Source of the DNA: Streptomyces sp. NBC_00775 | GTDB lineage: Bacteria; Actinomycetota; Actinomycetes; Streptomycetales; Streptomycetaceae | Reading direction: 5' to 3' | Assembly: GCF_036347135.1 (NCBI RefSeq) | Contig: NZ_CP108938.1 | Span: forward strand, 5,890,001 to 5,954,000 | DNA length: 64,000 nt | Shown here: one piece after another, positions 1 to 64,000 of the stretch | Layout of the letters: each line of letters opens with the position of its first letter | How positions within the stretch are numbered: position 1 is the stretch's first letter | The notes under the pieces: model-generated | Told to the model about the DNA's origin: nothing | Database searches by the model: none | What the model saw: the letters and a program-made list of their open reading frames with translations, nothing else | Made by a program: the position numbers and the translations under genes

Positions 1-72
1 CGGGCGGATGCGGTCGAGCGCATGGCATCGAGGCTGGGTGTCTGCCACGCTTGCCTCCCGGCTGAAGGGTGA
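1..72 (+). CDS. 3' end of an unidentified gene (partial)
   Basis: The first frame is open from the first base to a TGA at 70-72 and gives 23 residues ending in ACLPAEG. The stop lies 18 bases before the next start, which has its own ribosome binding site, so this is probably the tail of an upstream gene in the same transcript. Too little is present to name it. A chance open frame of 24 codons is possible in DNA this GC-rich. Confidence 0.45.
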   Translation, partial: RADAVERMASRLGVCHACLPAEG

Positions 73-90
73 CTCCTGTCAGGGGTTCCG

Positions 91-1335
91 ATGACACGGC
101 GACGAACGTCCGATTGGCGCGAGGCTCGGTTCAGGCAACTGCACGCGTATGTCAGCCAGTTGGTTGCCCCCCTCATCACCAAGTCTCTTGAGGAGCAGTC
201 CGGCGACATCGCGGTTCCCGGTCTCCCGCTGCTCACCCGCCGGGGCTGGATCCCGCGCAGACCGCTCCCGCTGGACCAGGTTCAGCTGAACTACTCCGCG
301 CCCCGCGCCGACACCTTCGACGCGGCCAAGCGGCTGCTGGCGCCCTACTGGCCGGCCGTCGAGGGGATGCGCGTCCCCACGTACTCCGCCGCCGTGCTCC
401 AGTTCGCGAAGCCGCCCATGTTCTTCGACGCTCCGTCGTTCCGCCTGCTCGGCCTTGATCCGACGGCCTCGGAACGGACGGGCCGTTCGACCGCCCTCCA
501 GTTCACCATGGGGTCGTACTACGACTGGATCGACACGGGCGAGGCGCTCGGTTACGAGGCCGCCAAGCGCTATGCGGAGTCCGGCGGTGCCTCGATCATC
601 GGCCCCTACCGTGAGTCCCTTAGGGGGCCCTTCGACTTCGCCGGCCGGTGTGCGACGCCCGGCATCAACACGCTCACCATCCGTGCGTCACGGCGCCGTT
701 CGTTCTTCTATCTGCACCGGCGCACCTCGGTGGCCACCGCCCGTGGCACCGTCCACGTGGTCCCGGCGGGCGAGTTCCAGCCCTCCGGCGGTGACACCGA
801 GGGACACGCCGTGGGAGGAGCCGACCTCGACGTGCGGTCCACGATCATCCGGGAGTACATGGAGGAGATCCTCGGACGCCCCGACGTGATCAATCCGACG
901 GAGCACGTCACACCGGTCGACTTCATGTCCGACCCGGAGTACGCCGCCGTGGAGTCGGCTCTGCGCGGGGGCGGTGCCCAGTGCCACTACCTGGGAACCG
1001 GGCTCTACCCGCTCACGTGGAAGCCCGAGATCCTCATGGTGTGCGTCTTCGACGAGCGGCTCTTCGACCGGGTTTTCGCGGAGATGTTCAACTCGGTGCA
1101 AGAAGGCGACCTTGAGGGCCCGGGCGGCCGGCTGCTGGACGAGGACGACCGTCTCCCGGGCACGATCCACTTCCTCTTCGGCCCCAGGAAACGCCCTTAT
1201 CAGGGACTGCCCTTCGACGAGGAAACCGTCGCGAGCTACGCGAACGACCCGACCACCCTGCCCGCGGCACGGGCCTGTCTGAAGCTGGCCTGGCAGCATC
1301 GGGGACACCTGAACATCCCGACGGCCCGAACCTGA
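91..1335 (+). CDS. Nudix-like domain protein, function unknown
   Basis: A 414-residue soluble protein with no signal peptide or membrane segment. Around residues 253-262 it reads REYMEEILGR, close to the Nudix core REUxEExGU but with one extra residue before the glycine, so the pyrophosphatase box is degenerate. The N-terminal half is unlike any family I recognise. AGGGG lies five bases before the ATG, supporting this start. The HAD hydrolase begins 10 bases downstream with a strong site, so the two are likely an operon. Streptomyces have Nudix-like proteins next to small hydrolases, sometimes as regulators. Hydrolase or ligand-sensing role is inference. Confidence 0.6.
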   Translation: MTRRRTSDWREARFRQLHAYVSQLVAPLITKSLEEQSGDIAVPGLPLLTRRGWIPRRPLPLDQVQLNYSAPRADTFDAAKRLLAPYWPAVEGMRVPTYSAAVLQFAKPPMFFDAPSFRLLGLDPTASERTGRSTALQFTMGSYYDWIDTGEALGYEAAKRYAESGGASIIGPYRESLRGPFDFAGRCATPGINTLTIRASRRRSFFYLHRRTSVATARGTVHVVPAGEFQPSGGDTEGHAVGGADLDVRSTIIREYMEEILGRPDVINPTEHVTPVDFMSDPEYAAVESALRGGGAQCHYLGTGLYPLTWKPEILMVCVFDERLFDRVFAEMFNSVQEGDLEGPGGRLLDEDDRLPGTIHFLFGPRKRPYQGLPFDEETVASYANDPTTLPAARACLKLAWQHRGHLNIPTART

Positions 1336-1345
1336 AGGAGAACCC

Positions 1346-1963
1346 ATGGCGGACGCTTCGGCTTCGCACCGACCCGGCTGGCTGCTCTGCGACTTCGCCG
1401 GTGTGCTCGGCCTGCATCAGCCGGAGGAACTGCGGCAGCGGATGGCCGCGGTCGCGCACGCCGAGTTCGGGCCCTTCTGGGAGGCCTACTGGGCCGAACG
1501 CCAGGCGTACGACGCCGGCGACCTCTCCCGCGGGGACTACTGGAAGCGGGTCGGGGCCCGGATCGACGCCGACTGGCCCGAGGCCCTGATCGTTACCCTG
1601 GACGAACTCGACGTCGAGAGCTGGCTGTTCCCCAACCAGGAGACGCTGCGGGTGGTCGCGGAGATGAGGGCGGCGGGCACGCGGCTGGCCGTGCTGTCCA
1701 ACGCCCCCCTCTCCCTGGGCGCCGCCCTGCGCGCGCTGGCCTGGCTGGAGCCGTTCGACCAGGTGATCTGCAGCAGCGAGATCCGTGCCGCGAAGCCCGA
1801 TCCGGCCGCCTATCTGACGGCGCTGGAGATCCTGGGGGCCACCGCGGACGAGGTCGTCTTCGTGGACGACCGCCAGGTCAATGTCGAGGGCGCAGCGGTC
1901 CTCGGAATCCGGTCCGTGCTCTTCTCCGACGCGGCCCGGCTCCGCCGCGATCTGCTCGGCTGA
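1346..1963 (+). CDS. HAD-superfamily hydrolase
   Basis: A 205-residue HAD (subfamily IA) protein. Motif I is CDFAGVLG near residue 14: the nucleophile Asp is present, but the usual second Asp (DxD) is Ala, as in family members with D-x-G-G-V. Motif II is LSNAP, the Lys is in AKPDPAAY, and motif IV is FVDDR followed by NVEGA. A phosphatase or dehalogenase-like reaction on a small molecule is expected; the substrate is unknown. AAGGAG sits 7 bases before the ATG. Its last 86 bases overlap the end of the convergent pentapeptide-repeat gene. Confidence 0.85.
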   Translation: MADASASHRPGWLLCDFAGVLGLHQPEELRQRMAAVAHAEFGPFWEAYWAERQAYDAGDLSRGDYWKRVGARIDADWPEALIVTLDELDVESWLFPNQETLRVVAEMRAAGTRLAVLSNAPLSLGAALRALAWLEPFDQVICSSEIRAAKPDPAAYLTALEILGATADEVVFVDDRQVNVEGAAVLGIRSVLFSDAARLRRDLLG

Positions 1964-3107
1964 CCGGCCAGGGAAACGGATGGTCGGGCAGATGCTGGTA
2001 CGACGCGCTCTGCCAGGCCGGGGAGCCGGCCAGCAGCCGGGGGTCGCGCCGCAGTCCTTGCGGAAGCGCCGTACGTTCCAGACAGGCCGCCGACAGGAGC
2101 TGGTCCGTCGTCAGCCCCTGGCTGTTGTACAGGTTGACGTCCTGGAGCCAGGCCCCGGTCAGTTCCGCGCCGGAGAACCAGGCTCCGTGCTGTGTCGCGT
2201 GGTCCATCCGGCAGCCGGTCAGTACGGCCCCGGTGAAGTGGGTGTCGTACAGCGTGGCCTCGTCGAGCTTGGCCGCGGCAAGACGCGCCTTCTGCAGCTT
2301 CGTTTCCCGCAGGGTCGCGTCACTCAGCCAGGCCTCGGACAGATCCACGCCCTGGAGATCGGCCCGGGTGAGATCGGCGCCGCCCAGCCAGACACCCCTG
2401 AGGTCGGCGCCGGGCATCCGCGCGTCGGTCAGCCGGGCGCCGCACAGGTCGGCCTGTGAGAGCCGGGGACCGTGCCCGTCCTGGTCGGACAGCAGCTCCA
2501 GTCCGGTGAGATCGGCGCGGCGCAGGTCCATGGGGTTCTTCTCGTCCCGCAAGGGCCTGCGGGCCAGCACGGTCATGGCGGCGGCGACGTCCTCTCGTAC
2601 CGGCGAAGGAGGCCTGCCGGGGCGGACGGGGGACTCGCTGCGGACGAACGCCGCCAGGATCTGGACGACGGTCTCGTGGTCACGCGGTGACTCCCGCATC
2701 ACATGTTCCAGTGCGAAGATCCCGCCCAGCCGCTCCACGAGACTCCCGGAGGACAGCGCGGTCGTGGCCCTGGCGAAGCGGTCGGTCACCTGACCGCGGC
2801 GGGACAGGTAGTACGTACGGACCGAGTAGGCCAGCCCGGTCAGTCCGGCGGCGCCTCCCACGGCGACGAGCAGCGTGCGGCGCACGTCGTCGATGGCCCG
2901 TGGCCGCTCCCGCGCCGGCAGGTCGCGCACTGTGTCGCCCGCGATCTGCCAGGCGGCCGGGCCCAGCAGAAACAGACATACGCCGATGATCACGGCGATC
3001 ACGAGCGCGTACCGCGTGACGGGGAGCGAGAGGACGTGCCTCAACGCTCGTGGTCCCCACGCTCGTGGCCCCGACGCTCGTAGCCTCCACCCGGAACCGC
3101 TGCCCAT
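1878..3107 (-). CDS. membrane-anchored pentapeptide-repeat protein
   Basis: About 409 residues from the ATG at 3107; an in-frame TTG at 3125 is less likely. Two hydrophobic stretches near residues 30-50 and 80-100 suggest an N-terminal membrane hairpin. Residues about 190-330 are pentapeptide repeats of the A(D/N)LxG type (ADLRGVWLGGADLTRADL), which fold as a right-handed quadrilateral helix. Such proteins usually act by protein binding; no enzyme motif is visible. The Arg-rich C-terminus is encoded in the 86-bp overlap with the HAD gene, so the overlapped tail may be non-essential. Confidence 0.8.
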   Translation of the reverse strand: MGSGSGWRLRASGPRAWGPRALRHVLSLPVTRYALVIAVIIGVCLFLLGPAAWQIAGDTVRDLPARERPRAIDDVRRTLLVAVGGAAGLTGLAYSVRTYYLSRRGQVTDRFARATTALSSGSLVERLGGIFALEHVMRESPRDHETVVQILAAFVRSESPVRPGRPPSPVREDVAAAMTVLARRPLRDEKNPMDLRRADLTGLELLSDQDGHGPRLSQADLCGARLTDARMPGADLRGVWLGGADLTRADLQGVDLSEAWLSDATLRETKLQKARLAAAKLDEATLYDTHFTGAVLTGCRMDHATQHGAWFSGAELTGAWLQDVNLYNSQGLTTDQLLSAACLERTALPQGLRRDPRLLAGSPAWQSASYQHLPDHPFPWPVSRADRGGAGPRRRRARTGFRGPLRPRH

Positions 3108-3239
3108 GAAGGCATGACACCGCAAGTTCCGTCGCTTTGGCCAGAGTTGGGGGGTTCGGACATTCGGCCGTCCGCGCTGCCCGTGCCCGGGGCGGTGAGG
3201 AAGCGGGCACGGGCAGGGGGTTGGGTGGGGCGGGGAGGG

Positions 3240-4100
3240 TCAGGAGTCGTCTGCGGTGGGTGTGGGGCGGGGGCCGCCGAAGCCGTGTTCCGAGAGGTCG
3301 AACCAGTTGCCCTCCGGGTCCATGGCCCGGTACTCGGCGAAGGGGCGGTTGGTGAAGCGTTCGGCCGGTTCGGGGGTGCCCGCTTCGGTGAGGGCCTCGG
3401 ACGTGGCCGCCGTATCCGCTATGTGGAAGCCGAAGTGGTTCATGCCCACCGGGGTGTCACCGTCCAGCTGGTGCTTGATGAGGGCCAGGGAGAGATGGCC
3501 GTCGGAGAGGAAGCAGCTTCCGTCGGGGTCTCGGTGGAAGAGCTCCATGGCGAAGACCGAGGTGTAGAAGTCGGCCAGCTTCTCGGGGTCGCGGGCGACG
3601 ATGGCGAGGTGGCGGAGTTTCGGGCGGGCCGACCGGGCGTCGGTGGGCTCCGGTACGGGAGTTTCCTGTACGGGGGATTCCTGCACGGCGGCCGGCTCCT
3701 TCGGGGTGGCTGGGATCATGTTGTGGAACGCGACGATCTGCCAGCCGTCCGGGGCGGTTCGCTCGACCACCGCCAGGGCGTGTGTCGTGGCCAGGGGTGC
3801 GCCGTCGGCGGTGAGGATCGTGGACTCGGCCTCCACCGTCGCCAGGTCCGGGCGCAGGTGGCGGACAGCAACCACCCGGGCTTCCAGGCGTGTTGAGGCG
3901 TACTGGGTACGGAAGAGACGGTCGTGGCCCGCCGCTATGCCTGCCCGGCCGGGCGGCTTGTCCCCTCGTACGGTCGTGAAGTCGCAGTCCGGGGAGAAGT
4001 TCGAGGCGAAGCGGGTGGCGTCGCCCGCCGCCCAGCCGAGGGCCATGTTCTCCCAGAGGGCGTGGATCATCCGGGTGTCGCTGGTCGTCACGGCGGTCAC
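3240..4100 (-). CDS. SnoaL-like / VOC (glyoxalase) fusion protein
   Basis: A 286-residue two-domain protein. Residues about 8-125 form a SnoaL/NTF2-like fold of the SgcJ/EcaC type (MIHALWENMALGWAAGDATR, later FHNMIP). A Pro/Glu-rich linker follows. Residues about 155-275 form a VOC metalloenzyme-like domain (LRHLAIVARDPEKLADFY, later MNHFGFHI, DPEGNWFDLSEHG). The GTG at 4100 overlaps the TGA of the JAMM-like gene as GTGA, indicating translational coupling. The single VOC domain could bind a metal and act on a small ligand, or serve in resistance. The fusion and the pairing are unusual; the substrate is unknown. Confidence 0.8.
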   Translation of the reverse strand: MTAVTTSDTRMIHALWENMALGWAAGDATRFASNFSPDCDFTTVRGDKPPGRAGIAAGHDRLFRTQYASTRLEARVVAVRHLRPDLATVEAESTILTADGAPLATTHALAVVERTAPDGWQIVAFHNMIPATPKEPAAVQESPVQETPVPEPTDARSARPKLRHLAIVARDPEKLADFYTSVFAMELFHRDPDGSCFLSDGHLSLALIKHQLDGDTPVGMNHFGFHIADTAATSEALTEAGTPEPAERFTNRPFAEYRAMDPEGNWFDLSEHGFGGPRPTPTADDS

Positions 4101-4738
4101 ACCCCCACGGTGGTTCGGGTCCGGACGCGCAAGGGCAGTTCGGTGCAGTGCATGTCCTCGGGGGCGTCGGCCGGGGGAGGGGCCCAGGCCGCCAGCGCGT
4201 GGTAGAAGACGTCGGCCCGGCGCTCCAGGTAGCAGATGACGTTGATGGGCCAGGCCGTGCGGCTGAAGACGTGGTGGTCCATGGGGGTCGGGCGCTCGCT
4301 GAGGACGAACCGGCGCTCCTGCGGCGGGCCCAGGCGGTGCCAGTCGGGGTGCATGTGGATGGAGCCGAGGAGGTCCAGGCCCAGGGCGTCGGCTTCCTTG
4401 GAGGCCTTGAGGAGGTCGCGGGAGTCGATCCACCAGGCCCGGTGCTCGTTCTCGTACGCCGGTCCGAAGCGGGGCACGATCGTCTCGCTGAACTCGCGGC
4501 GGGCCGCCGGGTCCGAGGTGCGGGCGTTGCGGCCGAAGGCGACGCGGTGGATGTGCAGGGTGCCCCGGCCGGCGTTGCCGAGGAGGAGCGCGAAGCAGGG
4601 GAGGGGGGCTTCGGGGGTGATGAGCTGGTACTCGGTGACGGCCGCGGTGAGGAAGTCGTCGAGTGCGTGGTCGTCCATCAGGACGGTGGGGGGAGTGCTA
4701 CGACAGTGCCCGTCGGATAAGTCGGATGCAGGTGACAT
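4097..4738 (-). CDS. JAMM/MPN-like metallo-isopeptidase fold protein
   Basis: 213 residues from 4738, or 193 from the in-frame ATG at 4678; neither start has a clear Shine-Dalgarno. HMHPDWH at residues 128-134 fits the HxHP signature of JAMM proteases, inside LLGSIHMHP, which resembles the (V/I)GxxHSHP strand of the family. The usual Ser and Asp that follow appear replaced by Pro138 and Glu141, so activity is uncertain. JAMM proteins cleave conjugates of ubiquitin-like or sulfur-carrier proteins. It is coupled by a 4-base overlap to the SnoaL-VOC gene. The assignment rests on the motif and the strand pattern around it. Confidence 0.55.
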   Translation of the reverse strand: MSPASDLSDGHCRSTPPTVLMDDHALDDFLTAAVTEYQLITPEAPLPCFALLLGNAGRGTLHIHRVAFGRNARTSDPAARREFSETIVPRFGPAYENEHRAWWIDSRDLLKASKEADALGLDLLGSIHMHPDWHRLGPPQERRFVLSERPTPMDHHVFSRTAWPINVICYLERRADVFYHALAAWAPPPADAPEDMHCTELPLRVRTRTTVGV

Positions 4739-4891
4739 GGGGGCTGGGCTCCGTTTCTCGTGGGGGTGGGCCGAGCGGGTGCCGAGTGGGGAGCCTAGGG
4801 GTAGTGCTTGAAGTTTTCAGTAGTTCGCTCGGGGGCGTGGGGTTTTCCCTATGCGTGAGGAGTCCGCGGGCGGGCGGAGTCCCCGGACACG

Positions 4892-4925
4892 CGAGGAGCC
4901 CCCGGCCTGGGCCGGGGGCTCCTCG
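4892..4925 (-). terminator. intrinsic terminator after terD-like gene
   Basis: A near-perfect hairpin with arms CGAGGAGCCCCCGGC and GCCGGGGGCTCCTCG and a 4-base loop, 16 bases beyond the terD stop codon on the minus strand. There is no U-tract, as is common in Streptomyces. It may also stop transcripts entering from the left. Confidence 0.75.
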
Positions 4926-4940
4926 GGATATGTGCGGCTG

Positions 4941-5516
4941 TCAGACGCTCACGCCGAAGTCCTGGGCGATGCCCACGAGGCCCGACGCGTAGCCCTGGCC
5001 GACCGCGCGGAACTTCCACTCCGCGCCGTTGCGGTAGAGCTCGCCGAAGACCATGGCGGTCTCCGTCGCCGCGTCCTCGGAGAGGTCGTAGCGCGCGATC
5101 TCGGCGCCGCCGGCCTGGTTGAGGATGCGGATGTAGGCGTTGCGGACCTGGCCGAAGTTCTGCGAGCGGGTCTCGGCGTCGTAGATCGAGACCGGGAAGA
5201 CGATCTTGTCGATGTCGGCGGGGAGGCCCGCCAGGTTGACGTTGATCGCCTCGTCGTCGCCCGCGCCCTCGCCCGTGCGGTTGTCGCCGGTGTGGACGAT
5301 GGTCTGGTCCGGGGTCTGCTTGTTGTTGAAGAAGACGAAGTGGGCGTCCGAGTAGACCTTGCCCTGGGTGTTGACCGCGATGGCCGAGGCGTCGAGGTCG
5401 AAGTCGGTGCCCGTGGTGCTGCGGACGTCCCAGCCGAGGCCCACGGTGACGGCGGTCAGGCCCGGAGCCTCCTTGGTGAGCGAGACGTTGCCACCCTTGG
5501 ACAGGCTTACAGCCAT
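4941..5516 (-). CDS. TerD-family calcium-binding stress protein
   Basis: 191 residues, the standard length for TerD. It opens [13 protein letters not shown] and carries the family acidic motifs: [10 protein letters not shown] near residue 40 and GAGDDEAI near residue 85, which bind Ca2+ in characterised TerD proteins. Start is the ATG at 5516, after a GGAAGGGA site. TerD proteins are cytosolic or membrane-associated and linked to tellurite, stress and, in Streptomyces, developmental phenotypes. Streptomyces carry many paralogues, so no tellurite role is implied. Transcribed divergently from the arfB-type gene. Confidence 0.93.
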
Positions 5517-5722
5517 TGTTGGGAGTCCCTTCCCTCGTTGCGTACGAACACTGTGCCCGTACGTATGGGCTTCGTACGGGCACGAAGCTACAGCTACCAC
5601 TAGGAACGCCAAGAGGGGCACCGAAGGTTCCAGCTCCCTTTACTTTCTTTACCTTCTTGACGGAGGCGCTCTGGGTGGAAAAGAGGGTGACGTGGACCGG
5701 ACAGACACGCGACCATGGACCC

Positions 5723-6151
5723 ATGTCCGGTCCTTACGTCATTCGCGGCTCCGTCTCCCTTCCCGAGGCCGAGCTCATGTGGCGTTTCTCGCGATCCAGT
5801 GGGCCCGGCGGGCAGCACGTCAACACGAGCGACTCCCAGGTCGAGCTGCGGTTCGACCTCGCGAAGACCGAGGCGCTGCCGCCCGTCTGGAAGGAGCGCG
5901 CCCTCGCCAAGCTCGCCGGGCGGCTTGTCGACGGGGTCATCAGCGTGCGGGCGTCCGAGCATCGGTCGCAGTGGCGCAACAGGGAGACCGCGGCCGTACG
6001 ACTCGCCTCCCTGCTCGCCGAGGCCAGCGCGCCGCCGCCCAGGCCGCGCCGGGCCACCCGTATCCCCCGGGGCATCAATGAACGCCGGCTGCGCGAGAAG
6101 AAGCAGCGCGGGGACACCAAGCGGGGCCGTTCCGGGCGGGACTGGGGTTAG
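5723..6151 (+). CDS. arfB: ArfB-type peptidyl-tRNA hydrolase (alternative ribosome rescue)
   Basis: 142 residues. SSGPGGQHVNTSDSQVEL near residues 24-41 has the GGQ motif of class I release factors, and the C-terminus is Lys/Arg-rich (INERRLREKKQRGDTKRGR), as in ArfB/YaeJ, where the basic tail enters the empty mRNA channel. There is no codon-recognition domain, so it should free ribosomes stalled on truncated mRNA. Start is the ATG at 5723. Adjacent to, but divergent from, the terD-like gene. Confidence 0.9.
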   Translation: MSGPYVIRGSVSLPEAELMWRFSRSSGPGGQHVNTSDSQVELRFDLAKTEALPPVWKERALAKLAGRLVDGVISVRASEHRSQWRNRETAAVRLASLLAEASAPPPRPRRATRIPRGINERRLREKKQRGDTKRGRSGRDWG

Positions 6152-6214
6152 GCGAGGGCTCAGCCAGGGGCTCTGCCCCTTCGACCCCGTGAGTTGTTCG
6201 TCGGCTGCGGACCG

Positions 6215-6312
6215 GTGGGGGCTGGTCGCGCAGTTCCCCGCGCCCCTAAAAAACCGCCGGCCCGCCCCGGGTGCCTTTAAGGGGCGCGGGGAACTGCGCG
6301 AGCAACCCCCAC
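6215..6312. repeat. GC-rich intergenic inverted repeat, family copy 1
   Basis: Two arms of about 33 bases, GTGGGGGCTGGTCGCGCAGT... at 6215 and its complement ending CGCGAGCAACCCCCAC at 6312, separated by about 32 bases. The 20-base core CGCGCAGTTCCCCGCGCCCC (6227) and its complement (6281) recur at many junctions in this window. It sits after arfB and may end its transcript. Confidence 0.85.
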
Positions 6313-6414
6313 CCACCCGCACCCGACACACGGCCCAGACCCGCTTGTCACATCCACTCCCCACGATCCGTCAACCCACTGTCGGGACGGACCGTGACGA
6401 GGAGATGTCTACCC

Positions 6415-7347
6415 ATGAGTGACGTGAGCGGCGAGAACGGCGTGAACGGCGTGAACGGCGGCGCATTCCCGGGCAAGGGCGAGCACGAGTTCCTCGCCGA
6501 GCGGTTCGAATCGCATCGGAGCCATCTCCGCGCCGTCGCCTACCGCATGCTCGGCTCCCTCACCGAGGCCGATGACGCCGTGCAGGAGGCCTGGCTCAAG
6601 CTCAGCCGGGTCGACGCCGCCCGGGTCGACAACCTCGGGGGGTGGCTGACGACCGTCGTGGGGCGGGTCTGTCTGGACCTGCTGCGGTCCCGTCGGACCC
6701 GGGGCGAGGAGTCCTTGGAGGAGCAGCCGGGGGTGCGGATGCCGGAGCCGGTCATCAGCCCCTTCGGCGGGATCGACCCGGAGCAGGAGGCGCTGCTCGC
6801 CGACTCGGTGGGGCTGGCCCTGCTCGTCGTACTGGAGCAGCTCGCGCCCGCCGAGCGGCTCGCCTTCGTGCTGCACGACCTGTTCGCCGTGCCGTTCGAC
6901 GAGATCGCGCCCATCGTGGGCCGTACGCCGGCGGCGTCCCGTCAGCTCGCCAGCAGGGCCCGGCGCCGGGTCCAGGGTGGGGCGCCCGCGCCGGATCCCG
7001 ACCTCGCCCAGCAGCGGGAGGTCGTCGAGGCGTTCCTGGCGGCGGCGCGCGACGGTGACTTCGACGCGCTCGTCGCGGTGCTCGACCCGGATGTCGTGGC
7101 CCGCTCGGAGGCCGGTGTGACCGCCGGTGCCATCGCCGTGGCCTCGGGAGCGAGCAGCTTCGCGCATCTCGCCCGCATCGCACGGCCCGCCCTCGTCAAC
7201 GGTGCGGCGGGTTTCGTGGTGGTCGCCGACGGGCGCCCGGTCAGCGTCCTCGCCTTCACCGTCGTACGGGGGAGGATCGCCGTGATCGACATCCTCAACG
7301 ACCCGGAACGGCTGGCCGGGCTCGACGTCACGGTCCTCGACCGGTGA
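6415..7347 (+). CDS. ECF sigma factor with SnoaL-like C-terminal domain (SigJ type)
   Basis: 310 residues. Sigma region 2 spans about 30-95 (HRSHLRAVAYRMLGSLTEAD, then DAVQEAWLKL) and region 4 about 140-195 (LEQLAPAERLAFVLHDLF, PFDEIAPIVGRTPAASRQLA). A SnoaL/NTF2-like C-terminal extension follows (EVVEAFLAAARDGDFDALVA), which in SigJ/ECF41-like factors modulates activity in place of an anti-sigma. Start is the ATG at 6415 after a GAGGAG site. No anti-sigma gene is adjacent. A convergent flavin reductase ends 17 bases away; sigma factors of this class often sit near small oxidoreductases. Confidence 0.88.
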   Translation: MSDVSGENGVNGVNGGAFPGKGEHEFLAERFESHRSHLRAVAYRMLGSLTEADDAVQEAWLKLSRVDAARVDNLGGWLTTVVGRVCLDLLRSRRTRGEESLEEQPGVRMPEPVISPFGGIDPEQEALLADSVGLALLVVLEQLAPAERLAFVLHDLFAVPFDEIAPIVGRTPAASRQLASRARRRVQGGAPAPDPDLAQQREVVEAFLAAARDGDFDALVAVLDPDVVARSEAGVTAGAIAVASGASSFAHLARIARPALVNGAAGFVVVADGRPVSVLAFTVVRGRIAVIDILNDPERLAGLDVTVLDR

Positions 7348-7364
7348 CCGAGTGGCCCGAGGGA

Positions 7365-7928
7365 TCAGCCCAACTGCCGGTAGCGGCCCTTGAAGTACAT
7401 CAGCGGCCCCCCGTCCGCGCTCGGCACCTGGGCCGTCAGGACGCGGCCGATGACCAGGGTGTGGTCGCCCGCGCGCACGCGCTGCTCGGTACTGCACTCC
7501 AGGGTGGCCAGGGCGCCGCCCACCAGGAGTGCCCCGGACGCCTCGCCGCGGACGTACGGGATGTCCTCGAAGAGCAGCCGGTCGCTGATGCGGCCCTTCA
7601 TGGCGAAGCGGCCCGCGATGTGGCGCTGGCTCTCGGAGAGCACGGAGACGGCCCACAGGGGCTGTTCGTCGAGCAGGTCGTCCATGCGGGAGCCCTCGCG
7701 CAGGCTGACCATGACGAGGGGCGGGTCCAGGGAGACGGACATGAAGGCCGTCGCGGTCATGCCGACGTCCTCGCCACCGGGGCCGTCCGGGTCCAGCGCG
7801 GGCTCGTGTGCGGTCACCAGGACCACGCCCGCGGCCAGCCGGGTCATGGCGGCGCGGAACTCGTCGTTGCTCACCCCCTCAGCATGCACGGACGGGGTGG
7901 GTGGAGCGGCAGGGGGAGTCTTCAGCAC
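7365..7928 (-). CDS. flavin reductase (FMN-binding split-barrel family)
   Basis: 187 residues from the GTG at 7928; a shorter form could begin at the GTG before SNDEFRAAM. The flavin-reductase fold is clear: FRAAMTRLAAGVVLVTA at the start, GMTATAFMSVSLDPPLVMVS in the FMN phosphate-binding stretch, and GDHTLVIGRVLTA, the GDH motif used for NAD(P)H. Such proteins supply reduced flavin to a partner monooxygenase, but none is adjacent. Transcribed divergently from the diguanylate cyclase across a 377-bp regulatory region. Confidence 0.9.
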   Translation of the reverse strand: MLKTPPAAPPTPSVHAEGVSNDEFRAAMTRLAAGVVLVTAHEPALDPDGPGGEDVGMTATAFMSVSLDPPLVMVSLREGSRMDDLLDEQPLWAVSVLSESQRHIAGRFAMKGRISDRLLFEDIPYVRGEASGALLVGGALATLECSTEQRVRAGDHTLVIGRVLTAQVPSADGGPLMYFKGRYRQLG

Positions 7929-8142
7929 GCCGAAACGCTAGTGTCCGCCCCCGGGGTGGCACATCGGACCTCGGCCCGAGCCTGGTCCTAGGACCACCGA
8001 CGGAGATACCGACCGAGATGCCGACGGCAACGCACCTGGACAACGGACACAATTGCTCACAGTGTCTGCACAGCTCCGCAATATGCGTTCAGTAAACGCA
8101 CGGTGAAAATGCAGAAACCTCACTCAATTGTTCATCTTCAGC

Positions 8143-8158
8143 TGTGACTTGAGTCACA
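8143..8158. promoter_or_regulatory. Crp-type palindrome upstream of cdgB-like gene
   Basis: TGTGACTTGAGTCACA is an exact match to the cAMP receptor protein consensus TGTGA-N6-TCACA, and flanking bases C8142 and G8159 extend the perfect arms to 8 bp. It lies about 147 bases before the cyclase start, in the 377-bp divergent region. It suggests control by a Crp homologue; function is inferred from the match. Confidence 0.6.
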
Positions 8159-8242
8159 GGAGCCATATTTTGTTGACCCTGTGTACCGAGTGGGCAGCGC
8201 GCTGTGATTCAGTGGCGGGGAAGCTGAGCAAGAAGCTACCAA

Positions 8243-8259
8243 CTAGTACCACCTAGTAC
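8243..8259. promoter_or_regulatory. 10-bp-period direct repeat before cdgB-like gene
   Basis: CTAGTAC occurs at 8243-8249 and again at 8253-8259, exactly one helical turn apart, 47 bases before the start codon. This geometry fits two protomers binding one DNA face. The regulator is unknown. BldD is known to control Streptomyces cdgB, but I do not see an unambiguous BldD box here. Confidence 0.4.
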
Positions 8260-8305
8260 GCCGAGAGAACCCTGGAGTTGCTGCGAGGTCTCGAGGGGAG
8301 GGCGC

Positions 8306-10018
8306 ATGGAGACCGAGTCGGAGCCCTACGTCCGTCTTGCGACCCTGCGGCAGCTGCACACCGTGATGGCGGACATGAACACCGCCCGCAGCCTGGCCGA
8401 CACGCTGCAGACCGTCGCCGACGGCGTGGTCACCGGCCTCGGCTTCGAGCTGGCGTGTGTCAACCTCGTACGCCCGGACGGCGACCTCGTCGTCGCCGCG
8501 CTCGCCGGCAACTCCGCCGCCGAGGCCCTCATCACCGGCCGCGTCGGCTCCCGCGCCTCCTGGGACCGCCGGCTGAACATGGGCGAGGCCTGGGGCGACC
8601 TCCGGTTCATACCGCACACCGAGGGCTGGGTCCTCGACGAGGACGACGTACCGCAGTGGTACACCGACGGTCCTGCGCCCCGCTTCGAGGACGAGTGGCA
8701 CCCCTCCGACCGTCTCTTCGCGCCCATGCACACCCCGGGCGTCTCCGGCGGCAGCTGCGGCGAGCTGATCGGCGTCCTGTCCGTGGACCGGCCGCGCAAC
8801 GGGCGGCGGCCGGGCGCGTGGGGGCGTGAGGCGCTCCAGATGTACGCGTTCCAGGCCGCCATCGCGATCAGCAACGCGCGTCTACGAGCCAATATGCAGC
8901 GCGCCCTCGTCCGCCTTGAGCGCGAACAGCAGGCCCTGCGCGCCAGCGAGGAGTCCTTCCGCCAGGCCTTCGAGTACGCGCCGAGCGGCATGGCGATCGC
9001 CGAGATGGGCGGCGACCAGCACGGCCGCATACTGCGGACGAACGACGCCCTGTGCCGTCTCCTCGGCCGCCCCGCCTCCGCGATGCGCCGCTACTCCTTC
9101 TCCGACCTCGTGCACCCCGAGGACATCGGCACCCTGCTCAGAACGTCCGCCGAGGGCGGCCGGGCCGAGCTGCGGCTCGGGCGGCGCGACGGCAGCTATG
9201 TCTGGGTGCACCTGCGCAACTCCGTCGTCGCGGACGCCGCCGACGGCCCCCGTTTTCTGCTCACCCACGTCGAGGACATCGAGGAGCGCAAGCGGCGCGA
9301 GCTCCAGCTCGCCCACCGCGCCTCGCACGACGCGCTCACCGGCCTGCCGAACTCCGCCGAGCTGCGCTCCCGGCTCAGCTCCCGCCTCTGTCAGCGCCCG
9401 CAGTCCCTGCCGCCCGGCGCGGTCGCCTCGCTGGACGCGGCGTACGGGCACGGGCAGTTCGCGGAGCTGCCGGGAGGCCAGGGCGGGTACGACGGGAACG
9501 GCCACCCGGCGTACGACAACAACGGCCACGGCTTCGACTTCCAGCCCAGCTCCGAGGCGTACGACGCCTTCGACCACCACGTGCACACGATCGCGCCCGA
9601 GGGCGAGACGGACGACGGCACCAAGGGGCTCGCGGTCCTCTTCTGCGACCTCGACGGCTTCAAGTCGATCAACGACCGGTTCGGGCACAACGCGGGTGAC
9701 GCGGTCCTCATCGAGGTGGCGAGACGGCTCACCCACGCCGTCCGGGACGGCGACACGGTGGCCCGCCTCGGCGGCGACGAGTTCGTGGTGCTCGCCGACG
9801 GGCTCGGCCGGGCCGACGCCCAGGACCTCGCCGTACGGCTGCGGAACGCGATCATTCCGCCCATCCGGGTCGACGGACGGGCCGTCCGCGTGGGCGCGAG
9901 CTTCGGCATCGGATGGGCACACTGCGGCATGACGGCGGACGAGGTGCTGAAGTCCGCTGACGAACGGATGTACATCGAGAAACGGTCTCGTCCCAAACAG
10001 CATCGGCGTGCGGGATAA
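8306..10018 (+). CDS. cdgB: diguanylate cyclase, GAF-PAS-GGDEF (CdgB type)
   Basis: 570 residues, no membrane segment. GAF domain about 26-192, PAS/PAC about 216-328 (FRQAFEYAPSGMAIAEMGG), GGDEF domain about 341-560. GGDEF is intact at 489-493, and the product-inhibition I-site RxxD is present as RDGD at 480-483 with the correct five-residue spacing, so it should make c-di-GMP under feedback control. A Gly/Asn/His-rich insert of about 75 residues (366-440) splits the GGDEF fold after HDALTGLPN. GGGGAGGG precedes the ATG. In Streptomyces, CdgB helps set the timing of development; the symbol rests on domain order and genomic position. Confidence 0.9.
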   Translation: METESEPYVRLATLRQLHTVMADMNTARSLADTLQTVADGVVTGLGFELACVNLVRPDGDLVVAALAGNSAAEALITGRVGSRASWDRRLNMGEAWGDLRFIPHTEGWVLDEDDVPQWYTDGPAPRFEDEWHPSDRLFAPMHTPGVSGGSCGELIGVLSVDRPRNGRRPGAWGREALQMYAFQAAIAISNARLRANMQRALVRLEREQQALRASEESFRQAFEYAPSGMAIAEMGGDQHGRILRTNDALCRLLGRPASAMRRYSFSDLVHPEDIGTLLRTSAEGGRAELRLGRRDGSYVWVHLRNSVVADAADGPRFLLTHVEDIEERKRRELQLAHRASHDALTGLPNSAELRSRLSSRLCQRPQSLPPGAVASLDAAYGHGQFAELPGGQGGYDGNGHPAYDNNGHGFDFQPSSEAYDAFDHHVHTIAPEGETDDGTKGLAVLFCDLDGFKSINDRFGHNAGDAVLIEVARRLTHAVRDGDTVARLGGDEFVVLADGLGRADAQDLAVRLRNAIIPPIRVDGRAVRVGASFGIGWAHCGMTADEVLKSADERMYIEKRSRPKQHRRAG

Positions 10019-10135
10019 ATAGCAGGTCAGTGCGTTGATGCGGTGAAGACCCCCCGTTTGACTCAGCAAGAGCGGGTAGGCTCGCCCTTCATCCGTATGA
10101 CGCATCTGAACCGCACCCGCTGAGGAGACCTAGGG

Positions 10136-11113
10136 ATGACGCCCGGCAACAACGGCGCGAGCACGCCCGAGGACGACGACCCGTTCGGCTATCTCTACGC
10201 CGATGGTCAGGCCAACGGAGCCACCCCGCCCCCTGGAGGCGGCGGCTACGGCTACCCCGGCTCGGTCAACAGAGTGCGGGCGGTCGGCGAGCGCCAGTAC
10301 GGACAGCAGCCCGGCTACGGCCAGCAGGCCCAGCCCGGCTACGGCCAGCAGCCGCCGACCGCGCAGTACGGCCAGGTGCCGCAGCAGCAGGCGTACGGCC
10401 AGAACGCGCACTACGCGGCCCCCGAGACGATGGGCGGCGCGCCCACCAGCCGGCAGCCGCTGCCCGGTGACGGCGGCGGGCGCGGGCGCGGTCCCAACAC
10501 CAAGGGCCTCCTCATCGGCGCGATCGCCGTGGTCGCCGTGGTCGCCATCGGCATCGGCGTCGCCATGCTGGGCGGCGGCGCGGACGACGACAACAGCAGC
10601 GACAACGTCAGCTCGACCCCCTCGACCGCACAGAGCGCGTCGCCGAGCGCGTCGGCGTCCAAGAGCTCCGGTGCCTCCGCGGAACTGCCGGCGGTCGACG
10701 CCAAGGCGCTGAACCTGGGCACCGGTGTGTCCACGGCGTCGGACGTCGAGGGCGCCCTGTCCGACGGCGGTGTCTATGTGACGGGTCTGAACGCCACGGG
10801 TGCCTCCGTCACCTGGAACGTCAGCGACATCCCCAAGGCCGGCGCCTACACGCTCTTCGCGCGCTACAGCGCGGCCGGTGACGACCAGTCGATGACCCTC
10901 ACCGTCAACGGCAAGGTCTTCGGCTCCAAGCTGAGCATGAAGAACTACACGGGCGCCGCCGACGGTGACTTCGCGAAGGGCTGGACGAAGACCTACGCGT
11001 ATCCCACCCTCAACAAGGGCACCAACACGATCACCATCTCCTGCGGGGACGGCGACAGTTGCAACGTCCTGCTCGACCAGCTGTCCCTGAAGGAGGGCCA
11101 GGTCGGGGACTAG
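10136..11113 (+). CDS. membrane protein with Gln/Gly-rich N-terminus and CBM-like outer domain
   Basis: 325 residues. The cytosolic N-terminus (1-120) is low-complexity with repeats of PGYGQQ. One transmembrane helix, GLLIGAIAVVAVVAIGIGVA, lies at about 123-145. After a Ser/Ala-rich linker, residues about 185-325 look like a carbohydrate-binding (CBM6/35-like) jelly roll: GVYVTGLNATGASVTWNV, then AYTLFARYSAAGDDQSMTLT. It is probably an envelope protein with a sugar-binding face outside. It begins 117 bases after the cyclase and may share its transcript. No catalytic domain is seen. Confidence 0.75.
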   Translation: MTPGNNGASTPEDDDPFGYLYADGQANGATPPPGGGGYGYPGSVNRVRAVGERQYGQQPGYGQQAQPGYGQQPPTAQYGQVPQQQAYGQNAHYAAPETMGGAPTSRQPLPGDGGGRGRGPNTKGLLIGAIAVVAVVAIGIGVAMLGGGADDDNSSDNVSSTPSTAQSASPSASASKSSGASAELPAVDAKALNLGTGVSTASDVEGALSDGGVYVTGLNATGASVTWNVSDIPKAGAYTLFARYSAAGDDQSMTLTVNGKVFGSKLSMKNYTGAADGDFAKGWTKTYAYPTLNKGTNTITISCGDGDSCNVLLDQLSLKEGQVGD

Positions 11114-11152
11114 GCCGACAGGGCCTAGCGGCGGCCTGGCTGTCCAGGGCGG

Positions 11153-12082
11153 TCACGCCGCTGTGGCGTCGGCCGTCACCGCTATCTGGTCCAGCAGCGT
11201 CTCGTACGCCGCGCGGTCGAACTCGCCCGCCACGGGCGCCAGTACGGTCGCCGCGGACAGGGCGACGGCCCGGGCCAGGCGCTCCGGCCACGGCAGGTGC
11301 TCCACCAGCCCCGACAGCAGGCCGGCGACCGCCGAGTCGCCCGCTCCCGTCGGATTGCCGTGCACGTGGCGCGGCGGGGTGGCCCGCCAGCGGCCTTCCG
11401 CGTTCGCCGCGAGGAGGCCCTCCGCGCCCAGCGAGGCCACGACCGTGTGCGCGCCGCGCCGGCGGGCGTCCCGGGTGGCCTGCGACGGGTCGTGGGAGCC
11501 GGTGAGTTCGGCGAGTTCGTCGGCGTTCGGCTTCACGATGTCGGGGCGGGCCGCGACCCCGCGGCGCAGCGGTTCGCCGCTGGTGTCCAGCAGCACCGGG
11601 ACCGCCGACGCGCGGGCGGCCCGTATGAGCTGGGCGTAGGCGCCGACCGGTACACCCGGGGGCAGGCTGCCGCAGAGGGCCACCGCCGAGGCGGAGCGCA
11701 GCAGATGCTCGTACGCCTCCTGGAAGGCCGACCACTCGGCCGGGGTGATCGCCGGTCCCGGCTCGTTCAGCTGAGTCGTGTCACCGGTCGCCGTGTCGAC
11801 GACGGCTATCGTGCGGCGCGTCGATCCCGTCACCGGGACCAGCGCGTCCACCAGCCCCGGCGTGTAGGTGAGTTGGTCCTGCACCGCGCGGCCCGTCGCG
11901 CCGCCCGTGAAGCCCGTGACCGTCACCTCGTGGCCGAGGGCGGCGAGCACCCGGGCCACGTTCAGGCCCTTGCCGCCCGGGCGTTCGGTCACCTCGGTCA
12001 CCCGGTGCGAGGTGTGCGGCCGCAGTGACCGTACGTGATAGGTGAGGTCGAGAGCGGTGTTCAGTGTGACCGTGAGGATCAC
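11153..12082 (-). CDS. PfkB-family hexose kinase (1-phosphofructokinase / tagatose-6-P kinase type)
   Basis: 309 residues. It begins ILTVTLNTALDLTYHV, typical of the 1-phosphofructokinase/LacC subgroup. PfkB signature 1 is GGKGLNVARVLAALGH (about 36-51), and signature 2 with the catalytic Asp is NPTGAGDSAVAGLL (about 245). The likely reaction is phosphorylation of a sugar phosphate. GTG start with GGGAGG at good spacing. It lies downstream of nagK-nagA on the same strand, after a likely terminator, so a role in amino-sugar or hexosamine breakdown is plausible but unproven. Confidence 0.88.
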   Translation of the reverse strand: MILTVTLNTALDLTYHVRSLRPHTSHRVTEVTERPGGKGLNVARVLAALGHEVTVTGFTGGATGRAVQDQLTYTPGLVDALVPVTGSTRRTIAVVDTATGDTTQLNEPGPAITPAEWSAFQEAYEHLLRSASAVALCGSLPPGVPVGAYAQLIRAARASAVPVLLDTSGEPLRRGVAARPDIVKPNADELAELTGSHDPSQATRDARRRGAHTVVASLGAEGLLAANAEGRWRATPPRHVHGNPTGAGDSAVAGLLSGLVEHLPWPERLARAVALSAATVLAPVAGEFDRAAYETLLDQIAVTADATAA

Positions 12083-12180
12083 CTGGGCCGACCTCCCCCG
12101 AAGAGAATCATCAAGTGGACGCTCGGTATGCGGCGGTACGCGCCGACCGGTTGTCCGGAGGCTCGATCATGTCAAAGACA

Positions 12181-12216
12181 ACGGCGGTCGGCCCAGTCCC
12201 GCGGGCCAACCGCCGT
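12181..12216 (-). terminator. hairpin between nagA and the pfkB-type gene
   Basis: Arms ACGGCGGT and ACCGCCGT with an inner GGCCC/GGGCC pairing, 60 bases past the nagA stop on the minus strand. It is a probable terminator or processing stem, which would reduce expression of the kinase downstream. Confidence 0.55.
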
Positions 12217-12276
12217 GCTTGAACAGGCAATTGTTGTACGTCGGTAGCCATTCGCCCTGCTCGGGCAAGGGGTCAA

Positions 12277-13422
12277 TCATCCCAGTTGGGGCTCAACCAC
12301 CCATTCGCCCCTGCGCATTACGCCCTTGACCCCGAAGTCGGCGTCGAGAAGCACCAGGTCGGCGTCCTTGCCCGGCTCCAGGGAGCCCACCTTGTCGTCC
12401 ATGCCGAGCAGGCGGGCGGGGTTGGCGGAGAGGGCCGCCACGACGTCCTCGACCGGCAGCCGGTCGATCGTCACCGCGCGCTGGAAGGCCCGGTCGAGCG
12501 TGAGCGTCGAGCCCGCGATCGAACCGCCCTCCACCAGGCGGGCGACGCCGTCCGCGACCTCGACCTCCAGCGGGCCGAGCATGTAGCGGCCGTCGCCGAA
12601 GCCCGCCGCGTCCATGGCGTCGGTGATGAACGCGACTCGGTCGGCACCCGCGTGACGGAACGCCAGCTCCAGGGAGGCGGGGTGCAGATGCGTGCCGTCG
12701 TTGATCAGCTCGACCGTGACCCGCTCGTCCTCCAGGAGGGCCGCGATCGGACCGGGCGTGCGGTGGCCGAGCGCAGGCATCGCGTTGAACAGGTGCGTCG
12801 CCACGGTCGCGCCCGCGTCGATGGCCTTCTTCGTCTGCTCGTACGTCGCGTCGGTGTGCCCGATCGCCGCGATCACCCCGTGCTCGGCCAGCAGGCGTAC
12901 GGAGGCGATGCCGCCCGGCAGTTCGGTGGCGAGCGTGACCATCTTGGCCCGGCCGCGCGCCGCGTCGATCAGCTTGCGGACCTCCGCCGGATCCGGGTCG
13001 CGCAGCAGCTCCTCGGAGTGCGCGCCCTTGCGGCACGGCGAGATGAAGGGGCCCTCGAAGTGGATGCCCGCGATGTCGCCCTGCTCGGCCAGCTCGGACA
13101 GCAGCCCGGCGCGCTGGGCGAGCCCGTCCATGTCGCCGGTGACGGTGGAGGCGACGACCGTCGTGGTGCCGTGCAGCCGGTGCGTGTGGACGCCCTTGAG
13201 GACTTCCTCGACGGTCCCGGAGGTGAAGGAGGCGCCGCCACCGCCGTGGTTGTGGAGGTCGACGAAGCCGGGGACCAGCCAGTGGCCCCGTACGTCGATG
13301 GTCTCCGCGTCGGCGGGACCGCTCCCGGCGATCCGCGTGCCCTCGACGATCACGCGGCCGCCGTCCACGATCCCGGTGGGCAGGACCACCCGGGCGCCGG
13401 CGAGAACCTTTCTAGGGGCCAT
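12277..13422 (-). CDS. nagA: N-acetylglucosamine-6-phosphate deacetylase
   Basis: 381 residues. Amidohydrolase-fold metal site FVDLHNHGGGG (HxH) near residue 56, then the catalytic Asp in FITDAMDAAGFGDG. It converts GlcNAc-6-P to GlcN-6-P plus acetate in the cytosol. Its ATG overlaps the nagK stop by one base (TGATG), so the two are translationally coupled. Likely controlled with nagK by DasR at the dre-like sites upstream of nagK. Confidence 0.95.
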   Translation of the reverse strand: MAPRKVLAGARVVLPTGIVDGGRVIVEGTRIAGSGPADAETIDVRGHWLVPGFVDLHNHGGGGASFTSGTVEEVLKGVHTHRLHGTTTVVASTVTGDMDGLAQRAGLLSELAEQGDIAGIHFEGPFISPCRKGAHSEELLRDPDPAEVRKLIDAARGRAKMVTLATELPGGIASVRLLAEHGVIAAIGHTDATYEQTKKAIDAGATVATHLFNAMPALGHRTPGPIAALLEDERVTVELINDGTHLHPASLELAFRHAGADRVAFITDAMDAAGFGDGRYMLGPLEVEVADGVARLVEGGSIAGSTLTLDRAFQRAVTIDRLPVEDVVAALSANPARLLGMDDKVGSLEPGKDADLVLLDADFGVKGVMRRGEWVVEPQLG

Positions 13423-14390
13423 CAGGTGGTTACCTCCGAGCGGTCGGTGATGTCGGTTTCAGCGGTTTCGTCGGTTTCGAGTAGATCCCAGGCCAGCAGT
13501 CCCGCGCCCAGGCAGCCGGCCGTGTCGCCGAGGGCCGCCGGGACGATGGCCGGCAGCTTCTGGAAGGTGACGCGCCGCTCGACGGCGGCCCGCAGCGGTG
13601 TGAACAGCGTCTCCCCGGCCTCCGCCAGGCCGCCACCGATGATCAGGGTGCGCGGGTCCAGCAGAGTGAGCGCGGTGACGAGCCCGTCGGCGAGCGCGTC
13701 GACGGCCTCCTGCCAGACCCGTACGGCGCGGGGGTCCCCGGAGTCGACCGCCTTCGCGCAGTCCGCCGCGTCCGCCTCCGGATCGCCGGACGCCTCCGCC
13801 CAGGCCTGGCTGACGGCCGCCGCGGACGCGTACCGCTCCAGACAGCCGTGCTGCCCGCACGGACACGGGGTCCCTCCGGGGCGTACGACGATGTGGCCGA
13901 TCTCGCCCGCGAAGCCGTGCGCGCCCTCCTCGACGCCGCCGTCGATGCCGATGGCGCCCGCGATTCCGGTGCCGAGCGGGACGAACAGGAACCGGTCCGC
14001 CCCCTGCCCGGCGCCGATGCGGCCCTCCGCGAGCCCGCCCGTGCGCACGTCGTGCCCGAGCGCGACGGGTACGCCGCCCAGCCGGTCGCCGAGCAGTCGG
14101 CGCAGCGGGACGTCGCGCCAGCCGAGGTTGGCCGCGTACACCGCGATGCCGTGCGCGGCGTCGACGATGCCGGGGACGGCGACTCCGGCGGCGACGGCGG
14201 GCCCGCCGAGGTGCTCCGCGCCGTACGCGCGCAGCTCGGCGGCGAAGCCGAGGATCGTCTCGACGACGGCCTGCGGACCGCGCTCCCGGCCGGTCGCCCG
14301 GCGTGCCTGGTGCAGCAGGTCGCCGTCGGCGCCCACGAGGGCGGCCTTCATCCCGGTGCCGCCCACATCGAGGGCGATGACATGTCTCAC
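13422..14390 (-). CDS. nagK: ROK-family N-acetylglucosamine kinase
   Basis: 322 residues. ATP-binding LDVGGTGMKAAL at the N-terminus. The ROK zinc motif is near residue 175: PCPCGQHGCLE preceded by EIGHIVV, including the catalytic-site His. GlcNAc is the best substrate guess because it is coupled to nagA; with nagA it allows use of internal GlcNAc that bypasses the PTS. Glucose kinase is the alternative for a ROK protein. The dre-like sites lie 29-62 bases upstream. Confidence 0.92.
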   Translation of the reverse strand: MRHVIALDVGGTGMKAALVGADGDLLHQARRATGRERGPQAVVETILGFAAELRAYGAEHLGGPAVAAGVAVPGIVDAAHGIAVYAANLGWRDVPLRRLLGDRLGGVPVALGHDVRTGGLAEGRIGAGQGADRFLFVPLGTGIAGAIGIDGGVEEGAHGFAGEIGHIVVRPGGTPCPCGQHGCLERYASAAAVSQAWAEASGDPEADAADCAKAVDSGDPRAVRVWQEAVDALADGLVTALTLLDPRTLIIGGGLAEAGETLFTPLRAAVERRVTFQKLPAIVPAALGDTAGCLGAGLLAWDLLETDETAETDITDRSEVTT

Positions 14391-14418
14391 GGGGGACAGT
14401 GTCGCCCCTTACCCCAGG

Positions 14419-14452
14419 AGAGGTCTAGTCCACTCACGTGGTGTAGACCTTA
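14419..14452. promoter_or_regulatory. two DasR-responsive-element-like sites
   Basis: AGAGGTCTAGTCCACT (14419-14434) matches 13 of 16 positions of the dre consensus ACTGGTCTAGACCACT. CGTGGTGTAGACCTTA (14437-14452) is a weaker second site with centres 18 bp apart. They lie between nagK (minus) and the binding-protein gene (plus), so DasR, the GlcN-6-P-sensing repressor, could control both. Site identity comes from the known consensus; binding was not tested. Confidence 0.75.
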
Positions 14453-14552
14453 TATCCGCATGCCGAGACGGATGCAACGGACGCACAAGCAAATGCGGCC
14501 AGGGGTCGGCCAGGGGCCGGCCCGTGCTGGCCGGGGGTTGGGAGACAGAGCA

Positions 14553-15809
14553 GTGCAGCGGCGTAGGACAGGACTGACCGCGGTGGCGCTTGCCATGGGC
14601 ATGACGGCGACACTCGCGGGCTGCGGCAGCTCGGACGCTTCCTCGGAGGTGACCCTCAAGCTGGTGGCCGCCGACTACGGCGACTCCTCGGCCAACAGCT
14701 CCCAGAAGTACTGGGACAAGCTGGTCAAGGAGTACGAGGCGGACCACCCGGGGGTCAAGGTCGAGGTCAGCGTCTACTCCTGGACCGACGTCGACCGCAA
14801 GGTCAAGGAGATGGTCGCGGCGGGCGACGCGCCCGACATGGCGCAGATCGGCGCGTACGCCGACTACGCGGCGAAAGGCCAGCTCTACAAGGTCGACGAC
14901 CTGCTCTCCATACCCGTCGAGGCCAACTTCGTCCCGCAGCTCACGGACGGGAGCCAGACCCAGTACGGCATGCCGTTCGCGTCCTCCACGCGGCTGCTCT
15001 TCTACAACAAGACACTCTTCACCGAGGCCGGCCTCACCCCGCCGCAGACCTGGAGCGAGCTCGCCGCCGACGCCAAGGTGCTCAAGGCCAAGGGCGTGAA
15101 GTTCCCCTACGCGCTGCCGCTCGGGCCCGAGGAGGCGCAGGCCGAGACGATGCAGTGGCTGCTGAGCGGCGGTGGCGGGTACACCGACGACGTCGGCGCG
15201 TACGCCATCGACTCGCCGGAGAACATCAAGACGTTCACCTGGCTCAGGGACGAACTGGTCGGCAAGGGGCTCACCGGGCCCGTCGCTCCCGCGAAGCTGA
15301 ACCGTGCGGACGCGTTCGAGGCGTTCGCGCGCGGCGAGGTCGGGATGCTCAGCGGGCACCCCACGCTGATGCAGATGGCCGCGAAGAAGGGCGTGAAGTT
15401 CGGCATGGTGCCGATGCCCGGCATCGACGGCAGGACCAAGGCCACGATGGGTGTCGCCGACTGGATGATGGCCTTCAAGAAGAACGGCCACGGCGAGCAG
15501 GTCGGCGACTTCCTCGACTTCGTCTACAACGACAAGAACGTGCTCGCCTTCTCCCACGAGTACGACCTGCTGCCGGTCACCTCGTCCGCGTCCGACACGA
15601 TGGCCGGCGACCAGGACGACCAGGACCTCGTCCCGTTCCTGGACGAGCTCCCCTCCTCCGAGCTGTACCCCGTCGGCAAGACGTCCTGGGCCAAGATCAG
15701 CGCCGACATCAAGAAGCAGATGGCCAAGGCCGTGAGCCCTGGTGGCAGCCCGACCGGGGTCCTCGGCTCGCTCCAGAACGAGGGGATCATGGCGGACAGC
15801 GCGGGCTGA
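14553..15809 (+). CDS. sugar ABC transporter substrate-binding lipoprotein
   Basis: 418 residues from the GTG at 14553, placed by GGAG nine bases upstream and a well-formed lipoprotein signal with LAGC (Cys24 lipidated). The mature part is a family 1 extracellular solute-binding protein: VKVEVSVYSWTDVDRKVKEM, then PDMAQIGAYADYA, later TWSELAADAKVLKAKGVKFP. No permease or ATPase gene is nearby, so it must borrow a permease and perhaps the shared ATPase MsiK. Divergent from nagKA across dre sites, which suggests GlcNAc, chitobiose or muropeptide sugar as ligand. Confidence 0.88.
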   Translation: MQRRRTGLTAVALAMGMTATLAGCGSSDASSEVTLKLVAADYGDSSANSSQKYWDKLVKEYEADHPGVKVEVSVYSWTDVDRKVKEMVAAGDAPDMAQIGAYADYAAKGQLYKVDDLLSIPVEANFVPQLTDGSQTQYGMPFASSTRLLFYNKTLFTEAGLTPPQTWSELAADAKVLKAKGVKFPYALPLGPEEAQAETMQWLLSGGGGYTDDVGAYAIDSPENIKTFTWLRDELVGKGLTGPVAPAKLNRADAFEAFARGEVGMLSGHPTLMQMAAKKGVKFGMVPMPGIDGRTKATMGVADWMMAFKKNGHGEQVGDFLDFVYNDKNVLAFSHEYDLLPVTSSASDTMAGDQDDQDLVPFLDELPSSELYPVGKTSWAKISADIKKQMAKAVSPGGSPTGVLGSLQNEGIMADSAG

Positions 15810-15841
15810 CGCTGTCAGTGGCGGGGGTTACGGTGCTGTCC

Positions 15842-16069
15842 ATGGAGGACCTCACGTCGCGGGAGCAGGGGATTCTTGCCATGGAGCGCCGCGGGTTCCC
15901 TGGGCCGGGAGCCAAGGAGCGCGCGATCCGGGAGCAGCTCGGCCTGCCCCCCATCCGCTACTACCAGCTCCTCAACGCCCTCCTCGACGACCCCAGGGCC
16001 CTCGCCCACGACCCGATAACGGTGAACCGCCTCCGCAGGGTCAGAGACTCCCGCCGGGGAGAACGCTGA
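15842..16069 (+). CDS. DUF3263 small protein
   Basis: 75 residues, MEDLTSREQGILAMERRGFP then GAKERAIREQLGLPPIRYYQ, the hallmark of the actinobacterial DUF3263 family. The RYYQLLNALLDDP segment suggests a helix-turn-helix-like helical bundle, so DNA binding is possible but unproven. It begins 32 bases after the binding-protein stop. The 3' side leads into a large repeat block. Confidence 0.85.
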   Translation: MEDLTSREQGILAMERRGFPGPGAKERAIREQLGLPPIRYYQLLNALLDDPRALAHDPITVNRLRRVRDSRRGER

Positions 16070-16074
16070 GGGGT

Positions 16075-16475
16075 TCCTCGCCCCCGCCGCCCCTACCCGT
16101 CCCATCCGTTCCTGGGGGCTGCGCCCCCAGACCCCCCTAAAAGACTGCGCAGTTCCCCGCGCCCCTGAAAAACGGGGGGCCGGGCGTGGAAGGCGTGGGG
16201 CGCAGCCCCGCATTCCAGGGGCGCGGGGAACTGCGCGAGCAACCCCCACCGTCCGGCAGCCGACGTACGACCCCGCTTTTCAGGGGCGCGGGGAACTGCG
16301 CGAGCAACCCCCACCGTCCGGCAGTCGACGTACGACCCCGCTTTTCAGGGGCGCGGGGAACTGCGCGAGCAGCCCCCACCGTCTGGCAGCCGACGTACGA
16401 CCCCGCTTTTCAGGGGCGCGGGGAACTGCGCGAGCAGCCCCCACCGTCCCGCACCCGACGAACCACCCCCGGCAG
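16075..16475. repeat. intergenic repeat block with a four-copy 65-bp tandem array
   Basis: 16075-16170 is the long module of the dispersed family (hairpin CTGGGGGCTGCGCCCCCAG, then TGCGCAGTTCCCCGCGCCCC). From 16216 the element CAGGGGCGCGGGGAACTGCG recurs at 16216, 16281, 16346 and 16411, an exact 65-base period. The linker between copies is also conserved (CGACGTACGACCCCGCTTTT) with a few substitutions. This fills the gap between the DUF3263 gene and otsB. No coding signal is seen in it. Confidence 0.9.
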
Positions 16476-16500
16476 GGGACCGCGCCGATAGGGTCGGCAC

Positions 16501-17355
16501 ATGGGCAGCCATGCGGAATCCACGGACTCCTTGCCGACCCCCGCGACCCCCGCGGGACGCGACGGCCTCGACGCCATCCTCGCGCGGCCCGCAAGGGCAG
16601 TGATCGCACTCGACTTCGACGGAACGCTCGCCCCGATCGTCCCCGACCCGGAACAGGCCCGAGCCCACCCCGCCGCGGTCCCCGCCCTCGCCACCCTCGC
16701 CCCCAAGGTCGCCTCCGTCGCCGTGATCACCGGCCGCCCGGCCGGCGTAGCGGTCCGCCACGGCGGCTTCGCGGGCGTACCGGGCCTGGAACACCTCGTC
16801 GTCCTCGGCCACTACGGAGCCGAACGCTGGGACGCCGTGAGCGGCACGGTCAACGCCCCCGCCCCGCACCCCGGCGTCGCCGCCGTCCGCGCCGAGTTGC
16901 CCGGATGCCTCGACAGGGTCGGCGCCTGGCAGGGCACCTGGATCGAGGAGAAGGGCCGCGCCGTGGCGGTGCACACGCGCCGCGCGTCCGACCCCCAGGC
17001 CGCCTTCGAAGCCCTGCGCGAACCCCTCACCGACCTGGCCACCCGCCACGGCCTGATCGTCGAACCGGGGCGGATGGTCCTGGAGTTGCGCCCGCCGGGC
17101 ATGGACAAGGGGGTCGCCCTCCTGGAGTACGTCCGCGAGATCGGTGCCGAATCCGTCCTCTACGCCGGCGACGACCTGGGCGACCTGCCCGCCTTCGCCG
17201 CCGTCGACAAGCTCCGCTCCGACGGCATCCCCGGCCTCCTCGTCTGCAGCGGCAGCTCCGAGGTCGCCGAACTCGCCGACCGGGCCGACCTGGTGGTGGA
17301 CGGCCCGCCCGGCGTCGTACGACTGCTGTCCGCGCTCGCGGCTCAACTGGACTGA
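16501..17355 (+). CDS. otsB: trehalose-6-phosphate phosphatase
   Basis: 284 residues. HAD motif I IALDFDGTLAPI near residue 37, motif II VAVITGRP, and the C-terminal YAGDDLGDLPAF (motif IV), with the overall cap arrangement of OtsB. It dephosphorylates trehalose 6-phosphate to trehalose in the cytosol. Arranged convergently with otsA, only 9 bases between the stops, so the two are separate transcripts despite acting in one pathway. Confidence 0.92.
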   Translation: MGSHAESTDSLPTPATPAGRDGLDAILARPARAVIALDFDGTLAPIVPDPEQARAHPAAVPALATLAPKVASVAVITGRPAGVAVRHGGFAGVPGLEHLVVLGHYGAERWDAVSGTVNAPAPHPGVAAVRAELPGCLDRVGAWQGTWIEEKGRAVAVHTRRASDPQAAFEALREPLTDLATRHGLIVEPGRMVLELRPPGMDKGVALLEYVREIGAESVLYAGDDLGDLPAFAAVDKLRSDGIPGLLVCSGSSEVAELADRADLVVDGPPGVVRLLSALAAQLD

Positions 17356-17364
17356 CGGGACCGC

Positions 17365-18768
17365 TCAGGCCTCCAGCTCGTGCAGCTGCTCCAGGAACCA
17401 CTGGGCCGGCGGCAGAGCGGTCGCCGCGGCGGCCAGCCGCTTGGTGCGCTCGGCCCGTTCGTGCGGCGGCATCGACAACGCCTCGTGCAGCGCCCGCGCG
17501 GTGCCGATGACGTCGTACGGATTCACGACGATCGCGTCCTCGCCGAGCTCCTCGTACGCCCCCGCCTCCCGCGACAGCACCAGCGCGCACCCCTCGTCGG
17601 AGACGACCGGCACCTCCTTGGCGACGAGGTTCATGCCGTCCCGGATGGGGTTGACGAGGGCCACGTCGGCGAGCCGGTACGCGGCCAGCGAGCGCGCGAA
17701 GTCGTCCTTGACGTGCAGCACCACCGGGGTCCAGCCCGGCGTCCCGTAACGGGAGTTGATGTCGTCCGCGACCCGCTGCACCTCGGCCGTGTAGTCCCGG
17801 TAGACGGCGAGATCCTGGCGGGACGGGTAGGCGAACGCGACGTGCACGACCCGCTCGCGCCACTCCGGGTGGTCGTCGAGCAGCTGCCGGTACGCCAGCA
17901 GCCCGCGCACGATGTTCTTCGACAGCTCGGTCCGGTCGACCCGGACGATCGTCTTCCGGCCCTCGCCGATCTGTTCGCGCAGTGTCACCATCCGCTCGGC
18001 GACGTCCGCCTCGTTCGAGCGGCGCCGCAGGAAGTCGGCGTCCGCGCCGAGCCCGTGCACCCCGACCCGGGTGTCGCCGAGCCCGCCGACGAGCTCGTCG
18101 GCGCACGCGGTGAACGCGTCCGCCCAGCGACGGGTGAGAAACCCGAGCCGGTCCGCGCCCAGCATCCCGCGCAGCACCTGCTCGGAGATGTCGTCGGGCA
18201 GCATCCGGAAGTAGTCCACCGGCGCCCACGGAGTGTGCGAGAAGTGCCCGATCCGCAGGTCGGGGCGCAACTCGCGCAGCATCCCGGGGACGAGGGTCAG
18301 GTGGTAGTCCTGCACGACGGCCACGGCACCCTGAGCCGCGTCCTCCGCCAGCGCCTCCGCGAACGCCCGGTTGTACGCCTCGTACGACGCCCACTGGCGC
18401 CGGAACTCCGCGTCGAAGACCGGCTCCAGCGGGGTCTGGTACAGCATGTGGTGGACGAACCAGAGCACGGAGTTCGCGATGCCGTTGTACGCGTCGGCGT
18501 GCACGGTGGCGTCGATGTCGAGCATCCGTACGCCCTCCTCGCCCACCCCGCGCCGCACCGCCTCGCGGTCACCGTCGCCGAGTGCCGAGCACACCCACAG
18601 GGCGCCCGCGTCCGGGCCGATCGCGGACAGGCCCGAGACCAGCCCGCCGCCGCCACGCTTGGCTTTCAGCGAGCCGTTCTCGTCGACCTCGTAGGTGATC
18701 GGGCCGCGGTTGGACGCGACCAGGATGCGGTGGGCGCCCTGCGCTTTTTCGCCCTGCGTTGAAGCCAT
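17365..18768 (-). CDS. otsA: trehalose-6-phosphate synthase (GT20)
   Basis: 467 residues. LVASNRGPITYE and the glycine-rich RGGGGLVSGLSAI near residue 40, QDYHLTLVPGMLRELRPDL near 150, and GLVNP-type NPIRDGMNLVAKE near 370. The nucleotide-sugar motif reads VDRTELSKNI where E. coli OtsA has VDRLDYIKG. Streptomyces OtsA has been reported to prefer GDP-glucose, and this divergent motif is consistent with a non-UDP donor. It makes trehalose 6-phosphate from a nucleotide-glucose and glucose 6-phosphate. Preceded on the same strand by gpgS. Confidence 0.93.
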   Translation of the reverse strand: MASTQGEKAQGAHRILVASNRGPITYEVDENGSLKAKRGGGGLVSGLSAIGPDAGALWVCSALGDGDREAVRRGVGEEGVRMLDIDATVHADAYNGIANSVLWFVHHMLYQTPLEPVFDAEFRRQWASYEAYNRAFAEALAEDAAQGAVAVVQDYHLTLVPGMLRELRPDLRIGHFSHTPWAPVDYFRMLPDDISEQVLRGMLGADRLGFLTRRWADAFTACADELVGGLGDTRVGVHGLGADADFLRRRSNEADVAERMVTLREQIGEGRKTIVRVDRTELSKNIVRGLLAYRQLLDDHPEWRERVVHVAFAYPSRQDLAVYRDYTAEVQRVADDINSRYGTPGWTPVVLHVKDDFARSLAAYRLADVALVNPIRDGMNLVAKEVPVVSDEGCALVLSREAGAYEELGEDAIVVNPYDVIGTARALHEALSMPPHERAERTKRLAAAATALPPAQWFLEQLHELEA

Positions 18769-18829
18769 GCCTCGAAATCTAGCCCCCCGCCTAAACGCTC
18801 AAACGTTCACTTCGGCCGTATGCGACCCG

Positions 18830-18904
18830 CGGGCCGGTGGGGGCTGGTCGCGCCGCGCGGCGGAGCCGCAGATGTCACAGCCCCGCGCCCCTTACGGGGG
18901 CGCT
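18830..18904. repeat. diverged copy of the intergenic repeat between otsA and gpgS
   Basis: Reads GGGCCGGTGGGGGCTGGTCG, then a diverged middle and CCCCGCGCCCCTTACGGGGG. The outer parts match the dispersed family; the core is interrupted. It abuts the gpgS stop codon and may fold into a hairpin between the two minus-strand genes. Confidence 0.6.
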
Positions 18905-19849
18905 CTACGCGGCCTTTCGTCTCCGGTACTCGGCGATTTCGGACATCGGGGGGCGTTCCTCCGTGTCCACCGAGTACGTGCGCGGCTCGAAACCCTCCTT
19001 GCCGCGTTCGAACTGGGTGAGGGACGGGCGGATCATGTGGCCGCGGGCCAGCCTCAGCTGGGCCGTGCGGTAGATCGCGGCGGACATACGGCCCAGCGCC
19101 TGACCGTCCTGGTGGCGGTGTTTGCGGACGCCGACGTCGACCTGGGCGAGGGCGTCCAGGCCCACGAGGTGCAGGGCGTCGACGAGCATGCCCAGCTCGA
19201 CGCCGTACCCGACGGGGAACGGCAGCTGTTCGAGCAGGGAGCGGCGGGCCGCGTACTCGCCGCCGAGCGGCTGCACGAAGCCCGCGAGCTGCGGCCAGTG
19301 CATGTTCAGCAGGGGGCGCGCCATGAGTTCGGTGACCCTGCCGCCCTGGCCGGCCGCCCCGCCCAGCGGTCTGTCGTACATGGCCTTGACCAGGTCCACG
19401 CCCGGGTCGGTGAGCAGCGGGCCCACGATCCCGGAGACGAAGTCGGACGAGAATTCCTTGAGGTCCGCGTCGATGAAGCAGACGATGTCCCCGCTCGTCA
19501 CGAGCAGCGACCGCCACAGGACCTCGCCCTTGCCGGGCACGGTCGGGATCCGCGGCAGGATCTCGTCGCGGTGCACGACTCGCGCGCCGGCGGCGGCGGC
19601 GACCTCGGAGGTGCGGTCGGTCGAGCCCGAGTCGACGACGACGATCTCGTCGACGAGGGGCACCTGCTGCATCAGGTCGTGGCGGATGACGGCGACGATC
19701 TCGCCGACCGTCTCCTCCTCGTTGAGGGCGGGCAGCACTACGCTGACCGTCGATCCCGAGGTGCGTTTGGCGGCCATGAGCTTGTGGAGCGGGCGGTCGG
19801 CAACGGACCAGGAGCGTGTGCTCAGCCAGCGCTCGACTTCTTCCAGCAC
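18905..19849 (-). CDS. gpgS: glucosyl-3-phosphoglycerate synthase
   Basis: 314 residues, GT81/GT2-like fold. SVVLPALNEEETVGEIV near residue 36 and VDEIVVVDSGSTDRT near 66 form the nucleotide-sugar site; FIDADLKEF near 125 carries the DxD metal motif; GYGVELGMLVDAL near 225 is the acceptor-side motif of GpgS. It transfers glucose to 3-phosphoglycerate, the first step to glucosylglycerate and, in some actinobacteria, methylglucose polysaccharides. No phosphatase gene (gpgP) is adjacent. GTG start with AGGAG at nine bases. Upstream of otsA on the same strand, 136 bases away. Confidence 0.9.
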   Translation of the reverse strand: MLEEVERWLSTRSWSVADRPLHKLMAAKRTSGSTVSVVLPALNEEETVGEIVAVIRHDLMQQVPLVDEIVVVDSGSTDRTSEVAAAAGARVVHRDEILPRIPTVPGKGEVLWRSLLVTSGDIVCFIDADLKEFSSDFVSGIVGPLLTDPGVDLVKAMYDRPLGGAAGQGGRVTELMARPLLNMHWPQLAGFVQPLGGEYAARRSLLEQLPFPVGYGVELGMLVDALHLVGLDALAQVDVGVRKHRHQDGQALGRMSAAIYRTAQLRLARGHMIRPSLTQFERGKEGFEPRTYSVDTEERPPMSEIAEYRRRKAA

Positions 19850-20055
19850 AGTCTGCGGCTCCTCACTGTCTGATCACACGCTCTCATCAGCGTGCCCGCC
19901 GCGGAAGCGGCGGATCGATTGCAGCCATCTCGCGGTTCGGACGACTATCTCAACTGTCCTGGCCTTCGGTTACAGTCTTGAACAACGCGGATGACCATCG
20001 CATGTCCTGGATCATCAGCACGTACTGTGTTCAACAGTTCAACAATCAAATACCG

Positions 20056-20203
20056 CTCATCCAGAGGGGCAGAGGGATACGGCCCGATGAAGCCCCGGCA
20101 ACCCTCCAGCCGGTCTCGTACGACTACGTTGTCGTCGCGAGGCTCCCGGCTCGGGAAGGTGCCAAATCCGTCTCACGGCGAAGTGCGCCGTGAGGAAGAT
20201 GAG
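20056..20203 (+). promoter_or_regulatory. SAM-I (S-box) riboswitch upstream of thrC
   Basis: All conserved parts of the SAM-I aptamer are readable: P1 5' strand CTCATC (20056-20061) pairing with GATGAG (20198-20203); AGAGGGATACGGCCCGATGA; GAAGCCCCGGCAACC; AAGGTGCCAAATCC; and the P4 hairpin CTCACGGCG...GCGCCGTGAG. The 3' strand of P1 runs into AGGAG (20202-20206), so ligand-stabilised P1 would hide part of the thrC ribosome binding site. No terminator hairpin follows, which favours translational control. Confidence 0.95.
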
Positions 20204-20222
20204 GAGAAAGGGCCTCGCCTCC

Positions 20223-21533
20223 ATGGCTGCGCAGACAGTTGCAAGCACCACGAACACCGGAATCTCCGCCGACTCGGCCAACTCCGTGGACCTCGGTCCG
20301 GCCGCCGCGCTTTCCTGCCGCGAGTGCGGTCACCGCGTCCCGCTCGGCCCGGTCTTCGCCTGCGAGGAGTGTTTCGGCCCGCTGGAGATCGCGTACGACT
20401 TCTCGGCCTACGAAACCGAAGAACTCCGCAAGCGCATCGAAGCGGGTCCCGCGAACATCTGGCGTTACGCGCCCCTCCTGCCCGTCCCCGCGGACGTCGC
20501 CGAGAAGCCGAACATCAACCCCGGCTGGACCAAGCTCGTCCAGGCCGACAACCTCGCGCGCGAGCTCGGTGTCGACGCCGGCAAGCTCTTCGTGAAGGAC
20601 GACTCCGGCAACCCGACGCACTCCTTCAAGGACCGCGTCGTCGCCCAGGCCATCGAGGCCGCCCGCGCCTTCAACTTCACCACCCTCTCCTGCTCCTCCA
20701 CCGGCAACCTCGCCGGCGCGGTGGGTGCCGCCGCCGCCCGCGCCGGCTTCCGCTCCTGCGTGTTCATCCCGCACGACCTGGAGCAGGGCAAGATCGTCAT
20801 GGCCGCGATCTACGGCGGTGAGCTCGTCGGCATCGAGGGCAACTACGACGACGTGAACCGTTTCTGCTCCGAGCTGATCGGCGACCCCGCCGGCGAGGGC
20901 TGGGGCTTCGTCAACGTCAACCTGCGGCCGTACTACGCGGAGGGCTCCAAGACCCTCGCGTACGAGATCTGCGAGCAGCTCGGCTGGCAGCTCCCCGACC
21001 AGCTGGTGATCCCGATCGCCTCCGGCTCCCAGCTCACCAAGGTCGACAAGGGCCTCCAGGAGCTGATCAAGCTCGGACTCGTCGAGGACAAGCCGTACAA
21101 GATCTTCGGCGCCCAGGCCGAGGGCTGCTCGCCGGTGTCCGTCGCCTACAAGGCCGGCCACGACGTCGTACGCCCCCAGAAGCCGAACACCATCGCCAAG
21201 TCCCTGGCCATCGGCAACCCGGCGGACGGGCCGTACGTGCTCGACATCGCGCGGCGGACGGGTGGGGCCGTGGAGGACGTCAACGACGAGCAGGTCGTCG
21301 ACGCGATCAAGCTTCTCGCCCGGACCGAGGGCATCTTCGCGGAGACCGCCGGCGGGGTGACCGTGGGTGTGGCGAAGAAGCTGATCGAGAATGGTCTCCT
21401 CGACCCGACCCTCACGACCGTCGTCCTCAACACCGGCGATGGTCTGAAGACGCTGGACGCGGTGGCCGGTACGGGGCTCACCGCGACGATCCGGCCCAAC
21501 CTTGAGTCTTTCCGGGAAGCTGGGCTCGCGTAA
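20223..21533 (+). CDS. thrC: threonine synthase
   Basis: 436 residues. An N-terminal zinc-ribbon (C32-x2-C35, C47-x2-C50) precedes the PLP fold. PLP lysine in NPTHSFKDR (K136); phosphate loop SSTGNLAGAV. It converts O-phosphohomoserine to threonine and competes with methionine synthesis for homoserine-derived intermediates, which fits control by a SAM riboswitch. The ATG at 20223 is favoured; GTG at 20190 lies inside the riboswitch. The MoaD-like gene follows 93 bases later. Confidence 0.96.
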   Translation: MAAQTVASTTNTGISADSANSVDLGPAAALSCRECGHRVPLGPVFACEECFGPLEIAYDFSAYETEELRKRIEAGPANIWRYAPLLPVPADVAEKPNINPGWTKLVQADNLARELGVDAGKLFVKDDSGNPTHSFKDRVVAQAIEAARAFNFTTLSCSSTGNLAGAVGAAAARAGFRSCVFIPHDLEQGKIVMAAIYGGELVGIEGNYDDVNRFCSELIGDPAGEGWGFVNVNLRPYYAEGSKTLAYEICEQLGWQLPDQLVIPIASGSQLTKVDKGLQELIKLGLVEDKPYKIFGAQAEGCSPVSVAYKAGHDVVRPQKPNTIAKSLAIGNPADGPYVLDIARRTGGAVEDVNDEQVVDAIKLLARTEGIFAETAGGVTVGVAKKLIENGLLDPTLTTVVLNTGDGLKTLDAVAGTGLTATIRPNLESFREAGLA

Positions 21534-21552
21534 GACGTTGTTCTTCTTCTGC

Positions 21553-21603
21553 GGGCCGGTGGGGGCTGGCCGCGCAGTTCTCCGCGCCCCTTTGGGGGCG
21601 CTC
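21553..21603. repeat. short copy of the intergenic repeat between thrC and moaD-like gene
   Basis: GCCGGTGGGGGCTGGCCGCG, then CAGTTCTCCGCGCCCCTTTG with one substitution in the core, followed by GGGGGCGC that can pair with the preceding bases. It lies within the apparent thrC transcript and may attenuate or stabilise it. Confidence 0.7.
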
Positions 21604-21626
21604 CACCTGACCGGAGGTCACAAGGC

Positions 21627-21902
21627 ATGAGCGTCAACGTTCGCATCCCCACCATCCTGCGCACCTACACCGGCGGCAAGGCCGAGGTGAGTGCCGAGGG
21701 TGGGACTCTCGCCGAGGTCATCGCCGACCTGGAGAAGAACCACACGGGTATCGCCGCGCGCGTGCTGGACGACCAGGGCAAGCTGCGCCGCTTCGTCAAC
21801 GTGTACGTCAACGACGACGACGTGCGGTTCGAGCAGGGGCTGGAGACGGCTACGCCGGACGGTGCGGGCGTCTCGATCATCCCGGCCGTCGCCGGAGGCT
21901 GA
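21627..21902 (+). CDS. MoaD/ThiS-family sulfur-carrier-like protein
   Basis: 91 residues, beta-grasp fold, ending in Gly-Gly (PAVAGG), which in this family is activated as a thiocarboxylate. VNVYVNDDDVRF and GAGVSIIPAVAGG are typical of the MoaD/CysO group. ACCGGAGGTC precedes the ATG. It follows thrC on the same strand. CysO-like sulfur donation to cysteine or a thiolated metabolite is possible; no partner (CysM, MoeB, Mec) is adjacent. A strong terminator follows the stop. Confidence 0.88.
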   Translation: MSVNVRIPTILRTYTGGKAEVSAEGGTLAEVIADLEKNHTGIAARVLDDQGKLRRFVNVYVNDDDVRFEQGLETATPDGAGVSIIPAVAGG

Positions 21903-21940
21903 TCGCTACCCTCGGTAACGCCGAATACGCAGTGTTCATC

Positions 21941-21979
21941 GAATTGCCCTCTCCGTGAGAGAAACGGAGGGGGCAATTC
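21941..21979 (+). terminator. terminator after thrC/moaD-like transcript
   Basis: GAATTGCCCTCTCCGT and ACGGAGGGGGCAATTC form a long stem with one mismatch and a 7-base loop, starting 38 bases after the stop. Strong hairpin usable in both directions. Confidence 0.8.
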
Positions 21980-22332
21980 TGCATGGTTGAGCGGGGTACA
22001 GTTGGGGAACCCGCTTCGCTATACATGCCGGACGCATATGAGTACCTGTGCGACACCCGACAAGAAGTAGCCAAAGTGCCCCATCTTTTTGAGCCTTTTA
22101 TGGCATATACGGGGCCCGACTTGCCCTGAATCTTCGCGAGTCCTCCGCATTTTCCCGATCGGCGATGCCCAGAATTCTCGTCCGATTGACCTGTTGCAGA
22201 CGGCAGTTGGACAGATACATTCAGCCGCGGTCGACGCGTTCCGGCGCACACCCCCAATCGTTGGGGGGTGAGGTCTGACCCGGATCCGCGAAGTGTGGAT
22301 CTGTGCAAGGGCCAGTAATAGGGGAGTTAGGC
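21980..22332 (+). other. 353-bp non-coding leader/promoter region of the cold-shock gene
   Basis: No convincing gene. The stretch is lower in GC than its surroundings, with runs such as ATCTTTTTGAGCCTTTTATG and AGAATTCTCGTCC. A hairpin near 22248-22270 pairs CACCCCCAA with TTGGGGGGTG about 65 bases before the csp start. The length and base composition suggest a structured 5' UTR or a small RNA. Confidence 0.5.
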
Positions 22333-22536
22333 ATGGCTCAGGGCACCGTCAAGTGGTTCAACGCGGAGAAGGGGTACGGCTTCATCGCGGTCGACGGTGG
22401 TGCGGACGTCTTCGTGCACTACAGCGCGATTCAGATGGACGGCTACCGCACCCTTGAAGAGGGTCAGCGAGTGGAGTTCGAGATCTCGCAGGGCCAGAAG
22501 GGTCCGCAGGCGGACATGGTCAAGCTCGCCGTCTGA
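22333..22536 (+). CDS. cold-shock protein (CspA family)
   Basis: 67 residues, the usual length. RNP1 is KGYGFIAV and RNP2 is VFVHYSAI, preceded by [12 protein letters not shown] single OB-fold RNA/ssDNA chaperone in the cytosol. GGGGAG site before the ATG. The leader is over 300 bases, long enough for the temperature-dependent folding known for csp mRNAs. A strong terminator follows. Confidence 0.97.
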
Positions 22537-22568
22537 TCCGGCGCGATCGGCCACCGACGCACTCACGC

Positions 22569-22606
22569 CGAGGGGCCCGCATCCCACCTGGGGTGCGGGC
22601 CCCTCG
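22569..22606 (+). terminator. terminator after the cold-shock gene
   Basis: CGAGGGGCCCGCATCCC pairs with GGGGTGCGGGCCCCTCG (one G-U pair) across a short loop, 32 bases after the stop. It separates csp from the groEL2 promoter. Confidence 0.85.
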
Positions 22607-22653
22607 TGCGTGTCCGGTCATGTCCTGCGCCCCGCTCCCGTTCGTGAGAGGCG

Positions 22654-22680
22654 CTTGCACTCGCAGGGGTCGAGTGCTAA
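22654..22680 (+). promoter_or_regulatory. CIRCE element 1 (HrcA operator) overlapping the groEL2 promoter
   Basis: CTTGCACTC-N9-GAGTGCTAA matches the CIRCE consensus TTAGCACTC-N9-GAGTGCTAA except in the first arm. TTGCAC (22655) and TAATCA (22678), 17 bases apart, could be the -35 and -10, so HrcA binding would block RNA polymerase. Confidence 0.85.
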
Positions 22681-22689
22681 TCATTGGGC

Positions 22690-22716
22690 TTAGCACTCTC
22701 CCAGTGAGAGTGACAG
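22690..22716 (+). promoter_or_regulatory. CIRCE element 2 (HrcA operator)
   Basis: TTAGCACTC-N9-GAGTGACAG: perfect first arm, two substitutions in the second. Centre 36 bp from the first copy, downstream of the likely -10. Two CIRCE copies fit tight heat-inducible repression of groEL2. Confidence 0.82.
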
Positions 22717-22736
22717 AACTTGGATCGGGCCAGTGA

Positions 22737-24464
<1,728 letters not shown>

Positions 24465-24509
24465 TCGACTCGGCCTCAACGGCCCTGGTTGATCTCTGTC
24501 CTTACGTTC

Positions 24510-24548
24510 CGAGGGCGGTACCCCCACTCCCAGGGGGTGCCGCCCTCG
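24510..24548 (+). terminator. terminator after groEL2
   Basis: CGAGGGCGGTACCCCC pairs with GGGGGTGCCGCCCTCG around a 7-base loop, 45 bases after the stop. Confidence 0.85.
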
Positions 24549-24719
24549 GGCGTGTCCGGGGTCACAGAAGAGAGCGGTGGGGCGGCGGAATGCCCCGGTG
24601 GACGAGGCGGTTGACGTTCACGGATGGTCGATGCACATGCACATACCGTCCGGAATCCCCGACACATCCGAATCCCCGTCTGCTCGATGTCTGATGGACC
24701 TCTCCGAGGAGCCCTGTAC

Positions 24720-25844
24720 GTGACTGCCACCGCCCCCGCCTCGCGCGCCGCCGAGATCCTTTCCCGCCCCGTCACCCTGAACGGCCTGACCGTCCCCAAC
24801 CGGATCGTGATGGCGCCGATGACCCGGGCGTTCTCGCCGGGCGGTGTCCCCGGCGACGACGTGGTCTCGTACTACGCCCGCCGCGCCGCCGCGGGCGTGG
24901 GCCTCATCGTCACCGAGGGCACGTACGTGGGCCACGACTCGGCCGGGCAGAGCGACCGCATCCCGCGCTTCCACGGCGAGGAGCAGCTCGCGGGCTGGGC
25001 GAAGGTCGCCGACGCCGTGCACGCGGCGGGCGGGAAGATCGTGCCGCAGCTGTGGCACATCGGCATGGTGCGCGAGGATGGCCAGCCGCCGTTCGCCGAG
25101 GCCCCTGCGGTCGGCCCCTCCGGCCTGCGCATCGGCGCCACCGAGGCCACCGGCAAGGCCATGACCCAGACCGACCTGGACGACGTCATCGCGGCGTTCG
25201 CCGAGGCCGCGGCCGCCGCCGAGCGCATCGGCTTCGACGGCGTGGAGATCCACGGCGCCCACGGCTATCTCCTCGACCAGTTCCTGTGGGCCGGCACCAA
25301 CCGCCGCACCGACGCCTACGGCGGTGACCTGGTGGCCCGTACGAAGTTCGCCGCCGAGATCGTCGCCGCGGTGCGCGCGGCCGTCTCGCCCGACTTCCCG
25401 ATCATCTTCCGCTACTCGCAGTGGAAGCAGGAGGCGTACGGTGCCCGGCTCGCCGAGACGCCGGAGGAGCTGGAGGCGATCCTCGCGCCGCTCGCCGCGG
25501 CCGGGGTGGACGCCTTCCACGCCTCGACGCGCCGCTACTGGCTGCCGGAGTTCGAGGGTTCCGACCTCAACCTCGCGGGCTGGACGAAGAAGCTGACCGG
25601 CAAGCCCACCATCACCGTCGGCTCGGTCGGGCTGGACGGCGACTTCATCAAGGGCTTCATGGGGGAGGGGTCCCCGGTCAAGAGCATCGACGACCTCCTG
25701 GACAGCCTGGAGCGCGACGAGTTCGACATGGTCGCCGTCGGCCGCGCCCTGCTCCAGGACCCGGAGTGGGCGGCGAAGGTCCTCGACGGACGCTTCGACG
25801 AACTGGCCGCGTACGACGCGACGGCCCTCCACACCCTGAGCTGA
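24720..25844 (+). CDS. Old Yellow Enzyme family NADH:flavin oxidoreductase / ene-reductase
   Basis: 374 residues from the GTG at 24720, nine bases after GAGGAG. TIM-barrel FMN enzyme: LTVPNRIVMAPMTR, QLWHIGM, GFDGVEIHGAHGYLLDQFL, and the phosphate loop MVAVGRALLQDPEW. Reduces activated C=C bonds with NAD(P)H. Single gene; the downstream gap holds repeat copies. Physiological substrate unknown. Confidence 0.92.
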   Translation: MTATAPASRAAEILSRPVTLNGLTVPNRIVMAPMTRAFSPGGVPGDDVVSYYARRAAAGVGLIVTEGTYVGHDSAGQSDRIPRFHGEEQLAGWAKVADAVHAAGGKIVPQLWHIGMVREDGQPPFAEAPAVGPSGLRIGATEATGKAMTQTDLDDVIAAFAEAAAAAERIGFDGVEIHGAHGYLLDQFLWAGTNRRTDAYGGDLVARTKFAAEIVAAVRAAVSPDFPIIFRYSQWKQEAYGARLAETPEELEAILAPLAAAGVDAFHASTRRYWLPEFEGSDLNLAGWTKKLTGKPTITVGSVGLDGDFIKGFMGEGSPVKSIDDLLDSLERDEFDMVAVGRALLQDPEWAAKVLDGRFDELAAYDATALHTLS

Positions 25845-25849
25845 CCCTC

Positions 25850-26072
25850 TGGGGCTCCGCCCCAGACCCCGTGGGTGGGTTCTTCGGGTGCGGGTGGGTG
25901 GGGGCTGGTCGCGCAGTTCCCCGCGCCCCTGAGGCGCGGGGCTGCGCCCCGCGATCCCCGCCTGCCCCGGTTCTTCGGGTGCGGGTGGGTGGGGGTTGCT
26001 CGCGCAGTTCCCCGCGCCCCTAAAAGGGGCGCGGGGAACTGCGCAATCTTTTAGGGGACCCCCACCGGCCCG
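25850..26072. repeat. paired copies of the intergenic repeat
   Basis: Two units in direct order, each GTGCGGGTGGGTGGGGG(C/T)TG followed by the core, at about 25885-25945 and 25978-26060. The second faces its inverted partner AGGGGCGCGGGGAACTGCGC across four bases, giving a long hairpin. Lies after the ene-reductase. Confidence 0.85.
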
Positions 26073-26111
26073 CAGCAACAGAACCCACCCCCTGGGAAGG
26101 CTTCGCTTGCT

Positions 26112-26152
26112 TAAGTCAATCAATTGTGGTTAAGCTTGAGTAAGTCAAGCAA
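26112..26152 (+). promoter_or_regulatory. repeat operator upstream of MFS transporter gene
   Basis: Direct repeat TAAGTCAATCAA (26112-26123) and TAAGTCAAGCAA (26141-26152), 29 bases apart, with an overlapping inverted repeat GCTTGA-GTAAG-TCAAGC (26134-26150). AT-rich against its surroundings and just before a drug-efflux gene, so a likely MarR- or TetR-type operator. No regulator gene is adjacent. Confidence 0.5.
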
Positions 26153-26176
26153 CCTTGCCTGCCCCGGAGGCCCGCC

Positions 26177-27667
26177 ATGTCCGACACCCTTGCCCGACCC
26201 GCCGACGCCGGAGGCTCAACGCGGTCGAACGCCGTGGTGGCGGTGCTGGCCCTCGCCGGAATCGTCGTCTCGTTGATGCAGACCCTGGTGATCCCGATCG
26301 TCCCGGAGCTGCCGAAGCTCCTGCACGCCTCGGCGTCGGACACCATCTGGGCGGTCACCGCCACACTGCTCGCCGCCTCCGTCGCCACGCCGGTCGTCGG
26401 CCGCCTCGGCGACATGTTCGGCAAGCGCCGCCTGCTCCTGGTCAGCATCGTCCTGCTGGTGGCCGGTTCGGTCGTCTGCGCGCTGAGCGACTCCCTGGCC
26501 CCGATGATCATCGGACGGACTCTGCAAGGCCTGGCCGCCGCTGTCGTCCCGCTCGGCATCAGCATCATGCGTGACGTCCTGCCCAAGGAGCGGCTCACCA
26601 GCTCCATCGCGCTCATGAGCGCCTCGCTGGGAGTGGGCGGCGCCCTCGGCCTGCCCACCGCCGCCTTCATCGCCGACCGCTACAACTGGCACATCCTGTT
26701 CTGGACGTCCGCCGCCCTCGGCGCCGTCGCCTTCGCCCTCGTCCTGACCCTCGTACCCGAGTCCACGGTGCGCGCCGGCGGCCGCTTCGACCTGATCGGT
26801 GCCATCGGCCTGTCGACCGCCCTGGTCTCCCTGCTGCTGGCCGTCTCCAAGGGCTCCACGTGGGGCTGGAGCAGCGGCACCACCCTCGGCCTGTTCGCCA
26901 CGGCGGTCGTCGTGCTGCTGGCCTGGGGCGCGTACGAGCTGCGCACCGACCAGCCGCTGGTGGACCTTCGCACCCTCGCCCGCCGTCAGGTGCTCTTCAC
27001 CAACCTCGCCTCGGTGGCCTTCGGCTTCTCGATGTTCGCGATGTCCCTGGTCCTGCCGCAGCTGCTCCAGCTCCCCGAGCAGACCGGCTACGGCCTCGGC
27101 AAGTCCATGCTGACCGTCGGCCTGGTGCTGGCCCCGCAGGGCCTGGTGATGATGGCCATGGCGCCGGTCTCCGCCGCCATCACCAAGGCCAAGGGCCCGA
27201 AGATCACCCTCATGATCGGCGCGGTCATCGTGGCCGCCGGATACAGCCTCAACATCGTGCTGATGTCCGAGGTCTGGCACCTCGTCCTGGTCTCCTGCGT
27301 CATCGGCGCCGGTGTCGGCTTCGCCTACGGCGCGATGCCCGCGCTCATCATGGGCGCCGTGCCCGCCACCGAGACGGCCGCCGCGAACAGCCTCAACACC
27401 CTGATGCGGTCCATCGGTACGTCGTTCGCCAGCGCCCTCGCCGGTGTGATCCTGGCCCAGATGACCACCACCTTCGGCACCACCGCCCTGCCCTCCGAGA
27501 ACGGCTTCAAGACGGTCATGGCCATCGGCGCCGGTGCCGCGGCCCTCGCCTTCGTCCTCGCCTCCTTCCTGCCGGGCCGCCGGACGGCCACGGCGCAGGC
27601 GGCGCCGGTGACCGCGGGGCAGGACGAGCGGGCCGAGATCTCGGAGGCCTCCGGCGCCAAGGCCTAG
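26177..27667 (+). CDS. MFS transporter, DHA2 (EmrB/QacA-like) family
   Basis: 496 residues, about 14 hydrophobic segments. Motif A-like GRLGDMFGKRRLLL between helices 2 and 3; motif C-like GVGGALGLPTAAFIADRYNW in helix 5. Proton-driven export of drugs or own metabolites across the inner membrane. GGAGG nine bases before the ATG. Single gene with its own repeat operator and a terminator behind. Confidence 0.9.
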   Translation: MSDTLARPADAGGSTRSNAVVAVLALAGIVVSLMQTLVIPIVPELPKLLHASASDTIWAVTATLLAASVATPVVGRLGDMFGKRRLLLVSIVLLVAGSVVCALSDSLAPMIIGRTLQGLAAAVVPLGISIMRDVLPKERLTSSIALMSASLGVGGALGLPTAAFIADRYNWHILFWTSAALGAVAFALVLTLVPESTVRAGGRFDLIGAIGLSTALVSLLLAVSKGSTWGWSSGTTLGLFATAVVVLLAWGAYELRTDQPLVDLRTLARRQVLFTNLASVAFGFSMFAMSLVLPQLLQLPEQTGYGLGKSMLTVGLVLAPQGLVMMAMAPVSAAITKAKGPKITLMIGAVIVAAGYSLNIVLMSEVWHLVLVSCVIGAGVGFAYGAMPALIMGAVPATETAAANSLNTLMRSIGTSFASALAGVILAQMTTTFGTTALPSENGFKTVMAIGAGAAALAFVLASFLPGRRTATAQAAPVTAGQDERAEISEASGAKA

Positions 27668-27685
27668 GCTCCCGCACTCACCGAA

Positions 27686-27735
27686 CCGGGCGGTCGTCGT
27701 CCCGCATCAGCGGGGGGGACGGCCGCCCGGCCTTT
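27686..27735 (+). terminator. terminator after MFS gene
   Basis: CCGGGCGGTCGTC and GACGGCCGCCCGG form the stem, followed by CCTTTTG. 19 bases after the stop. Confidence 0.75.
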
Positions 27736-27901
27736 TGCCGTACGGGAATGGGGTCGCCGTCTGCTGCCTCCGACGTCTCCCTTGCCCAGCGCGAGCGTGG
27801 TGGCTGTGGTGGCCGTGGTGGCACAAACTGCCATCCATGCAGAAGTTGTCATCCATCCGGTGTTCACCGCGATGTCGGCCCGTGCACACAGCATCCGCCT
27901 C

Positions 27902-28978
27902 ATGAAGAAGCACACTCTTGCCGGCGCCGCCCTCGCCCTCATGGCCATCACCGCCGTCTCCGTCTCGCTCACCGCGCCCGCCGCCTTCGCCGCCCCGGCC
28001 GCGCACACCTCCGCGTCCCACCGCATCCCCTTCACGGCCGCGACGGTGACCGCCGGCGACGACGGCTCGTACCGCATCGTCTGGACCGCGCCCGGTACCC
28101 GCGCGGTGACCATCCGCGCCAACGGGCATGTCGTCGCGCGCGGCGGCGCCCAGGGCGACGTCACCGTGAGCGGGCTGCCCGCCGCCGACCGGCAGTGGTT
28201 CGACCTCGTGCCCGAGCGCGGCGGCTCGCTCCACCTCGCCGACCGGTTCGTCAAGCTCGACGGAGCCGTCAACTTCCGTGACGCGGGCGGCTATCGGACG
28301 GCGGACGGCCACTGGGTGAAGATGGGCGAGATCTACCGCTCCGACGCCCTCAACAAGCTCACCGACGCCGACCTCGCGAAGCTGGAGCGTCTGGGGATCA
28401 GCTCGGTGTACGACCTGCGCATGGCGTCCGAGCGCACCTCCGCGCCCGACCGTGTGCCGTCCGGCGCGACCTACAACGTCGCCGACGTCCTCGCCGGTTC
28501 CTCCACCTTCGCCTCGATGCCCACCACCGAGGACGAGGCCGTCCAGATGATGGTCGGCGGCGAGAAGTTCATGGTCAGCGGGGACACCGCACGCGCCGCC
28601 TACAGCGCGGTGTACGCCGGTGTCGTCGACGACGACCAGCACGGCCTGCTGTACCACTGCACCGCGGGCAAGGACCGTACCGGCTGGTCCAGCGCGGCCC
28701 TCCTCACGGCCCTGGGCGTGCCGCGCGCGACGGTCATGGACGACTACCTCGCCAGCAACACCTATCGCGCCGCGGTCAACGCCGCCACGCTCGCCTCGAT
28801 GCCCGCCGCCCAGGCCAAGGTGTACAAGCCGCTCCTCGACGTCCGCGCCGAGTACCTCAACTCCGGCTTCGACGAGGTGAGCGACAAGTACGGCTCGTTC
28901 ACCTCGTACCTGCGCGAGGGCGTGGGCATCGACGCGCGTGAACTCCGTGACCTGAAGAGGGATCTGCTCGTCGGCTGA
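27902..28978 (+). CDS. secreted tyrosine-phosphatase-like protein
   Basis: 358 residues. Signal peptide MKKHTLAGAALALMAITAVS... cleaved about residue 30 (FAAPA). P-loop HCTAGKDRTG with Cys253 and Arg259, the CX5R motif of the dual-specificity / PtpB-like phosphatases (Y_phosphatase3 family); NFRDAGGYR near 124 is the matching N-terminal motif. Likely acts outside the cell on phospho-protein or phosphoinositide. ATG at 27872 is an alternative start. Stops 22 bases from a convergent gene. Confidence 0.9.
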   Translation: MKKHTLAGAALALMAITAVSVSLTAPAAFAAPAAHTSASHRIPFTAATVTAGDDGSYRIVWTAPGTRAVTIRANGHVVARGGAQGDVTVSGLPAADRQWFDLVPERGGSLHLADRFVKLDGAVNFRDAGGYRTADGHWVKMGEIYRSDALNKLTDADLAKLERLGISSVYDLRMASERTSAPDRVPSGATYNVADVLAGSSTFASMPTTEDEAVQMMVGGEKFMVSGDTARAAYSAVYAGVVDDDQHGLLYHCTAGKDRTGWSSAALLTALGVPRATVMDDYLASNTYRAAVNAATLASMPAAQAKVYKPLLDVRAEYLNSGFDEVSDKYGSFTSYLREGVGIDARELRDLKRDLLVG

Positions 28979-29000
28979 GGCGTTTCAGGTCTGCCCCGGG

Positions 29001-29672
29001 TCAGTCGGCGTAGTCCTTGAGCTTCTCGGTGTCGAGGGTGATGTTGACGGGGGAGGGGAGCTCGACCGTGGAGCCCCACGGGTAGGAGGCCGCCTGCTGG
29101 TAGCGGCCGTCTTTCGGCTCGCTGAACACGGTGACGGTGTTGTTGTCGCGGTCGATGAGGAGGTAGACGGGGATGTCGGCTTCCGCGTAGCCGACGGGCT
29201 TGTCGATGCGGTCGCGCTGGTTGGTGTCCCGGTCGTGGGAGGTGATCTCGACGGCCATGAGGGCGCCGTCGGATTCGGACCACTCGCCGTGGCCCCTGAA
29301 GTGGTCCACCGGTGCCAGGAAACCGTCCGTGCGGGCGCGGCCCTTGCGGTATGCCTCGGCCTTGACGCCTCGCTCGGGCATGAGGTTCAGCTCGGGGCGT
29401 TGCTGCATGCACTGGCGCAGCAGCCACATGAAGATCGACGTGTGGTTGCCGTCCGGCAGGGCCTTGACCTCTAGTTTCCCGTTGACGTACTCAAGCCGCA
29501 CAGTCTCCGGTGCCCGGCGCTCCAGTTCCTCGAAGTCCTCGACGCTGAGCGGGTCCTTGGTGCGGAGCCGCCCGTCGACGAATTCGAGCCTGACGTTCGG
29601 CGGTGCAACGGCGACCAGGTCTTCGAAGTCCTCGATGGGCATCTGCGGACGTTCGGCGGTGCTGGGGGTCAT
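29001..29672 (-). CDS. Uma2-family putative nuclease with a doubled N-terminal motif
   Basis: 223 residues. PD-(D/E)xK-like core: RARTDGFLAP (D116), LMAVEITSHDRDT (E142), DKPVGYAEADIPVYLLID (K158). Uma2 (DUF820) proteins are multicopy in Streptomyces and mostly uncharacterised. Residues 11-38 (MPIEDFEDLVAVAPPNVRLE, then FVDGRLRTK) and 42-70 (LSVEDFEELERRAPETVRLE, then YVNGKLEVK) are a tandem duplication of the normal single N-terminal module. Single gene. Confidence 0.85.
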   Translation of the reverse strand: MTPSTAERPQMPIEDFEDLVAVAPPNVRLEFVDGRLRTKDPLSVEDFEELERRAPETVRLEYVNGKLEVKALPDGNHTSIFMWLLRQCMQQRPELNLMPERGVKAEAYRKGRARTDGFLAPVDHFRGHGEWSESDGALMAVEITSHDRDTNQRDRIDKPVGYAEADIPVYLLIDRDNNTVTVFSEPKDGRYQQAASYPWGSTVELPSPVNITLDTEKLKDYAD

Positions 29673-29731
29673 GGGCTCGCCTCCTCCCTTTCATCGTGCC
29701 CCGGCTGCGTGCCTTCGGACTGTTGGAGCCG

Positions 29732-30595
29732 TCATACGCGTGGCCTTTCTCTTCGGTCGAGCATCGCCGCGCGGGTCGCGGCGGCATGGGCGTGCACTGC
29801 GGCGGACGTCAGCGGGGCAGCCGGACGCGAGGCTGCTTCGCCCCGGCACGGGCCGCAGATGCCGCCCGGCAGCGCCTCCGGCCGCCCCGGGATGCCGCAC
29901 TTCGCGCACTCCAGTACGCGGAGCGGCGGGCAGGGCGCGGGCTCCGGCGGCAGCTTGCTGGTCAGGCGCTTGCGGACCAGCGCCGCCGGGCTGTGGACCG
30001 GGACCGGGAGACCTGCGGTCAGGGCGCGCAGTACGGCCTCGTCGGTGGCTCCCCGCGCGAACCAGTCCGCCACCAGCGGAGCCAACTCCGCGCACTCGGC
30101 CTGCGAGAGGGACAGAGCCGGGGTCGTACGGCCGAGGGCCGCGAGCAGGATGTACGCCCGGGAGCGCGTCGGGCTCCGGCGTTCCGGAGACTCCTGCGGT
30201 ACGTCGCCCCGCGTGAACGCCGCCCACCAGTCGTCGTCCCGCGCCGTTCGCGAGAACCACGTTCGGGTGATCCAGCGTGGGCTGCCGGAGTCGGCCAGAT
30301 GTTCGCGGCCTCGGCGCAAGTGCCCTGCCCGGTGGAGGTTGTTGAGGGCCGTGCGTAAGGCGCATTGGCCGTACGGGAGGTGCTTGGCCAGCGTCTTTAC
30401 GGAGATGTCGGCGCCGCCCGGGAGGCGGTCGATGTACGCGGCGATGGCTGCTTCGCGGGGTGGGAGGTGCGCGAAGTCGTGCCGGGTGCGGGGGAGTTGG
30501 TCCGGAGCGTTGAGCTTTCCGTAGCCCGGATTGGCCAGGGGGTGGGGGAGGGCGTGCGCAGAGCGGGGGGCAGCACTAAAGTTGGCTTCAGCCAC
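29732..30595 (-). CDS. helix-turn-helix (MarR-like) protein
   Basis: 287 residues from the GTG at 30595 (VAEANFSAAP); an upstream GTG at 30646 lies in a hairpin and is less likely. Winged-helix segment about 55-100: HLPPREAAIAAYIDRLPGGA, then ISVKTLAKHLPYGQCALRTA. Near the C-terminus CAKCGIPGRPEALPGGICGP with Cys pairs suggests a zinc ribbon. This HTH plus zinc-ribbon type is frequent in Streptomyces, of unknown role. Preceded by a strong hairpin. Confidence 0.72.
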   Translation of the reverse strand: MAEANFSAAPRSAHALPHPLANPGYGKLNAPDQLPRTRHDFAHLPPREAAIAAYIDRLPGGADISVKTLAKHLPYGQCALRTALNNLHRAGHLRRGREHLADSGSPRWITRTWFSRTARDDDWWAAFTRGDVPQESPERRSPTRSRAYILLAALGRTTPALSLSQAECAELAPLVADWFARGATDEAVLRALTAGLPVPVHSPAALVRKRLTSKLPPEPAPCPPLRVLECAKCGIPGRPEALPGGICGPCRGEAASRPAAPLTSAAVHAHAAATRAAMLDRRERPRV

Positions 30596-30623
30596 GGGAT
30601 CGCGCTTTCGATCTCGGAGGTCA

Positions 30624-30658
30624 AACCCCCGCAGGTGCTCCAACACCTAGCGGGGGTT
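30624..30658 (-). promoter_or_regulatory. hairpin in the leader of the HTH gene
   Basis: AACCCCCGC-AGGTG-(6 nt)-CACCT-A-GCGGGGGTT: a 14-bp stem with one bulge. On the minus strand the loop reads TTGGAG. It lies 29 bases before the preferred start. It could end the upstream minus-strand operon or act as a leader element. Confidence 0.5.
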
Positions 30659-30732
30659 GTTCGTTATGCGGGCACGCTAACCCCTCGTCACTGTGCGTGG
30701 CAAGCCGATCGCGTCAAGTCAACTCGCGGGGA

Positions 30733-30759
30733 GGGAGGGCGGGTTGAGGCCCGCCTCCC
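30733..30759 (-). terminator. terminator after the XRE/DUF397 operon
   Basis: GGGAGGGCGGG and CCCGCCTCCC with one bulge and a short loop, 62 bases past the stop of the membrane protein gene. Confidence 0.6.
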
Positions 30760-30820
30760 GTTCCTTGCAAAGAGGGCTCGGAGCTGGGGGCTTGAGCTTC
30801 GGACGGTCGTCGGCCTCAGA

Positions 30821-31309
30821 TCATCCGCAGCCGCCGTCGGTGACGTCGATGGAGAGCTTCGTGTTCGGGTTCGCGCTCGCGTTCGTCTTCGTCCCGTCGA
30901 GCTGCATCGCGATGACGTGCATGCAGAACTTCGCGTCCGTTCCGTCGCCGGTGACCGTGTAGTCGTACGGGCCTGTGGAGACCCTGACTCCGTACGACGG
31001 TCCCTTTCCGGTCTGTTCCACGGCGCCCTTGATGGTCTCGCCGTAGCCCAGATACGCGTCGGTGTACTGCGGCTCCCTCTCCAGGTCCTGCGCCGCCTGG
31101 TGCACCGCCGAGCGCAGCTCGCCCTCACTCCAGCTGGTGTTCGGGTGGGACGAGCTTGCCCGGAGGTAGTACATGCCGCCCACCGCGAGGAGCAGCGAGC
31201 CGATGATCAGGACGAGGCCAAAGGGGTTGTTCGGGTTGTAGACGTACCGGTTTGTGCCCCATTTGCTTCTGACGAAGACCGGTTCGTCGTCACGGGGGCT
31301 GCCGCTCAA
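30821..31309 (-). CDS. small membrane protein coupled to the DUF397 gene
   Basis: 162 residues from a TTG at 31309 that overlaps the upstream TGA by 4 bases (TTGA); no ATG or GTG lies before the membrane helix. One transmembrane segment at about 28-46 (FGLVLIIGSLLLAVGGMYYL), then an outer part with no known domain (SWSEGELRSAVHQAAQDLER; GPYDYTVTGDGTDAKFCMHV). Family not recognised. The overlap makes it part of the XRE-DUF397 operon, where extra genes of this kind are not standard. Confidence 0.7.
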   Translation of the reverse strand: MSGSPRDDEPVFVRSKWGTNRYVYNPNNPFGLVLIIGSLLLAVGGMYYLRASSSHPNTSWSEGELRSAVHQAAQDLEREPQYTDAYLGYGETIKGAVEQTGKGPSYGVRVSTGPYDYTVTGDGTDAKFCMHVIAMQLDGTKTNASANPNTKLSIDVTDGGCG

Positions 31310-31584
31310 TGGGCCGCCTGGGCCGAGTCTTTGACGTTCGCGATGAACATGGACCAGGCGGCGGTCCGGAACGCGAGCTTCGGGCCGTGGGGGTTCTTGG
31401 AGTCGCGGACGGGGACGAGGGTGGGGTGCCCGTCGGCGACCTCCAGGCAGTCGTTGCCGCCGCCCCCGCTGTACGTCGACTTGCGCCAGCGGGCGACTTC
31501 GAGGCAGTCGGCACCGTCGCCGCCGCTGTAGCTGGACTTGTGCCATATGGCCGTGCTCAGGTCGTAGTCAGGGAAGTTCCTCAT
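31306..31584 (-). CDS. DUF397 protein with a doubled signature motif
   Basis: 92 residues. The DUF397 core W(H/R)KS(S/T)YSGG...DCLEVA occurs twice, at about 14-31 and 33-50, followed by one VRDSKNPHGPKLAFRTAAW segment. DUF397 proteins pair with XRE/DUF5753 regulators (WhiJ, Scr1 types) as antitoxin-like or modulator partners. Starts inside the 3' end of the XRE gene (17-base overlap), so the two are coupled. Confidence 0.88.
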   Translation of the reverse strand: MRNFPDYDLSTAIWHKSSYSGGDGADCLEVARWRKSTYSGGGGNDCLEVADGHPTLVPVRDSKNPHGPKLAFRTAAWSMFIANVKDSAQAAH

Positions 31585-32407
31585 GGCTGTAATCCTGCGC
31601 CAGCGCCTCGATCAGGGCCAGGGACTTCTGCGGGGAGAGGGCGGAGGCGGTGAGGAGTTCATAGGCGAGCTTGTGGTGCTTGACGGTGGCCGGGTCGTCT
31701 TCCAGCCGCCCGGTGCCGACCCCTTCGAGGTAGACCAGCGGAGGGGCGTCCTCGAACTCCATCAGCTTCAGCGAGCCGTCCATCGAGGTGTGCGCTCCCA
31801 CGCTGAACGGCAGCACCTGCACGATGACCCGGTTTCGGTGGGCCAGACCGGCGACGTGGCGCAGGGCCTCCGCCATCACCGCGCGGCCACCCGTTTCCCG
31901 GCGTAGCGCCGCCTCGTCAAGCACCGCCCACAACAACGGCTTTGTTGGGTCGTTGAGAAGGCGGGTCCGCTCCATCCGGCCATCCACCCACTCGTCGATC
32001 ACCTCCTCCGGTGCCGTCGGCGCGTAAGCGCGATTTACGGCCCGTGCGTACGCTGGCGTCTGGAGCAGCCCTGGGATCAGCAGCGGCGCGTACTGCCGGA
32101 TCGCCGTTGCGAACGTCTCCGCCTCCGCCGCCTCCGCGAACTGTTCGAGGTAGCGAGACTTGGCCGCGGCCCCGCAGTTACGTGTGAAGAAGTCCGCCAT
32201 GCCCAGGACTTCGTCCAGCATTCGTGCGTACTCCGGCTGCATCCGCCGGGTGCCCGCTTCCAACTGGCCGATGAACGAGCCGCTGACGAACAGTCGCCCG
32301 CCCAGCTCTTCCTGGCTGAGGCCCGCTTTCTCGCGGGCGTGGCGCAGCTCGGCGCCCAGCAGGGCGCGTGGCGACGAGGACGGGTCGAGATCCTTCGGGC
32401 CTGACAT
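31568..32407 (-). CDS. XRE-family regulator with DUF5753 (WhiJ/Scr1-like)
   Basis: 279 residues. N-terminal helix-turn-helix about 16-70 (LRHAREKAGLSQEELGGRLF, SGSFIGQLEAGTRRMQ). DUF5753 about 95-270 (YAPLLIPGLLQTPAYARAV, RNRVIVQVLPFSVGAHTSMD). Such regulators repress their own DUF397 partner and affect sporulation or antibiotic output in Streptomyces. An inverted-repeat candidate operator lies 68-102 bases upstream, shared with two divergent small genes. Confidence 0.92.
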   Translation of the reverse strand: MSGPKDLDPSSSPRALLGAELRHAREKAGLSQEELGGRLFVSGSFIGQLEAGTRRMQPEYARMLDEVLGMADFFTRNCGAAAKSRYLEQFAEAAEAETFATAIRQYAPLLIPGLLQTPAYARAVNRAYAPTAPEEVIDEWVDGRMERTRLLNDPTKPLLWAVLDEAALRRETGGRAVMAEALRHVAGLAHRNRVIVQVLPFSVGAHTSMDGSLKLMEFEDAPPLVYLEGVGTGRLEDDPATVKHHKLAYELLTASALSPQKSLALIEALAQDYSHEELP

Positions 32408-32474
32408 GGCAACTCCCTGTCACACAGGTGGGGTTGTTGGGACGCCATCTCTGGCCAGGTTAGACAGCAGATCG

Positions 32475-32509
32475 CCACGCTGTGTGTGAAATAGGAACAC
32501 TCAGCGTGG
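32475..32509. promoter_or_regulatory. inverted repeat in the XRE divergent promoter region
   Basis: Perfect 8-bp arms CCACGCTG (32475-32482) and CAGCGTGG (32502-32509) around 19 bases that hold an inner TGT/ACA. Sits between the XRE gene and the small gene at 32523, ending 13 bases from the latter's start. Likely autoregulatory operator. Confidence 0.5.
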
Positions 32510-32522
32510 AGGGAACAGAGCG

Positions 32523-32750
32523 ATGGAGATGACGTCGAGTAAGCGGCTGCGGCCCACCGAGGAGATCGTCGAGGAGTTGCGCGCGGCGCTCGTCGGGGTA
32601 GGCGTCGTGCTGCCCTCGCTGCGGGTCGACCCGGTCACCGGCGTGAGCGACGAACCCTTCGCCCTGGTCGCGCTCGGCCGCTGCAACGTCGGCACGGCGC
32701 AGAAGCTGACCGCCGTGCTGCGCGGGGCGGCCGCCGGAGGTGACTCGTGA
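32523..32750 (+). CDS. hypothetical small protein
   Basis: 75 residues, MEMTSSKRLRPTEEIVEELR; acidic N-terminal helix then a DPVTGVSDEPFALVALGRCN segment. No recognised domain. It is followed by a second small gene overlapping by 4 bases (GTGA), and both are divergent from the XRE gene, as seen at many XRE/DUF397 loci in Streptomyces. Confidence 0.7.
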   Translation: MEMTSSKRLRPTEEIVEELRAALVGVGVVLPSLRVDPVTGVSDEPFALVALGRCNVGTAQKLTAVLRGAAAGGDS

Positions 32751-32947
32751 CCGAGGAGTACGTGATCGACGTACGGGACGGGCGGCTCGGCCAGGTGATG
32801 GGGCGCGAGGGCGGCTACGTACAGCTGCGGCCCCTGGGCGGTGGCCTTGAGTGGGACTGCCCTGCGGACGCGCTCGGCGAAGCGCCGCCGGGTGAGGTGC
32901 TGCGGGCGCGGGTGCGGCTGATCAACGCGGAGGGGCGGCTGCCGTGA
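32747..32947 (+). CDS. hypothetical small protein
   Basis: 66 residues, starting VTEEYVIDVRDGRLGQVMG; beta-rich with YVQLRPLGGGLEWDC. Looks like a short beta-barrel or SH3-like fold, but I do not recognise a family. GTG start overlaps the TGA of the preceding gene, so translation is coupled. Confidence 0.68.
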   Translation: MTEEYVIDVRDGRLGQVMGREGGYVQLRPLGGGLEWDCPADALGEAPPGEVLRARVRLINAEGRLP

Positions 32948-33060
32948 GCCGGCGTCCGCGCCAAGGGTCGGTGATTGGCAGATCCGTACCGCGGATTGCC
33001 GCAGAACACGGGCCTGAAGCGGCACGCATCTGCCAATCGCTCGCCTCCTGAAGGGGGCGG

Positions 33061-33648
33061 CTACAAGTTGCCCATCGGTTCGATGTCCACCTTCACCGGG
33101 GTGCCCCAGATGCGCAGCACCTCGTAGTCCGTGAACTCGTGGACCAGGCGGTACGCCATGCCCGGGCGGGGGGTGCGGCGCTCGGCGGCCAGGTAGCGCT
33201 CGGCCTCCTGGCGGTCTCGGCGGGGGGTGCCGCAGAGCTGCCACGCCTGGCCGTTCCAGACCTCCGGGAGCCAGCGCTGCTGGGGCTGGGGGCGGTCGCC
33301 GCGGATGCCGTAGCGGGACATCGAGCGCTCCGGGGTCTCGTCCGGTGCGGGGGCGCGGCCGTGGCCGTACGCGTCGTTGACCTCGGTGCGGCGGGCGGTG
33401 CGGCGGCGGGTCTCGCAGAGGAGGCAGCGGTCGGGGGCGCTCTCGTCCACCGGGCCGTTCGGATGCTCGGCGCAGCGGGTCGTGGGCGCCGCCGTCGTCA
33501 CCGTCTCGTCCAGCAGGTCCAGGGCCCGCTTCAGATCGGCCTTGACCTCGTGCAGCTTCGCGTCGGGGGTGTCGGCGGTCAGCGCGTCGCCGTGCTCGCC
33601 GAGGACGCGCAGGGCCCGGCCGAGGGCGGTCAGCTGTGCGTGGTTCAT
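33061..33648 (-). CDS. hypothetical protein
   Basis: 195 residues. Begins MNHAQLTALGRALRVLGEHG; a helical N-terminal third is followed by a putative metal site (CAEHPNGPVDESAPDRCLLC) and a C-terminal beta region ending VKVDIEPMGNL. No recognised family. Preceded by GGTGGAGGA abutting the ATG. Reads like a phage- or plasmid-type accessory protein, but no other mobile genes are near. Confidence 0.65.
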   Translation of the reverse strand: MNHAQLTALGRALRVLGEHGDALTADTPDAKLHEVKADLKRALDLLDETVTTAAPTTRCAEHPNGPVDESAPDRCLLCETRRRTARRTEVNDAYGHGRAPAPDETPERSMSRYGIRGDRPQPQQRWLPEVWNGQAWQLCGTPRRDRQEAERYLAAERRTPRPGMAYRLVHEFTDYEVLRIWGTPVKVDIEPMGNL

Positions 33649-33716
33649 TCCTCCACCCTCGCACGCCCCACTGACAACGCCGCCGCTCGGCTGTCTCGAT
33701 GGCCCTGCCCAGCCGG

Positions 33717-33977
33717 TCAGGAGTGGTCGAGGACGTTTCCGTTCGAGCAGTTGTTGGCGGTGTCGCCGACCGAGGGCCCGCCCACGGGGACCACGGCGAG
33801 TTCCTGGAGGCACACAGTCGCCGCCGAGGAGTCCGAGTTGCTTGCCGCGTTCACGCCTCCGCCGAAGTTGGTGTCGTCGTCCGCGTGCGCGTGCGCGTGC
33901 GCGGGTGCGGCCAGGGCGAGGACGAGGGCAGAGAGGGCCAGGGCGGTGGCCGCGAGTGTCTTCTTCGTGATCTTCAT
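33717..33977 (-). CDS. small secreted protein
   Basis: 86 residues with a signal peptide (MKITKKTLAATALALSALVL, cleavage after AHA). A mature part of about 55 residues has two Cys (VCLQELAVVP; NNCSNGNVLDHS) that could form a disulfide. The HAHAHA stretch at the cleavage site comes from a GTGCGC tandem repeat. Similar short exported Cys-pair proteins are common in Streptomyces; function unknown. Confidence 0.7.
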   Translation of the reverse strand: MKITKKTLAATALALSALVLALAAPAHAHAHADDDTNFGGGVNAASNSDSSAATVCLQELAVVPVGGPSVGDTANNCSNGNVLDHS

Positions 33978-34007
33978 GACCGGGGAAACGATCACCCGCG
34001 AGAAGCG

Positions 34008-35432
34008 TCACCGTGAAGCGTCACTGGGCAGCGCCACGGAGCGCAGGCCCACGAAGTATGTCGCCAGGAACCCCACCGCGTACCCCGTCAGCAGCCCGCC
34101 CCCGTAGATCGCCGCCGTCATCCCCAGCCCCCTGTTCCCCGCGAGCAGCGGGAACAGGGCCCAGCCCGACGGTCCGATCGCCGTCGCGCCCACCTTGTCG
34201 CCGAGCGTCGCGAAGAAGCCGACGAAGGCGCCGCCCGCCGCGCCGCCCGCGCAGGCGGTCAGGAACGGGCGGCCGAGGGGGAGGGAGACGCCGTAGATCA
34301 AGGGTTCGCCGACGCCGAGCAGCCCGGCCGGAAGGGCGGACCTGATCGTCGTACGGAGGGAGGTGTCGTGGCGGAGGCGGACGTAGACCGCCGCTGCCGC
34401 GCCGACCTGGCCCGCGCCCGCCATCGCCAGGATGGGGAGCAGGACCGTGTAGCCCTGCTGCTCGATGAGGGTGGTGTGGATGGGGATCAGGGCCTGGTGC
34501 AGGCCGAGCATGACGAGGGGCAGGAACAGGCCGCCCAGGATCAGGCCCGCGAAGGCGCCCGTGTGGTCCAGGAGCCAGTTCGCCGCCGTGCCGATGGCGG
34601 AGGAGAGCTCTCCGGCCGCGTACATCAGGGCGTAGAGCGTCACCAGGCCGGTGACGAGGACCGTGACGGTCGGGGTGACGAGGACGTCCAGCGTCGCCGG
34701 GACCCGGCCGCGGCACCACTTCTCGACGTACGTGCCCAGCAGCGCGGCGGCCAGCGCGCCGAGGACGCCGCCCTGGCCGGGCGCGAGCGTCATCCCGAAC
34801 ACGGTCACCTTCGCGACCCCCGCGTACACGATGACCGCGGCCACCGCGCCGCCCAGAATGGGCGTGCCGCCGAACTCCTTCGCCGTGTTGTAGCCGACGA
34901 AGACCGCGATCAGCGCCATGAATCCGGAGGCGATGGCGGTGAGGGCCGGGGTGAGCGCGGGCAGCAGGCCAAGGTTCAGCAGGAGGCCGTTGAGGCCCGC
35001 GATGATGCCGCAGCCGATCAGGGCGGGGATGAGCGGGACGAAGATGTTCGCGATGCGGCGGAGGGCCAGCTTGAGGGGGGTGGCGTTGCGGTGTTTTTGG
35101 GCTTCCTTCAACTCGGCGCCCCTGGCGGCCAGTTGATGGGCTTGATCGGCTTGATTGGATGCCGGCGTCGGGGTGAGCAGCGCCTCGAACTCGGGCGTCA
35201 CGCGTGCGACCGTGCCCGGCCCCAGGACGATCTGGAGCTGGTCCGTGTCGTCGCCGTCAGCGACCAGGCCCAGTACGGCGGGCAGCGCTCGTAGATCGTC
35301 TTTCCGTACGAGGCTGCCGTCGCGCAGGCCGAGTCGCAGACGGGTCATGCAGTGGGCGACGGAGGTGACGTTCGCGGGGCCGCCCACGAGGGGGAGGATC
35401 GCTTCGGCGGTGAGGGTGTCCGGTGTGCGCAC
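34008..35432 (-). CDS. murP: PTS EIIBC component, MurNAc/GlcNAc type
   Basis: 474 residues. EIIB domain 1-90 with the phosphorylation Cys28 in VAHCMTRLR; EIIC from about 115 with about ten membrane helices and LGVGEPLIYGVSLPLGRPF. No EIIA domain, so it needs a free EIIA (Crr) as MurP does. Sixteen bases after murQ, in an operon with it, which points to N-acetylmuramic acid rather than GlcNAc. GTG start. Confidence 0.88.
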   Translation of the reverse strand: MRTPDTLTAEAILPLVGGPANVTSVAHCMTRLRLGLRDGSLVRKDDLRALPAVLGLVADGDDTDQLQIVLGPGTVARVTPEFEALLTPTPASNQADQAHQLAARGAELKEAQKHRNATPLKLALRRIANIFVPLIPALIGCGIIAGLNGLLLNLGLLPALTPALTAIASGFMALIAVFVGYNTAKEFGGTPILGGAVAAVIVYAGVAKVTVFGMTLAPGQGGVLGALAAALLGTYVEKWCRGRVPATLDVLVTPTVTVLVTGLVTLYALMYAAGELSSAIGTAANWLLDHTGAFAGLILGGLFLPLVMLGLHQALIPIHTTLIEQQGYTVLLPILAMAGAGQVGAAAAVYVRLRHDTSLRTTIRSALPAGLLGVGEPLIYGVSLPLGRPFLTACAGGAAGGAFVGFFATLGDKVGATAIGPSGWALFPLLAGNRGLGMTAAIYGGGLLTGYAVGFLATYFVGLRSVALPSDASR

Positions 35433-35448
35433 CCCCCGAGAGTGCTGG

Positions 35449-36384
35449 TCAGCCGGTCGCCGCCGCCAGCGCGGCGCGCAGGTGGCCCTTGCTCTCCTCC
35501 AGAAGGTGGGCGGCCGTCGGCCCGTCGACCCCGCCCAGGATCGCCAGGATCGCGTTCTTCACCTCGCCGTCCGTGGCGGCCAGGGCCCGCTCGATCTCCT
35601 CGTCCGAGGCGCCCGTCGCCAGGGCCACGATGCGGCGGGAGCGGGCCCGCAGCTTCTCGTTCGAGGCGCGAACGTCGACCATCAGGTTCCCGTACGTCTT
35701 GCCCAGGCGGATCATCGTGATCGTCGACAGCATGTTGAGGACGAGTTTCTGGGCCGTGCCGGCCTTGAGGCGGGTGGAGCCCGTCAGCAGCTCCGGGCCG
35801 ACGACGACCTCGATGCCGTGCTCGGCCGCCGCGGCCAGCGCGCTGTGCGCGTTGCAGGACAGGCCGATCGTCAACGCGCCCCGCGTATGGGCGTGTTCGA
35901 CGGCACCGACGGCGTACGGGGTGCGGCCGGAGGCGGAGATGCCGACCACGGTGTCGTCGGGGGTGAGGGCGAGCTTCTCCAGATCGGCGGCGGCCAGCTC
36001 CTTCGAGTCCTCGGCGCCCTCGATCGACGTGACGATGGCGGTCGGACCGCCCGCGATCAGGCCCACGACCTGCGAAGGGTCGGTATTGAAGGTGGGCGGG
36101 CACTCGGAGGCGTCCACGACACCCAGGCGGCCGGCCGTGCCAGCGCCCGCGTAGATCAGCCGGCCGCCGCGGGCCATCCGGGCGGCGATGTCGTCGATGG
36201 CGGCGGCGATGAGCGGGAGGCGCCGCGCGACGGCGGCGGCCACCGTCGCGTCCTCGCCGTTCATGAGCGACGCGATCTCCAGCGTGGGCAGCTGATCGAT
36301 CTCGGCGAGCTCCGGGCGGAACGCCTCGGTCGTCAGCGCCTCCAACTCGGCTCGAAGGTCGGGGTGGTTGGACATGGAGGTCAT
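35449..36384 (-). CDS. murQ: N-acetylmuramic acid 6-phosphate etherase
   Basis: 311 residues from the ATG at 36384; an upstream TTG lies in a repeat. SIS-domain lyase: LIYAGAGTAGRLGVVDASEC then PPTFNTDP, the MurQ signature with catalytic Glu in the EGAEDS segment. Splits MurNAc-6-P into GlcNAc-6-P and lactate, feeding the NagA step encoded at 12-13 kb. Upstream of murP on the same strand; regulator murR precedes it. Confidence 0.95.
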   Translation of the reverse strand: MTSMSNHPDLRAELEALTTEAFRPELAEIDQLPTLEIASLMNGEDATVAAAVARRLPLIAAAIDDIAARMARGGRLIYAGAGTAGRLGVVDASECPPTFNTDPSQVVGLIAGGPTAIVTSIEGAEDSKELAAADLEKLALTPDDTVVGISASGRTPYAVGAVEHAHTRGALTIGLSCNAHSALAAAAEHGIEVVVGPELLTGSTRLKAGTAQKLVLNMLSTITMIRLGKTYGNLMVDVRASNEKLRARSRRIVALATGASDEEIERALAATDGEVKNAILAILGGVDGPTAAHLLEESKGHLRAALAAATG

Positions 36385-36420
36385 GAGGGGAGCGGCTCTT
36401 TCTGCTGAGGGTGTCGTCAA

Positions 36421-36462
36421 CGCGCCCCGTTCAGGGGCGCGGGGAACTGCGCGACCGGCTAC
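36421..36462. repeat. half copy of the intergenic repeat between murR and murQ
   Basis: CGCGCCCCGTTCAGGGGCGC then GGGGAACTGCGCGACCGGCT. The first 20 bases fold back on themselves. It lies between murR and murQ, 37 bases before the murQ start. Confidence 0.75.
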
Positions 36463-36554
36463 AGCCGGCCCGCGGTCTCCCAGCTACTTCATCCCCGTTG
36501 TCCCGCTTTTCGTGCTCTACGCGCCCTTTATTGCTTTACGCGCCTTACATGAAG

Positions 36555-37475
36555 TTATCGTCCGCCACGCGGAGTGTGCCGGTGCGCCAGCGCCTCGTAC
36601 GACGCGGACAGCGCCGGTGCCGCCGTCTCGTACGTCCGCTGAGCGACCCCCACGAACAGACAGTCCACGACCAGCAGCTGACTCGTACGAGAAGACATGG
36701 CCGCAGGCCGCAGCTCGCTCTCGCGGGCCGTCGACGTGGTGAGGATGTGGTCCGCGTACTGCGTGACGGGTCCGCCCGGGCGGCCGGTGATCGCGATCGT
36801 CGTCGCCCCGTGCTCGAAGGCGACCCGGAGCGGTTCGATCACGTCGCCGGTCGAGCCGGAGTGCGTGATGGCTATCGCCACGTCCTTGGCGCGCAGCTGC
36901 ACCGCGTTGGTGACGGCGAGGTGCGGATCGCTGTGCGAGTGGGCTATGAGCCCGATGCGCAGCAGCTTTTGGGCGAGGTCCTGGGCGACGAGCCCGGACG
37001 CGCCGACTCCGTAGATGTCGATGCGGCGGGCCACCGCGAGCGCGGCGACGGCCGCGCCGAGCTGGACCGTGTCGAGTCCGGCGGCGGTGTCGGCGAGGGT
37101 CTGCTGCTCGTCGTACGCGAGTTTCGCGACGACGTCCGCGATGGGGTCGTCGACCGCGATGTCGGCGGTGACGGCGGGCGCGCGCCCGGACTGCTGCTGG
37201 GCGGCGAGCCCGGCGAGCGCCAGGCGCAGATCCCGGTACCCGGGGTAGCCGAGGAGACGGGCCGTCCGCACGACCGTGGCCTCGCTGGTGCCGGTGAGCT
37301 CGGCGAGGCCGGTGACCGTGAGGGCCGCGCAGCCGGCCGGGTCGCCGGCGACGGCCTCGGCGACCCGCTGCATGGAGCGGGTCATCGAGGGGGCGAGCGT
37401 CCGCACCTTGGCCGCGAGGGCGGCGGGGGCGGGCGGCGCCTCTCCCGCGAAAATTTCCTTCACGTCTTGGGTCAC
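36555..37475 (-). CDS. MurR/RpiR-family transcriptional regulator
   Basis: 306 residues. HTH_6 domain about 25-100 (LTGTSEATVVRTARLLGYPG) and SIS sugar-phosphate domain about 150-280 (RIDIYGVGASGLVAQDLAQK; AITHSGSTGDVIEPL). In E. coli MurR represses murQP and senses MurNAc-6-P. Location in front of murQ-murP supports that role here. Candidate operators lie in its first codons and just upstream. Confidence 0.9.
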   Translation of the reverse strand: MTQDVKEIFAGEAPPAPAALAAKVRTLAPSMTRSMQRVAEAVAGDPAGCAALTVTGLAELTGTSEATVVRTARLLGYPGYRDLRLALAGLAAQQQSGRAPAVTADIAVDDPIADVVAKLAYDEQQTLADTAAGLDTVQLGAAVAALAVARRIDIYGVGASGLVAQDLAQKLLRIGLIAHSHSDPHLAVTNAVQLRAKDVAIAITHSGSTGDVIEPLRVAFEHGATTIAITGRPGGPVTQYADHILTTSTARESELRPAAMSSRTSQLLVVDCLFVGVAQRTYETAAPALSASYEALAHRHTPRGGR

Positions 37476-37492
37476 TCTTGAAAGATATTTTC
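37449..37492. promoter_or_regulatory. candidate MurR/RpiR operators
   Basis: GAAAGATATTTTC (37480-37492) and GAAAATTTC (37449-37457) share the GAAA...TTTC dyad seen in RpiR-family operators. The first is 5 bases upstream of the murR start; the second is inside its first ten codons. AT-rich in GC-rich DNA. Would give autoregulation and possibly control of murQ-murP. Confidence 0.5.
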
Positions 37493-37530
37493 CTTTGGGT
37501 CATACGGTCAAGGGTGCGCACAATGGGGAC

Positions 37531-37935
37531 ATGGACCCCACCGGCGACCCCGGCAACCCCGTCAGCCCCTTGGAGCAGTCGCTGCACGCGGCGCGTGCCC
37601 TCGTGCTCGCCGATCTGGTCGCGGGCCAGGTCGCCGAGGCGGACGTCGTCTCCCTGGTCGAGGAGTCGGTGGTGCAGCGCCGCTGGTGGGTCGAGCAGTG
37701 GCCGGAGGGCAGGGACTACGTCGCCGGGCTCGTCGCCCAGGACGTCCAGGACGCCCTGCTGGAACGCCACGGGCGGTGGCCGCTGTGCCCCGTCTGCGGC
37801 TCCGGGGACCCGCACGCCCTCGACGTGGAGCCCGAGTTGGGCCCCGACCCGCACTGGGTGTGCCACAAGGCGGGCGTGAAGGTCGCGTCGGTGGGCTGCC
37901 TGGGCTCGGCGGCCGGCGGGGCCCCGCCCTCGTGA
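37531..37935 (+). CDS. conserved hypothetical protein with Cys pairs
   Basis: 134 residues, MDPTGDPGNPVSPLEQSLHA. Helical N-terminus, then LCPVCGSGDPHALDVEPELG and HWVCHKAG, possibly one zinc site. Divergent from murR across 55 bases and coupled by GTGA to the DUF4031 gene. Family not recognised, but the pairing with DUF4031 looks stable. Confidence 0.75.
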   Translation: MDPTGDPGNPVSPLEQSLHAARALVLADLVAGQVAEADVVSLVEESVVQRRWWVEQWPEGRDYVAGLVAQDVQDALLERHGRWPLCPVCGSGDPHALDVEPELGPDPHWVCHKAGVKVASVGCLGSAAGGAPPS

Positions 37936-38204
37936 CCGTCTACATCGACCCGCCCACCTGGCCCGGGCACGGCCGCCTGTGGTCCCACCTGATCAGCGAT
38001 GTCTCGTACGACGAACTGCACGCGTTCGCCGCCGAGTTGGGCGCCCCGCCACGCGCCTTCGAACGCGACCACTACGACATACCGTCGCACCGGTACGAGG
38101 ACGCCGTGCGCGCGGGCGCGGTGCGGGTCAGCAGCCGCGAGGTGGTGCGGCTGCTGTACGGGGCGGGGCTGCGGCGGCGGAAGCATCCGGGGGCCGCACG
38201 CTGA
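37932..38204 (+). CDS. DUF4031 protein
   Basis: 90 residues starting VTVYIDPPTWPGHGRLWSHL, the DUF4031 signature, with ERDHYDIPSHRY in the middle. DUF4031 is a small conserved actinobacterial family without known function. GTG overlaps the previous stop by 4 bases. Confidence 0.88.
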   Translation: MTVYIDPPTWPGHGRLWSHLISDVSYDELHAFAAELGAPPRAFERDHYDIPSHRYEDAVRAGAVRVSSREVVRLLYGAGLRRRKHPGAAR

Positions 38205-38244
38205 TGTCCGGGCGTGATGTCCGGGCGCCGGCAACCGGCCGCCG

Positions 38245-38937
38245 TCAGCTGGTGAAGACCGGGTCGAGGGTCTTCCACCAGTTCGTGAGCGCCGCGGGGT
38301 CGGTTCCCTTGACCTGGAAGAGCGCGGGCCGGTCGTAGTACGTGCAGGTGATGACGTACTGACCGTCGGTGTGGGTGAAGCAGACCATGTCGCCGGTGGG
38401 CAGGGTGGAGCCTTTCTCGTGCCAGGAGCCGTGGACGTTCCGGCTCTCGTCGCAGTTGCCCAGCGTCGGGTACTTCGAGGCGTAAGTCCGGTACACGTCC
38501 TGGAGTTTGCTCTTGGACGCGTACATCACGATGTCCGCCTTCGTGGTGGCGCCTCCCGACGTCACCGAACAGAGCAGGGCGGCCGTCGCGCCCGGGGCCT
38601 TGTCGTGCTCGCAGCTCTCCCGTTGCCACTGGTCGCTGTTGAGCGAGTCGCGCAGCTTGCGCTCGGCGGCCGTCAGACCGTCAGCGGGCGTCAGACTGTC
38701 GGTGGGCGTCGTGGTCCCGCTGGGGCCGGGCGCCTGGCTCGTGGGCGAGCCGCTCGAAGACGCGCCGGCCGGGGATTCGTCGTTGTGGTTCAGCCGTGCC
38801 TGCACCACCCAGCCGGCCACGGTCAGTATCGCTGTGAGCAACACGCCGATGATGCTCCAGCGCACGCTGCTGCGGGCCAGCAGATGTCCCGGGTCCGGCG
38901 GCCCGGGCGGCTGCGGTGGCGGGTCGTACGGGCTCAT
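38245..38937 (-). CDS. membrane-anchored protein of unknown function
   Basis: 230 residues. Pro-rich cytosolic start (MSPYDPPPQPPGPPDPGHLL), one membrane helix about 28-48 (WSIIGVLLTAILTVAGWVVQ), then a Ser/Thr/Pro linker and an outer domain (GLTAAERKLRDSLNSDQWQR...CSVTSGGATTKADIVMYAS) with several Cys. It is similar in layout to sensor or lipid-binding domains following kinases in Streptomyces. GGGGGAACACG precedes the ATG. Confidence 0.7.
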   Translation of the reverse strand: MSPYDPPPQPPGPPDPGHLLARSSVRWSIIGVLLTAILTVAGWVVQARLNHNDESPAGASSSGSPTSQAPGPSGTTTPTDSLTPADGLTAAERKLRDSLNSDQWQRESCEHDKAPGATAALLCSVTSGGATTKADIVMYASKSKLQDVYRTYASKYPTLGNCDESRNVHGSWHEKGSTLPTGDMVCFTHTDGQYVITCTYYDRPALFQVKGTDPAALTNWWKTLDPVFTS

Positions 38938-39088
38938 CGTGTTCCCCCGATCCACGACTTCACCGCGGCGCAGTACGCCGCGGTGAAGGCATTGTCGGGA
39001 GCGGGGGCGGGGCTGAGTAAGGGGAACGGGCGTTGTTGGGCCCGGGGTACGCCACGTGGACCGGTCGGCCCGCACCAATGGGCGCAGG

Positions 39089-40237
39089 TCAGTCCGTGCG
39101 GGCGTACAGCCGCAGGGAGCGGTCCATGCCGTGCAGCTCGTACGCGTACTGCTCCACGTCCTCGCTCACCCGCTTGAACCCGGCGCGCGAAATGACGCCC
39201 AGGGACGGGGTGTTGGTCCGGTCGATGGCCGCGAAGAGGAGCTTGACGTCGTCGCGGGCCAGGGCCCAGGCGGAGAGGGTGCGCAGGGCCTCGGTGGCGT
39301 AGCCGTGGCCGCGGGCGTTCTCCGCGAGGTCGTAGCCGACCTCGGCGCGGGCCTCCTCGTCGGGGACGCCGTGGAAGCCCATCCCGCCGACCGCGCGGCC
39401 GTCCTCCCGCCGTACGAGCACGAACATGCCCCACTCCGGCCGGTGCACCCCGCCTTCGTACGCCTTCACGACCATCCCGGCGGCGTCCCGCGTGCCCTCG
39501 AACGGGCCGCCCTCGATCCACTCGAAGCCGCCGGTGCCGCCCGCGCTCAGATCGGCGGCGGCTGCCGGGGTGACCCCCTGGAGCGTGAGCCGCTCGGACT
39601 CGATCACCAGGTTGTTGGACCAGCGCCACTCGGTGACCGGGTCGCGGCCGGGCAGTTCGCCGCGACCGGTGGCCCACAGGAGGGTGCGCCAGGGGGCGTC
39701 GGGCTCGGGCCGGACGTTCGGGAAGATCCGGGTGAGGACCCACTCGCAGAGCGCGGCCGGGGGTTCATAGGTGAGCTGGAGCCCCTCGGCGATGTCATAC
39801 GTGTGCAGCAGGACCTCGGCGACGCCCATCGCGGCGAAGCCCTCGCGGTTCGCACTGCGGAACGGGTACGGGTGGTAGGCGCGCACCTCGCGGGGTGTCG
39901 TACGGAGGGTGGCGGTGAGCAGGGCGCCGGTCGTCTCGAGCACGTCGACGACGCCCGCGCTGTCGGTATCGTCCTCCATCACGATCTCGAAGGGGACGTA
40001 CGCCTTCGTGGCCCGTCCGGCCAACTGCCCCGCGTACGCGAGGAGAGCACCGGCGGTGTGCTCGACGGTCTGCCGGCAACTCCACGCCAGTTGCCCCGCG
40101 TTGACGCTGTCCCAGTCCCGCCCGGCCGCGACCGCGGCACGCAACACCGCCACGCTCCCCGCGACGGCTTCCGTCACCCGGTCCACCATCTGGTCCACAG
40201 CCATGTCCCCGCCCATGTCCCCGCCCATGTCTCCCAT
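39089..40237 (-). CDS. MDMPI (DinB-like) - GNAT acetyltransferase fusion
   Basis: About 382 residues. N-terminal 1-210: mycothiol-dependent maleylpyruvate isomerase-like bundle (AWSCRQTVEHTAGALLAYA; VAEVLLHTYDIAEGL with metal His). C-terminal 215-382: GNAT domain (AEVGYDLAENARGHGYATEA, FKRVSEDVEQY) like RimJ-type N-acetyltransferases. The start has four in-frame ATGs spaced by GGC GGG GAC repeats (MGDMGGDMGGDM); any could be used. The MFS gene ends 20 bases upstream on the same strand. Confidence 0.82.
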   Translation of the reverse strand: MGDMGGDMGGDMAVDQMVDRVTEAVAGSVAVLRAAVAAGRDWDSVNAGQLAWSCRQTVEHTAGALLAYAGQLAGRATKAYVPFEIVMEDDTDSAGVVDVLETTGALLTATLRTTPREVRAYHPYPFRSANREGFAAMGVAEVLLHTYDIAEGLQLTYEPPAALCEWVLTRIFPNVRPEPDAPWRTLLWATGRGELPGRDPVTEWRWSNNLVIESERLTLQGVTPAAAADLSAGGTGGFEWIEGGPFEGTRDAAGMVVKAYEGGVHRPEWGMFVLVRREDGRAVGGMGFHGVPDEEARAEVGYDLAENARGHGYATEALRTLSAWALARDDVKLLFAAIDRTNTPSLGVISRAGFKRVSEDVEQYAYELHGMDRSLRLYARTD

Positions 40238-40257
40238 GCGGGCGAGGATAGGTCGGA

Positions 40258-41538
40258 TCACGCCTGCGTACGTACCGATTTGTTCGCGCCGCCCGCCCTG
40301 GTCACGACGCGCGAGTTCCGCGTACGGCGATGTAGCCGCAGTGCGACGGCGGCCGCGCCGATGGCGAGGGTGGTCATGGCCGCGCCCGCCCACGCGGTGG
40401 AGGTGTAGCCGAACCCGGCGTCGATGACCGAGCCGCCGACCCAGGGCCCGCAGCTGTTGCCCAGGTTGAAGGCGGCCGTGGTCGTGGCCCCGGCCAGGGT
40501 GGGGGCGGCCGCGGCGACGTTGAACATCCGGGCGTTCAGCGCGGGGGCGGTGTAGAAGCAGGCGATCCCGAGGAGGAAGGAGAGCACCACGGCGGCGATC
40601 GCGTACTGCCCGAAGAGGGCGAGCCCGACGAGGATGACGGTGTCGGCCGCCATACCGCTGATCAGCACGCCGAAGAGATGCGCGTCGGCGAACCGCCCGC
40701 CGATCGTGGTCCCGATGAGCGCGCCGACCCCGAACAGCGCGAGCACGGCGGGCACCCACCCGTCGTCGAGCCCGGCGACATCCGTGAGCAGCGGCGCGAG
40801 ATAACTGAACGCGCAGAACACACCGGCGGCGCCGAGCATGATGACGCCGATGGACAGCCAGACCTCCCGGTCCCGGAAGATGCGCACCTCGCGCCTGAGC
40901 TGCGGCTTCTGGGCGGGGAGAGGGATGCGGGGGATGAGCGTGACCACCCCGAGGAGCGCGATCGCCGAGGCGGCGCCGACGGCCCAGAACGCCGACCGCC
41001 ACCCGAGCCCCTCCCCGAGAAAGGCCCCGGCGGGCACCCCGAGCACATTCGCGATCGACAGCCCCCCGATCATCACGGCCAGCGCCCGCGCCCGCGCGTT
41101 CCCCGGCACCATCGCGACGGCCACCGCCGCGCCGATCGCCCAGAACCCCGCGCAGGCGAGAGCACTGATGACACGCGACGCGAACAGGACGCCGTAGGTC
41201 GGGGCGAGGGCGCCCGCCACCTGGCCGAGCCCGAAGACGGTGATGAGGGCGACGAGGGTCGTACGGCGGGGGAGCCTGAGCGTCGCCACCGCGAGGAGGG
41301 GCGCCCCTACGACCATGCCGATCGCGAACGCCGAGATCAGCAGGCCGGCTTGGGGGATGGTGACGTCCATGTCCTCCGCGATGGGGGGCAGCAGCCCGGA
41401 GAGCATGAACTCGCTGGTGCCGAGGGCGAAGACGGAGAGGGCGAGTATGTAGACGGCGAGCGGCATGCGGGGGCGGGCGGTTGGGGTGGGGCCGGGGGTG
41501 GGGGTATCCGGGGGCGCGGATTGGGGAGTTGGGGCCAT
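40258..41538 (-). CDS. MFS transporter, Cmx/CmrA (chloramphenicol-export-like) type
   Basis: 426 residues, 12 hydrophobic segments. MPLAVYILALSVFALGTSEF is the signature of the CmlR/AraJ-like subgroup; GVPAGAFLGEGLGWRSAFW is motif C. AAGGGG sits 4 bases before the ATG. Upstream is the caspase/HSP90 gene (18 bases from its stop), downstream the MDMPI-GNAT gene, so all may share a transcript. Substrate unknown. Confidence 0.88.
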   Translation of the reverse strand: MAPTPQSAPPDTPTPGPTPTARPRMPLAVYILALSVFALGTSEFMLSGLLPPIAEDMDVTIPQAGLLISAFAIGMVVGAPLLAVATLRLPRRTTLVALITVFGLGQVAGALAPTYGVLFASRVISALACAGFWAIGAAVAVAMVPGNARARALAVMIGGLSIANVLGVPAGAFLGEGLGWRSAFWAVGAASAIALLGVVTLIPRIPLPAQKPQLRREVRIFRDREVWLSIGVIMLGAAGVFCAFSYLAPLLTDVAGLDDGWVPAVLALFGVGALIGTTIGGRFADAHLFGVLISGMAADTVILVGLALFGQYAIAAVVLSFLLGIACFYTAPALNARMFNVAAAAPTLAGATTTAAFNLGNSCGPWVGGSVIDAGFGYTSTAWAGAAMTTLAIGAAAVALRLHRRTRNSRVVTRAGGANKSVRTQA

Positions 41539-41556
41539 GTCCCCTTCGTACGGCGT

Positions 41557-44500
41557 TCAGGGGTTGGCGTCGAACCAGTTTTCGGCTTCGTGGTGGAAGC
41601 CGAGCTCGGTGGCCTTGGCGGCCACCTCGCGGAAGGGGCGCCGCAGCATGAGGGCGGCGGAGGTGATCTCGGCGAGGGTGGCGTGGCGGCCCTGACCGGG
41701 GTGGGGGTCGAGGGAGTCGGGGGCTTGGAAGGCGCGGATGAGGAGTTGGTCGTGGGCGGGGTCTTCGGGGAAGTCTGCGGTGTAGCCGCTTGCCCGGTAG
41801 ACGTCCTTGAGGGTTTCGACGGAGCCGTTGGTGAGGGTGGCGGCGACGCGTAGGTAGGTCGGTGCGATGAGGGGGAGCTGGGTTGCCGAGGCTGTCCAGT
41901 CTGCGTCTGCGTCTGCGTTGGTTGGGATCGCTGCGGGCGCATGATGTACGGGGGATTGGTCGGTCTGGATGCCGAAGTCGGCGAGCGCTGTTTGGATCGG
42001 CTCTTGGTTCTCGGCCGCCATCCGGAAGGCCGTGACCGCGGAGACCGAGTCCCCGGTGTTGATCCGGCGGATTCTCAGACCCACGGCGGCCACAGCATGG
42101 TGTGCCGCTGTCAGCTCTGGGAGTTCTGTGAGGTCGGGCACGACGAAACCGAGCTCGGTCAGTCTCTTCGCCACGGTCTCGGGCCTGGACCGCATGCGTG
42201 CCGCCGTGAAGAGGAGTTGGCCACGGCTGACCCGATCGGTCTCTGCCGCCAGGGTCGACAGACCATCGGGGTGCTGCAGCAGGGCCTTGGCGATTCCCTG
42301 GTCCGGTTTGTTGGTCCCGCTCCGGCCGACGAGGTGATCGAAGGCGCGCGAGGGGAGTACGTACCCCAACTCCTTCAGGCGCCGGGCCGCTTCCAGCGGG
42401 TGATCTTGAGCGTAGAGATGGGCGAGGGGGATGCATGCCCCAGGAGGGAGGAGCTCTTCGGAAGAAGCGTGCCTGAGGCCGAGGAAGGAGGCAAGCGGAC
42501 TTCTGCCCAGAACCAAGAGGGGCAGATCGTCGGCCGAGGTTGTCGCCAGTGAGCCCAAGTCGGCCACGTTGTACCCCAGCTGGCTTAGCCGCTCGGCGAC
42601 TTGGCCGGGTGCGCGCCACAAGTGCGCGGCTGTGACAAGCAACTCCGCCCATGACACGGTGAACTGGGCCGGTCGCCATCGCGGGAGAGCGGTCAGCTGA
42701 TCCAGCTCACGTAGTTCATCGTCCCGCTGGGCGGACTGATCGCGTGAGGCGTCGCCGAGCTCGTGTGCTTCGGTGTACGACGCGGTGGCTTGTTGGAGAA
42801 CCTGTGCCCAGGTCCGTTGGCCTCCGAAGGAGAGCAACGGCAGATCCGATGGTCTTGCGGCCGGCAGGGAGTCTGCCGGCAGATCGGGGTGGAGGGCCCG
42901 CAGCCGCCAACGGAGGACCGGTTCCGGCATGCAGAGAATCATGAGGGCCGCGACGGTGTCATGGCTGCCCCTGGGCCACGGGAAAGAACCGGTGACGGTA
43001 GGCAGGAGCAGCAGATCCGGCGGAAAGAATCCGGTCCTGCCTACGTCGAGTGTCCAGTCGTAGCTCCTCCAAGAGATCTCTTTCTCTGCCGCACGGATGG
43101 CGATCGACTCAGCCAGTTCGGAGTCCTGCGCGTGCAGAACGTCCAGCCATGCAGGAGACAGAAGGCCTGGCGCGTCGATCAAGTCGTCGATGGCCGCAAC
43201 GCACTGGTCGTGCACCAACTGCTCGTCGTACCAGCTGAGCTTCTTGCGATCGACGGACAGTGTCGCCTGCTCCGCGCCGTGGAGGTCGACCACTCGTCCG
43301 AAGCGGGTGGTGTCGTTGGCGATTCCGTCCACCAGAAGGGCGCCGTTGCCGTCCGTCCACCACACGCCGTCCTGTTGGCAGGCCACCGCGGACGAGGGCC
43401 TCGACGGTCCCCCCGAAACTGAGTGGCGCCCGGCTTGGTGGTTCAATTCCCAGGCCCAGACGTACGGCGTGGACTTCCCGGACGGAAGGCGTGTACCGAG
43501 GTCGCGAGGATAAGCCGACGACGAGAACTCGCCGCCGGCCTTCGCCTCGACCACCAGCTTCTTCGCCTCCCACCGCCGCACCTCCTTTCCCACCGGCGCC
43601 CGCACCTCATAAGGCGAAACCCAAAGGTGCTTCCCCAACTCCTCGCCGCTGGACGGCATCGGTCGCTCCGGTGCCCCATGCAGCCGCACCTTGGTCCCCG
43701 CCTCCCGCCCGGGCCCCAAATCCTCGACCCGGAACAGGTTCCCGGGCCCGGCGATCGTCACCTTCAGCAGGCGGCCGGGGCGCCCCTCGCGGTCCAGGCG
43801 GCAGGTCAGCACGGACAGTTCATCGGCGATCATGAAGTAGCTGAGCACGCCGAGGCCGAAGCGGCTCACCGGTACCAGTTCGACCGGCGGGTCGAGGGAG
43901 GCCCATTGGGCGCCCTCCTCCAGGTATTCGGGCAGGTCCACGAAGCGGGAGCCGCCCTGGGCGAAGGCGCGGCTCAGTTCCGTGACGCCCATGCCGATGC
44001 CGTTGTCTGCGCATTCCAGGTAGGGCAGGCCGCGGTCGTCCGTCCCCTCGCTGAAGACGATCTCGCCCTTCCAGGGGAGGACTTGGACACCGGTGCGGCG
44101 GAGATACTCCGTGCGTGCCGTGCGGTACCGGAGCGCGTCCAGGGCGTTCTGGTACAGCTCGCGGATCGCCAACGCCCGGTCGCCGTAGAGCTGTTCGCCC
44201 ATCAGGAGTTCCTGGACGCGGTCGTCGGCGAGGCGGAAGCGGATGCCGCTGGAGAGCTCGGCGGGGGCCGCGCCGCTCGGGCGTACCTGCTGGCCGTCGG
44301 CGTAGGCGGGGAGGGACGCGAGGGGAGCCAGCGAGCTGCCCCGCTTCGCCGCCTCCTTGTTGATGTCGCGCAGGAGTACGTCCACCGTCTCGCCGTGCCG
44401 CTTGAGAGCCAGCTCGATGGCGGGGTGTCCGCACAGTGCGTTGAGGGACCGGCCGGCGCCCGCGGGCACCCAGTGCGACTGGCGCAGGGTGGCCCGCAGG

Positions 44501-46089
44501 TCCTCCATCGAGACACTGTCGGAGATGCCGAGGTGCTCGACGAGGACCTCGGGGAGGTCGGCCGGGTCGATGGCGAGTGCGTGTGCGGCCTTGAGCAGGG
44601 CGGAGACCAGCCGCTCCCGGACCGTGTGTTCGTGCGAGGTGCTGGGCGCGACCTCGCGTTCCTCCTGGAGCGCGGTGCTGCGGGTGCTGCCGGGGATGGC
44701 GGAGGGGGCGACCCGCTGTTCCTTGAGGTAGGACAGCAGCCGGGTGGCGGACAGCTCCGAGCGGACCCAGGCGGGTGCCGCGGCCGGGATCTCCAGGGAG
44801 TCGCAGGTGAGGAACCTGGGGGTGAATGCTTCCGGCTGCCGGACCAGCCAGCGGTGGAATCCCCACCAGCGGATGTCGGAGAGGGCCTGTGAGGGCTTCT
44901 GCTCCAGGGTGCGCAGTCGGCGGCCCAGACGGGGGAACGACTTGAGGAAGTCGTTCAGTTCGGTGTCCGGCAGTTCCCGACGGGCCGCCTGTTGCGCCCA
45001 GTGGGCCTGGGTCGCGAAGGGCAGTACGGCCAGCAGCGCGGCCTCGGTCGGCGAGAGCTCGGTCTCCTCGGGAAGGCGGAGCAGCAGGAAGCCGACCCGC
45101 TCCGTGGTGCGGTCGGCCAGCTCCCTGTCGTACCAGGGGTCGTCGGCGATCTTGGGCTCGGCGGCGGCGCAGGCACGGCCGTACCGTCCCGCGAGCAGAC
45201 CGCAGACCTCTTTGAGCGAGTCGACGCTCGCGGCCCGGGCCGGGGAGGTGAGCTTCCAGGCCGGATGGGCCATGACCGTCTCGGCCCAGGTCCGCTCGGC
45301 ACCGCTGAGGCCCGTGGTCGTTTCGGCCGGAGGGAAGACCGTGAAGTCGTCGTGGTCGTCCTCGGTGAGCACGCGGACGTGCTGCGGTACGCCCGGTTTC
45401 CCGTACGCCTTGTGCAGGGCGTCGATGCGCTCCTGGGCGGCCGGCTTGAACTCGCGCAGTGTGCTCACCGGGCCGGCCAGTAGATCGGTGACCGTCCGGG
45501 AGAAGAGGCTGAAGGTGTCCGCAGGCTTCGTGCCCACGTCATGGCCGGCCCGGACGGTGTCCGTGTCCCGGACGTAGCGGGCCACCTCCGCCTGTGAGCA
45601 GGCGTAGACGTAGGCGGCCTTGCGCCGCAGCGCGGCGGCGACCTTGCGGATCGACCAGGCCGACGTGCTCATCGTGTCGTTGCGGATGCCTTCGCGGCAG
45701 GCGTCGATCAGGAAGACCACCTGGCTCGCGCGGGTGCTTTCCAGTTCGTCACGCCAGTCGATCTCGACGCATCCGCCGGTGAAAGGGGACAGCTCCGGGC
45801 GGATGTCCTCGGGGACGAGGTAGTCCCTGCCCTCGGAGTGCACGCCGTGGCCGCTCATGACGACGAGCAGTCGGTCGCCGGGTTCGGCCGAGGCCAGGAA
45901 ACCCGTCACCTCGCCATTGATCACGTTGGGTGTGAACCATTGAGCCTGGGCCAGGTGCACCTGGTGGAAACCCCGCGCCGACAGAGCGGTCGCCATCCGG
46001 TCCAGGTCGTCGTGGACGAAGGGCAGCGGGCTGATTCCCGGAGCTTCGTACTGGGCGACCCCGATGAGCAGAGCCTTGTAACGAGCCAA
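41557..46089 (-). CDS. caspase-like protease - HD-like - HSP90-type ATPase - winged-helix repeat protein
   Basis: 1510 residues, TTG start 13 bases after the partner gene. Residues 1-250: caspase-like domain with His81 (VVMSGHGVH) and Cys131 (FLIDACREG). About 260-420: HD-like helical region without an HD pair (LSPTEAALLAVLPFATQAHW). About 615-960: GHKL ATPase with N-box IRELYQNALDAL (E644, N648), CADNGIGMG (695-700) and FGLGVLSYFM. About 1140-1510: at least six repeats of 60-72 residues ending in LG(Y/F)-type motifs. The fusion resembles computationally predicted conflict systems of multicellular bacteria, where ATPase sensing gates a death protease. No membrane segment. Function is inferred. 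Confidence 0.88.
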   Translation of the reverse strand: MARYKALLIGVAQYEAPGISPLPFVHDDLDRMATALSARGFHQVHLAQAQWFTPNVINGEVTGFLASAEPGDRLLVVMSGHGVHSEGRDYLVPEDIRPELSPFTGGCVEIDWRDELESTRASQVVFLIDACREGIRNDTMSTSAWSIRKVAAALRRKAAYVYACSQAEVARYVRDTDTVRAGHDVGTKPADTFSLFSRTVTDLLAGPVSTLREFKPAAQERIDALHKAYGKPGVPQHVRVLTEDDHDDFTVFPPAETTTGLSGAERTWAETVMAHPAWKLTSPARAASVDSLKEVCGLLAGRYGRACAAAEPKIADDPWYDRELADRTTERVGFLLLRLPEETELSPTEAALLAVLPFATQAHWAQQAARRELPDTELNDFLKSFPRLGRRLRTLEQKPSQALSDIRWWGFHRWLVRQPEAFTPRFLTCDSLEIPAAAPAWVRSELSATRLLSYLKEQRVAPSAIPGSTRSTALQEEREVAPSTSHEHTVRERLVSALLKAAHALAIDPADLPEVLVEHLGISDSVSMEDLRATLRQSHWVPAGAGRSLNALCGHPAIELALKRHGETVDVLLRDINKEAAKRGSSLAPLASLPAYADGQQVRPSGAAPAELSSGIRFRLADDRVQELLMGEQLYGDRALAIRELYQNALDALRYRTARTEYLRRTGVQVLPWKGEIVFSEGTDDRGLPYLECADNGIGMGVTELSRAFAQGGSRFVDLPEYLEEGAQWASLDPPVELVPVSRFGLGVLSYFMIADELSVLTCRLDREGRPGRLLKVTIAGPGNLFRVEDLGPGREAGTKVRLHGAPERPMPSSGEELGKHLWVSPYEVRAPVGKEVRRWEAKKLVVEAKAGGEFSSSAYPRDLGTRLPSGKSTPYVWAWELNHQAGRHSVSGGPSRPSSAVACQQDGVWWTDGNGALLVDGIANDTTRFGRVVDLHGAEQATLSVDRKKLSWYDEQLVHDQCVAAIDDLIDAPGLLSPAWLDVLHAQDSELAESIAIRAAEKEISWRSYDWTLDVGRTGFFPPDLLLLPTVTGSFPWPRGSHDTVAALMILCMPEPVLRWRLRALHPDLPADSLPAARPSDLPLLSFGGQRTWAQVLQQATASYTEAHELGDASRDQSAQRDDELRELDQLTALPRWRPAQFTVSWAELLVTAAHLWRAPGQVAERLSQLGYNVADLGSLATTSADDLPLLVLGRSPLASFLGLRHASSEELLPPGACIPLAHLYAQDHPLEAARRLKELGYVLPSRAFDHLVGRSGTNKPDQGIAKALLQHPDGLSTLAAETDRVSRGQLLFTAARMRSRPETVAKRLTELGFVVPDLTELPELTAAHHAVAAVGLRIRRINTGDSVSAVTAFRMAAENQEPIQTALADFGIQTDQSPVHHAPAAIPTNADADADWTASATQLPLIAPTYLRVAATLTNGSVETLKDVYRASGYTADFPEDPAHDQLLIRAFQAPDSLDPHPGQGRHATLAEITSAALMLRRPFREVAAKATELGFHHEAENWFDANP

Positions 46090-46102
46090 CGCGGCACCGC
46101 TC

Positions 46103-46462
46103 TCAGGACGGTCGCTTGAAGACGAGCGTCAGCCCGCGGGTGCCCTGTACCTGGCCCGTCCCGATGAGCTGGATGCCGCCGCTCGCGGTGACCTGGAAGG
46201 AGAGCTGGGCCTCGGCGAGCGGGAGGGTGCCGCCGCGGGCCGAGGCGTCGGCGAAGAGCTGCTGGAGGGCGTCGACGGTCGCCGCGAGGTTCTTGCGCAG
46301 CGGGCCCAGCGGAACCGAGCGCAGAACGGCTTCGCTGTCGCGGCCGAACAGCCCCATCGAGTCCGACCCGCCCGTCCCGTCGTCACCGTCCTCCGTGACG
46401 CTGACCCAGAACGGCAGAGTCTGCTCCGAGAGTTCGTTCGGCTGGTCCGTCCCCTGGTCCAT
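46103..46462 (-). CDS. small peptidase-co-occurring (Pepco/trypco-like) domain protein
   Basis: 119 residues. Core 50-119: VPLGPLRKNLAATVDALQQL, then LPLAEAQLSFQVTASGGIQL, then IGTGQVQGTRGLTLVFKRP. The pattern of a helix followed by a beta strand set ending GLT.VFKR matches my recollection of the Pepco family, found beside caspase and trypsin genes in bacterial conflict loci; trypco2 is the alternative. It precedes the caspase-HSP90 gene by 13 bases and is almost certainly its partner. GGAAGGA site before the ATG. Confidence 0.7.
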   Translation of the reverse strand: MDQGTDQPNELSEQTLPFWVSVTEDGDDGTGGSDSMGLFGRDSEAVLRSVPLGPLRKNLAATVDALQQLFADASARGGTLPLAEAQLSFQVTASGGIQLIGTGQVQGTRGLTLVFKRPS

Positions 46463-46565
46463 CCCCGGTCCTTCCCCCGCACGGTGGCTGGACCAACCTT
46501 AGGGCTCGGAAGGGCAATTGAGCAGGCAAACGGTCACTCGTGGTGGATGGGGGACCGACGATCCG

Positions 46566-47210
46566 TCAGCTGGTGAGCAATTCCAGCTCGGAGCCGATGT
46601 TGTACCGCGCGGTCGCCTCCCACTCCGCCGCCCCGTGCGGCGTGTGGAACAGGCGGGGCAGGTCGAGGAGTTGGCGCAGGATCGCGGCGCGGCCCTCGCG
46701 GAAGGCGTCGTTCGGGACGAAGGCGTACTCCTGGCGGACGGCGGCGGTGTAGGCGGCGTACGCGTTCGGGGACGAGGCCAGGATCGCCAGGTCGGCGTCG
46801 CACAGGACCTGGCCGTTGCGGTCGCCGTCGGACGGGTCGTGGGTGACGGTGAGGCGGACCAGGCGGGCGACTTCCTCGGTCCTCTCCTCGGACACCCCGG
46901 CCTCGGGGAGCGCGCGCTCGGCGAGGCGGGCGGACCGCTCCTCGTTCTCGGAGCGGTCGGGGAAGTACACGGCGTCGTGGAACCAGGCGGCCAGCCGCAC
47001 CAGGTCCGGGTCGTCCGCGTGCTTCTCCAGTACGTCGATGTGGTCGAGGACCGCCTTGAGGTGCGTGACGGTGTGGTAGTGGCGCTGCGCCTCCTGCCAG
47101 CGGGTGAGGAGGTTGTCGGCGTAGGGGACCGGGTCCGGGCCGCCGCCGGGCGCCCGGGCTTCTTCCAGGGCGCGGGTCCAGCGGGTGCGCAGGGCATCGA
47201 GATCGACCAT
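46566..47210 (-). CDS. HD-domain metal-dependent hydrolase
   Basis: 214 residues. HYHTVTHL near residue 45 and WFHDAVYFPDRSENEE near residue 77 give the HD-superfamily metal ligands; CDADLAILASSP near 133 adds the later Asp. Predicted nucleotide or phosphate-ester hydrolase. It lies 103 bases upstream of the Pepco gene on the same strand, but with its own start, so a functional tie to the caspase system is not implied. Confidence 0.85.
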   Translation of the reverse strand: MVDLDALRTRWTRALEEARAPGGGPDPVPYADNLLTRWQEAQRHYHTVTHLKAVLDHIDVLEKHADDPDLVRLAAWFHDAVYFPDRSENEERSARLAERALPEAGVSEERTEEVARLVRLTVTHDPSDGDRNGQVLCDADLAILASSPNAYAAYTAAVRQEYAFVPNDAFREGRAAILRQLLDLPRLFHTPHGAAEWEATARYNIGSELELLTS

Positions 47211-47257
47211 GCGGCTATTCTCCCGCGCGCTGCCCCAGAGCCCCTAGCGTGAAGACC

Positions 47258-47932
47258 ATGACTCCTGCTGACGTACACGACGTACGCGACCCCGAGCTGC
47301 CCGGACGGCTTCTCACCATCGAGCGTGACGCGCTGATACCGCTGCTGCGGGCCAGGCCGGACGAGGACTTCGCGCTGGCCACCACCGCGTGTCCGGGGTG
47401 GACCGTGCGGGACGTCCTCGCGCACTGTTCGGCCGCGCTGATCCGGGTGGTGGAGCGCCGGTTCGAGAAGGGTGTGTTCAGCCCGGAGTGCAACGACCGG
47501 GACATCGCCGAGCGCGGCGACTGGTCGATGGGTGAGGTCATCGACGAGCTGGAGCGCGGGATGACCGAGGCCGGGCCGGTGATCGCCAAGGCGGGCGGTG
47601 TGCTCGACATGGTCGCGCTGGGTGAGTGGGTGCACGCCGGTGACGTACGGGAGGTCTTCGGGGAGCCGGGGGCGTACGCGGGCGACGGGCTGCCGCACGC
47701 GCTCACCCTTCTCGCGCGGATCACGCGGGAGAAGGGGCACCTGCCGCTCCATGCCGACCTGGACGATGTGGACGAGCCGCTGCGGCTGGGGGCTGTGCCG
47801 GGGGAGCGGCCGCCGGCCCGGTATCTCGGGGATGCGGCGACGTTGGTGCGGTTGTATTCGGGGCGGCCGGTTGTGGGGGCTCGGTATGAGCTGGTCGGGG
47901 CGGGGGCGGGGGAGCTGAACATCTTCGGGTGA
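47258..47932 (+). CDS. maleylpyruvate isomerase family mycothiol-dependent enzyme
   Basis: 224 residues from the ATG at 47258; a GTG at 47249 is possible. CPGWTVRDVLAHCSAALIRV near 50 and VALGEWVHAGDVREVFGEP near 120 give the His metal ligands of the MDMPI fold. Such enzymes transfer or isomerise with mycothiol; the substrate is unknown. No clear ribosome binding site, so it may be leaderless. Repeat block follows. Confidence 0.88.
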   Translation: MTPADVHDVRDPELPGRLLTIERDALIPLLRARPDEDFALATTACPGWTVRDVLAHCSAALIRVVERRFEKGVFSPECNDRDIAERGDWSMGEVIDELERGMTEAGPVIAKAGGVLDMVALGEWVHAGDVREVFGEPGAYAGDGLPHALTLLARITREKGHLPLHADLDDVDEPLRLGAVPGERPPARYLGDAATLVRLYSGRPVVGARYELVGAGAGELNIFG

Positions 47933-48060
47933 CGGGTGGGTGGGGGTTGCTCGCGCAGTTCCCCGCGCCCCTTAAGGGGCGCGGGGAACTGCGCAGTCTT
48001 TTGGGGGTCTGGGGGCGGAGCCCCCAGGTACGGATGGGACGGGTAGGGGCGGCGGGGGCG
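47933..48060. repeat. intergenic repeat pair after MDMPI gene
   Basis: GGGTGGGTGGGGGTTGCTCG and core, then its inverted partner AGGGGCGCGGGGAACTGCGC across 2 bases (long hairpin about 47942-47993), followed by the long module in reverse orientation (CTGGGGGCGGAGCCCCCAG). Probably terminates the MDMPI transcript. Confidence 0.85.
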
Positions 48061-48132
48061 AAAACCGCTCCGGCCGTACACCGCCTCGCGGCGATCTTCT
48101 CGCGGGGGAGCGGCATCTCGGCGTACTCTTGG

Positions 48133-48148
48133 ATTGGACTAGACCTGT
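48133..48148 (+). promoter_or_regulatory. dre-like (DasR) site upstream of cutC
   Basis: ATTGGACTAGACCTGT differs at only two positions from the reverse complement of the nagK site (AGTGGACTAGACCTCT) and matches the dre consensus at 12 of 16. It ends 24 bases before the cutC start, overlapping the likely promoter. Suggests DasR control. Confidence 0.55.
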
Positions 48149-48172
48149 AGTCGCCCAAGGGGAAGAGGTCCT

Positions 48173-48862
48173 ATGAGCAAGCGCGCAGTCCTGGAGGTGA
48201 TCGCCCTCGGCGTGGAGGACGCGGTCGCCGCCCAGGCCGGAGGTGCGGACCGGCTGGAGCTGGTCACCGACATGGCCGCCGACGGACTCACTCCGCCGGT
48301 CGAGAACTTCGTCGGGATCCGTGCCGCCGTCGACATCTCGCTGCGCGTGATGCTCCGCCTGGCGGACGGCTTCGCCGCGGGGGACGTCGACGCGCTGGTG
48401 CGCGTCGCCAGGCAGATGCGTGCCGCCGGGGCGGACGAGTTCGTGCTCGGGTTCCTCGACGAGCACGGCGGCCCCGACCTCGCCGCCGTGGAGCGGATCA
48501 TCGCCGAGCTGCACGGCTGCCGCTGGACCTTCCACCGTGCGATCGACCGTGCCGCCGACCGCGACGCCCTGCGCAAGCAGCTCGCCGACCTGCCGGGCCT
48601 CGACGCGTACCTCACGGCCGGCTCCCCCGAGGGCGTGGACGATGGCCTCCCCACGCTGGTCGCCGAGGCCGCGCGCAGTGGTGAGCCCGGCTACGAGCCG
48701 CGGATCATGGTCGGCGGGGGTCTGCGCCTCGACCATGTGCCGCCGCTGCGCGCCGCGGGGGTCGACGCCTTCCATATCGGCGGCGCCGCCCGCCCCGGGG
48801 GCTGGGCCGGGCCGGTCTCGGTGGATGCGGTGCGGGAGTGGCGGGTGGCGCTGGACGCGTAG
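48173..48862 (+). CDS. cutC: CutC family protein
   Basis: 229 residues, TIM barrel. ALEVIALGVEDAVAAQAGGA-type start, GADRLELVTDM, FHRAIDRA and IMVGGGLRLDHV are family marks. Historically called a copper homeostasis protein, with doubtful copper evidence. GGGGAAGAGG before the ATG. The dre-like site in front links it to amino-sugar control. Confidence 0.93.
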   Translation: MSKRAVLEVIALGVEDAVAAQAGGADRLELVTDMAADGLTPPVENFVGIRAAVDISLRVMLRLADGFAAGDVDALVRVARQMRAAGADEFVLGFLDEHGGPDLAAVERIIAELHGCRWTFHRAIDRAADRDALRKQLADLPGLDAYLTAGSPEGVDDGLPTLVAEAARSGEPGYEPRIMVGGGLRLDHVPPLRAAGVDAFHIGGAARPGGWAGPVSVDAVREWRVALDA

Positions 48863-48880
48863 GGGGCACGTGGGGTGTTC

Positions 48881-49013
48881 TTCGCCCCCGCCGCCCCTAC
48901 CCGTCCCATCCCTGGGGGCTGCGCCCCCAGACCCCCCTAAAAGATTGCGCAGTTCCCCGCGCCCCTTTTAGGGGCGCGGGGAACTGCGCGGGCAACCCCC
49001 ACCGGCCCGCAGG
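48881..49013. repeat. intergenic repeat pair after cutC
   Basis: Long module (CGCCCCCGCCGCCCCTACCC then CTGGGGGCTGCGCCCCCAG) followed by TTGCGCAGTTCCCCGCGCCC and its inverted partner across 4 bases. Orientation opposite to the copy at 47933, so the two flank cutC. The remaining bases to 49197 hold the protease promoter; nothing else recognised. Confidence 0.85.
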
Positions 49014-49197
49014 CAAACGAACAACCCCCTACCCACCCCACCCCCGAGGTCACAGATCCGTATCTGCCCGGTAGTTGTTGTGTGTTGAGGGTCTCGTGGC
49101 GATCACGGGTCGCCCCCGTGCGTGCATATTAGGGAAGCCTCGGTGAGCCGGGGCATGACAAATGCGCACGTGCACAGCAACAGGGGGACAACGCTCC

Positions 49198-50436
49198 ATG
49201 CCATCCATACGCAGCCGCTCGCTCGCGGCCGCCGCAGCGGTGATCGCGGCCATCATGGTCACCACCACGGCCTGTGACAGCAAGAAGGACGACGCGGCCG
49301 ACGCGGCGCCCTCGTCGTCCGCGCAGGCGGACAAGAACGTGGACACCGGCGGTGACGACAGCGGCGTCTCCATCGGGGGCTACAAGCTGCCCGCCGGTAT
49401 CCCCACCGACCTCAGCGGCGCCGACCTGGACAAGTGGAAGAACGGGGGGTGGAAGGACTACAGCAACTGGGCATCCAAGGCTGAGGACTTCGCCAACCCG
49501 TACATCGAGGACTTCTGGACGCCGGAGCGCATCGCCGCGGCCAAGGAGATCACCGGTGACATGCCGACCGTCGCCAAGTCGACCAACATGAGCTCCGGTT
49601 CGGGCGGCGCCGTCTACGCCTACGAGCCCGACGGCCACGTCAAGAAGTACAAGGCCACGCGGGTGAAGTCCACGTACCACCACTACGCGGCGGCCGTGGG
49701 CAAGCTGTTCTTCAGCACCCCCGAGGGCGAGTACGTGTGCTCCGCCGCGGTGGTCTCCGACCCCGCGCACCCGGGCAAGTCCAACATGGTGTGGACCGCG
49801 GGCCACTGCGTGCACGGCGGCAAGGGCGCGGGCTGGTACCGCAACATCGCCTTCTACCCGTCCTTCAACAACAAGGGCAACCTGAACATCCAGCAGGCGG
49901 TCCAGAACGCCAACTCCCGCAGCGTCTCGCCGTACGGCAGCTACTGGGCCGACTGGGCCATCACGTCCAACAACTGGATCAAGGGCGGCTCGGGCCACAG
50001 CGGCACCTGGGCCTCCACGTACGACTACGCCGTGCTGCACGTCAAGCAGCCCAAGGGCCACAAGTCGCTGCAGGAGCAGGTCGGTTCGGCCCTGCCGGTG
50101 TGGTTCAACGCCCCGGCGGCGAACAAGGTCAAGAACATGAAGGTCCGCGGCTACCCCGCCGCTTCGCCCTACGAGGGCTCGAAGATGTACGACTGCCGCG
50201 GCGCCACCAAGCGCTACGTGCTCGGTGCCAGCTACCCGAGCAAGTACCCGGCCGAGTACCAGGTCGGCTGCACCATGACCGGCGGCGCCTCGGGCGGCCC
50301 CTGGTACATGTCGCACAAGGGCCGCAACTACCTCGTGTCCAACACCTCGTTGGGCGGCAACGGTGCGCTGACCGGGCCGCGCCTCGGCACGGACGCCAAG
50401 GCGGTCTACCAGGCCATGTGGAAGAAGTTCAAGTAG
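49198..50436 (+). CDS. exported trypsin-like (V8-type) serine protease
   Basis: 412 residues from the ATG at 49198. Signal segment to about residue 25; VTTTAC (Cys26) is a weak lipobox, so it may be a lipoprotein or simply secreted. Chymotrypsin-fold triad His203 (TAGHCVHG), Asp276 (STYDYAVL), Ser365 (TGGASGGPW). Pro-region-like segment 50-160. Disulfide Cys pairs are present. Peptidase of the cell surface or medium. Single gene, after a repeat block. Confidence 0.93.
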   Translation: MPSIRSRSLAAAAAVIAAIMVTTTACDSKKDDAADAAPSSSAQADKNVDTGGDDSGVSIGGYKLPAGIPTDLSGADLDKWKNGGWKDYSNWASKAEDFANPYIEDFWTPERIAAAKEITGDMPTVAKSTNMSSGSGGAVYAYEPDGHVKKYKATRVKSTYHHYAAAVGKLFFSTPEGEYVCSAAVVSDPAHPGKSNMVWTAGHCVHGGKGAGWYRNIAFYPSFNNKGNLNIQQAVQNANSRSVSPYGSYWADWAITSNNWIKGGSGHSGTWASTYDYAVLHVKQPKGHKSLQEQVGSALPVWFNAPAANKVKNMKVRGYPAASPYEGSKMYDCRGATKRYVLGASYPSKYPAEYQVGCTMTGGASGGPWYMSHKGRNYLVSNTSLGGNGALTGPRLGTDAKAVYQAMWKKFK

Positions 50437-50529
50437 TTCTAGTGGTTCTCGTAGTTCAAGTAACAGCCCTGGCGTGACCGGGGAGTTGAGGTGGCCGCGG
50501 TGCTCATGGGCGCCGCGGCCACCCCTGTC

Positions 50530-51708
50530 TCAGGCCCGGACCGGGGCGGGTTTCGCCGGGGTCCGGGCCGGGCGCGCTTCCCGTGTCGTGAACGCCGCCA
50601 CGGCCACCGCCAGCGCCGCCAGCCCCGCCCCCGCCAGCAGGAACCAGCGGTCTCCGAACAGCGAGATCGCGAGGCTTCCGGTGCCGCCGGCCGCCGCGAT
50701 GCCCAGGTACAGCGCGCTGCTGTTGAGGGAGATGAGCAGGGGAGCGTTCGCCGGGTCGAGGGAGGCGAGGCGGGCGGTGAGGGCGACGGCGATGGACCAG
50801 CCGACGAGTGGGGTGAGCGCGGCGGACGCCAGCGCGGTCGGCAGGGACTGGAGCGTCCAGGGGGATGCGGTGGCGAGCGCCAGGTACGCCGTGCCCGAGG
50901 CGAGGATCACCGGTCGCGCCCCCCACCGGTCGACCAGCCGCCCGCCGAGCTGGCCGCCCCCCACGGACGCGAATCCGGACACCAGGAGCAGCAACGTCAG
51001 CCGGTCCTGATCGCCGCCGGTCGCGGGGTAGGTGGCCACCGTGTAGTAGATGTAGGTCGTCTGGAAGGCCAGGAAGACCAGGAACGTCGTGAGGGCCGCA
51101 CCCAGGACGCGGGGGTTGGCGAGCGGCGTCAGCCGCTCGCGCAGGCTCAACCCGCCTACGGGTTGCGGCAGTTCGCGCAGCATCAGCGCGAGCCCGGCGA
51201 ACGCGGCCAGCCCGAGCGCCGTCACCAGCCACATCGTCAGCCGCCAGTCGGTGCGGCCGATCCAGGTGCCCAGCGGAACCCCGAGAGCGGTGGCGGCGGT
51301 CAGTCCGCCCATCACCACGGCGATGGCCCGCCCGCGCCGCTCGGGCGGTACGAGCGAGGTGGCGACGGCGTTGGCCGTCGGCGTGTAGAGCGCGGCGCCG
51401 ACGGCGGCCAGTACCCGGGTGGCGAGCAGGACGCCGTACGAGGGAGCCAGTGCCGTAAGGGCGTTGGCGACGCTGAAGACGGCGAGTGCGGAAAGCAGGG
51501 CGCGGTGGCGGGGCCAGCGGGCGGTCGCCGTGGCGAGCACGGGCGCGAGCGCCGCGTACGAGAGGGCGAAGACGGTCACCAGTTGTCCGGCGACCGTGAT
51601 GGAGACGTTCAGATCGCGGGCGATGAGCGGCAGGATGCCGGCCATGACCATGCCATCCGTGCCCACGGCGAAGGTGCCGAGGGCGAGCAGGAGCAGTCGT
51701 AAGCGCAC
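50530..51708 (-). CDS. MFS transporter controlled by the divergent ArsR gene
   Basis: 392 residues from the GTG at 51708; an in-frame TTG at 51750 lies in the operator and is rejected. Twelve membrane segments; LGTFAVGTDGMVMAGILPLI and GVPLGTWIGRTDWRLTMW mark the AraJ/Cmx-like group. Faces the ArsR gene across an 87-bp region with GTTTGAC-type operators, so efflux is probably induced when the ArsR ligand binds. Substrate unknown. Confidence 0.9.
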   Translation of the reverse strand: MRLRLLLLALGTFAVGTDGMVMAGILPLIARDLNVSITVAGQLVTVFALSYAALAPVLATATARWPRHRALLSALAVFSVANALTALAPSYGVLLATRVLAAVGAALYTPTANAVATSLVPPERRGRAIAVVMGGLTAATALGVPLGTWIGRTDWRLTMWLVTALGLAAFAGLALMLRELPQPVGGLSLRERLTPLANPRVLGAALTTFLVFLAFQTTYIYYTVATYPATGGDQDRLTLLLLVSGFASVGGGQLGGRLVDRWGARPVILASGTAYLALATASPWTLQSLPTALASAALTPLVGWSIAVALTARLASLDPANAPLLISLNSSALYLGIAAAGGTGSLAISLFGDRWFLLAGAGLAALAVAVAAFTTREARPARTPAKPAPVRA

Positions 51709-51734
51709 GGGGGTCCCCCAAGAGTCCGTGAACG

Positions 51735-51780
51735 GTTTGACGTTGGTCAAACAATAGAGACTGTTGGATGATTGTCAAAC
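51735..51780. promoter_or_regulatory. ArsR-type operator pair
   Basis: Perfect GTTTGAC-GTTG-GTCAAAC (51735-51752) and a weaker GTTGGAT-GATT-GTCAAAC (51763-51780), centres 28 bp apart, between the MFS and ArsR genes. Dyads with 7-bp arms and 4-base spacers fit a winged-helix dimer binding both promoters. Confidence 0.75.
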
Positions 51781-51795
51781 GGTAAGGAGAGAGGT

Positions 51796-52170
51796 GTGCC
51801 CGTGAAGTCGGTTAAGTCCGTGAAGGGCGAGGAAGGCGAGTGGCTGCCGCAGCCCGACGCGGACGACATCGAGCTGGTCAAGGTGCTGCACGCGCTCGGT
51901 GACCCGGTGCGGCTGTGGCTGCTGAAGAAGTACGCGACCGGCGAACAGTTCAGCTGCGCCCCGGACGTGCTCGGCGTCGGCCATCTGCACAAGTCGACCG
52001 TCTCGCACCACATGCGGATCATGCGTGAGGCCGGGCTCACCTCGACGCGGGCCGTCGGCCGCAACCGCTTCGTGCGGCTGCGCCGTGACGACCTCGACGC
52101 CCGGTTCCCCGGCCTCCTGGACGCGCTGCTGAAGGCGCTTCCTGATTCCCTGCCCGACTTCCCTGCCTGA
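51796..52170 (+). CDS. ArsR-family transcriptional regulator
   Basis: 124 residues. Winged helix about 28-110: VKVLHALGDPVRLWLLKKYA, then HLHKSTVSHHMRIMREAGL (recognition helix), then VGRNRFVRLRRDDLDARFP. No Cys metal motif in the recognition helix, so the inducer is probably organic. GTG start with AAGGAGAG upstream. Controls itself and the divergent MFS gene. Confidence 0.92.
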   Translation: MPVKSVKSVKGEEGEWLPQPDADDIELVKVLHALGDPVRLWLLKKYATGEQFSCAPDVLGVGHLHKSTVSHHMRIMREAGLTSTRAVGRNRFVRLRRDDLDARFPGLLDALLKALPDSLPDFPA

Positions 52171-52183
52171 ATTCCCTCTCTGA

Positions 52184-54259
52184 TCAGGTGAGTTGGGGTG
52201 GCAGTGGCGCCGCGTGCGTGACGATCAGGCCCGAGACCGCTCGGGTCAGGGCCACGTACAGGCGGCGCAGGCCCGTCCGCTCGTCCGGTTCGCCGTCGAC
52301 CACGGCCTGTGGCTCGTCCAGGACCACGTAGTCGTACTCCAGACCCTTGGCGAGCGAGGCCGGTACGAGGGTGAGCCGGGTCTCGGCCGTCGTCTCCTCG
52401 CCCGGGCCGAGATACGTCAGCCCGGCCGCCGCCAGCGCCTCGGCGAGGACGGGAATGCGGGCGTCGGCGGCGATCAGGCCGGTGGAACCCTCGTTGCGCA
52501 GCAACTCCCGCACCGCTTCGACGACTTCGGCTTCGACGACTTCGGTGTCGGTCTCGTCCGTGCCGGCCGCGCCGGTGTGCGCCCGTACCTCGAAGAAGCC
52601 CGGGTTCTCCCGCACCGACGCCACCGGGGTCAGCCCGGGCGCGATGTGCGGCAGCAGCCGGGACGCGTAGGTGATGACATCGGTGGGCACACGGAAGCCC
52701 GCCGTCAGCTCCTCGATCACGGCCTCGCCCTTGCCGAGGTGGCGCAGCGCCTCGTCCCAGCTCCGCGTCGCCCACGGGGTCGTCCCCTGCGCCAGATCCC
52801 CCAGCACGGTCGCCGAACCGGTCGTGCAGCGCCGGCCGACGGCCCGGTACTGCATCGGGGAGAGGTCCTGCGCCTCGTCGAGCACCACATGCCCGAGTGA
52901 GTGCGTGCGCTGCACGAGGTCGGTGGCCTCGTCGATCAACACGGCGTCCGCGGCGGACCACTTGGCGGCTTTGACGCTCCGCACGGGCTTCTGCCAGAGG
53001 ATCTCCTTCTGCTCGTCCTCGTCGAGGAGCCCCTCCGCGTGTACGGCGAGGAAGTCGGCGTCGGAGAGCAGCCGCAGGACGAGTTTGGCGGGGTCGACGG
53101 GCGGCCAGACCGCCTTGACCGCGGCCTTCACGGCGGTGTTGCGGGCGACGGCGTCCTGCACCCGGTCGTCCGGCGCCTCGCCCGACCGCTCCATCTGCAC
53201 CAGCACGGCGTGCGCGATCCGCTGCGGAAGGGCCTCGCGGGCGGCGCCGTACCGGATGTCGCGGTCGAGCAACTCCCGGACGATCTCCTCCAGTTCGTAC
53301 GCCGCCACCCGCCAGCGCCGCGAACCGCGCACGACGACGACCGGCTCGGCCGGCAGGGTCACATGGGAGCGCACGGCCCGCCGCAGCACTTCCGCCATCC
53401 GGGCGTCGCCCTTGATGACGGCGGCGGTCGCGTCGTCGCTTCCGCTTACCTCGACATGGGCGACGAGGTCGTCGACGGTCGCCTGCTTGACCTCCAACTC
53501 GCCCAGAGCCGGGAGGACTTGCTCGATGTAGTGCAGGAAGGACTTGTTCGGCCCGATGACCAGGGTGCCGGTGCGGGCGAGCCGCTCCCGGTGGGCGTAC
53601 AGCAGATACGCGACGCGGTGCAGGCCGACGGCGGTCTTTCCGGTGCCGGGGCCTCCCTGCACACAGACCGAGCCGGACAGTCCCGACCGTACGATCTCGT
53701 CCTGCTCGGGCTGGATGGTCGCCACGATGTCGCGCATCGGGCCGACGCGCGGCCGCTCGATCTCCTGCTGGAGCAGCTTGCTGGTGGCCGCGGCCTCGGC
53801 GGGGTCGGAGAGGTGCTCGTCCTCGTACGCCGTGAGGTCGCCGCCCGTGTATCCGAAGCGGCGGCGCAGCCCGACGTCCATCGGGCTCTTCTTCGAGGCC
53901 CGGTAGAACGGCTGCGACACCGGCGCGCGCCAGTCGATGACCATCGGGTCGCCCTCGGCGTCGTGCACATGCCGCCGTCCGATGTAGAAGCGCTCGCCCT
54001 CGGCGCCCTCCGCCTTGTCGGCGCCCGGCGGGTGCAGGTAGTCGAGCCGCCCGAAGAACAGCGGGGTGTGACTGAGGTCGGCGAGGGCCTTGATGCGCTC
54101 GTCCATCTGGCGCTGGAGCACCGCGGCGTTCACCCAGTTCGCGGTGACGTCACGGATGTCGAGGTTCTCGACGTCCTCGCGCATCGCGCGCAGGGCGGCG
54201 CGGGACTGGCCGAGGTGGGCTTGCTCGCGGGAGAGGGGATCGTCGGACGGGGTGGACAC
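52184..54259 (-). CDS. helD: HelD/HelR-type RNA polymerase motor (UvrD-like ATPase)
   Basis: 691 residues. N-terminal coiled-coil arm about 8-70 (LSREQAHLGQSRAALRAMRE), Walker A GGPGTGKTAVGLHR near 207, Walker B VVLDEAQDLSPMQYR near 455, motif V LAKGLEYDYVVLDEP and motif VI LYVALTRA at the C-terminus. Class II HelD proteins pull stalled RNA polymerase off DNA; the HelR branch protects against rifamycins. GGAGG eight bases before a GTG. Which branch cannot be told by eye. Confidence 0.9.
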   Translation of the reverse strand: MSTPSDDPLSREQAHLGQSRAALRAMREDVENLDIRDVTANWVNAAVLQRQMDERIKALADLSHTPLFFGRLDYLHPPGADKAEGAEGERFYIGRRHVHDAEGDPMVIDWRAPVSQPFYRASKKSPMDVGLRRRFGYTGGDLTAYEDEHLSDPAEAAATSKLLQQEIERPRVGPMRDIVATIQPEQDEIVRSGLSGSVCVQGGPGTGKTAVGLHRVAYLLYAHRERLARTGTLVIGPNKSFLHYIEQVLPALGELEVKQATVDDLVAHVEVSGSDDATAAVIKGDARMAEVLRRAVRSHVTLPAEPVVVVRGSRRWRVAAYELEEIVRELLDRDIRYGAAREALPQRIAHAVLVQMERSGEAPDDRVQDAVARNTAVKAAVKAVWPPVDPAKLVLRLLSDADFLAVHAEGLLDEDEQKEILWQKPVRSVKAAKWSAADAVLIDEATDLVQRTHSLGHVVLDEAQDLSPMQYRAVGRRCTTGSATVLGDLAQGTTPWATRSWDEALRHLGKGEAVIEELTAGFRVPTDVITYASRLLPHIAPGLTPVASVRENPGFFEVRAHTGAAGTDETDTEVVEAEVVEAVRELLRNEGSTGLIAADARIPVLAEALAAAGLTYLGPGEETTAETRLTLVPASLAKGLEYDYVVLDEPQAVVDGEPDERTGLRRLYVALTRAVSGLIVTHAAPLPPQLT

Positions 54260-54397
54260 GGGGGTTGCCTCCGGGGACCTGCTGCGTGGGTGATTCCTGG
54301 ATGCCGTCCGGTTTCCGGCCGGACAGCGGCACTCCGTGACAGGAGGCGGGCAAGAGCGGAGATTCTAGGTGACGGGAGGATGTGGGGGCGAATGGTT

Positions 54398-54467
54398 TTC
54401 CACGGTCCGGGACCGGTGGTCTTCCACGGTCCGGGACCGGTGGTCTTCCCCGGCCCGGACCGGTCTC
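54398..54467. repeat. 24-bp tandem repeat with internal palindrome
   Basis: Unit TTCCACGGTCCGGGACCGGT then GGTC, at 54398-54421 and 54422-54445 (identical) plus a diverged third copy to 54467. Each contains GGTCCGGGACC. It is in the 348-bp gap between the helD start and the next gene. Nothing else recognised in the gap. Confidence 0.8.
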
Positions 54468-54607
54468 AGGGGTGTGCCCTTGGGGGCCCTAGGGGTTGGG
54501 GTCCGTCGTGAGGCGTACGGCGAGCGGTCCGCAGGTGTACGAGAGGGCTGCCGAGGTTCGGTCGGAAGACCGACGCCATCGGGGGCTCGGAGTTCCACCA
54601 TGGATAC

Positions 54608-54799
54608 ATGAGCGCAGCAACCTTCACCCCAGGCACGGGCCACCCCGGTCCCCCCAGCGGCGCGACCGCCGCGACCTCCACCCACCACCGCCACCGTCTC
54701 GGCGACGCCCTGCGCGCCGTCAAGGTGTTCGCGGGCGCGGCACTCCGCGTGGTGCTCCTCGGCGAGTACGGAGAGGAGGCGGGCGTACGACGCCGGTGA
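54608..54799 (+). CDS. small hypothetical protein
   Basis: 63 residues, MSAATFTPGTGHPGPPSGAT, a His/Arg segment (HHRHRLGDALRAVK) then an amphipathic helix ending VVLLGEYGEEAGVRRR. GGAG lies about 14 bases before the ATG. No known family. Precedes the GT87 gene by 42 bases on the same strand. Confidence 0.58.
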   Translation: MSAATFTPGTGHPGPPSGATAATSTHHRHRLGDALRAVKVFAGAALRVVLLGEYGEEAGVRRR

Positions 54800-54841
54800 G
54801 CCGTCCGCCGGGGCGAAGTCCCCCGGCACTAGGGTCACTCC

Positions 54842-56008
54842 GTGCTTCAGCGGAAAGTGACCGAATCGTCACGCAACGAAGTCGCCCTGCTCGCCCTCTC
54901 CTTCGCCGCCTTCTGCGCGCTGTGCGTCGTCACACGCGCCCCCATGGCCGACGCGCTGGTCTACCGGGCCGAGGGCGCGGCCGTACTGAACGGCACGGAT
55001 CTCTACGGGTTCAGCGTCACCGAGTGGCAGCTGCCCGCCACGTACCCGCCCTTCGCGGCGCTTCTCTTCGTGCCGACGGCCTGGCTCGCGCCGGGCGCCC
55101 TCAAGGTGGCCTTCGTCGCCGGAAACGTGGGCCTGCTGGCGCTGCTGGTCCGGCTCTCCTGCCGTTTCGCGGGACTTCCGGTGCGACTCCCGGCGCTCTG
55201 TGCCGCCACCGCCTTCGCCCTGTGGCTCGAACCCGTCTTCCAGACCGTCCTCTTCGGTCAGATCAACCTGGCCGTCGTCTGCCTGATCCTCTGGGACCTG
55301 ACCCGGCCGCCCGGCGCCCCCGGCAAGGGCATCGCGCTGGGCATCGCCGCCGGGGTGAAACTCACGCCCGCCGTCTTCATCGCGTACCTGCTGCTCAGGC
55401 GCCGCCGCCGGGAGGCGGCAGGCGCCGCGTCGGCCTTCGCCGCGACCGTCCTGCTGGGCGCACTCGCGCTGCCCGCCGCGAGCGTCGACTTCTGGACCCG
55501 GCGGCTGTACGAGACCGGTCGCGTCGGCAAGGCATGGATCGTCGACAACCAGTCGCTTCAGGGGCTGATCGCCCGCGCCCTGGGGGAGCCCGCACCGGGC
55601 CTCGCCTGGGCGCTGCCCGCGGCGGCGGTCGGGTGCGCGGGCCTGTGGCTGGCGGCCCGACGGGCCGGGGACGAGCGCTGGGGCGTTCTCGGGACCGCGT
55701 TCACGGCCCTCCTGATCTCCCCGATCAGCTGGTCGCACCACTGGGTGTGGTGCGTCCCGCTGATCGCCGTGCTGTACGCGGACGGCCGCCTCCGCCAGGC
55801 CGCGGCCGTCACCGCGGTCTTCGCGGCCCGCACTCTCTGGCTGATCCCGCACCAGGGCGAGCTGGACCTCCGACTCCCCTGGTGGCAGCAGCCGTTGGCG
55901 GCGCCGTACCCCCTACTGGGGTTGCTGCTGCTCGCTCAGCTGTCGGTCCCGGTCCCGGTCCCGGTATCGGTGTCGGTGAGCAACTCGTCCGCGTCCATGA
56001 TCCGGTAG
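54842..56008 (+). CDS. GT87 polyprenyl-phosphate-mannose transferase-like membrane protein
   Basis: 388 residues, about ten membrane helices. GAAVLNGTDLYGFSVTEWQL in the first loop with a conserved acidic site, and PTAWLAPGALKVAFVAGNVG; DUF2029/GT87 signature. Members add alpha-1,2-mannose from polyprenyl phosphate on the outer face (PimE type). GTG start. The last 73 bases overlap the convergent XPB gene; the repetitive tail PVPVPVSVSVS is encoded there. Confidence 0.88.
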   Translation: MLQRKVTESSRNEVALLALSFAAFCALCVVTRAPMADALVYRAEGAAVLNGTDLYGFSVTEWQLPATYPPFAALLFVPTAWLAPGALKVAFVAGNVGLLALLVRLSCRFAGLPVRLPALCAATAFALWLEPVFQTVLFGQINLAVVCLILWDLTRPPGAPGKGIALGIAAGVKLTPAVFIAYLLLRRRRREAAGAASAFAATVLLGALALPAASVDFWTRRLYETGRVGKAWIVDNQSLQGLIARALGEPAPGLAWALPAAAVGCAGLWLAARRAGDERWGVLGTAFTALLISPISWSHHWVWCVPLIAVLYADGRLRQAAAVTAVFAARTLWLIPHQGELDLRLPWWQQPLAAPYPLLGLLLLAQLSVPVPVPVSVSVSNSSASMIR

Positions 56009-57609
56009 GCGTACCCCTGTTCCGCCAGGAAGCGCTGGCGGTGGGCGGCGAAGTCCTGGTCGATGGTGTCGCGGGCGACGACGGAGTAGAAGTGCGCCTG
56101 GTGGCCGTCGGCCTTGGGGCGCAGCACCCGCCCGAGCCGCTGGGCTTCCTCCTGCCGTGACCCGAAGGTGCCGGACACCTGGATGGCGACGGTCGCCTCG
56201 GGCAGGTCGATGGAGAAGTTGGCGACCTTCGACACGACGAGGACGCTGATCTCGCCCTCCCGGAAGGCGTCGAAGAGCTTCTCGCGCTGCGCGTTGCTGG
56301 TCTCGCCCTTGATGACGGGCGCGTTCAAGTGCTCGCCCAACTCGTCGAGTTGGTCGATGTACTGGCCGATCACGAGGATCTGCTGCCCCGCGAACCTCCG
56401 CACCAGCGCCTCGGTCACCTTCCGCTTGGTGGCGGTCGTGGCGCAGAAGCGGTACTTCTCCTCGGTCTCGGCGGTGGCGTAGGCGAGCCGCTCGGAGTCG
56501 GTGAGATTGACGCGGACCTCGACACAGTCGGCGGGCGCGATGTACCCCTGTGCCTCGATCTCCTTCCAGGGCGCGTCGAACCGCTTGGGCCCGATGAGGG
56601 AGAAGACGTCCGACTCGCGCCCGTCCTCGCGGACCAGGGTGGCGGTCAGGCCCAGCCGCCTGCGGGCCTGGAGATCGGCGGTGAACTTGAAGACGGGCGC
56701 GGGCAGCAGATGCACCTCGTCGTAGACGATGAGCCCCCAGTCACGGGAGTCGAAGAGCTCCAGGTGGGGATAGATCCCCTTCCGCTTGGTCGTCAGCACC
56801 TGGTACGTCGCGATGGTGACCGGCCGGATCTCCTTGCGCGTACCGCTGTACTCGCCGATCTCGTCCTCGGTGAGACTCGTGCGCTTCACCAGCTCGTGCT
56901 TCCACTGCCGGGCCGAGACGGTGTTGGTGACGAGGATGAGGGTGGTGGCCTTGGCCTGCGCCATGGACCCGGCACCCACAAGCGTCTTCCCGGCACCGCA
57001 GGGCAGCACGACGACCCCGCTGCCGCCGTGCCAGAAGTTCTCCACGGCCTGCCGCTGGTACGGGCGCAGCGCCCAGCCGTCCTCGGCCAGCTCGATGGGG
57101 TGTGCCTCCCCGTCGACGTATCCGGCGAGGTCCTCGGCCGGCCAGCCCAGCTTGAGCAGCGTCTGCTTGATCTGCCCGCGCTCGGACGGGTGCACGGCGA
57201 CGGTGTCCGGGTCGATCCGGGCGCCCACCAGCGGGGCGATCCGCTTGGAGCGCAGCACCTCTTCGAGCACGGGCCGGTCGGTGCTGGTGAGGACGAGCCC
57301 GTGCGCCGGGTCCTTGCTCAGCGTGAGCCGCCCGTAACGGTCCATCGTCTCGGCGATGTCGACGAGCAGCGCGTGCGGCACGGGATAGCGGCTGAACTCC
57401 ACGAGCGCGTCGACGACCTGCTCGGCGTCGTGGCCCGCGGCCCGCGCGTTCCACAGCCCCAGCGGCGTCACCCGGTACGTGTGAATGTGCTCGGGCGCCC
57501 GCTCCAGCTCGGCGAACGGCGCGATGACCCGCCGGCACGCGTCCGCCAGCTCGTGATCGACTTCCAGCAGGAGTGTCTTGTCGCTCTGGACGATGAGGGG
57601 TCCGTTCAC
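55936..57609 (-). CDS. XPB/Rad25-type DNA helicase
   Basis: 557 residues from the GTG at 57609 after AAGGGA. N-terminal damage-recognition-like domain (about 1-170), Walker A LPCGAGKTLVG near 205, DEVH box IVYDEVHLLPA near 320, GLTATLVRED motif III, and motif VI RQEEAQRLGRVLRP near 505. 3'-5' superfamily 2 helicase, thought to work in DNA repair in actinobacteria. C-terminal DTDTGTGTGTDS comes from the overlap with the GT87 gene. Downstream partner of the 847-residue gene. Confidence 0.93.
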   Translation of the reverse strand: MNGPLIVQSDKTLLLEVDHELADACRRVIAPFAELERAPEHIHTYRVTPLGLWNARAAGHDAEQVVDALVEFSRYPVPHALLVDIAETMDRYGRLTLSKDPAHGLVLTSTDRPVLEEVLRSKRIAPLVGARIDPDTVAVHPSERGQIKQTLLKLGWPAEDLAGYVDGEAHPIELAEDGWALRPYQRQAVENFWHGGSGVVVLPCGAGKTLVGAGSMAQAKATTLILVTNTVSARQWKHELVKRTSLTEDEIGEYSGTRKEIRPVTIATYQVLTTKRKGIYPHLELFDSRDWGLIVYDEVHLLPAPVFKFTADLQARRRLGLTATLVREDGRESDVFSLIGPKRFDAPWKEIEAQGYIAPADCVEVRVNLTDSERLAYATAETEEKYRFCATTATKRKVTEALVRRFAGQQILVIGQYIDQLDELGEHLNAPVIKGETSNAQREKLFDAFREGEISVLVVSKVANFSIDLPEATVAIQVSGTFGSRQEEAQRLGRVLRPKADGHQAHFYSVVARDTIDQDFAAHRQRFLAEQGYAYRIMDADELLTDTDTGTGTGTDS

Positions 57610-57757
57610 ACCCGTCCCTTTCTGCGTGCCGGCATCCCAGCGCGGATGCCCGGCCAAACGTCCAGTGTGCCCCATCCGGCTCAGAACCCCAGGGGCTGTG
57701 TCCTCCACCACGCGTAGAGGACGTCGGCGTAGGCGTCCTCGGCGGTCCGGGTCCGGT

Positions 57758-60301
57758 TCAGGCCTGGTCGTCCGCCAGCTCCGCGACCCCCGTCACCCGG
57801 TGCAGCGGATACGTGCGGACTTCGTCCGCCGTGTGGTCGTACGCCGTGACGAAGCCGCCCTCGACGCGGATCGGGGCGATGACGCGCTGGGTGGCGGCGC
57901 CCTCGGCGTTGACGTAGCCGATCCAGAGGGATTCGCCGGTGAGGACGGCGGCCTGCATGGTGGCGAGGGTCTCGGCGGAGCTGGTGCGGGGGAGCTCGCC
58001 GTTGCCGGGGTGATCGGTGGCCGCGTCCTGCTTGCGGGGGGTCGTGGAGGCCAGGTCGCCGGCGCGGATGGCGCGGATCGCGGCGCCGAGGAGAGTGGCG
58101 TCGGGAACCGGGGGGCCCTCCGGGACGGGCTCGGGGGCGGTGCGCGGCGGGGTGCGGTGGGCGTGCGCGCGGGTGATCAGGACATCGCCCTCGGCGGACT
58201 CGGCGGCGGGCGCGAAGCCCATCGAGCGGAGGCCTTCGAGGAGGGCCGAGGGGTCGGCCTGGGAGGCCAGGACGGTGGGCGCCAGGCGGCGCAGCCGCAG
58301 ACCCTGCGAGCGCTTGTCGGCGAGGATCTCGTTCAGCAGCGCGTCGTCGTCGCAGCGGACGTACGCCGACGCCGCGCCGATCCGCAGATGGCCGTGCCTG
58401 CGCGCCACGTCGTCGATGAGATACGCGAGCGGCTGCGGGACCGGTGTGCGGGAGTGGGCGGCGAGGAACGCGTGCAGGTCCGACGCCGAGCGGCCCGCGT
58501 CCAGCGCGCGGCGTACCGAGGCGGGAGTGAAGCGGTAGACCGTCGCGCCGCCCTTCGACTCCACGTCCGCGAGGACGCCCAGCGTGTCCGCCAGGGGGCG
58601 CTCCAGGGGGCCCGGCGCGACCGCGGTCAGGTCCGCCTGGAGGAGGACGTGGTCCAGCGGCTCCGGGAGGAGGGGGGCGAGCAGCCGGGCGGCCCGGGTG
58701 GCGGCCGCGGCCTGTTCGGCGGGGGAGTGCGCGGCCTCGGGGAGGGCGTGGTGCCGCTTGTGGGCGGGCAGCTTGTCGCCGGGGCCGGTGGGGCCGGTGG
58801 GCTCACCCTCCAGGGCGGACGGCGACGGGAACCCCAGCAGGGCCCGCCCCTGCGCCGACAGCGCCCCCCGGCCCGTGATCCCCAGCAGCTCCGCCTCGGA
58901 CAGGGTCCAGCGGGCCAGCCGGGTGCGCAGGTCGTCCGAGGCGGACCGGTCGCCCCGCAGGGGGCGCTCCCAGTGCAGACGGGCGAGGACGGAGTCCGCG
59001 GTGGGGGAGGCGCCCTCGGGGAGCGCGGCGAGGAGGGTCAGTACACGGTGGCGGACCTCGGGGGCGGCGGAGCGGTCCAGGCCGGGCCCGAGCGCCGAGA
59101 GCGTACGGTCCTTCGCGTCCCGCGCGCCGACCAGCCCCGCCGTCCGCGTCGCCGCCAGCCACGCCGAGGCGAGCCGCGCCCAGCGCCCGGCGGCGGGCAG
59201 CTCCAGCCACTCGTCGTACCCGGGCGTCGCCGCGTACCGTTCGTCGGCCTCGCCGTCCGAGGCCAACAGCCCCGCCGCGTAGGCGAGCTCGACCCAGAAC
59301 GCGGCGATCGGCTCCGACAGGTCCAGTGCCACCGCCGTCCGCTTCAGGTCCCGCACGCTCAGCCCGCCCGCGCGCAGCACCGCCGGACCGCCCTCGTGCC
59401 AGTCCTTGAGCAGTTCCTCGATGGTCGCCAGCGCCGTGTACGCCTGGCCGGCCGCCGCGGCGTCCACAACCTGTGGACGGTGGGTCCGTGCGGCCTCGAC
59501 CGCCGGCGCCACCGGCTCCGCCGCCCGGTGCGCGCGGCCCGCCCGCAGATGCAGGGCGACCTCCCGGGGCAGTACGACCGTGCCGGGCGCGGTCGGCAGC
59601 AGCAGCCCGCGGTCGATCAGCCAGCGCAGATGCCGCGCCGGGTCGGCCGTCACCTGGCCGTACGGCGGCCCCCACACCAGCCGCGACAGCACGTCCACCG
59701 ACTCGGCGGGCGCGTCGTCGAGCAGCGCCGACATCCGCGCCCGGTCCGTGAACAGGCCGGTGAGCGACGCGACGGCCGACACGGAGTCGTGGGTGGTGGG
59801 CAGCCCGGCCGCCGCCACGATCTCCTGGATACGGCCCGGAGACATCCCCGCCGTGGCTTCGGCGACCGTCGGGCCCAGACCGGTCGGGGACGGGTGCTGC
59901 GGGGACGGCGCGAGCAGCTCCCGCGCCGTCCGTACGAGGCGGAGGCGGTCGTCGGGGCCCCAGGCCAGGGCCTGCTCGCGGAGCGTCCCGAGGGCGCGCG
60001 GGAACGCCGCCATGACCGCCGGGTCGCGGTCGTCGCCGGCCATCAGGCTCATGAGCTCGTCGTACGTCGCCGGGTCCGCCGCCACGGCCAGGGCTTCCGC
60101 CGTCTGCAGGGCGAAGCGGTCCAGGCGTTCCAGGGCGCGGACTACCGAGGCGCGGGTGCCGGCGCGGGTGGCGAGCTGGGTGAGGTCTGTGGGGACGGGG
60201 GTGATCAGGTCCGGGCGCGACCTGAGGAGCGTGGACAGTGAGGTGTCGTCCCGCGTGCGGAGGGCTTCCGCCAGGGAACGCGGAGCGGTCTCGGTGCTCA
60301 T
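57758..60301 (-). CDS. large XPB-partner protein with helicase-associated and WYL-like regions
   Basis: 847 residues from the ATG at 60301. N-terminal winged-helix-like part (RSLAEALRTRDDTSLSTLLR), long helical middle, an XPB/Ssl2 N-terminal-like region (EPLDHVLLQADLTAVAPGPL, the helicase_C_3 / XPB_N family) and a C-terminal WYL-like sheet (SLWIGYVNAEGAATQRVIAP). It has no Walker motifs, so it is not itself an ATPase. Found beside XPB helicase genes across Streptomyces, so it likely acts with it. Confidence 0.85.
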   Translation of the reverse strand: MSTETAPRSLAEALRTRDDTSLSTLLRSRPDLITPVPTDLTQLATRAGTRASVVRALERLDRFALQTAEALAVAADPATYDELMSLMAGDDRDPAVMAAFPRALGTLREQALAWGPDDRLRLVRTARELLAPSPQHPSPTGLGPTVAEATAGMSPGRIQEIVAAAGLPTTHDSVSAVASLTGLFTDRARMSALLDDAPAESVDVLSRLVWGPPYGQVTADPARHLRWLIDRGLLLPTAPGTVVLPREVALHLRAGRAHRAAEPVAPAVEAARTHRPQVVDAAAAGQAYTALATIEELLKDWHEGGPAVLRAGGLSVRDLKRTAVALDLSEPIAAFWVELAYAAGLLASDGEADERYAATPGYDEWLELPAAGRWARLASAWLAATRTAGLVGARDAKDRTLSALGPGLDRSAAPEVRHRVLTLLAALPEGASPTADSVLARLHWERPLRGDRSASDDLRTRLARWTLSEAELLGITGRGALSAQGRALLGFPSPSALEGEPTGPTGPGDKLPAHKRHHALPEAAHSPAEQAAAATRAARLLAPLLPEPLDHVLLQADLTAVAPGPLERPLADTLGVLADVESKGGATVYRFTPASVRRALDAGRSASDLHAFLAAHSRTPVPQPLAYLIDDVARRHGHLRIGAASAYVRCDDDALLNEILADKRSQGLRLRRLAPTVLASQADPSALLEGLRSMGFAPAAESAEGDVLITRAHAHRTPPRTAPEPVPEGPPVPDATLLGAAIRAIRAGDLASTTPRKQDAATDHPGNGELPRTSSAETLATMQAAVLTGESLWIGYVNAEGAATQRVIAPIRVEGGFVTAYDHTADEVRTYPLHRVTGVAELADDQA

Positions 60302-60339
60302 CCTGTCAACGGTAGCGGTTGGGTTGCGCGGGGGGAGTC

Positions 60340-60668
60340 CTTCGCCCCCGCCGCCCCTACCCGTCCCATCCCCAGGGGCTCCGCCCCTTCGACCCCGTGG
60401 GGTTGTGTTTCGGCTGCGGGTGGGTGGGGGCTGGTGCAAAAGATTGCGCAGTTCCCCGCGCCCCTGAAGAGCGGGGCTTCGCCCCGCATTCCCCCGCCCG
60501 CCCCGGGTCTTTCAGGGGCGCGGGGAACTGCGCGAGCAACCCCCACCCACCCGCACCCGACGAACCACCCGGTCTTCAAGGGGCGCGGGGAACTGCGCAA
60601 TCTTTTAGGGGGGTCTGGGGGCGCAGCCCCCAGGAACGGATGGGACGGGTAGGGGCGGCGGGGGCGAG
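60340..60668. repeat. large compound intergenic repeat
   Basis: Long modules at both ends in opposite orientation (60340-60380 and 60600-60668, each with CGCCCCCGCCGCCCCTACCC or its complement), and at least three cores between, at about 60440, 60517 and 60580. Lies in the 428-bp gap before the membrane protein at 60730. Confidence 0.85.
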
Positions 60669-60729
60669 GGGAAACCCGGTACCTTCGTCGGCACGGGGTA
60701 TTCAACGTGCCCGCCCCGGAGGGGACTTC

Positions 60730-61713
60730 GTGGGGATTGAGAGTGACCAGCTTGTCTTCGACTACCTGAGCCGGGTCGGAGACCTGGCTCAGCAGCGGCA
60801 GCTGCCGTCCGCGACGCGGATGCGGCTGGTGTCGGAGCTGCGGAACGAGATCGACCGCCGCAGGGCGAAGACACCCGTCGACAGCCCCGCCGCCGTCCGC
60901 CGCATCCTCGCCCGCCTCGGCACCCCCGACGAGATCGTCACGGCAGCCGGCCGCGGCGACGACGCCGCGCCCGGGACGCAGCCGTGGGCCGCCGTCCCCA
61001 CCCAGCGCGCCGCCGAACCGGAAACCCGTCCCAAGGGCCTGCGTCGCGTCGTCCCGAGGCCGCGCCCCGCGGAACCGGAACCCACCGAGAACGCCGACGC
61101 CCCCTCCCCGCCGCACCTCGCGAGCGCGCAGGAGCTGGGTGACAGCGCCACCCAGCCGGACTGGTGGCGCGTGGACAGCAGCCCGTTCGGGCTCGGGGAC
61201 AGCGTGCCGGGGTTCGTCGGAGGCGTGGAGATCCCCGAGCTGCTCAAGCCGCCGCCCGAGGAGAAGCCCGGGGAGAAGCCCGCCGAGGAACCGAAGCCGG
61301 CGGAAGCGGGTCCGGACGGCGAGCTGGAGGCTGTGGAGGAGAAGTCGGCGCGTCGCCGCCGCCTGCCGAGCCTCAGCGGCTGGAGCAACCCCCTCCTCCT
61401 GCTCGCCGCCGCCCTCCTCGTCGCGGGCGCCGCCCTCGGCAACTGGTTCGCCCTGGGCCTCGGCTGGCTCATCGCCTACGCCTCGCGCCGGCTGACCCCC
61501 GCCGAGTCGAAGTGGGCGGTCCTGGTGCTGCCCGGCCTGGCCGCCACGGCCGGCATCGTCTGGCTGTGGGGCCGTACGAACGGCCGCTGGGGCGCCCCCA
61601 TCGCCGAGGGACACATGAACGACGCGGTCACCGAGACCTGGCCCTGGGTCGTCCGCGGCGCGGCCGTGGCCTCCGCCCTGTACCTGGTGTGGCGCTCACA
61701 GCGCCGACGCTGA
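60730..61713 (+). CDS. membrane protein with acidic/Pro-rich cytoplasmic domain
   Basis: 327 residues from the GTG at 60730 after GGAGGGG. N-terminal helical region (VFDYLSRVGDLAQQRQLPSA, ELRNEIDRRRAKTP) resembles the HAAS domain seen in sporulation and signalling proteins; TPDEIVTAAG fits the same fold. Pro/Glu-rich linker 110-215, then four hydrophobic segments (225-325). Likely a membrane regulator or accessory protein; function unknown. Confidence 0.78.
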   Translation: MGIESDQLVFDYLSRVGDLAQQRQLPSATRMRLVSELRNEIDRRRAKTPVDSPAAVRRILARLGTPDEIVTAAGRGDDAAPGTQPWAAVPTQRAAEPETRPKGLRRVVPRPRPAEPEPTENADAPSPPHLASAQELGDSATQPDWWRVDSSPFGLGDSVPGFVGGVEIPELLKPPPEEKPGEKPAEEPKPAEAGPDGELEAVEEKSARRRRLPSLSGWSNPLLLLAAALLVAGAALGNWFALGLGWLIAYASRRLTPAESKWAVLVLPGLAATAGIVWLWGRTNGRWGAPIAEGHMNDAVTETWPWVVRGAAVASALYLVWRSQRRR

Positions 61714-61754
61714 CCCCTCGGGCCGTGGGCTCCCTCGGCTCCGGCCTGGGCACA

Positions 61755-62375
61755 ATGGCTCATATGACTTCCCGCGCGCTGACCGTCGGCTTCGACCTCG
61801 ACATGACCCTGATCGACTCCCGCCCCGGGATCCGCGCCTGCTATCAGGCACTTTCCGCGCGTACGGGGACGTACATCGACTGCGATCTGGCGGTCACGCG
61901 GCTCGGGCCGCCGCTGGCGGACGAGCTCGTCAACTGGTTCCCGGCGGACGAGGTCGCGGCGGTCGCGGATCTCTACCGTGAGATGTACCCCACACACGCC
62001 ATCACCGGCACACTCGCGATGCCCGGCGCCCGCGAGGCCGTCGCGGCCGTGCACGCGACGGGCGGGCGGGCCGTCGTCGTCACCGCGAAGTGGGAGCCCA
62101 ACGCCAAGCTGCACCTGGAACATCTGCGGATCGACGCGGACGAGGTCGTCGGCAACCTGTGGGCCGAGCAGAAGGCGGAGGCGCTGCGCGAGCACGGCGC
62201 GAGCGTGTACGTCGGCGACCACACCGGAGACGTACGCGGCGCGCACACGGCGGGCGCGTACGCCGTCGCCGTGGCCACCGGCCCGTGCGACGCCGACGAG
62301 CTGCGCGCGGCGGGCGCCGACGTCGTCCTCGCCGATCTCACGGAGTTCCCGGCGTGGCTGGAGAGCTACAGCTGA
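61755..62375 (+). CDS. HAD-family hydrolase (phosphoglycolate-phosphatase-like)
   Basis: 206 residues from the ATG at 61755, or 203 from 61764. DLDMTLIDS is motif I, with both Asp; VVVTAKWEPN motif II; YVGDHTGDVRGAHTAGAYAV motif IV. Acts on a small phosphate ester in the cytosol. Possible leaderless start; an upstream ACAATG overlaps the -10-like CACAAT. Confidence 0.88.
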   Translation: MAHMTSRALTVGFDLDMTLIDSRPGIRACYQALSARTGTYIDCDLAVTRLGPPLADELVNWFPADEVAAVADLYREMYPTHAITGTLAMPGAREAVAAVHATGGRAVVVTAKWEPNAKLHLEHLRIDADEVVGNLWAEQKAEALREHGASVYVGDHTGDVRGAHTAGAYAVAVATGPCDADELRAAGADVVLADLTEFPAWLESYS

Positions 62376-62415
62376 CCCGACTGCCAGACCGCATCCCGCC
62401 CGCATCCCGCCCGCG

Positions 62416-62667
62416 CTAGCTCCGCGCGGCGCGTGCCCGGCGGCGGCCCTCCGCGATGGACTGGAGCACTCCGGCTCCGGCCAACAGGAATCCGACACCC
62501 ATGAACATGCTCAACCCGAACATGTATGTCGGAAAAGGAGTCGTACCGAGCAGCAGCGGTGCCACGGTGACCAGAGTGGCCACGGCTCCGATGAAGAAGA
62601 CGATGGCACCGGCACGGATCAGCCGGTCACCGGCTTCCGGGGAATTCGCTTGGGTTTTGTCACGCAC
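62416..62667 (-). CDS. small two-helix membrane protein
   Basis: 83 residues from the GTG at 62667. Two transmembrane segments (RLIRAGAIVFFIGAVATLVT; PTYMFGLSMFMGVGFLLAGA) and a basic C-terminus (EGRRRARAARS). A conserved-looking small Streptomyces protein of unknown role, divergent from the cold-shock gene. Confidence 0.72.
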   Translation of the reverse strand: MRDKTQANSPEAGDRLIRAGAIVFFIGAVATLVTVAPLLLGTTPFPTYMFGLSMFMGVGFLLAGAGVLQSIAEGRRRARAARS

Positions 62668-62862
62668 CGGACCAGGGTAGTTCCCAGCGCGAAGGAACAA
62701 TCCAGCGACGTCTTGTCACCAGCCGCCGGACCATTAGCCTTGGTACCGGCGGGTCCGACGACCCGCTGTAGTGCTATCCAGAGCCGTTTAAGGGCAGTTG
62801 CCCCTGCAACCGCCGAGCAGTTTTCAGAGCAGTTTCCGACGAGTACGAGGACGAGGACAGAC

Positions 62863-63246
62863 GTGCCTACCGGCAAGGTCAAGTGGTTCAACAGTGAGAA
62901 GGGCTTCGGCTTTCTCTCCCGCGACGACGGCGGCGACGTCTTCGTTCATTCCTCGGTCCTGCCCGCCGGAGTCGAAGCTCTCAAGCCCGGCCAGCGCGTG
63001 GAGTTCGGCGTCGTCGCCGGTCAGCGCGGCGACCAGGCGCTTTCGGTGACCATCCTGGACCCGACCCCCTCCGTGGCGGCCGCGCAGCGCCGCAAGCCGG
63101 ACGAACTGGCTTCCATCGTCCAGGACTTGACGACCCTCCTCGAAAACATCACGCCGATGCTGGAGAAGGGCCGTTACCCCGAGAAGGCTTCCGGCAAGAA
63201 GATCGCGGGCCTGCTGCGAGCGGTCGCCGACCAGCTCGACGTATAG
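62863..63246 (+). CDS. cold-shock-domain protein with C-terminal extension
   Basis: 127 residues from the GTG at 62863. Cold-shock domain 1-66 (GKVKWFNSEKGFGFLSRDDG, VFVHSSVL), then a helical extension 70-127 (RRKPDELASIVQDLTTLLEN, ASGKKIAGLLRAVADQLDV) absent from normal 67-residue Csp. GAGGACAGAC before the start. RNA chaperone; the tail may mediate dimer or partner contact. Confidence 0.93.
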   Translation: MPTGKVKWFNSEKGFGFLSRDDGGDVFVHSSVLPAGVEALKPGQRVEFGVVAGQRGDQALSVTILDPTPSVAAAQRRKPDELASIVQDLTTLLENITPMLEKGRYPEKASGKKIAGLLRAVADQLDV

Positions 63247-63271
63247 ACATCCCGCAGACAACGCAGGGCAC

Positions 63272-64000
63272 TTACGGGAAGTTCAGCGCATCCGGGCCGA
63301 GGGGCGGCACCAGCCCCTCGGCCGCCGCGCGGGTGAGCAGTCCCCGGATCGCGGCATAGCCGTCGTCGCCGAGGTCTGCCGTGAACTCGTTGACGTACAG
63401 GCCGATGTGCTGGTCCGCGACCTTCGGGTCCATCTCCTGGGCGTGCTCAAGGACGTACGGGCGGGAGGCCTCCGGGTCGTCCCACGCGGCGCGGACCGAG
63501 GCGCGGGTCGACTCCGCGAGCAGCTTCAGCGTGTCGTCGCCCAGCGAGCGCTTGGCGATGATCGCGCCCAGCGGGATGGGCAGCCCGGTCGTCCGCTCCC
63601 AGTGCTCGCCCATGTCGGCGAGCTTGTGCAGCCCGTAGTTCTGGTACGTGAAACGCGCCTCGTGGATGACCAGTCCCGCGTCGACCTTCCCGTCCCGTAC
63701 GGCCGGCATGATCTCGTGGAACGGCATGACGATGATCTGGCCGACGCCGTCGGGAATCGTGTCCGCGGCCCAGAGGCGGAAGAGCAGATACGCCGTCGAC
63801 CTCTCGCTCGGCACGGCGACGGTGCGGCCCGTCAGGTCCGCGTCGGCCTCCCGGGTGAGCACCAGCGGGCCGCAGCCCCGCCCCAGCGCGCCCCCGCACG
63901 GCAGCAGCGCGTACTCGTCGAGGACGTACGGCAGCACGGCGTACGACACCTTCAGCACATCGAACTCACCGCGCTCGGCCATGCCGTTGGTGATGTCGAT
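63272..64000 (-). CDS. mqnD: 1,4-dihydroxy-6-naphthoate synthase MqnD (5' end outside the window)
   Basis: At least 243 residues visible; the frame stays open to the window edge. DITNGMAERGEFDVLKVSYA, GCGPLVLTRE, VIHEARFTYQNYGL and HAQEMDPKVADQHIGLYVN are typical of MqnD, which cleaves cyclic dehypoxanthine futalosine to 1,4-dihydroxy-6-naphthoate in the futalosine route to menaquinone used by Streptomyces. Convergent with the cold-shock gene, 25 bases between stops. Confidence 0.93.
   Translation of the reverse strand: MDITNGMAERGEFDVLKVSYAVLPYVLDEYALLPCGGALGRGCGPLVLTREADADLTGRTVAVPSERSTAYLLFRLWAADTIPDGVGQIIVMPFHEIMPAVRDGKVDAGLVIHEARFTYQNYGLHKLADMGEHWERTTGLPIPLGAIIAKRSLGDDTLKLLAESTRASVRAAWDDPEASRPYVLEHAQEMDPKVADQHIGLYVNEFTADLGDDGYAAIRGLLTRAAAEGLVPPLGPDALNFP

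Follow-up and report, generated by a model that had tools for sequence, protein, structure and literature searches.

The nearest described relative of the locus reported here is the EACC1-caspase pair. In the available part of its description (Kaur et al. 2020, PMC7159879), this system is prevalent in actinobacteria and combines a small 5′ gene, EACC1, whose product has a transmembrane helix, with a 3′ gene encoding an N-terminal caspase and a variable C-terminal part. Set against that text, our locus follows the same logic, a small 5′ gene preceding a 3′ gene with an N-terminal caspase and a variable C-terminal part, but lacks the defining 5′ gene: the protein encoded there is Pepco, with no EACC1 match in Pfam and no transmembrane helix by hydropathy (best 19-residue mean 0.83). 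Sister loci join both systems. Phage defence offers two further comparisons. VcSduA (GHKL-Shedu), a GHKL ATPase-nuclease, protects from phage according to the accessible sections of PMC12137116. Those of PMC12799240 describe canu as a phage defence built on a caspase-activated nuclease, name canu, Hachiman and AVAST pairs in which a co-encoded nuclease is activated by proteolysis, and report CRISPR, gasdermin, NLR and Thoeris/TIR systems as the partners of defence-linked bacterial caspases. As far as these sections go, the effector is a nuclease both in the GHKL-controlled VcSduA and in the caspase-driven canu, whereas neither gene of our operon matches a nuclease family in Pfam. By analogy, both halves of a GHKL-gated, caspase-driven device occur in phage defence.

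The first-pass annotation had stated that no experimental description of this exact architecture was known. Within the openly accessible literature, which leaves most subscription journals outside, this was borne out: we recognised no paper describing the architecture, nor one with its Pfam names or accessions. The domain families are named in Pfam, where the window's two proteins are covered by iHD-CE (PF24401), wHTH-HSP90_Na-assoc (PF24410) and Pepco (PF24393), all above cut-offs, and relatives are many, so that the architecture is already familiar to databases. What appears new from the sequence comparison is that Pepco tracks an intact paracaspase on the iHD-Hsp90 core (a trend that is not significant after tree correction), that it also precedes caspases outside this core, that the core carries other effectors, and that the operon occupies a recurrent, often empty Streptomyces site. 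The window is the whole stretch of 64,000 nucleotides that was analysed, and the features discussed below are as follows.

41557..46089, minus strand: main gene, paracaspase - iHD-CE - Hsp90-type ATPase - wHTH repeats, 1510 amino acids, TTG start (ORF; Pfam/NCBIfam)
46103..46462, minus strand: Pepco gene, first in the operon, 119 amino acids, ATG start (PF24393, 66.3 bits, cut-off 27)
45325..46089, minus strand: peptidase domain of paracaspase type, spanning residues 1-255, with the dyad H81/C131 and D129 ahead of the Cys
44275..45288, minus strand: inactive HD domain (iHD-CE), residues 268-605 (PF24401, 295.7 bits)
43054..44229, minus strand: Hsp90-type ATPase region, residues 621-1012; N-terminal ATPase domain at about 621-808, the remainder a suggested middle-domain part (structure match)
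41596..42696, minus strand: C-terminal wHTH-type repeat array, residues 1132-1498, four units (iterated repeat HMM; PF24410 in two stretches)
46566-47210: HD-type hydrolase gene, upstream neighbour (identity judged from the sequence letters; no NCBIfam family match)
40258-41538: MFS gene (Cmx/CmrA chloramphenicol-efflux model, 501.6 bits, cut-off 400; NCBIfam)

Domain architecture of the operon

Both open reading frames lie where the first-pass annotation had placed them, with the coupled 119-residue gene upstream, and the anatomy it had read from the letters (caspase, HD-like, Hsp90/GHKL, winged helix, Pepco) proved correct in Pfam, in alignments and in the structure model. The caspase and GHKL folds, whose recovery had been set beforehand as a test, were both found in an AlphaFold2 model of residues 1-1200 and its structure matches. 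No membrane helix is evident in the main chain, and Pepco is encoded by a closely spaced upstream gene: the two genes are 13 nt apart, and of the 32 loci in which an 'LLIG'-type motif was recognised close to the N-terminus of the caspase, 29 have it 21-50 nt after the Pepco stop codon. Neighbouring frames within about 5 kb of 80 loci were clustered and the 40 largest clusters compared; in this coarse procedure (stop-to-stop frames, shadow frames), which would miss a rare or distant effector, Pepco was the sole partner spanning divergent lineages. A third operon gene or a nuclease was sought in this way and rejected; several other clusters were lineage-bound or mixed with main-gene frames.

The N-terminal part of the main protein matches Peptidase_C14 at residues 5-191 (Pfam) and shows the fold and His/Cys dyad of clan CD caspases and paracaspases. 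H81 and C131 stand at the numbers predicted for the dyad and, with D129, are invariant in 31 of 31 rows with letters there (32-row alignment). PADLOC returned only a generic caspase match for the main gene, and the EACC1-associated caspase type was not reached in NCBIfam (NF047832, 55.7 bits, cut-off 140). The Asp-x-Cys of the peptidase is common to MALT1 and metacaspases, which cut after Arg or Lys. Whereas MALT1-type paracaspases carry an Ig-like domain after the caspase, residues 264-600 were here modelled as mainly helical and match iHD-CE. In this second region, which had been called HD-like, HD-CE (residues 320-574) overlaps iHD-CE (268-605, cut-off 27; Pfam), and the HD dipeptide is absent between residues 268 and 605, in agreement with the Pfam name iHD-CE.

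The GHKL ATPase announced for the middle of the chain can be refined to the Hsp90 type (hhalign to HtpG, E 6.8e-15). E644, N648 and D695-G699 are found at the expected numbers, as are G745 and G747, so that the catalytic Glu, the Asn, DxGxG and the glycine motif of an Hsp90 N-terminal Bergerat ATPase are all present. None of E644, N648, D695, N696, G697, G699, G745 or G747 varies, either among 32 or among 55 aligned sequences, and the invariance of ATPase and dyad residues in the aligned sequences is far above chance. Pfam gave no ATPase match in the main protein, and the NCBIfam HtpG model matched residues 629-804 below its cut-off (33 bits, E 2.3e-8); the region resembles Hsp90, TRAP1 and HtpG in motifs and fold, and residues 621-1012 align to TRAP1 94-442 in the structure match. 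R948, in LSVDR, a candidate for the catalytic Arg of an Hsp90 middle domain, is invariant in 55 sequences. Taken alone, the post-ATPase segment gave E 0.19 against the Hsp90 middle domain (hhalign), in a register differing from that of the structure match, and homology to that domain did not emerge from sequence. The N-terminal ATPase motifs and fold are those of HtpG and TRAP1, but the ATPase is here embedded between the iHD domain and the wHTH repeats. No STAND NTPase (NACHT, NB-ARC) was matched in the main protein by Pfam at E up to 1; STAND/NLR proteins use a STAND NTPase, whereas a GHKL ATPase takes that position here. The C-terminal repeat array predicted from the letters is real but degenerate in this copy. 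Pfam wHTH-HSP90_Na-assoc (PF24410) matches in two stretches (34.3 bits, cut-off 23), and the iterated repeat HMM detected four units (1132-1173, 1209-1243, 1283-1315 and 1466-1498). Relatives carry 0 to 14 units, with 11-14 in the Frankia group.

Relatives and the association of Pepco with the caspase

At least 130 relatives of the main protein were found at E 0.001 among 7985 candidates, and 234 genome stretches encode a relative, the best 80 of which were kept with their flanks. These best 80 loci belong to Streptomyces, Kitasatospora, Micromonospora, Frankia, Lentzea, Dactylosporangium and other actinomycetes, and also include four cyanobacteria, a Thiodictyon and a Pyrinomonadaceae MAG; database names of relatives are 'caspase family protein', 'HD domain-containing protein' and 'Pepco domain-containing protein'. 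A caspase match lies in the main frame at 57 of the 80 loci, with both dyad residues in 50 and lost in 7. Among 200 Streptomycetaceae genomes, iHD-CE was found in 36 and Pepco in 20. The window's own genome holds a second caspase-iHD-Hsp90-wHTH gene (L115:4122-9269, a 1716-aa frame), and no Pepco match lies within its 13 kb stretch.

The association was counted over 81 rows with the iHD-Hsp90 core, namely 79 loci, the window and its paralogue L115; L103, whose contig starts inside the gene, was dropped. Six intact caspases of the DCCFSG type (EACC1-associated; L079, L083, L088, L091, L097 and L101) were scored as not paracaspase-type, a decision taken after their motif and neighbours had been seen and, for L097, by motif alone. 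L115 received the same score without inspection of its dyad, and L037, L052 and L065, with frames shifted or split, were scored as caspase plus Pepco from separate pieces. With this scoring, 41 rows have an intact paracaspase and Pepco, 33 have neither, 6 the caspase only and 1 Pepco only, so that of the 47 core rows whose paracaspase-type peptidase is intact, 41 have Pepco upstream. Mapped on the core tree, the changes are few but point the same way, at most 4 versus 0, and a tree-corrected sign test over independent pairs was not significant (median p 0.25, range 0.125-1). The Pepco-paracaspase link on the core is strong in counts but, after tree correction, no more than suggestive. Pepco is held elsewhere in 3 of the 6 genomes of the peptidase-only rows, compared with 0 of 3 control genomes with a dead or missing caspase; the searched genomes of L067, L104 and L109, where the caspase is present, gave no Pepco match. 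A cyanobacterial locus (L107:6573-9349) combines Pepco with iHD-Hsp90 in the absence of a main-frame caspase and is the single exception of its kind.

Pepco is also paired with caspases outside the Hsp90 core (L117, L119, L120, L122). In the 200 Streptomycetaceae genomes, 14 of 20 Pepco genes directly precede a caspase match, one of the 14 (G135) being a truncated caspase gene; the other six are L125 beside a CHAT protease gene, L126 before a decayed caspase gene, and four unassigned. The same genomes contain 21 caspase matches of at least 100 bits, 12 with Pepco directly before them and 9 without. The nine caspases without an adjacent Pepco include L116, L118, L130, L131 and the second such caspase of the window's genome (L114; G000:C1:3844991); two of them are fragmentary, covering query 106-252. 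Judged by these gene neighbourhoods, Pepco depends on the caspase more than the caspase on Pepco, and its likely partner is the peptidase, not the sensor. At L125:4032-5721 the neighbour of Pepco encodes a CHAT protease domain, which raises the possibility that Pepco serves the caspase superfamily more widely.

Pepco has 186 homologues at E ≤ 0.001. Its Arg48 is conserved in 93% of 44 sequences, and its 119 residues match no other Pfam family above cut-off. The structure model is poor (pLDDT 68.5), which leaves a lock and a substrate indistinguishable. Identification of Pepco as Trypco1 was tried and rejected: the window's protein had no match at E up to 5 in a profile search, 4 of 9 relatives scanned matched below cut-off only (best E 0.0014), and hhalign gave P 0.005 over 38 columns with a probability of 7%. 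The similarity between the two families is at most suggestive.

Exchangeable effectors and the chromosomal site

The core is combined with effectors other than the paracaspase. Where the Hsp90 core bears an EACC1-type caspase, all five of the upstream genes tested encode EACC1, so that the core shares effectors with a predicted conflict system (PMC7159879, from the available part of its text). Seven copies of the Frankia group (L064, L066, L069, L070, L071, L075, L076) carry an N-terminal TIR (7/7) and a dead caspase dyad, and Pepco accompanies none of them (0/7). Away from the core, Pepco is followed at L127:4415-7677 by a single gene in which caspase and Hsp70 are fused, so that a chaperone and a caspase are combined beside Pepco for a second time, and at L119:4957-7725 by an open frame with caspase and DnaG primase domains, either a fusion or an insertion before a housekeeping dnaG. 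At L120, L121 and L122 a paracaspase-type caspase is joined to modules of some 1250 aa that are related to one another and have no Pfam name; L114, which belongs to the window's genome, has this module in part only.

The operon lies between the HD-type hydrolase and MFS genes, which are separated by 5030 bp in the window. In 23 of 37 other genomes of the genus (those with the best MFS match, out of 60), the two genes are less than 300 bp apart on one strand. The HD-type gene is near 17 of the 80 loci (16 titled Streptomyces and one 'Actinobacteria bacterium'), all with Pepco and a paracaspase. At L126:5278-6093 Pepco stands beside short caspase-gene remnants with the HD-type gene and an RpiR gene nearby, and at L123:6354-8154 beside similar remnants with an RpiR gene nearby; both look like decayed copies of the operon at or near the window's site. 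Judged by these loci, the operon seems to be a long-standing resident of Streptomyces that has frequently been lost, and not a recent insertion in the window. No match was found in 50,697 phage records, and plasmids gave four partial matches, none covering 80% of the query. NCBIfam showed no sign of a defence island among eight neighbouring ORFs, five of which match metabolic, transport or regulatory families and three match nothing.

A putative conflict switch and its alternatives

We tentatively propose, at slightly under even confidence, that the two genes form a conflict switch, for immunity or programmed death, in which an Hsp90 clamp replaces the STAND ATPase and Pepco restrains the caspase or is cut by it. 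The chain would then be ordered as effector, damper, ATP switch and sensor array, as in NLR-type proteins. As long as the cell rests, the peptidase would be kept idle by the iHD domain together with the Hsp90 clamp. The C-terminal repeat array, proposed as the trigger binder and the part that varies most in copy number, might bind a phage product, a damaged protein or a nucleic acid. Driven by ATP, the clamp would close or pair and so unite peptidases, as caspases need, and the active enzyme would cut host or phage proteins after Arg or Lys, leading to cell death or arrest; this cleavage is expected because the peptidase has the Asp-x-Cys of MALT1 and metacaspases, the specificity of which is taken from general knowledge. 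Pepco would most probably act as a safety lock (inhibitor or pseudosubstrate) or as the first substrate, with Arg48 as the residue at which an Arg-specific peptidase might cut or dock. A role in immunity or death switching would fit with effectors that are swapped (EACC1-caspase, TIR) and with the patchy distribution of the system.

The recurrence of the site in Streptomyces suits vertical inheritance and counts against a conflict switch, as do the nine of 21 strong caspase matches that have no adjacent Pepco, the few independent changes behind the Pepco-caspase link, the lack of a defence-island sign among the eight neighbouring ORFs, and the near absence of phage and plasmid matches. A rival reading is a protease for development or stress quality control, in which Hsp90 would sense unfolded proteins and the caspase would execute programmed mycelial lysis or remodelling during Streptomyces differentiation, with no role in defence. 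The 17 of 80 loci near the HD-type gene, all with Pepco and a paracaspase, agree with such a function, as do the lack of phage matches, the four partial plasmid matches and the large number of relatives from genera with filamentous or aggregating growth. However, only 36 of 200 family genomes contain iHD-CE and only 20 contain Pepco, remnants of the operon lie at or near its own site (L126, L123), and the effector is swapped for TIR or an EACC1-caspase, so that we regard a developmental protease as unlikely. A DNA-sensing system seems equally improbable to us: the Hsp90 part would be a nucleic-acid clamp of the MORC/MutL kind, the wHTH array would bind DNA, and invading DNA rather than proteins would be sensed. 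The repeats are of winged-helix type by their Pfam name (PF24410) and several GHKL proteins are DNA clamps, but winged helices can bind proteins too, and the ATPase matches Hsp90, TRAP1 and HtpG, which are protein-chaperone clamps.

The part played by Pepco may also differ from that of an inhibitor. Activation of Pepco by the caspase, as a pro-effector, would follow the precedent of proteolytic activation given for canu, Hachiman and AVAST in the accessible sections of PMC12799240; on the core, Pepco is kept with intact peptidases and missing from dead ones, and the 93% conservation of Arg48 is in line with this. We nevertheless consider a pro-effector somewhat unlikely, since Pepco is only 119 aa long, has no membrane helix by hydropathy and belongs to no other Pfam family, and since its presence beside truncated caspase genes (L126, L123) suggests that free Pepco is tolerated.

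The proposed conflict switch may belong to a wider class of NLR analogues, a more doubtful extension, in which a chaperone clamp (Hsp90, or Hsp70 in one relative) would replace the STAND ATPase between a repeat sensor and exchangeable death effectors, be it the paracaspase-Pepco pair, the EACC1-caspase or TIR, client binding being the danger signal. A MALT1-like caspase and an Hsp90-type ATPase in one chain would make gating of a death protease by a chaperone cycle testable with two point mutants. The comparison also gives Pepco a likely job, turning an unexplained Pfam family into the question of whether it is an inhibitor or a substrate.
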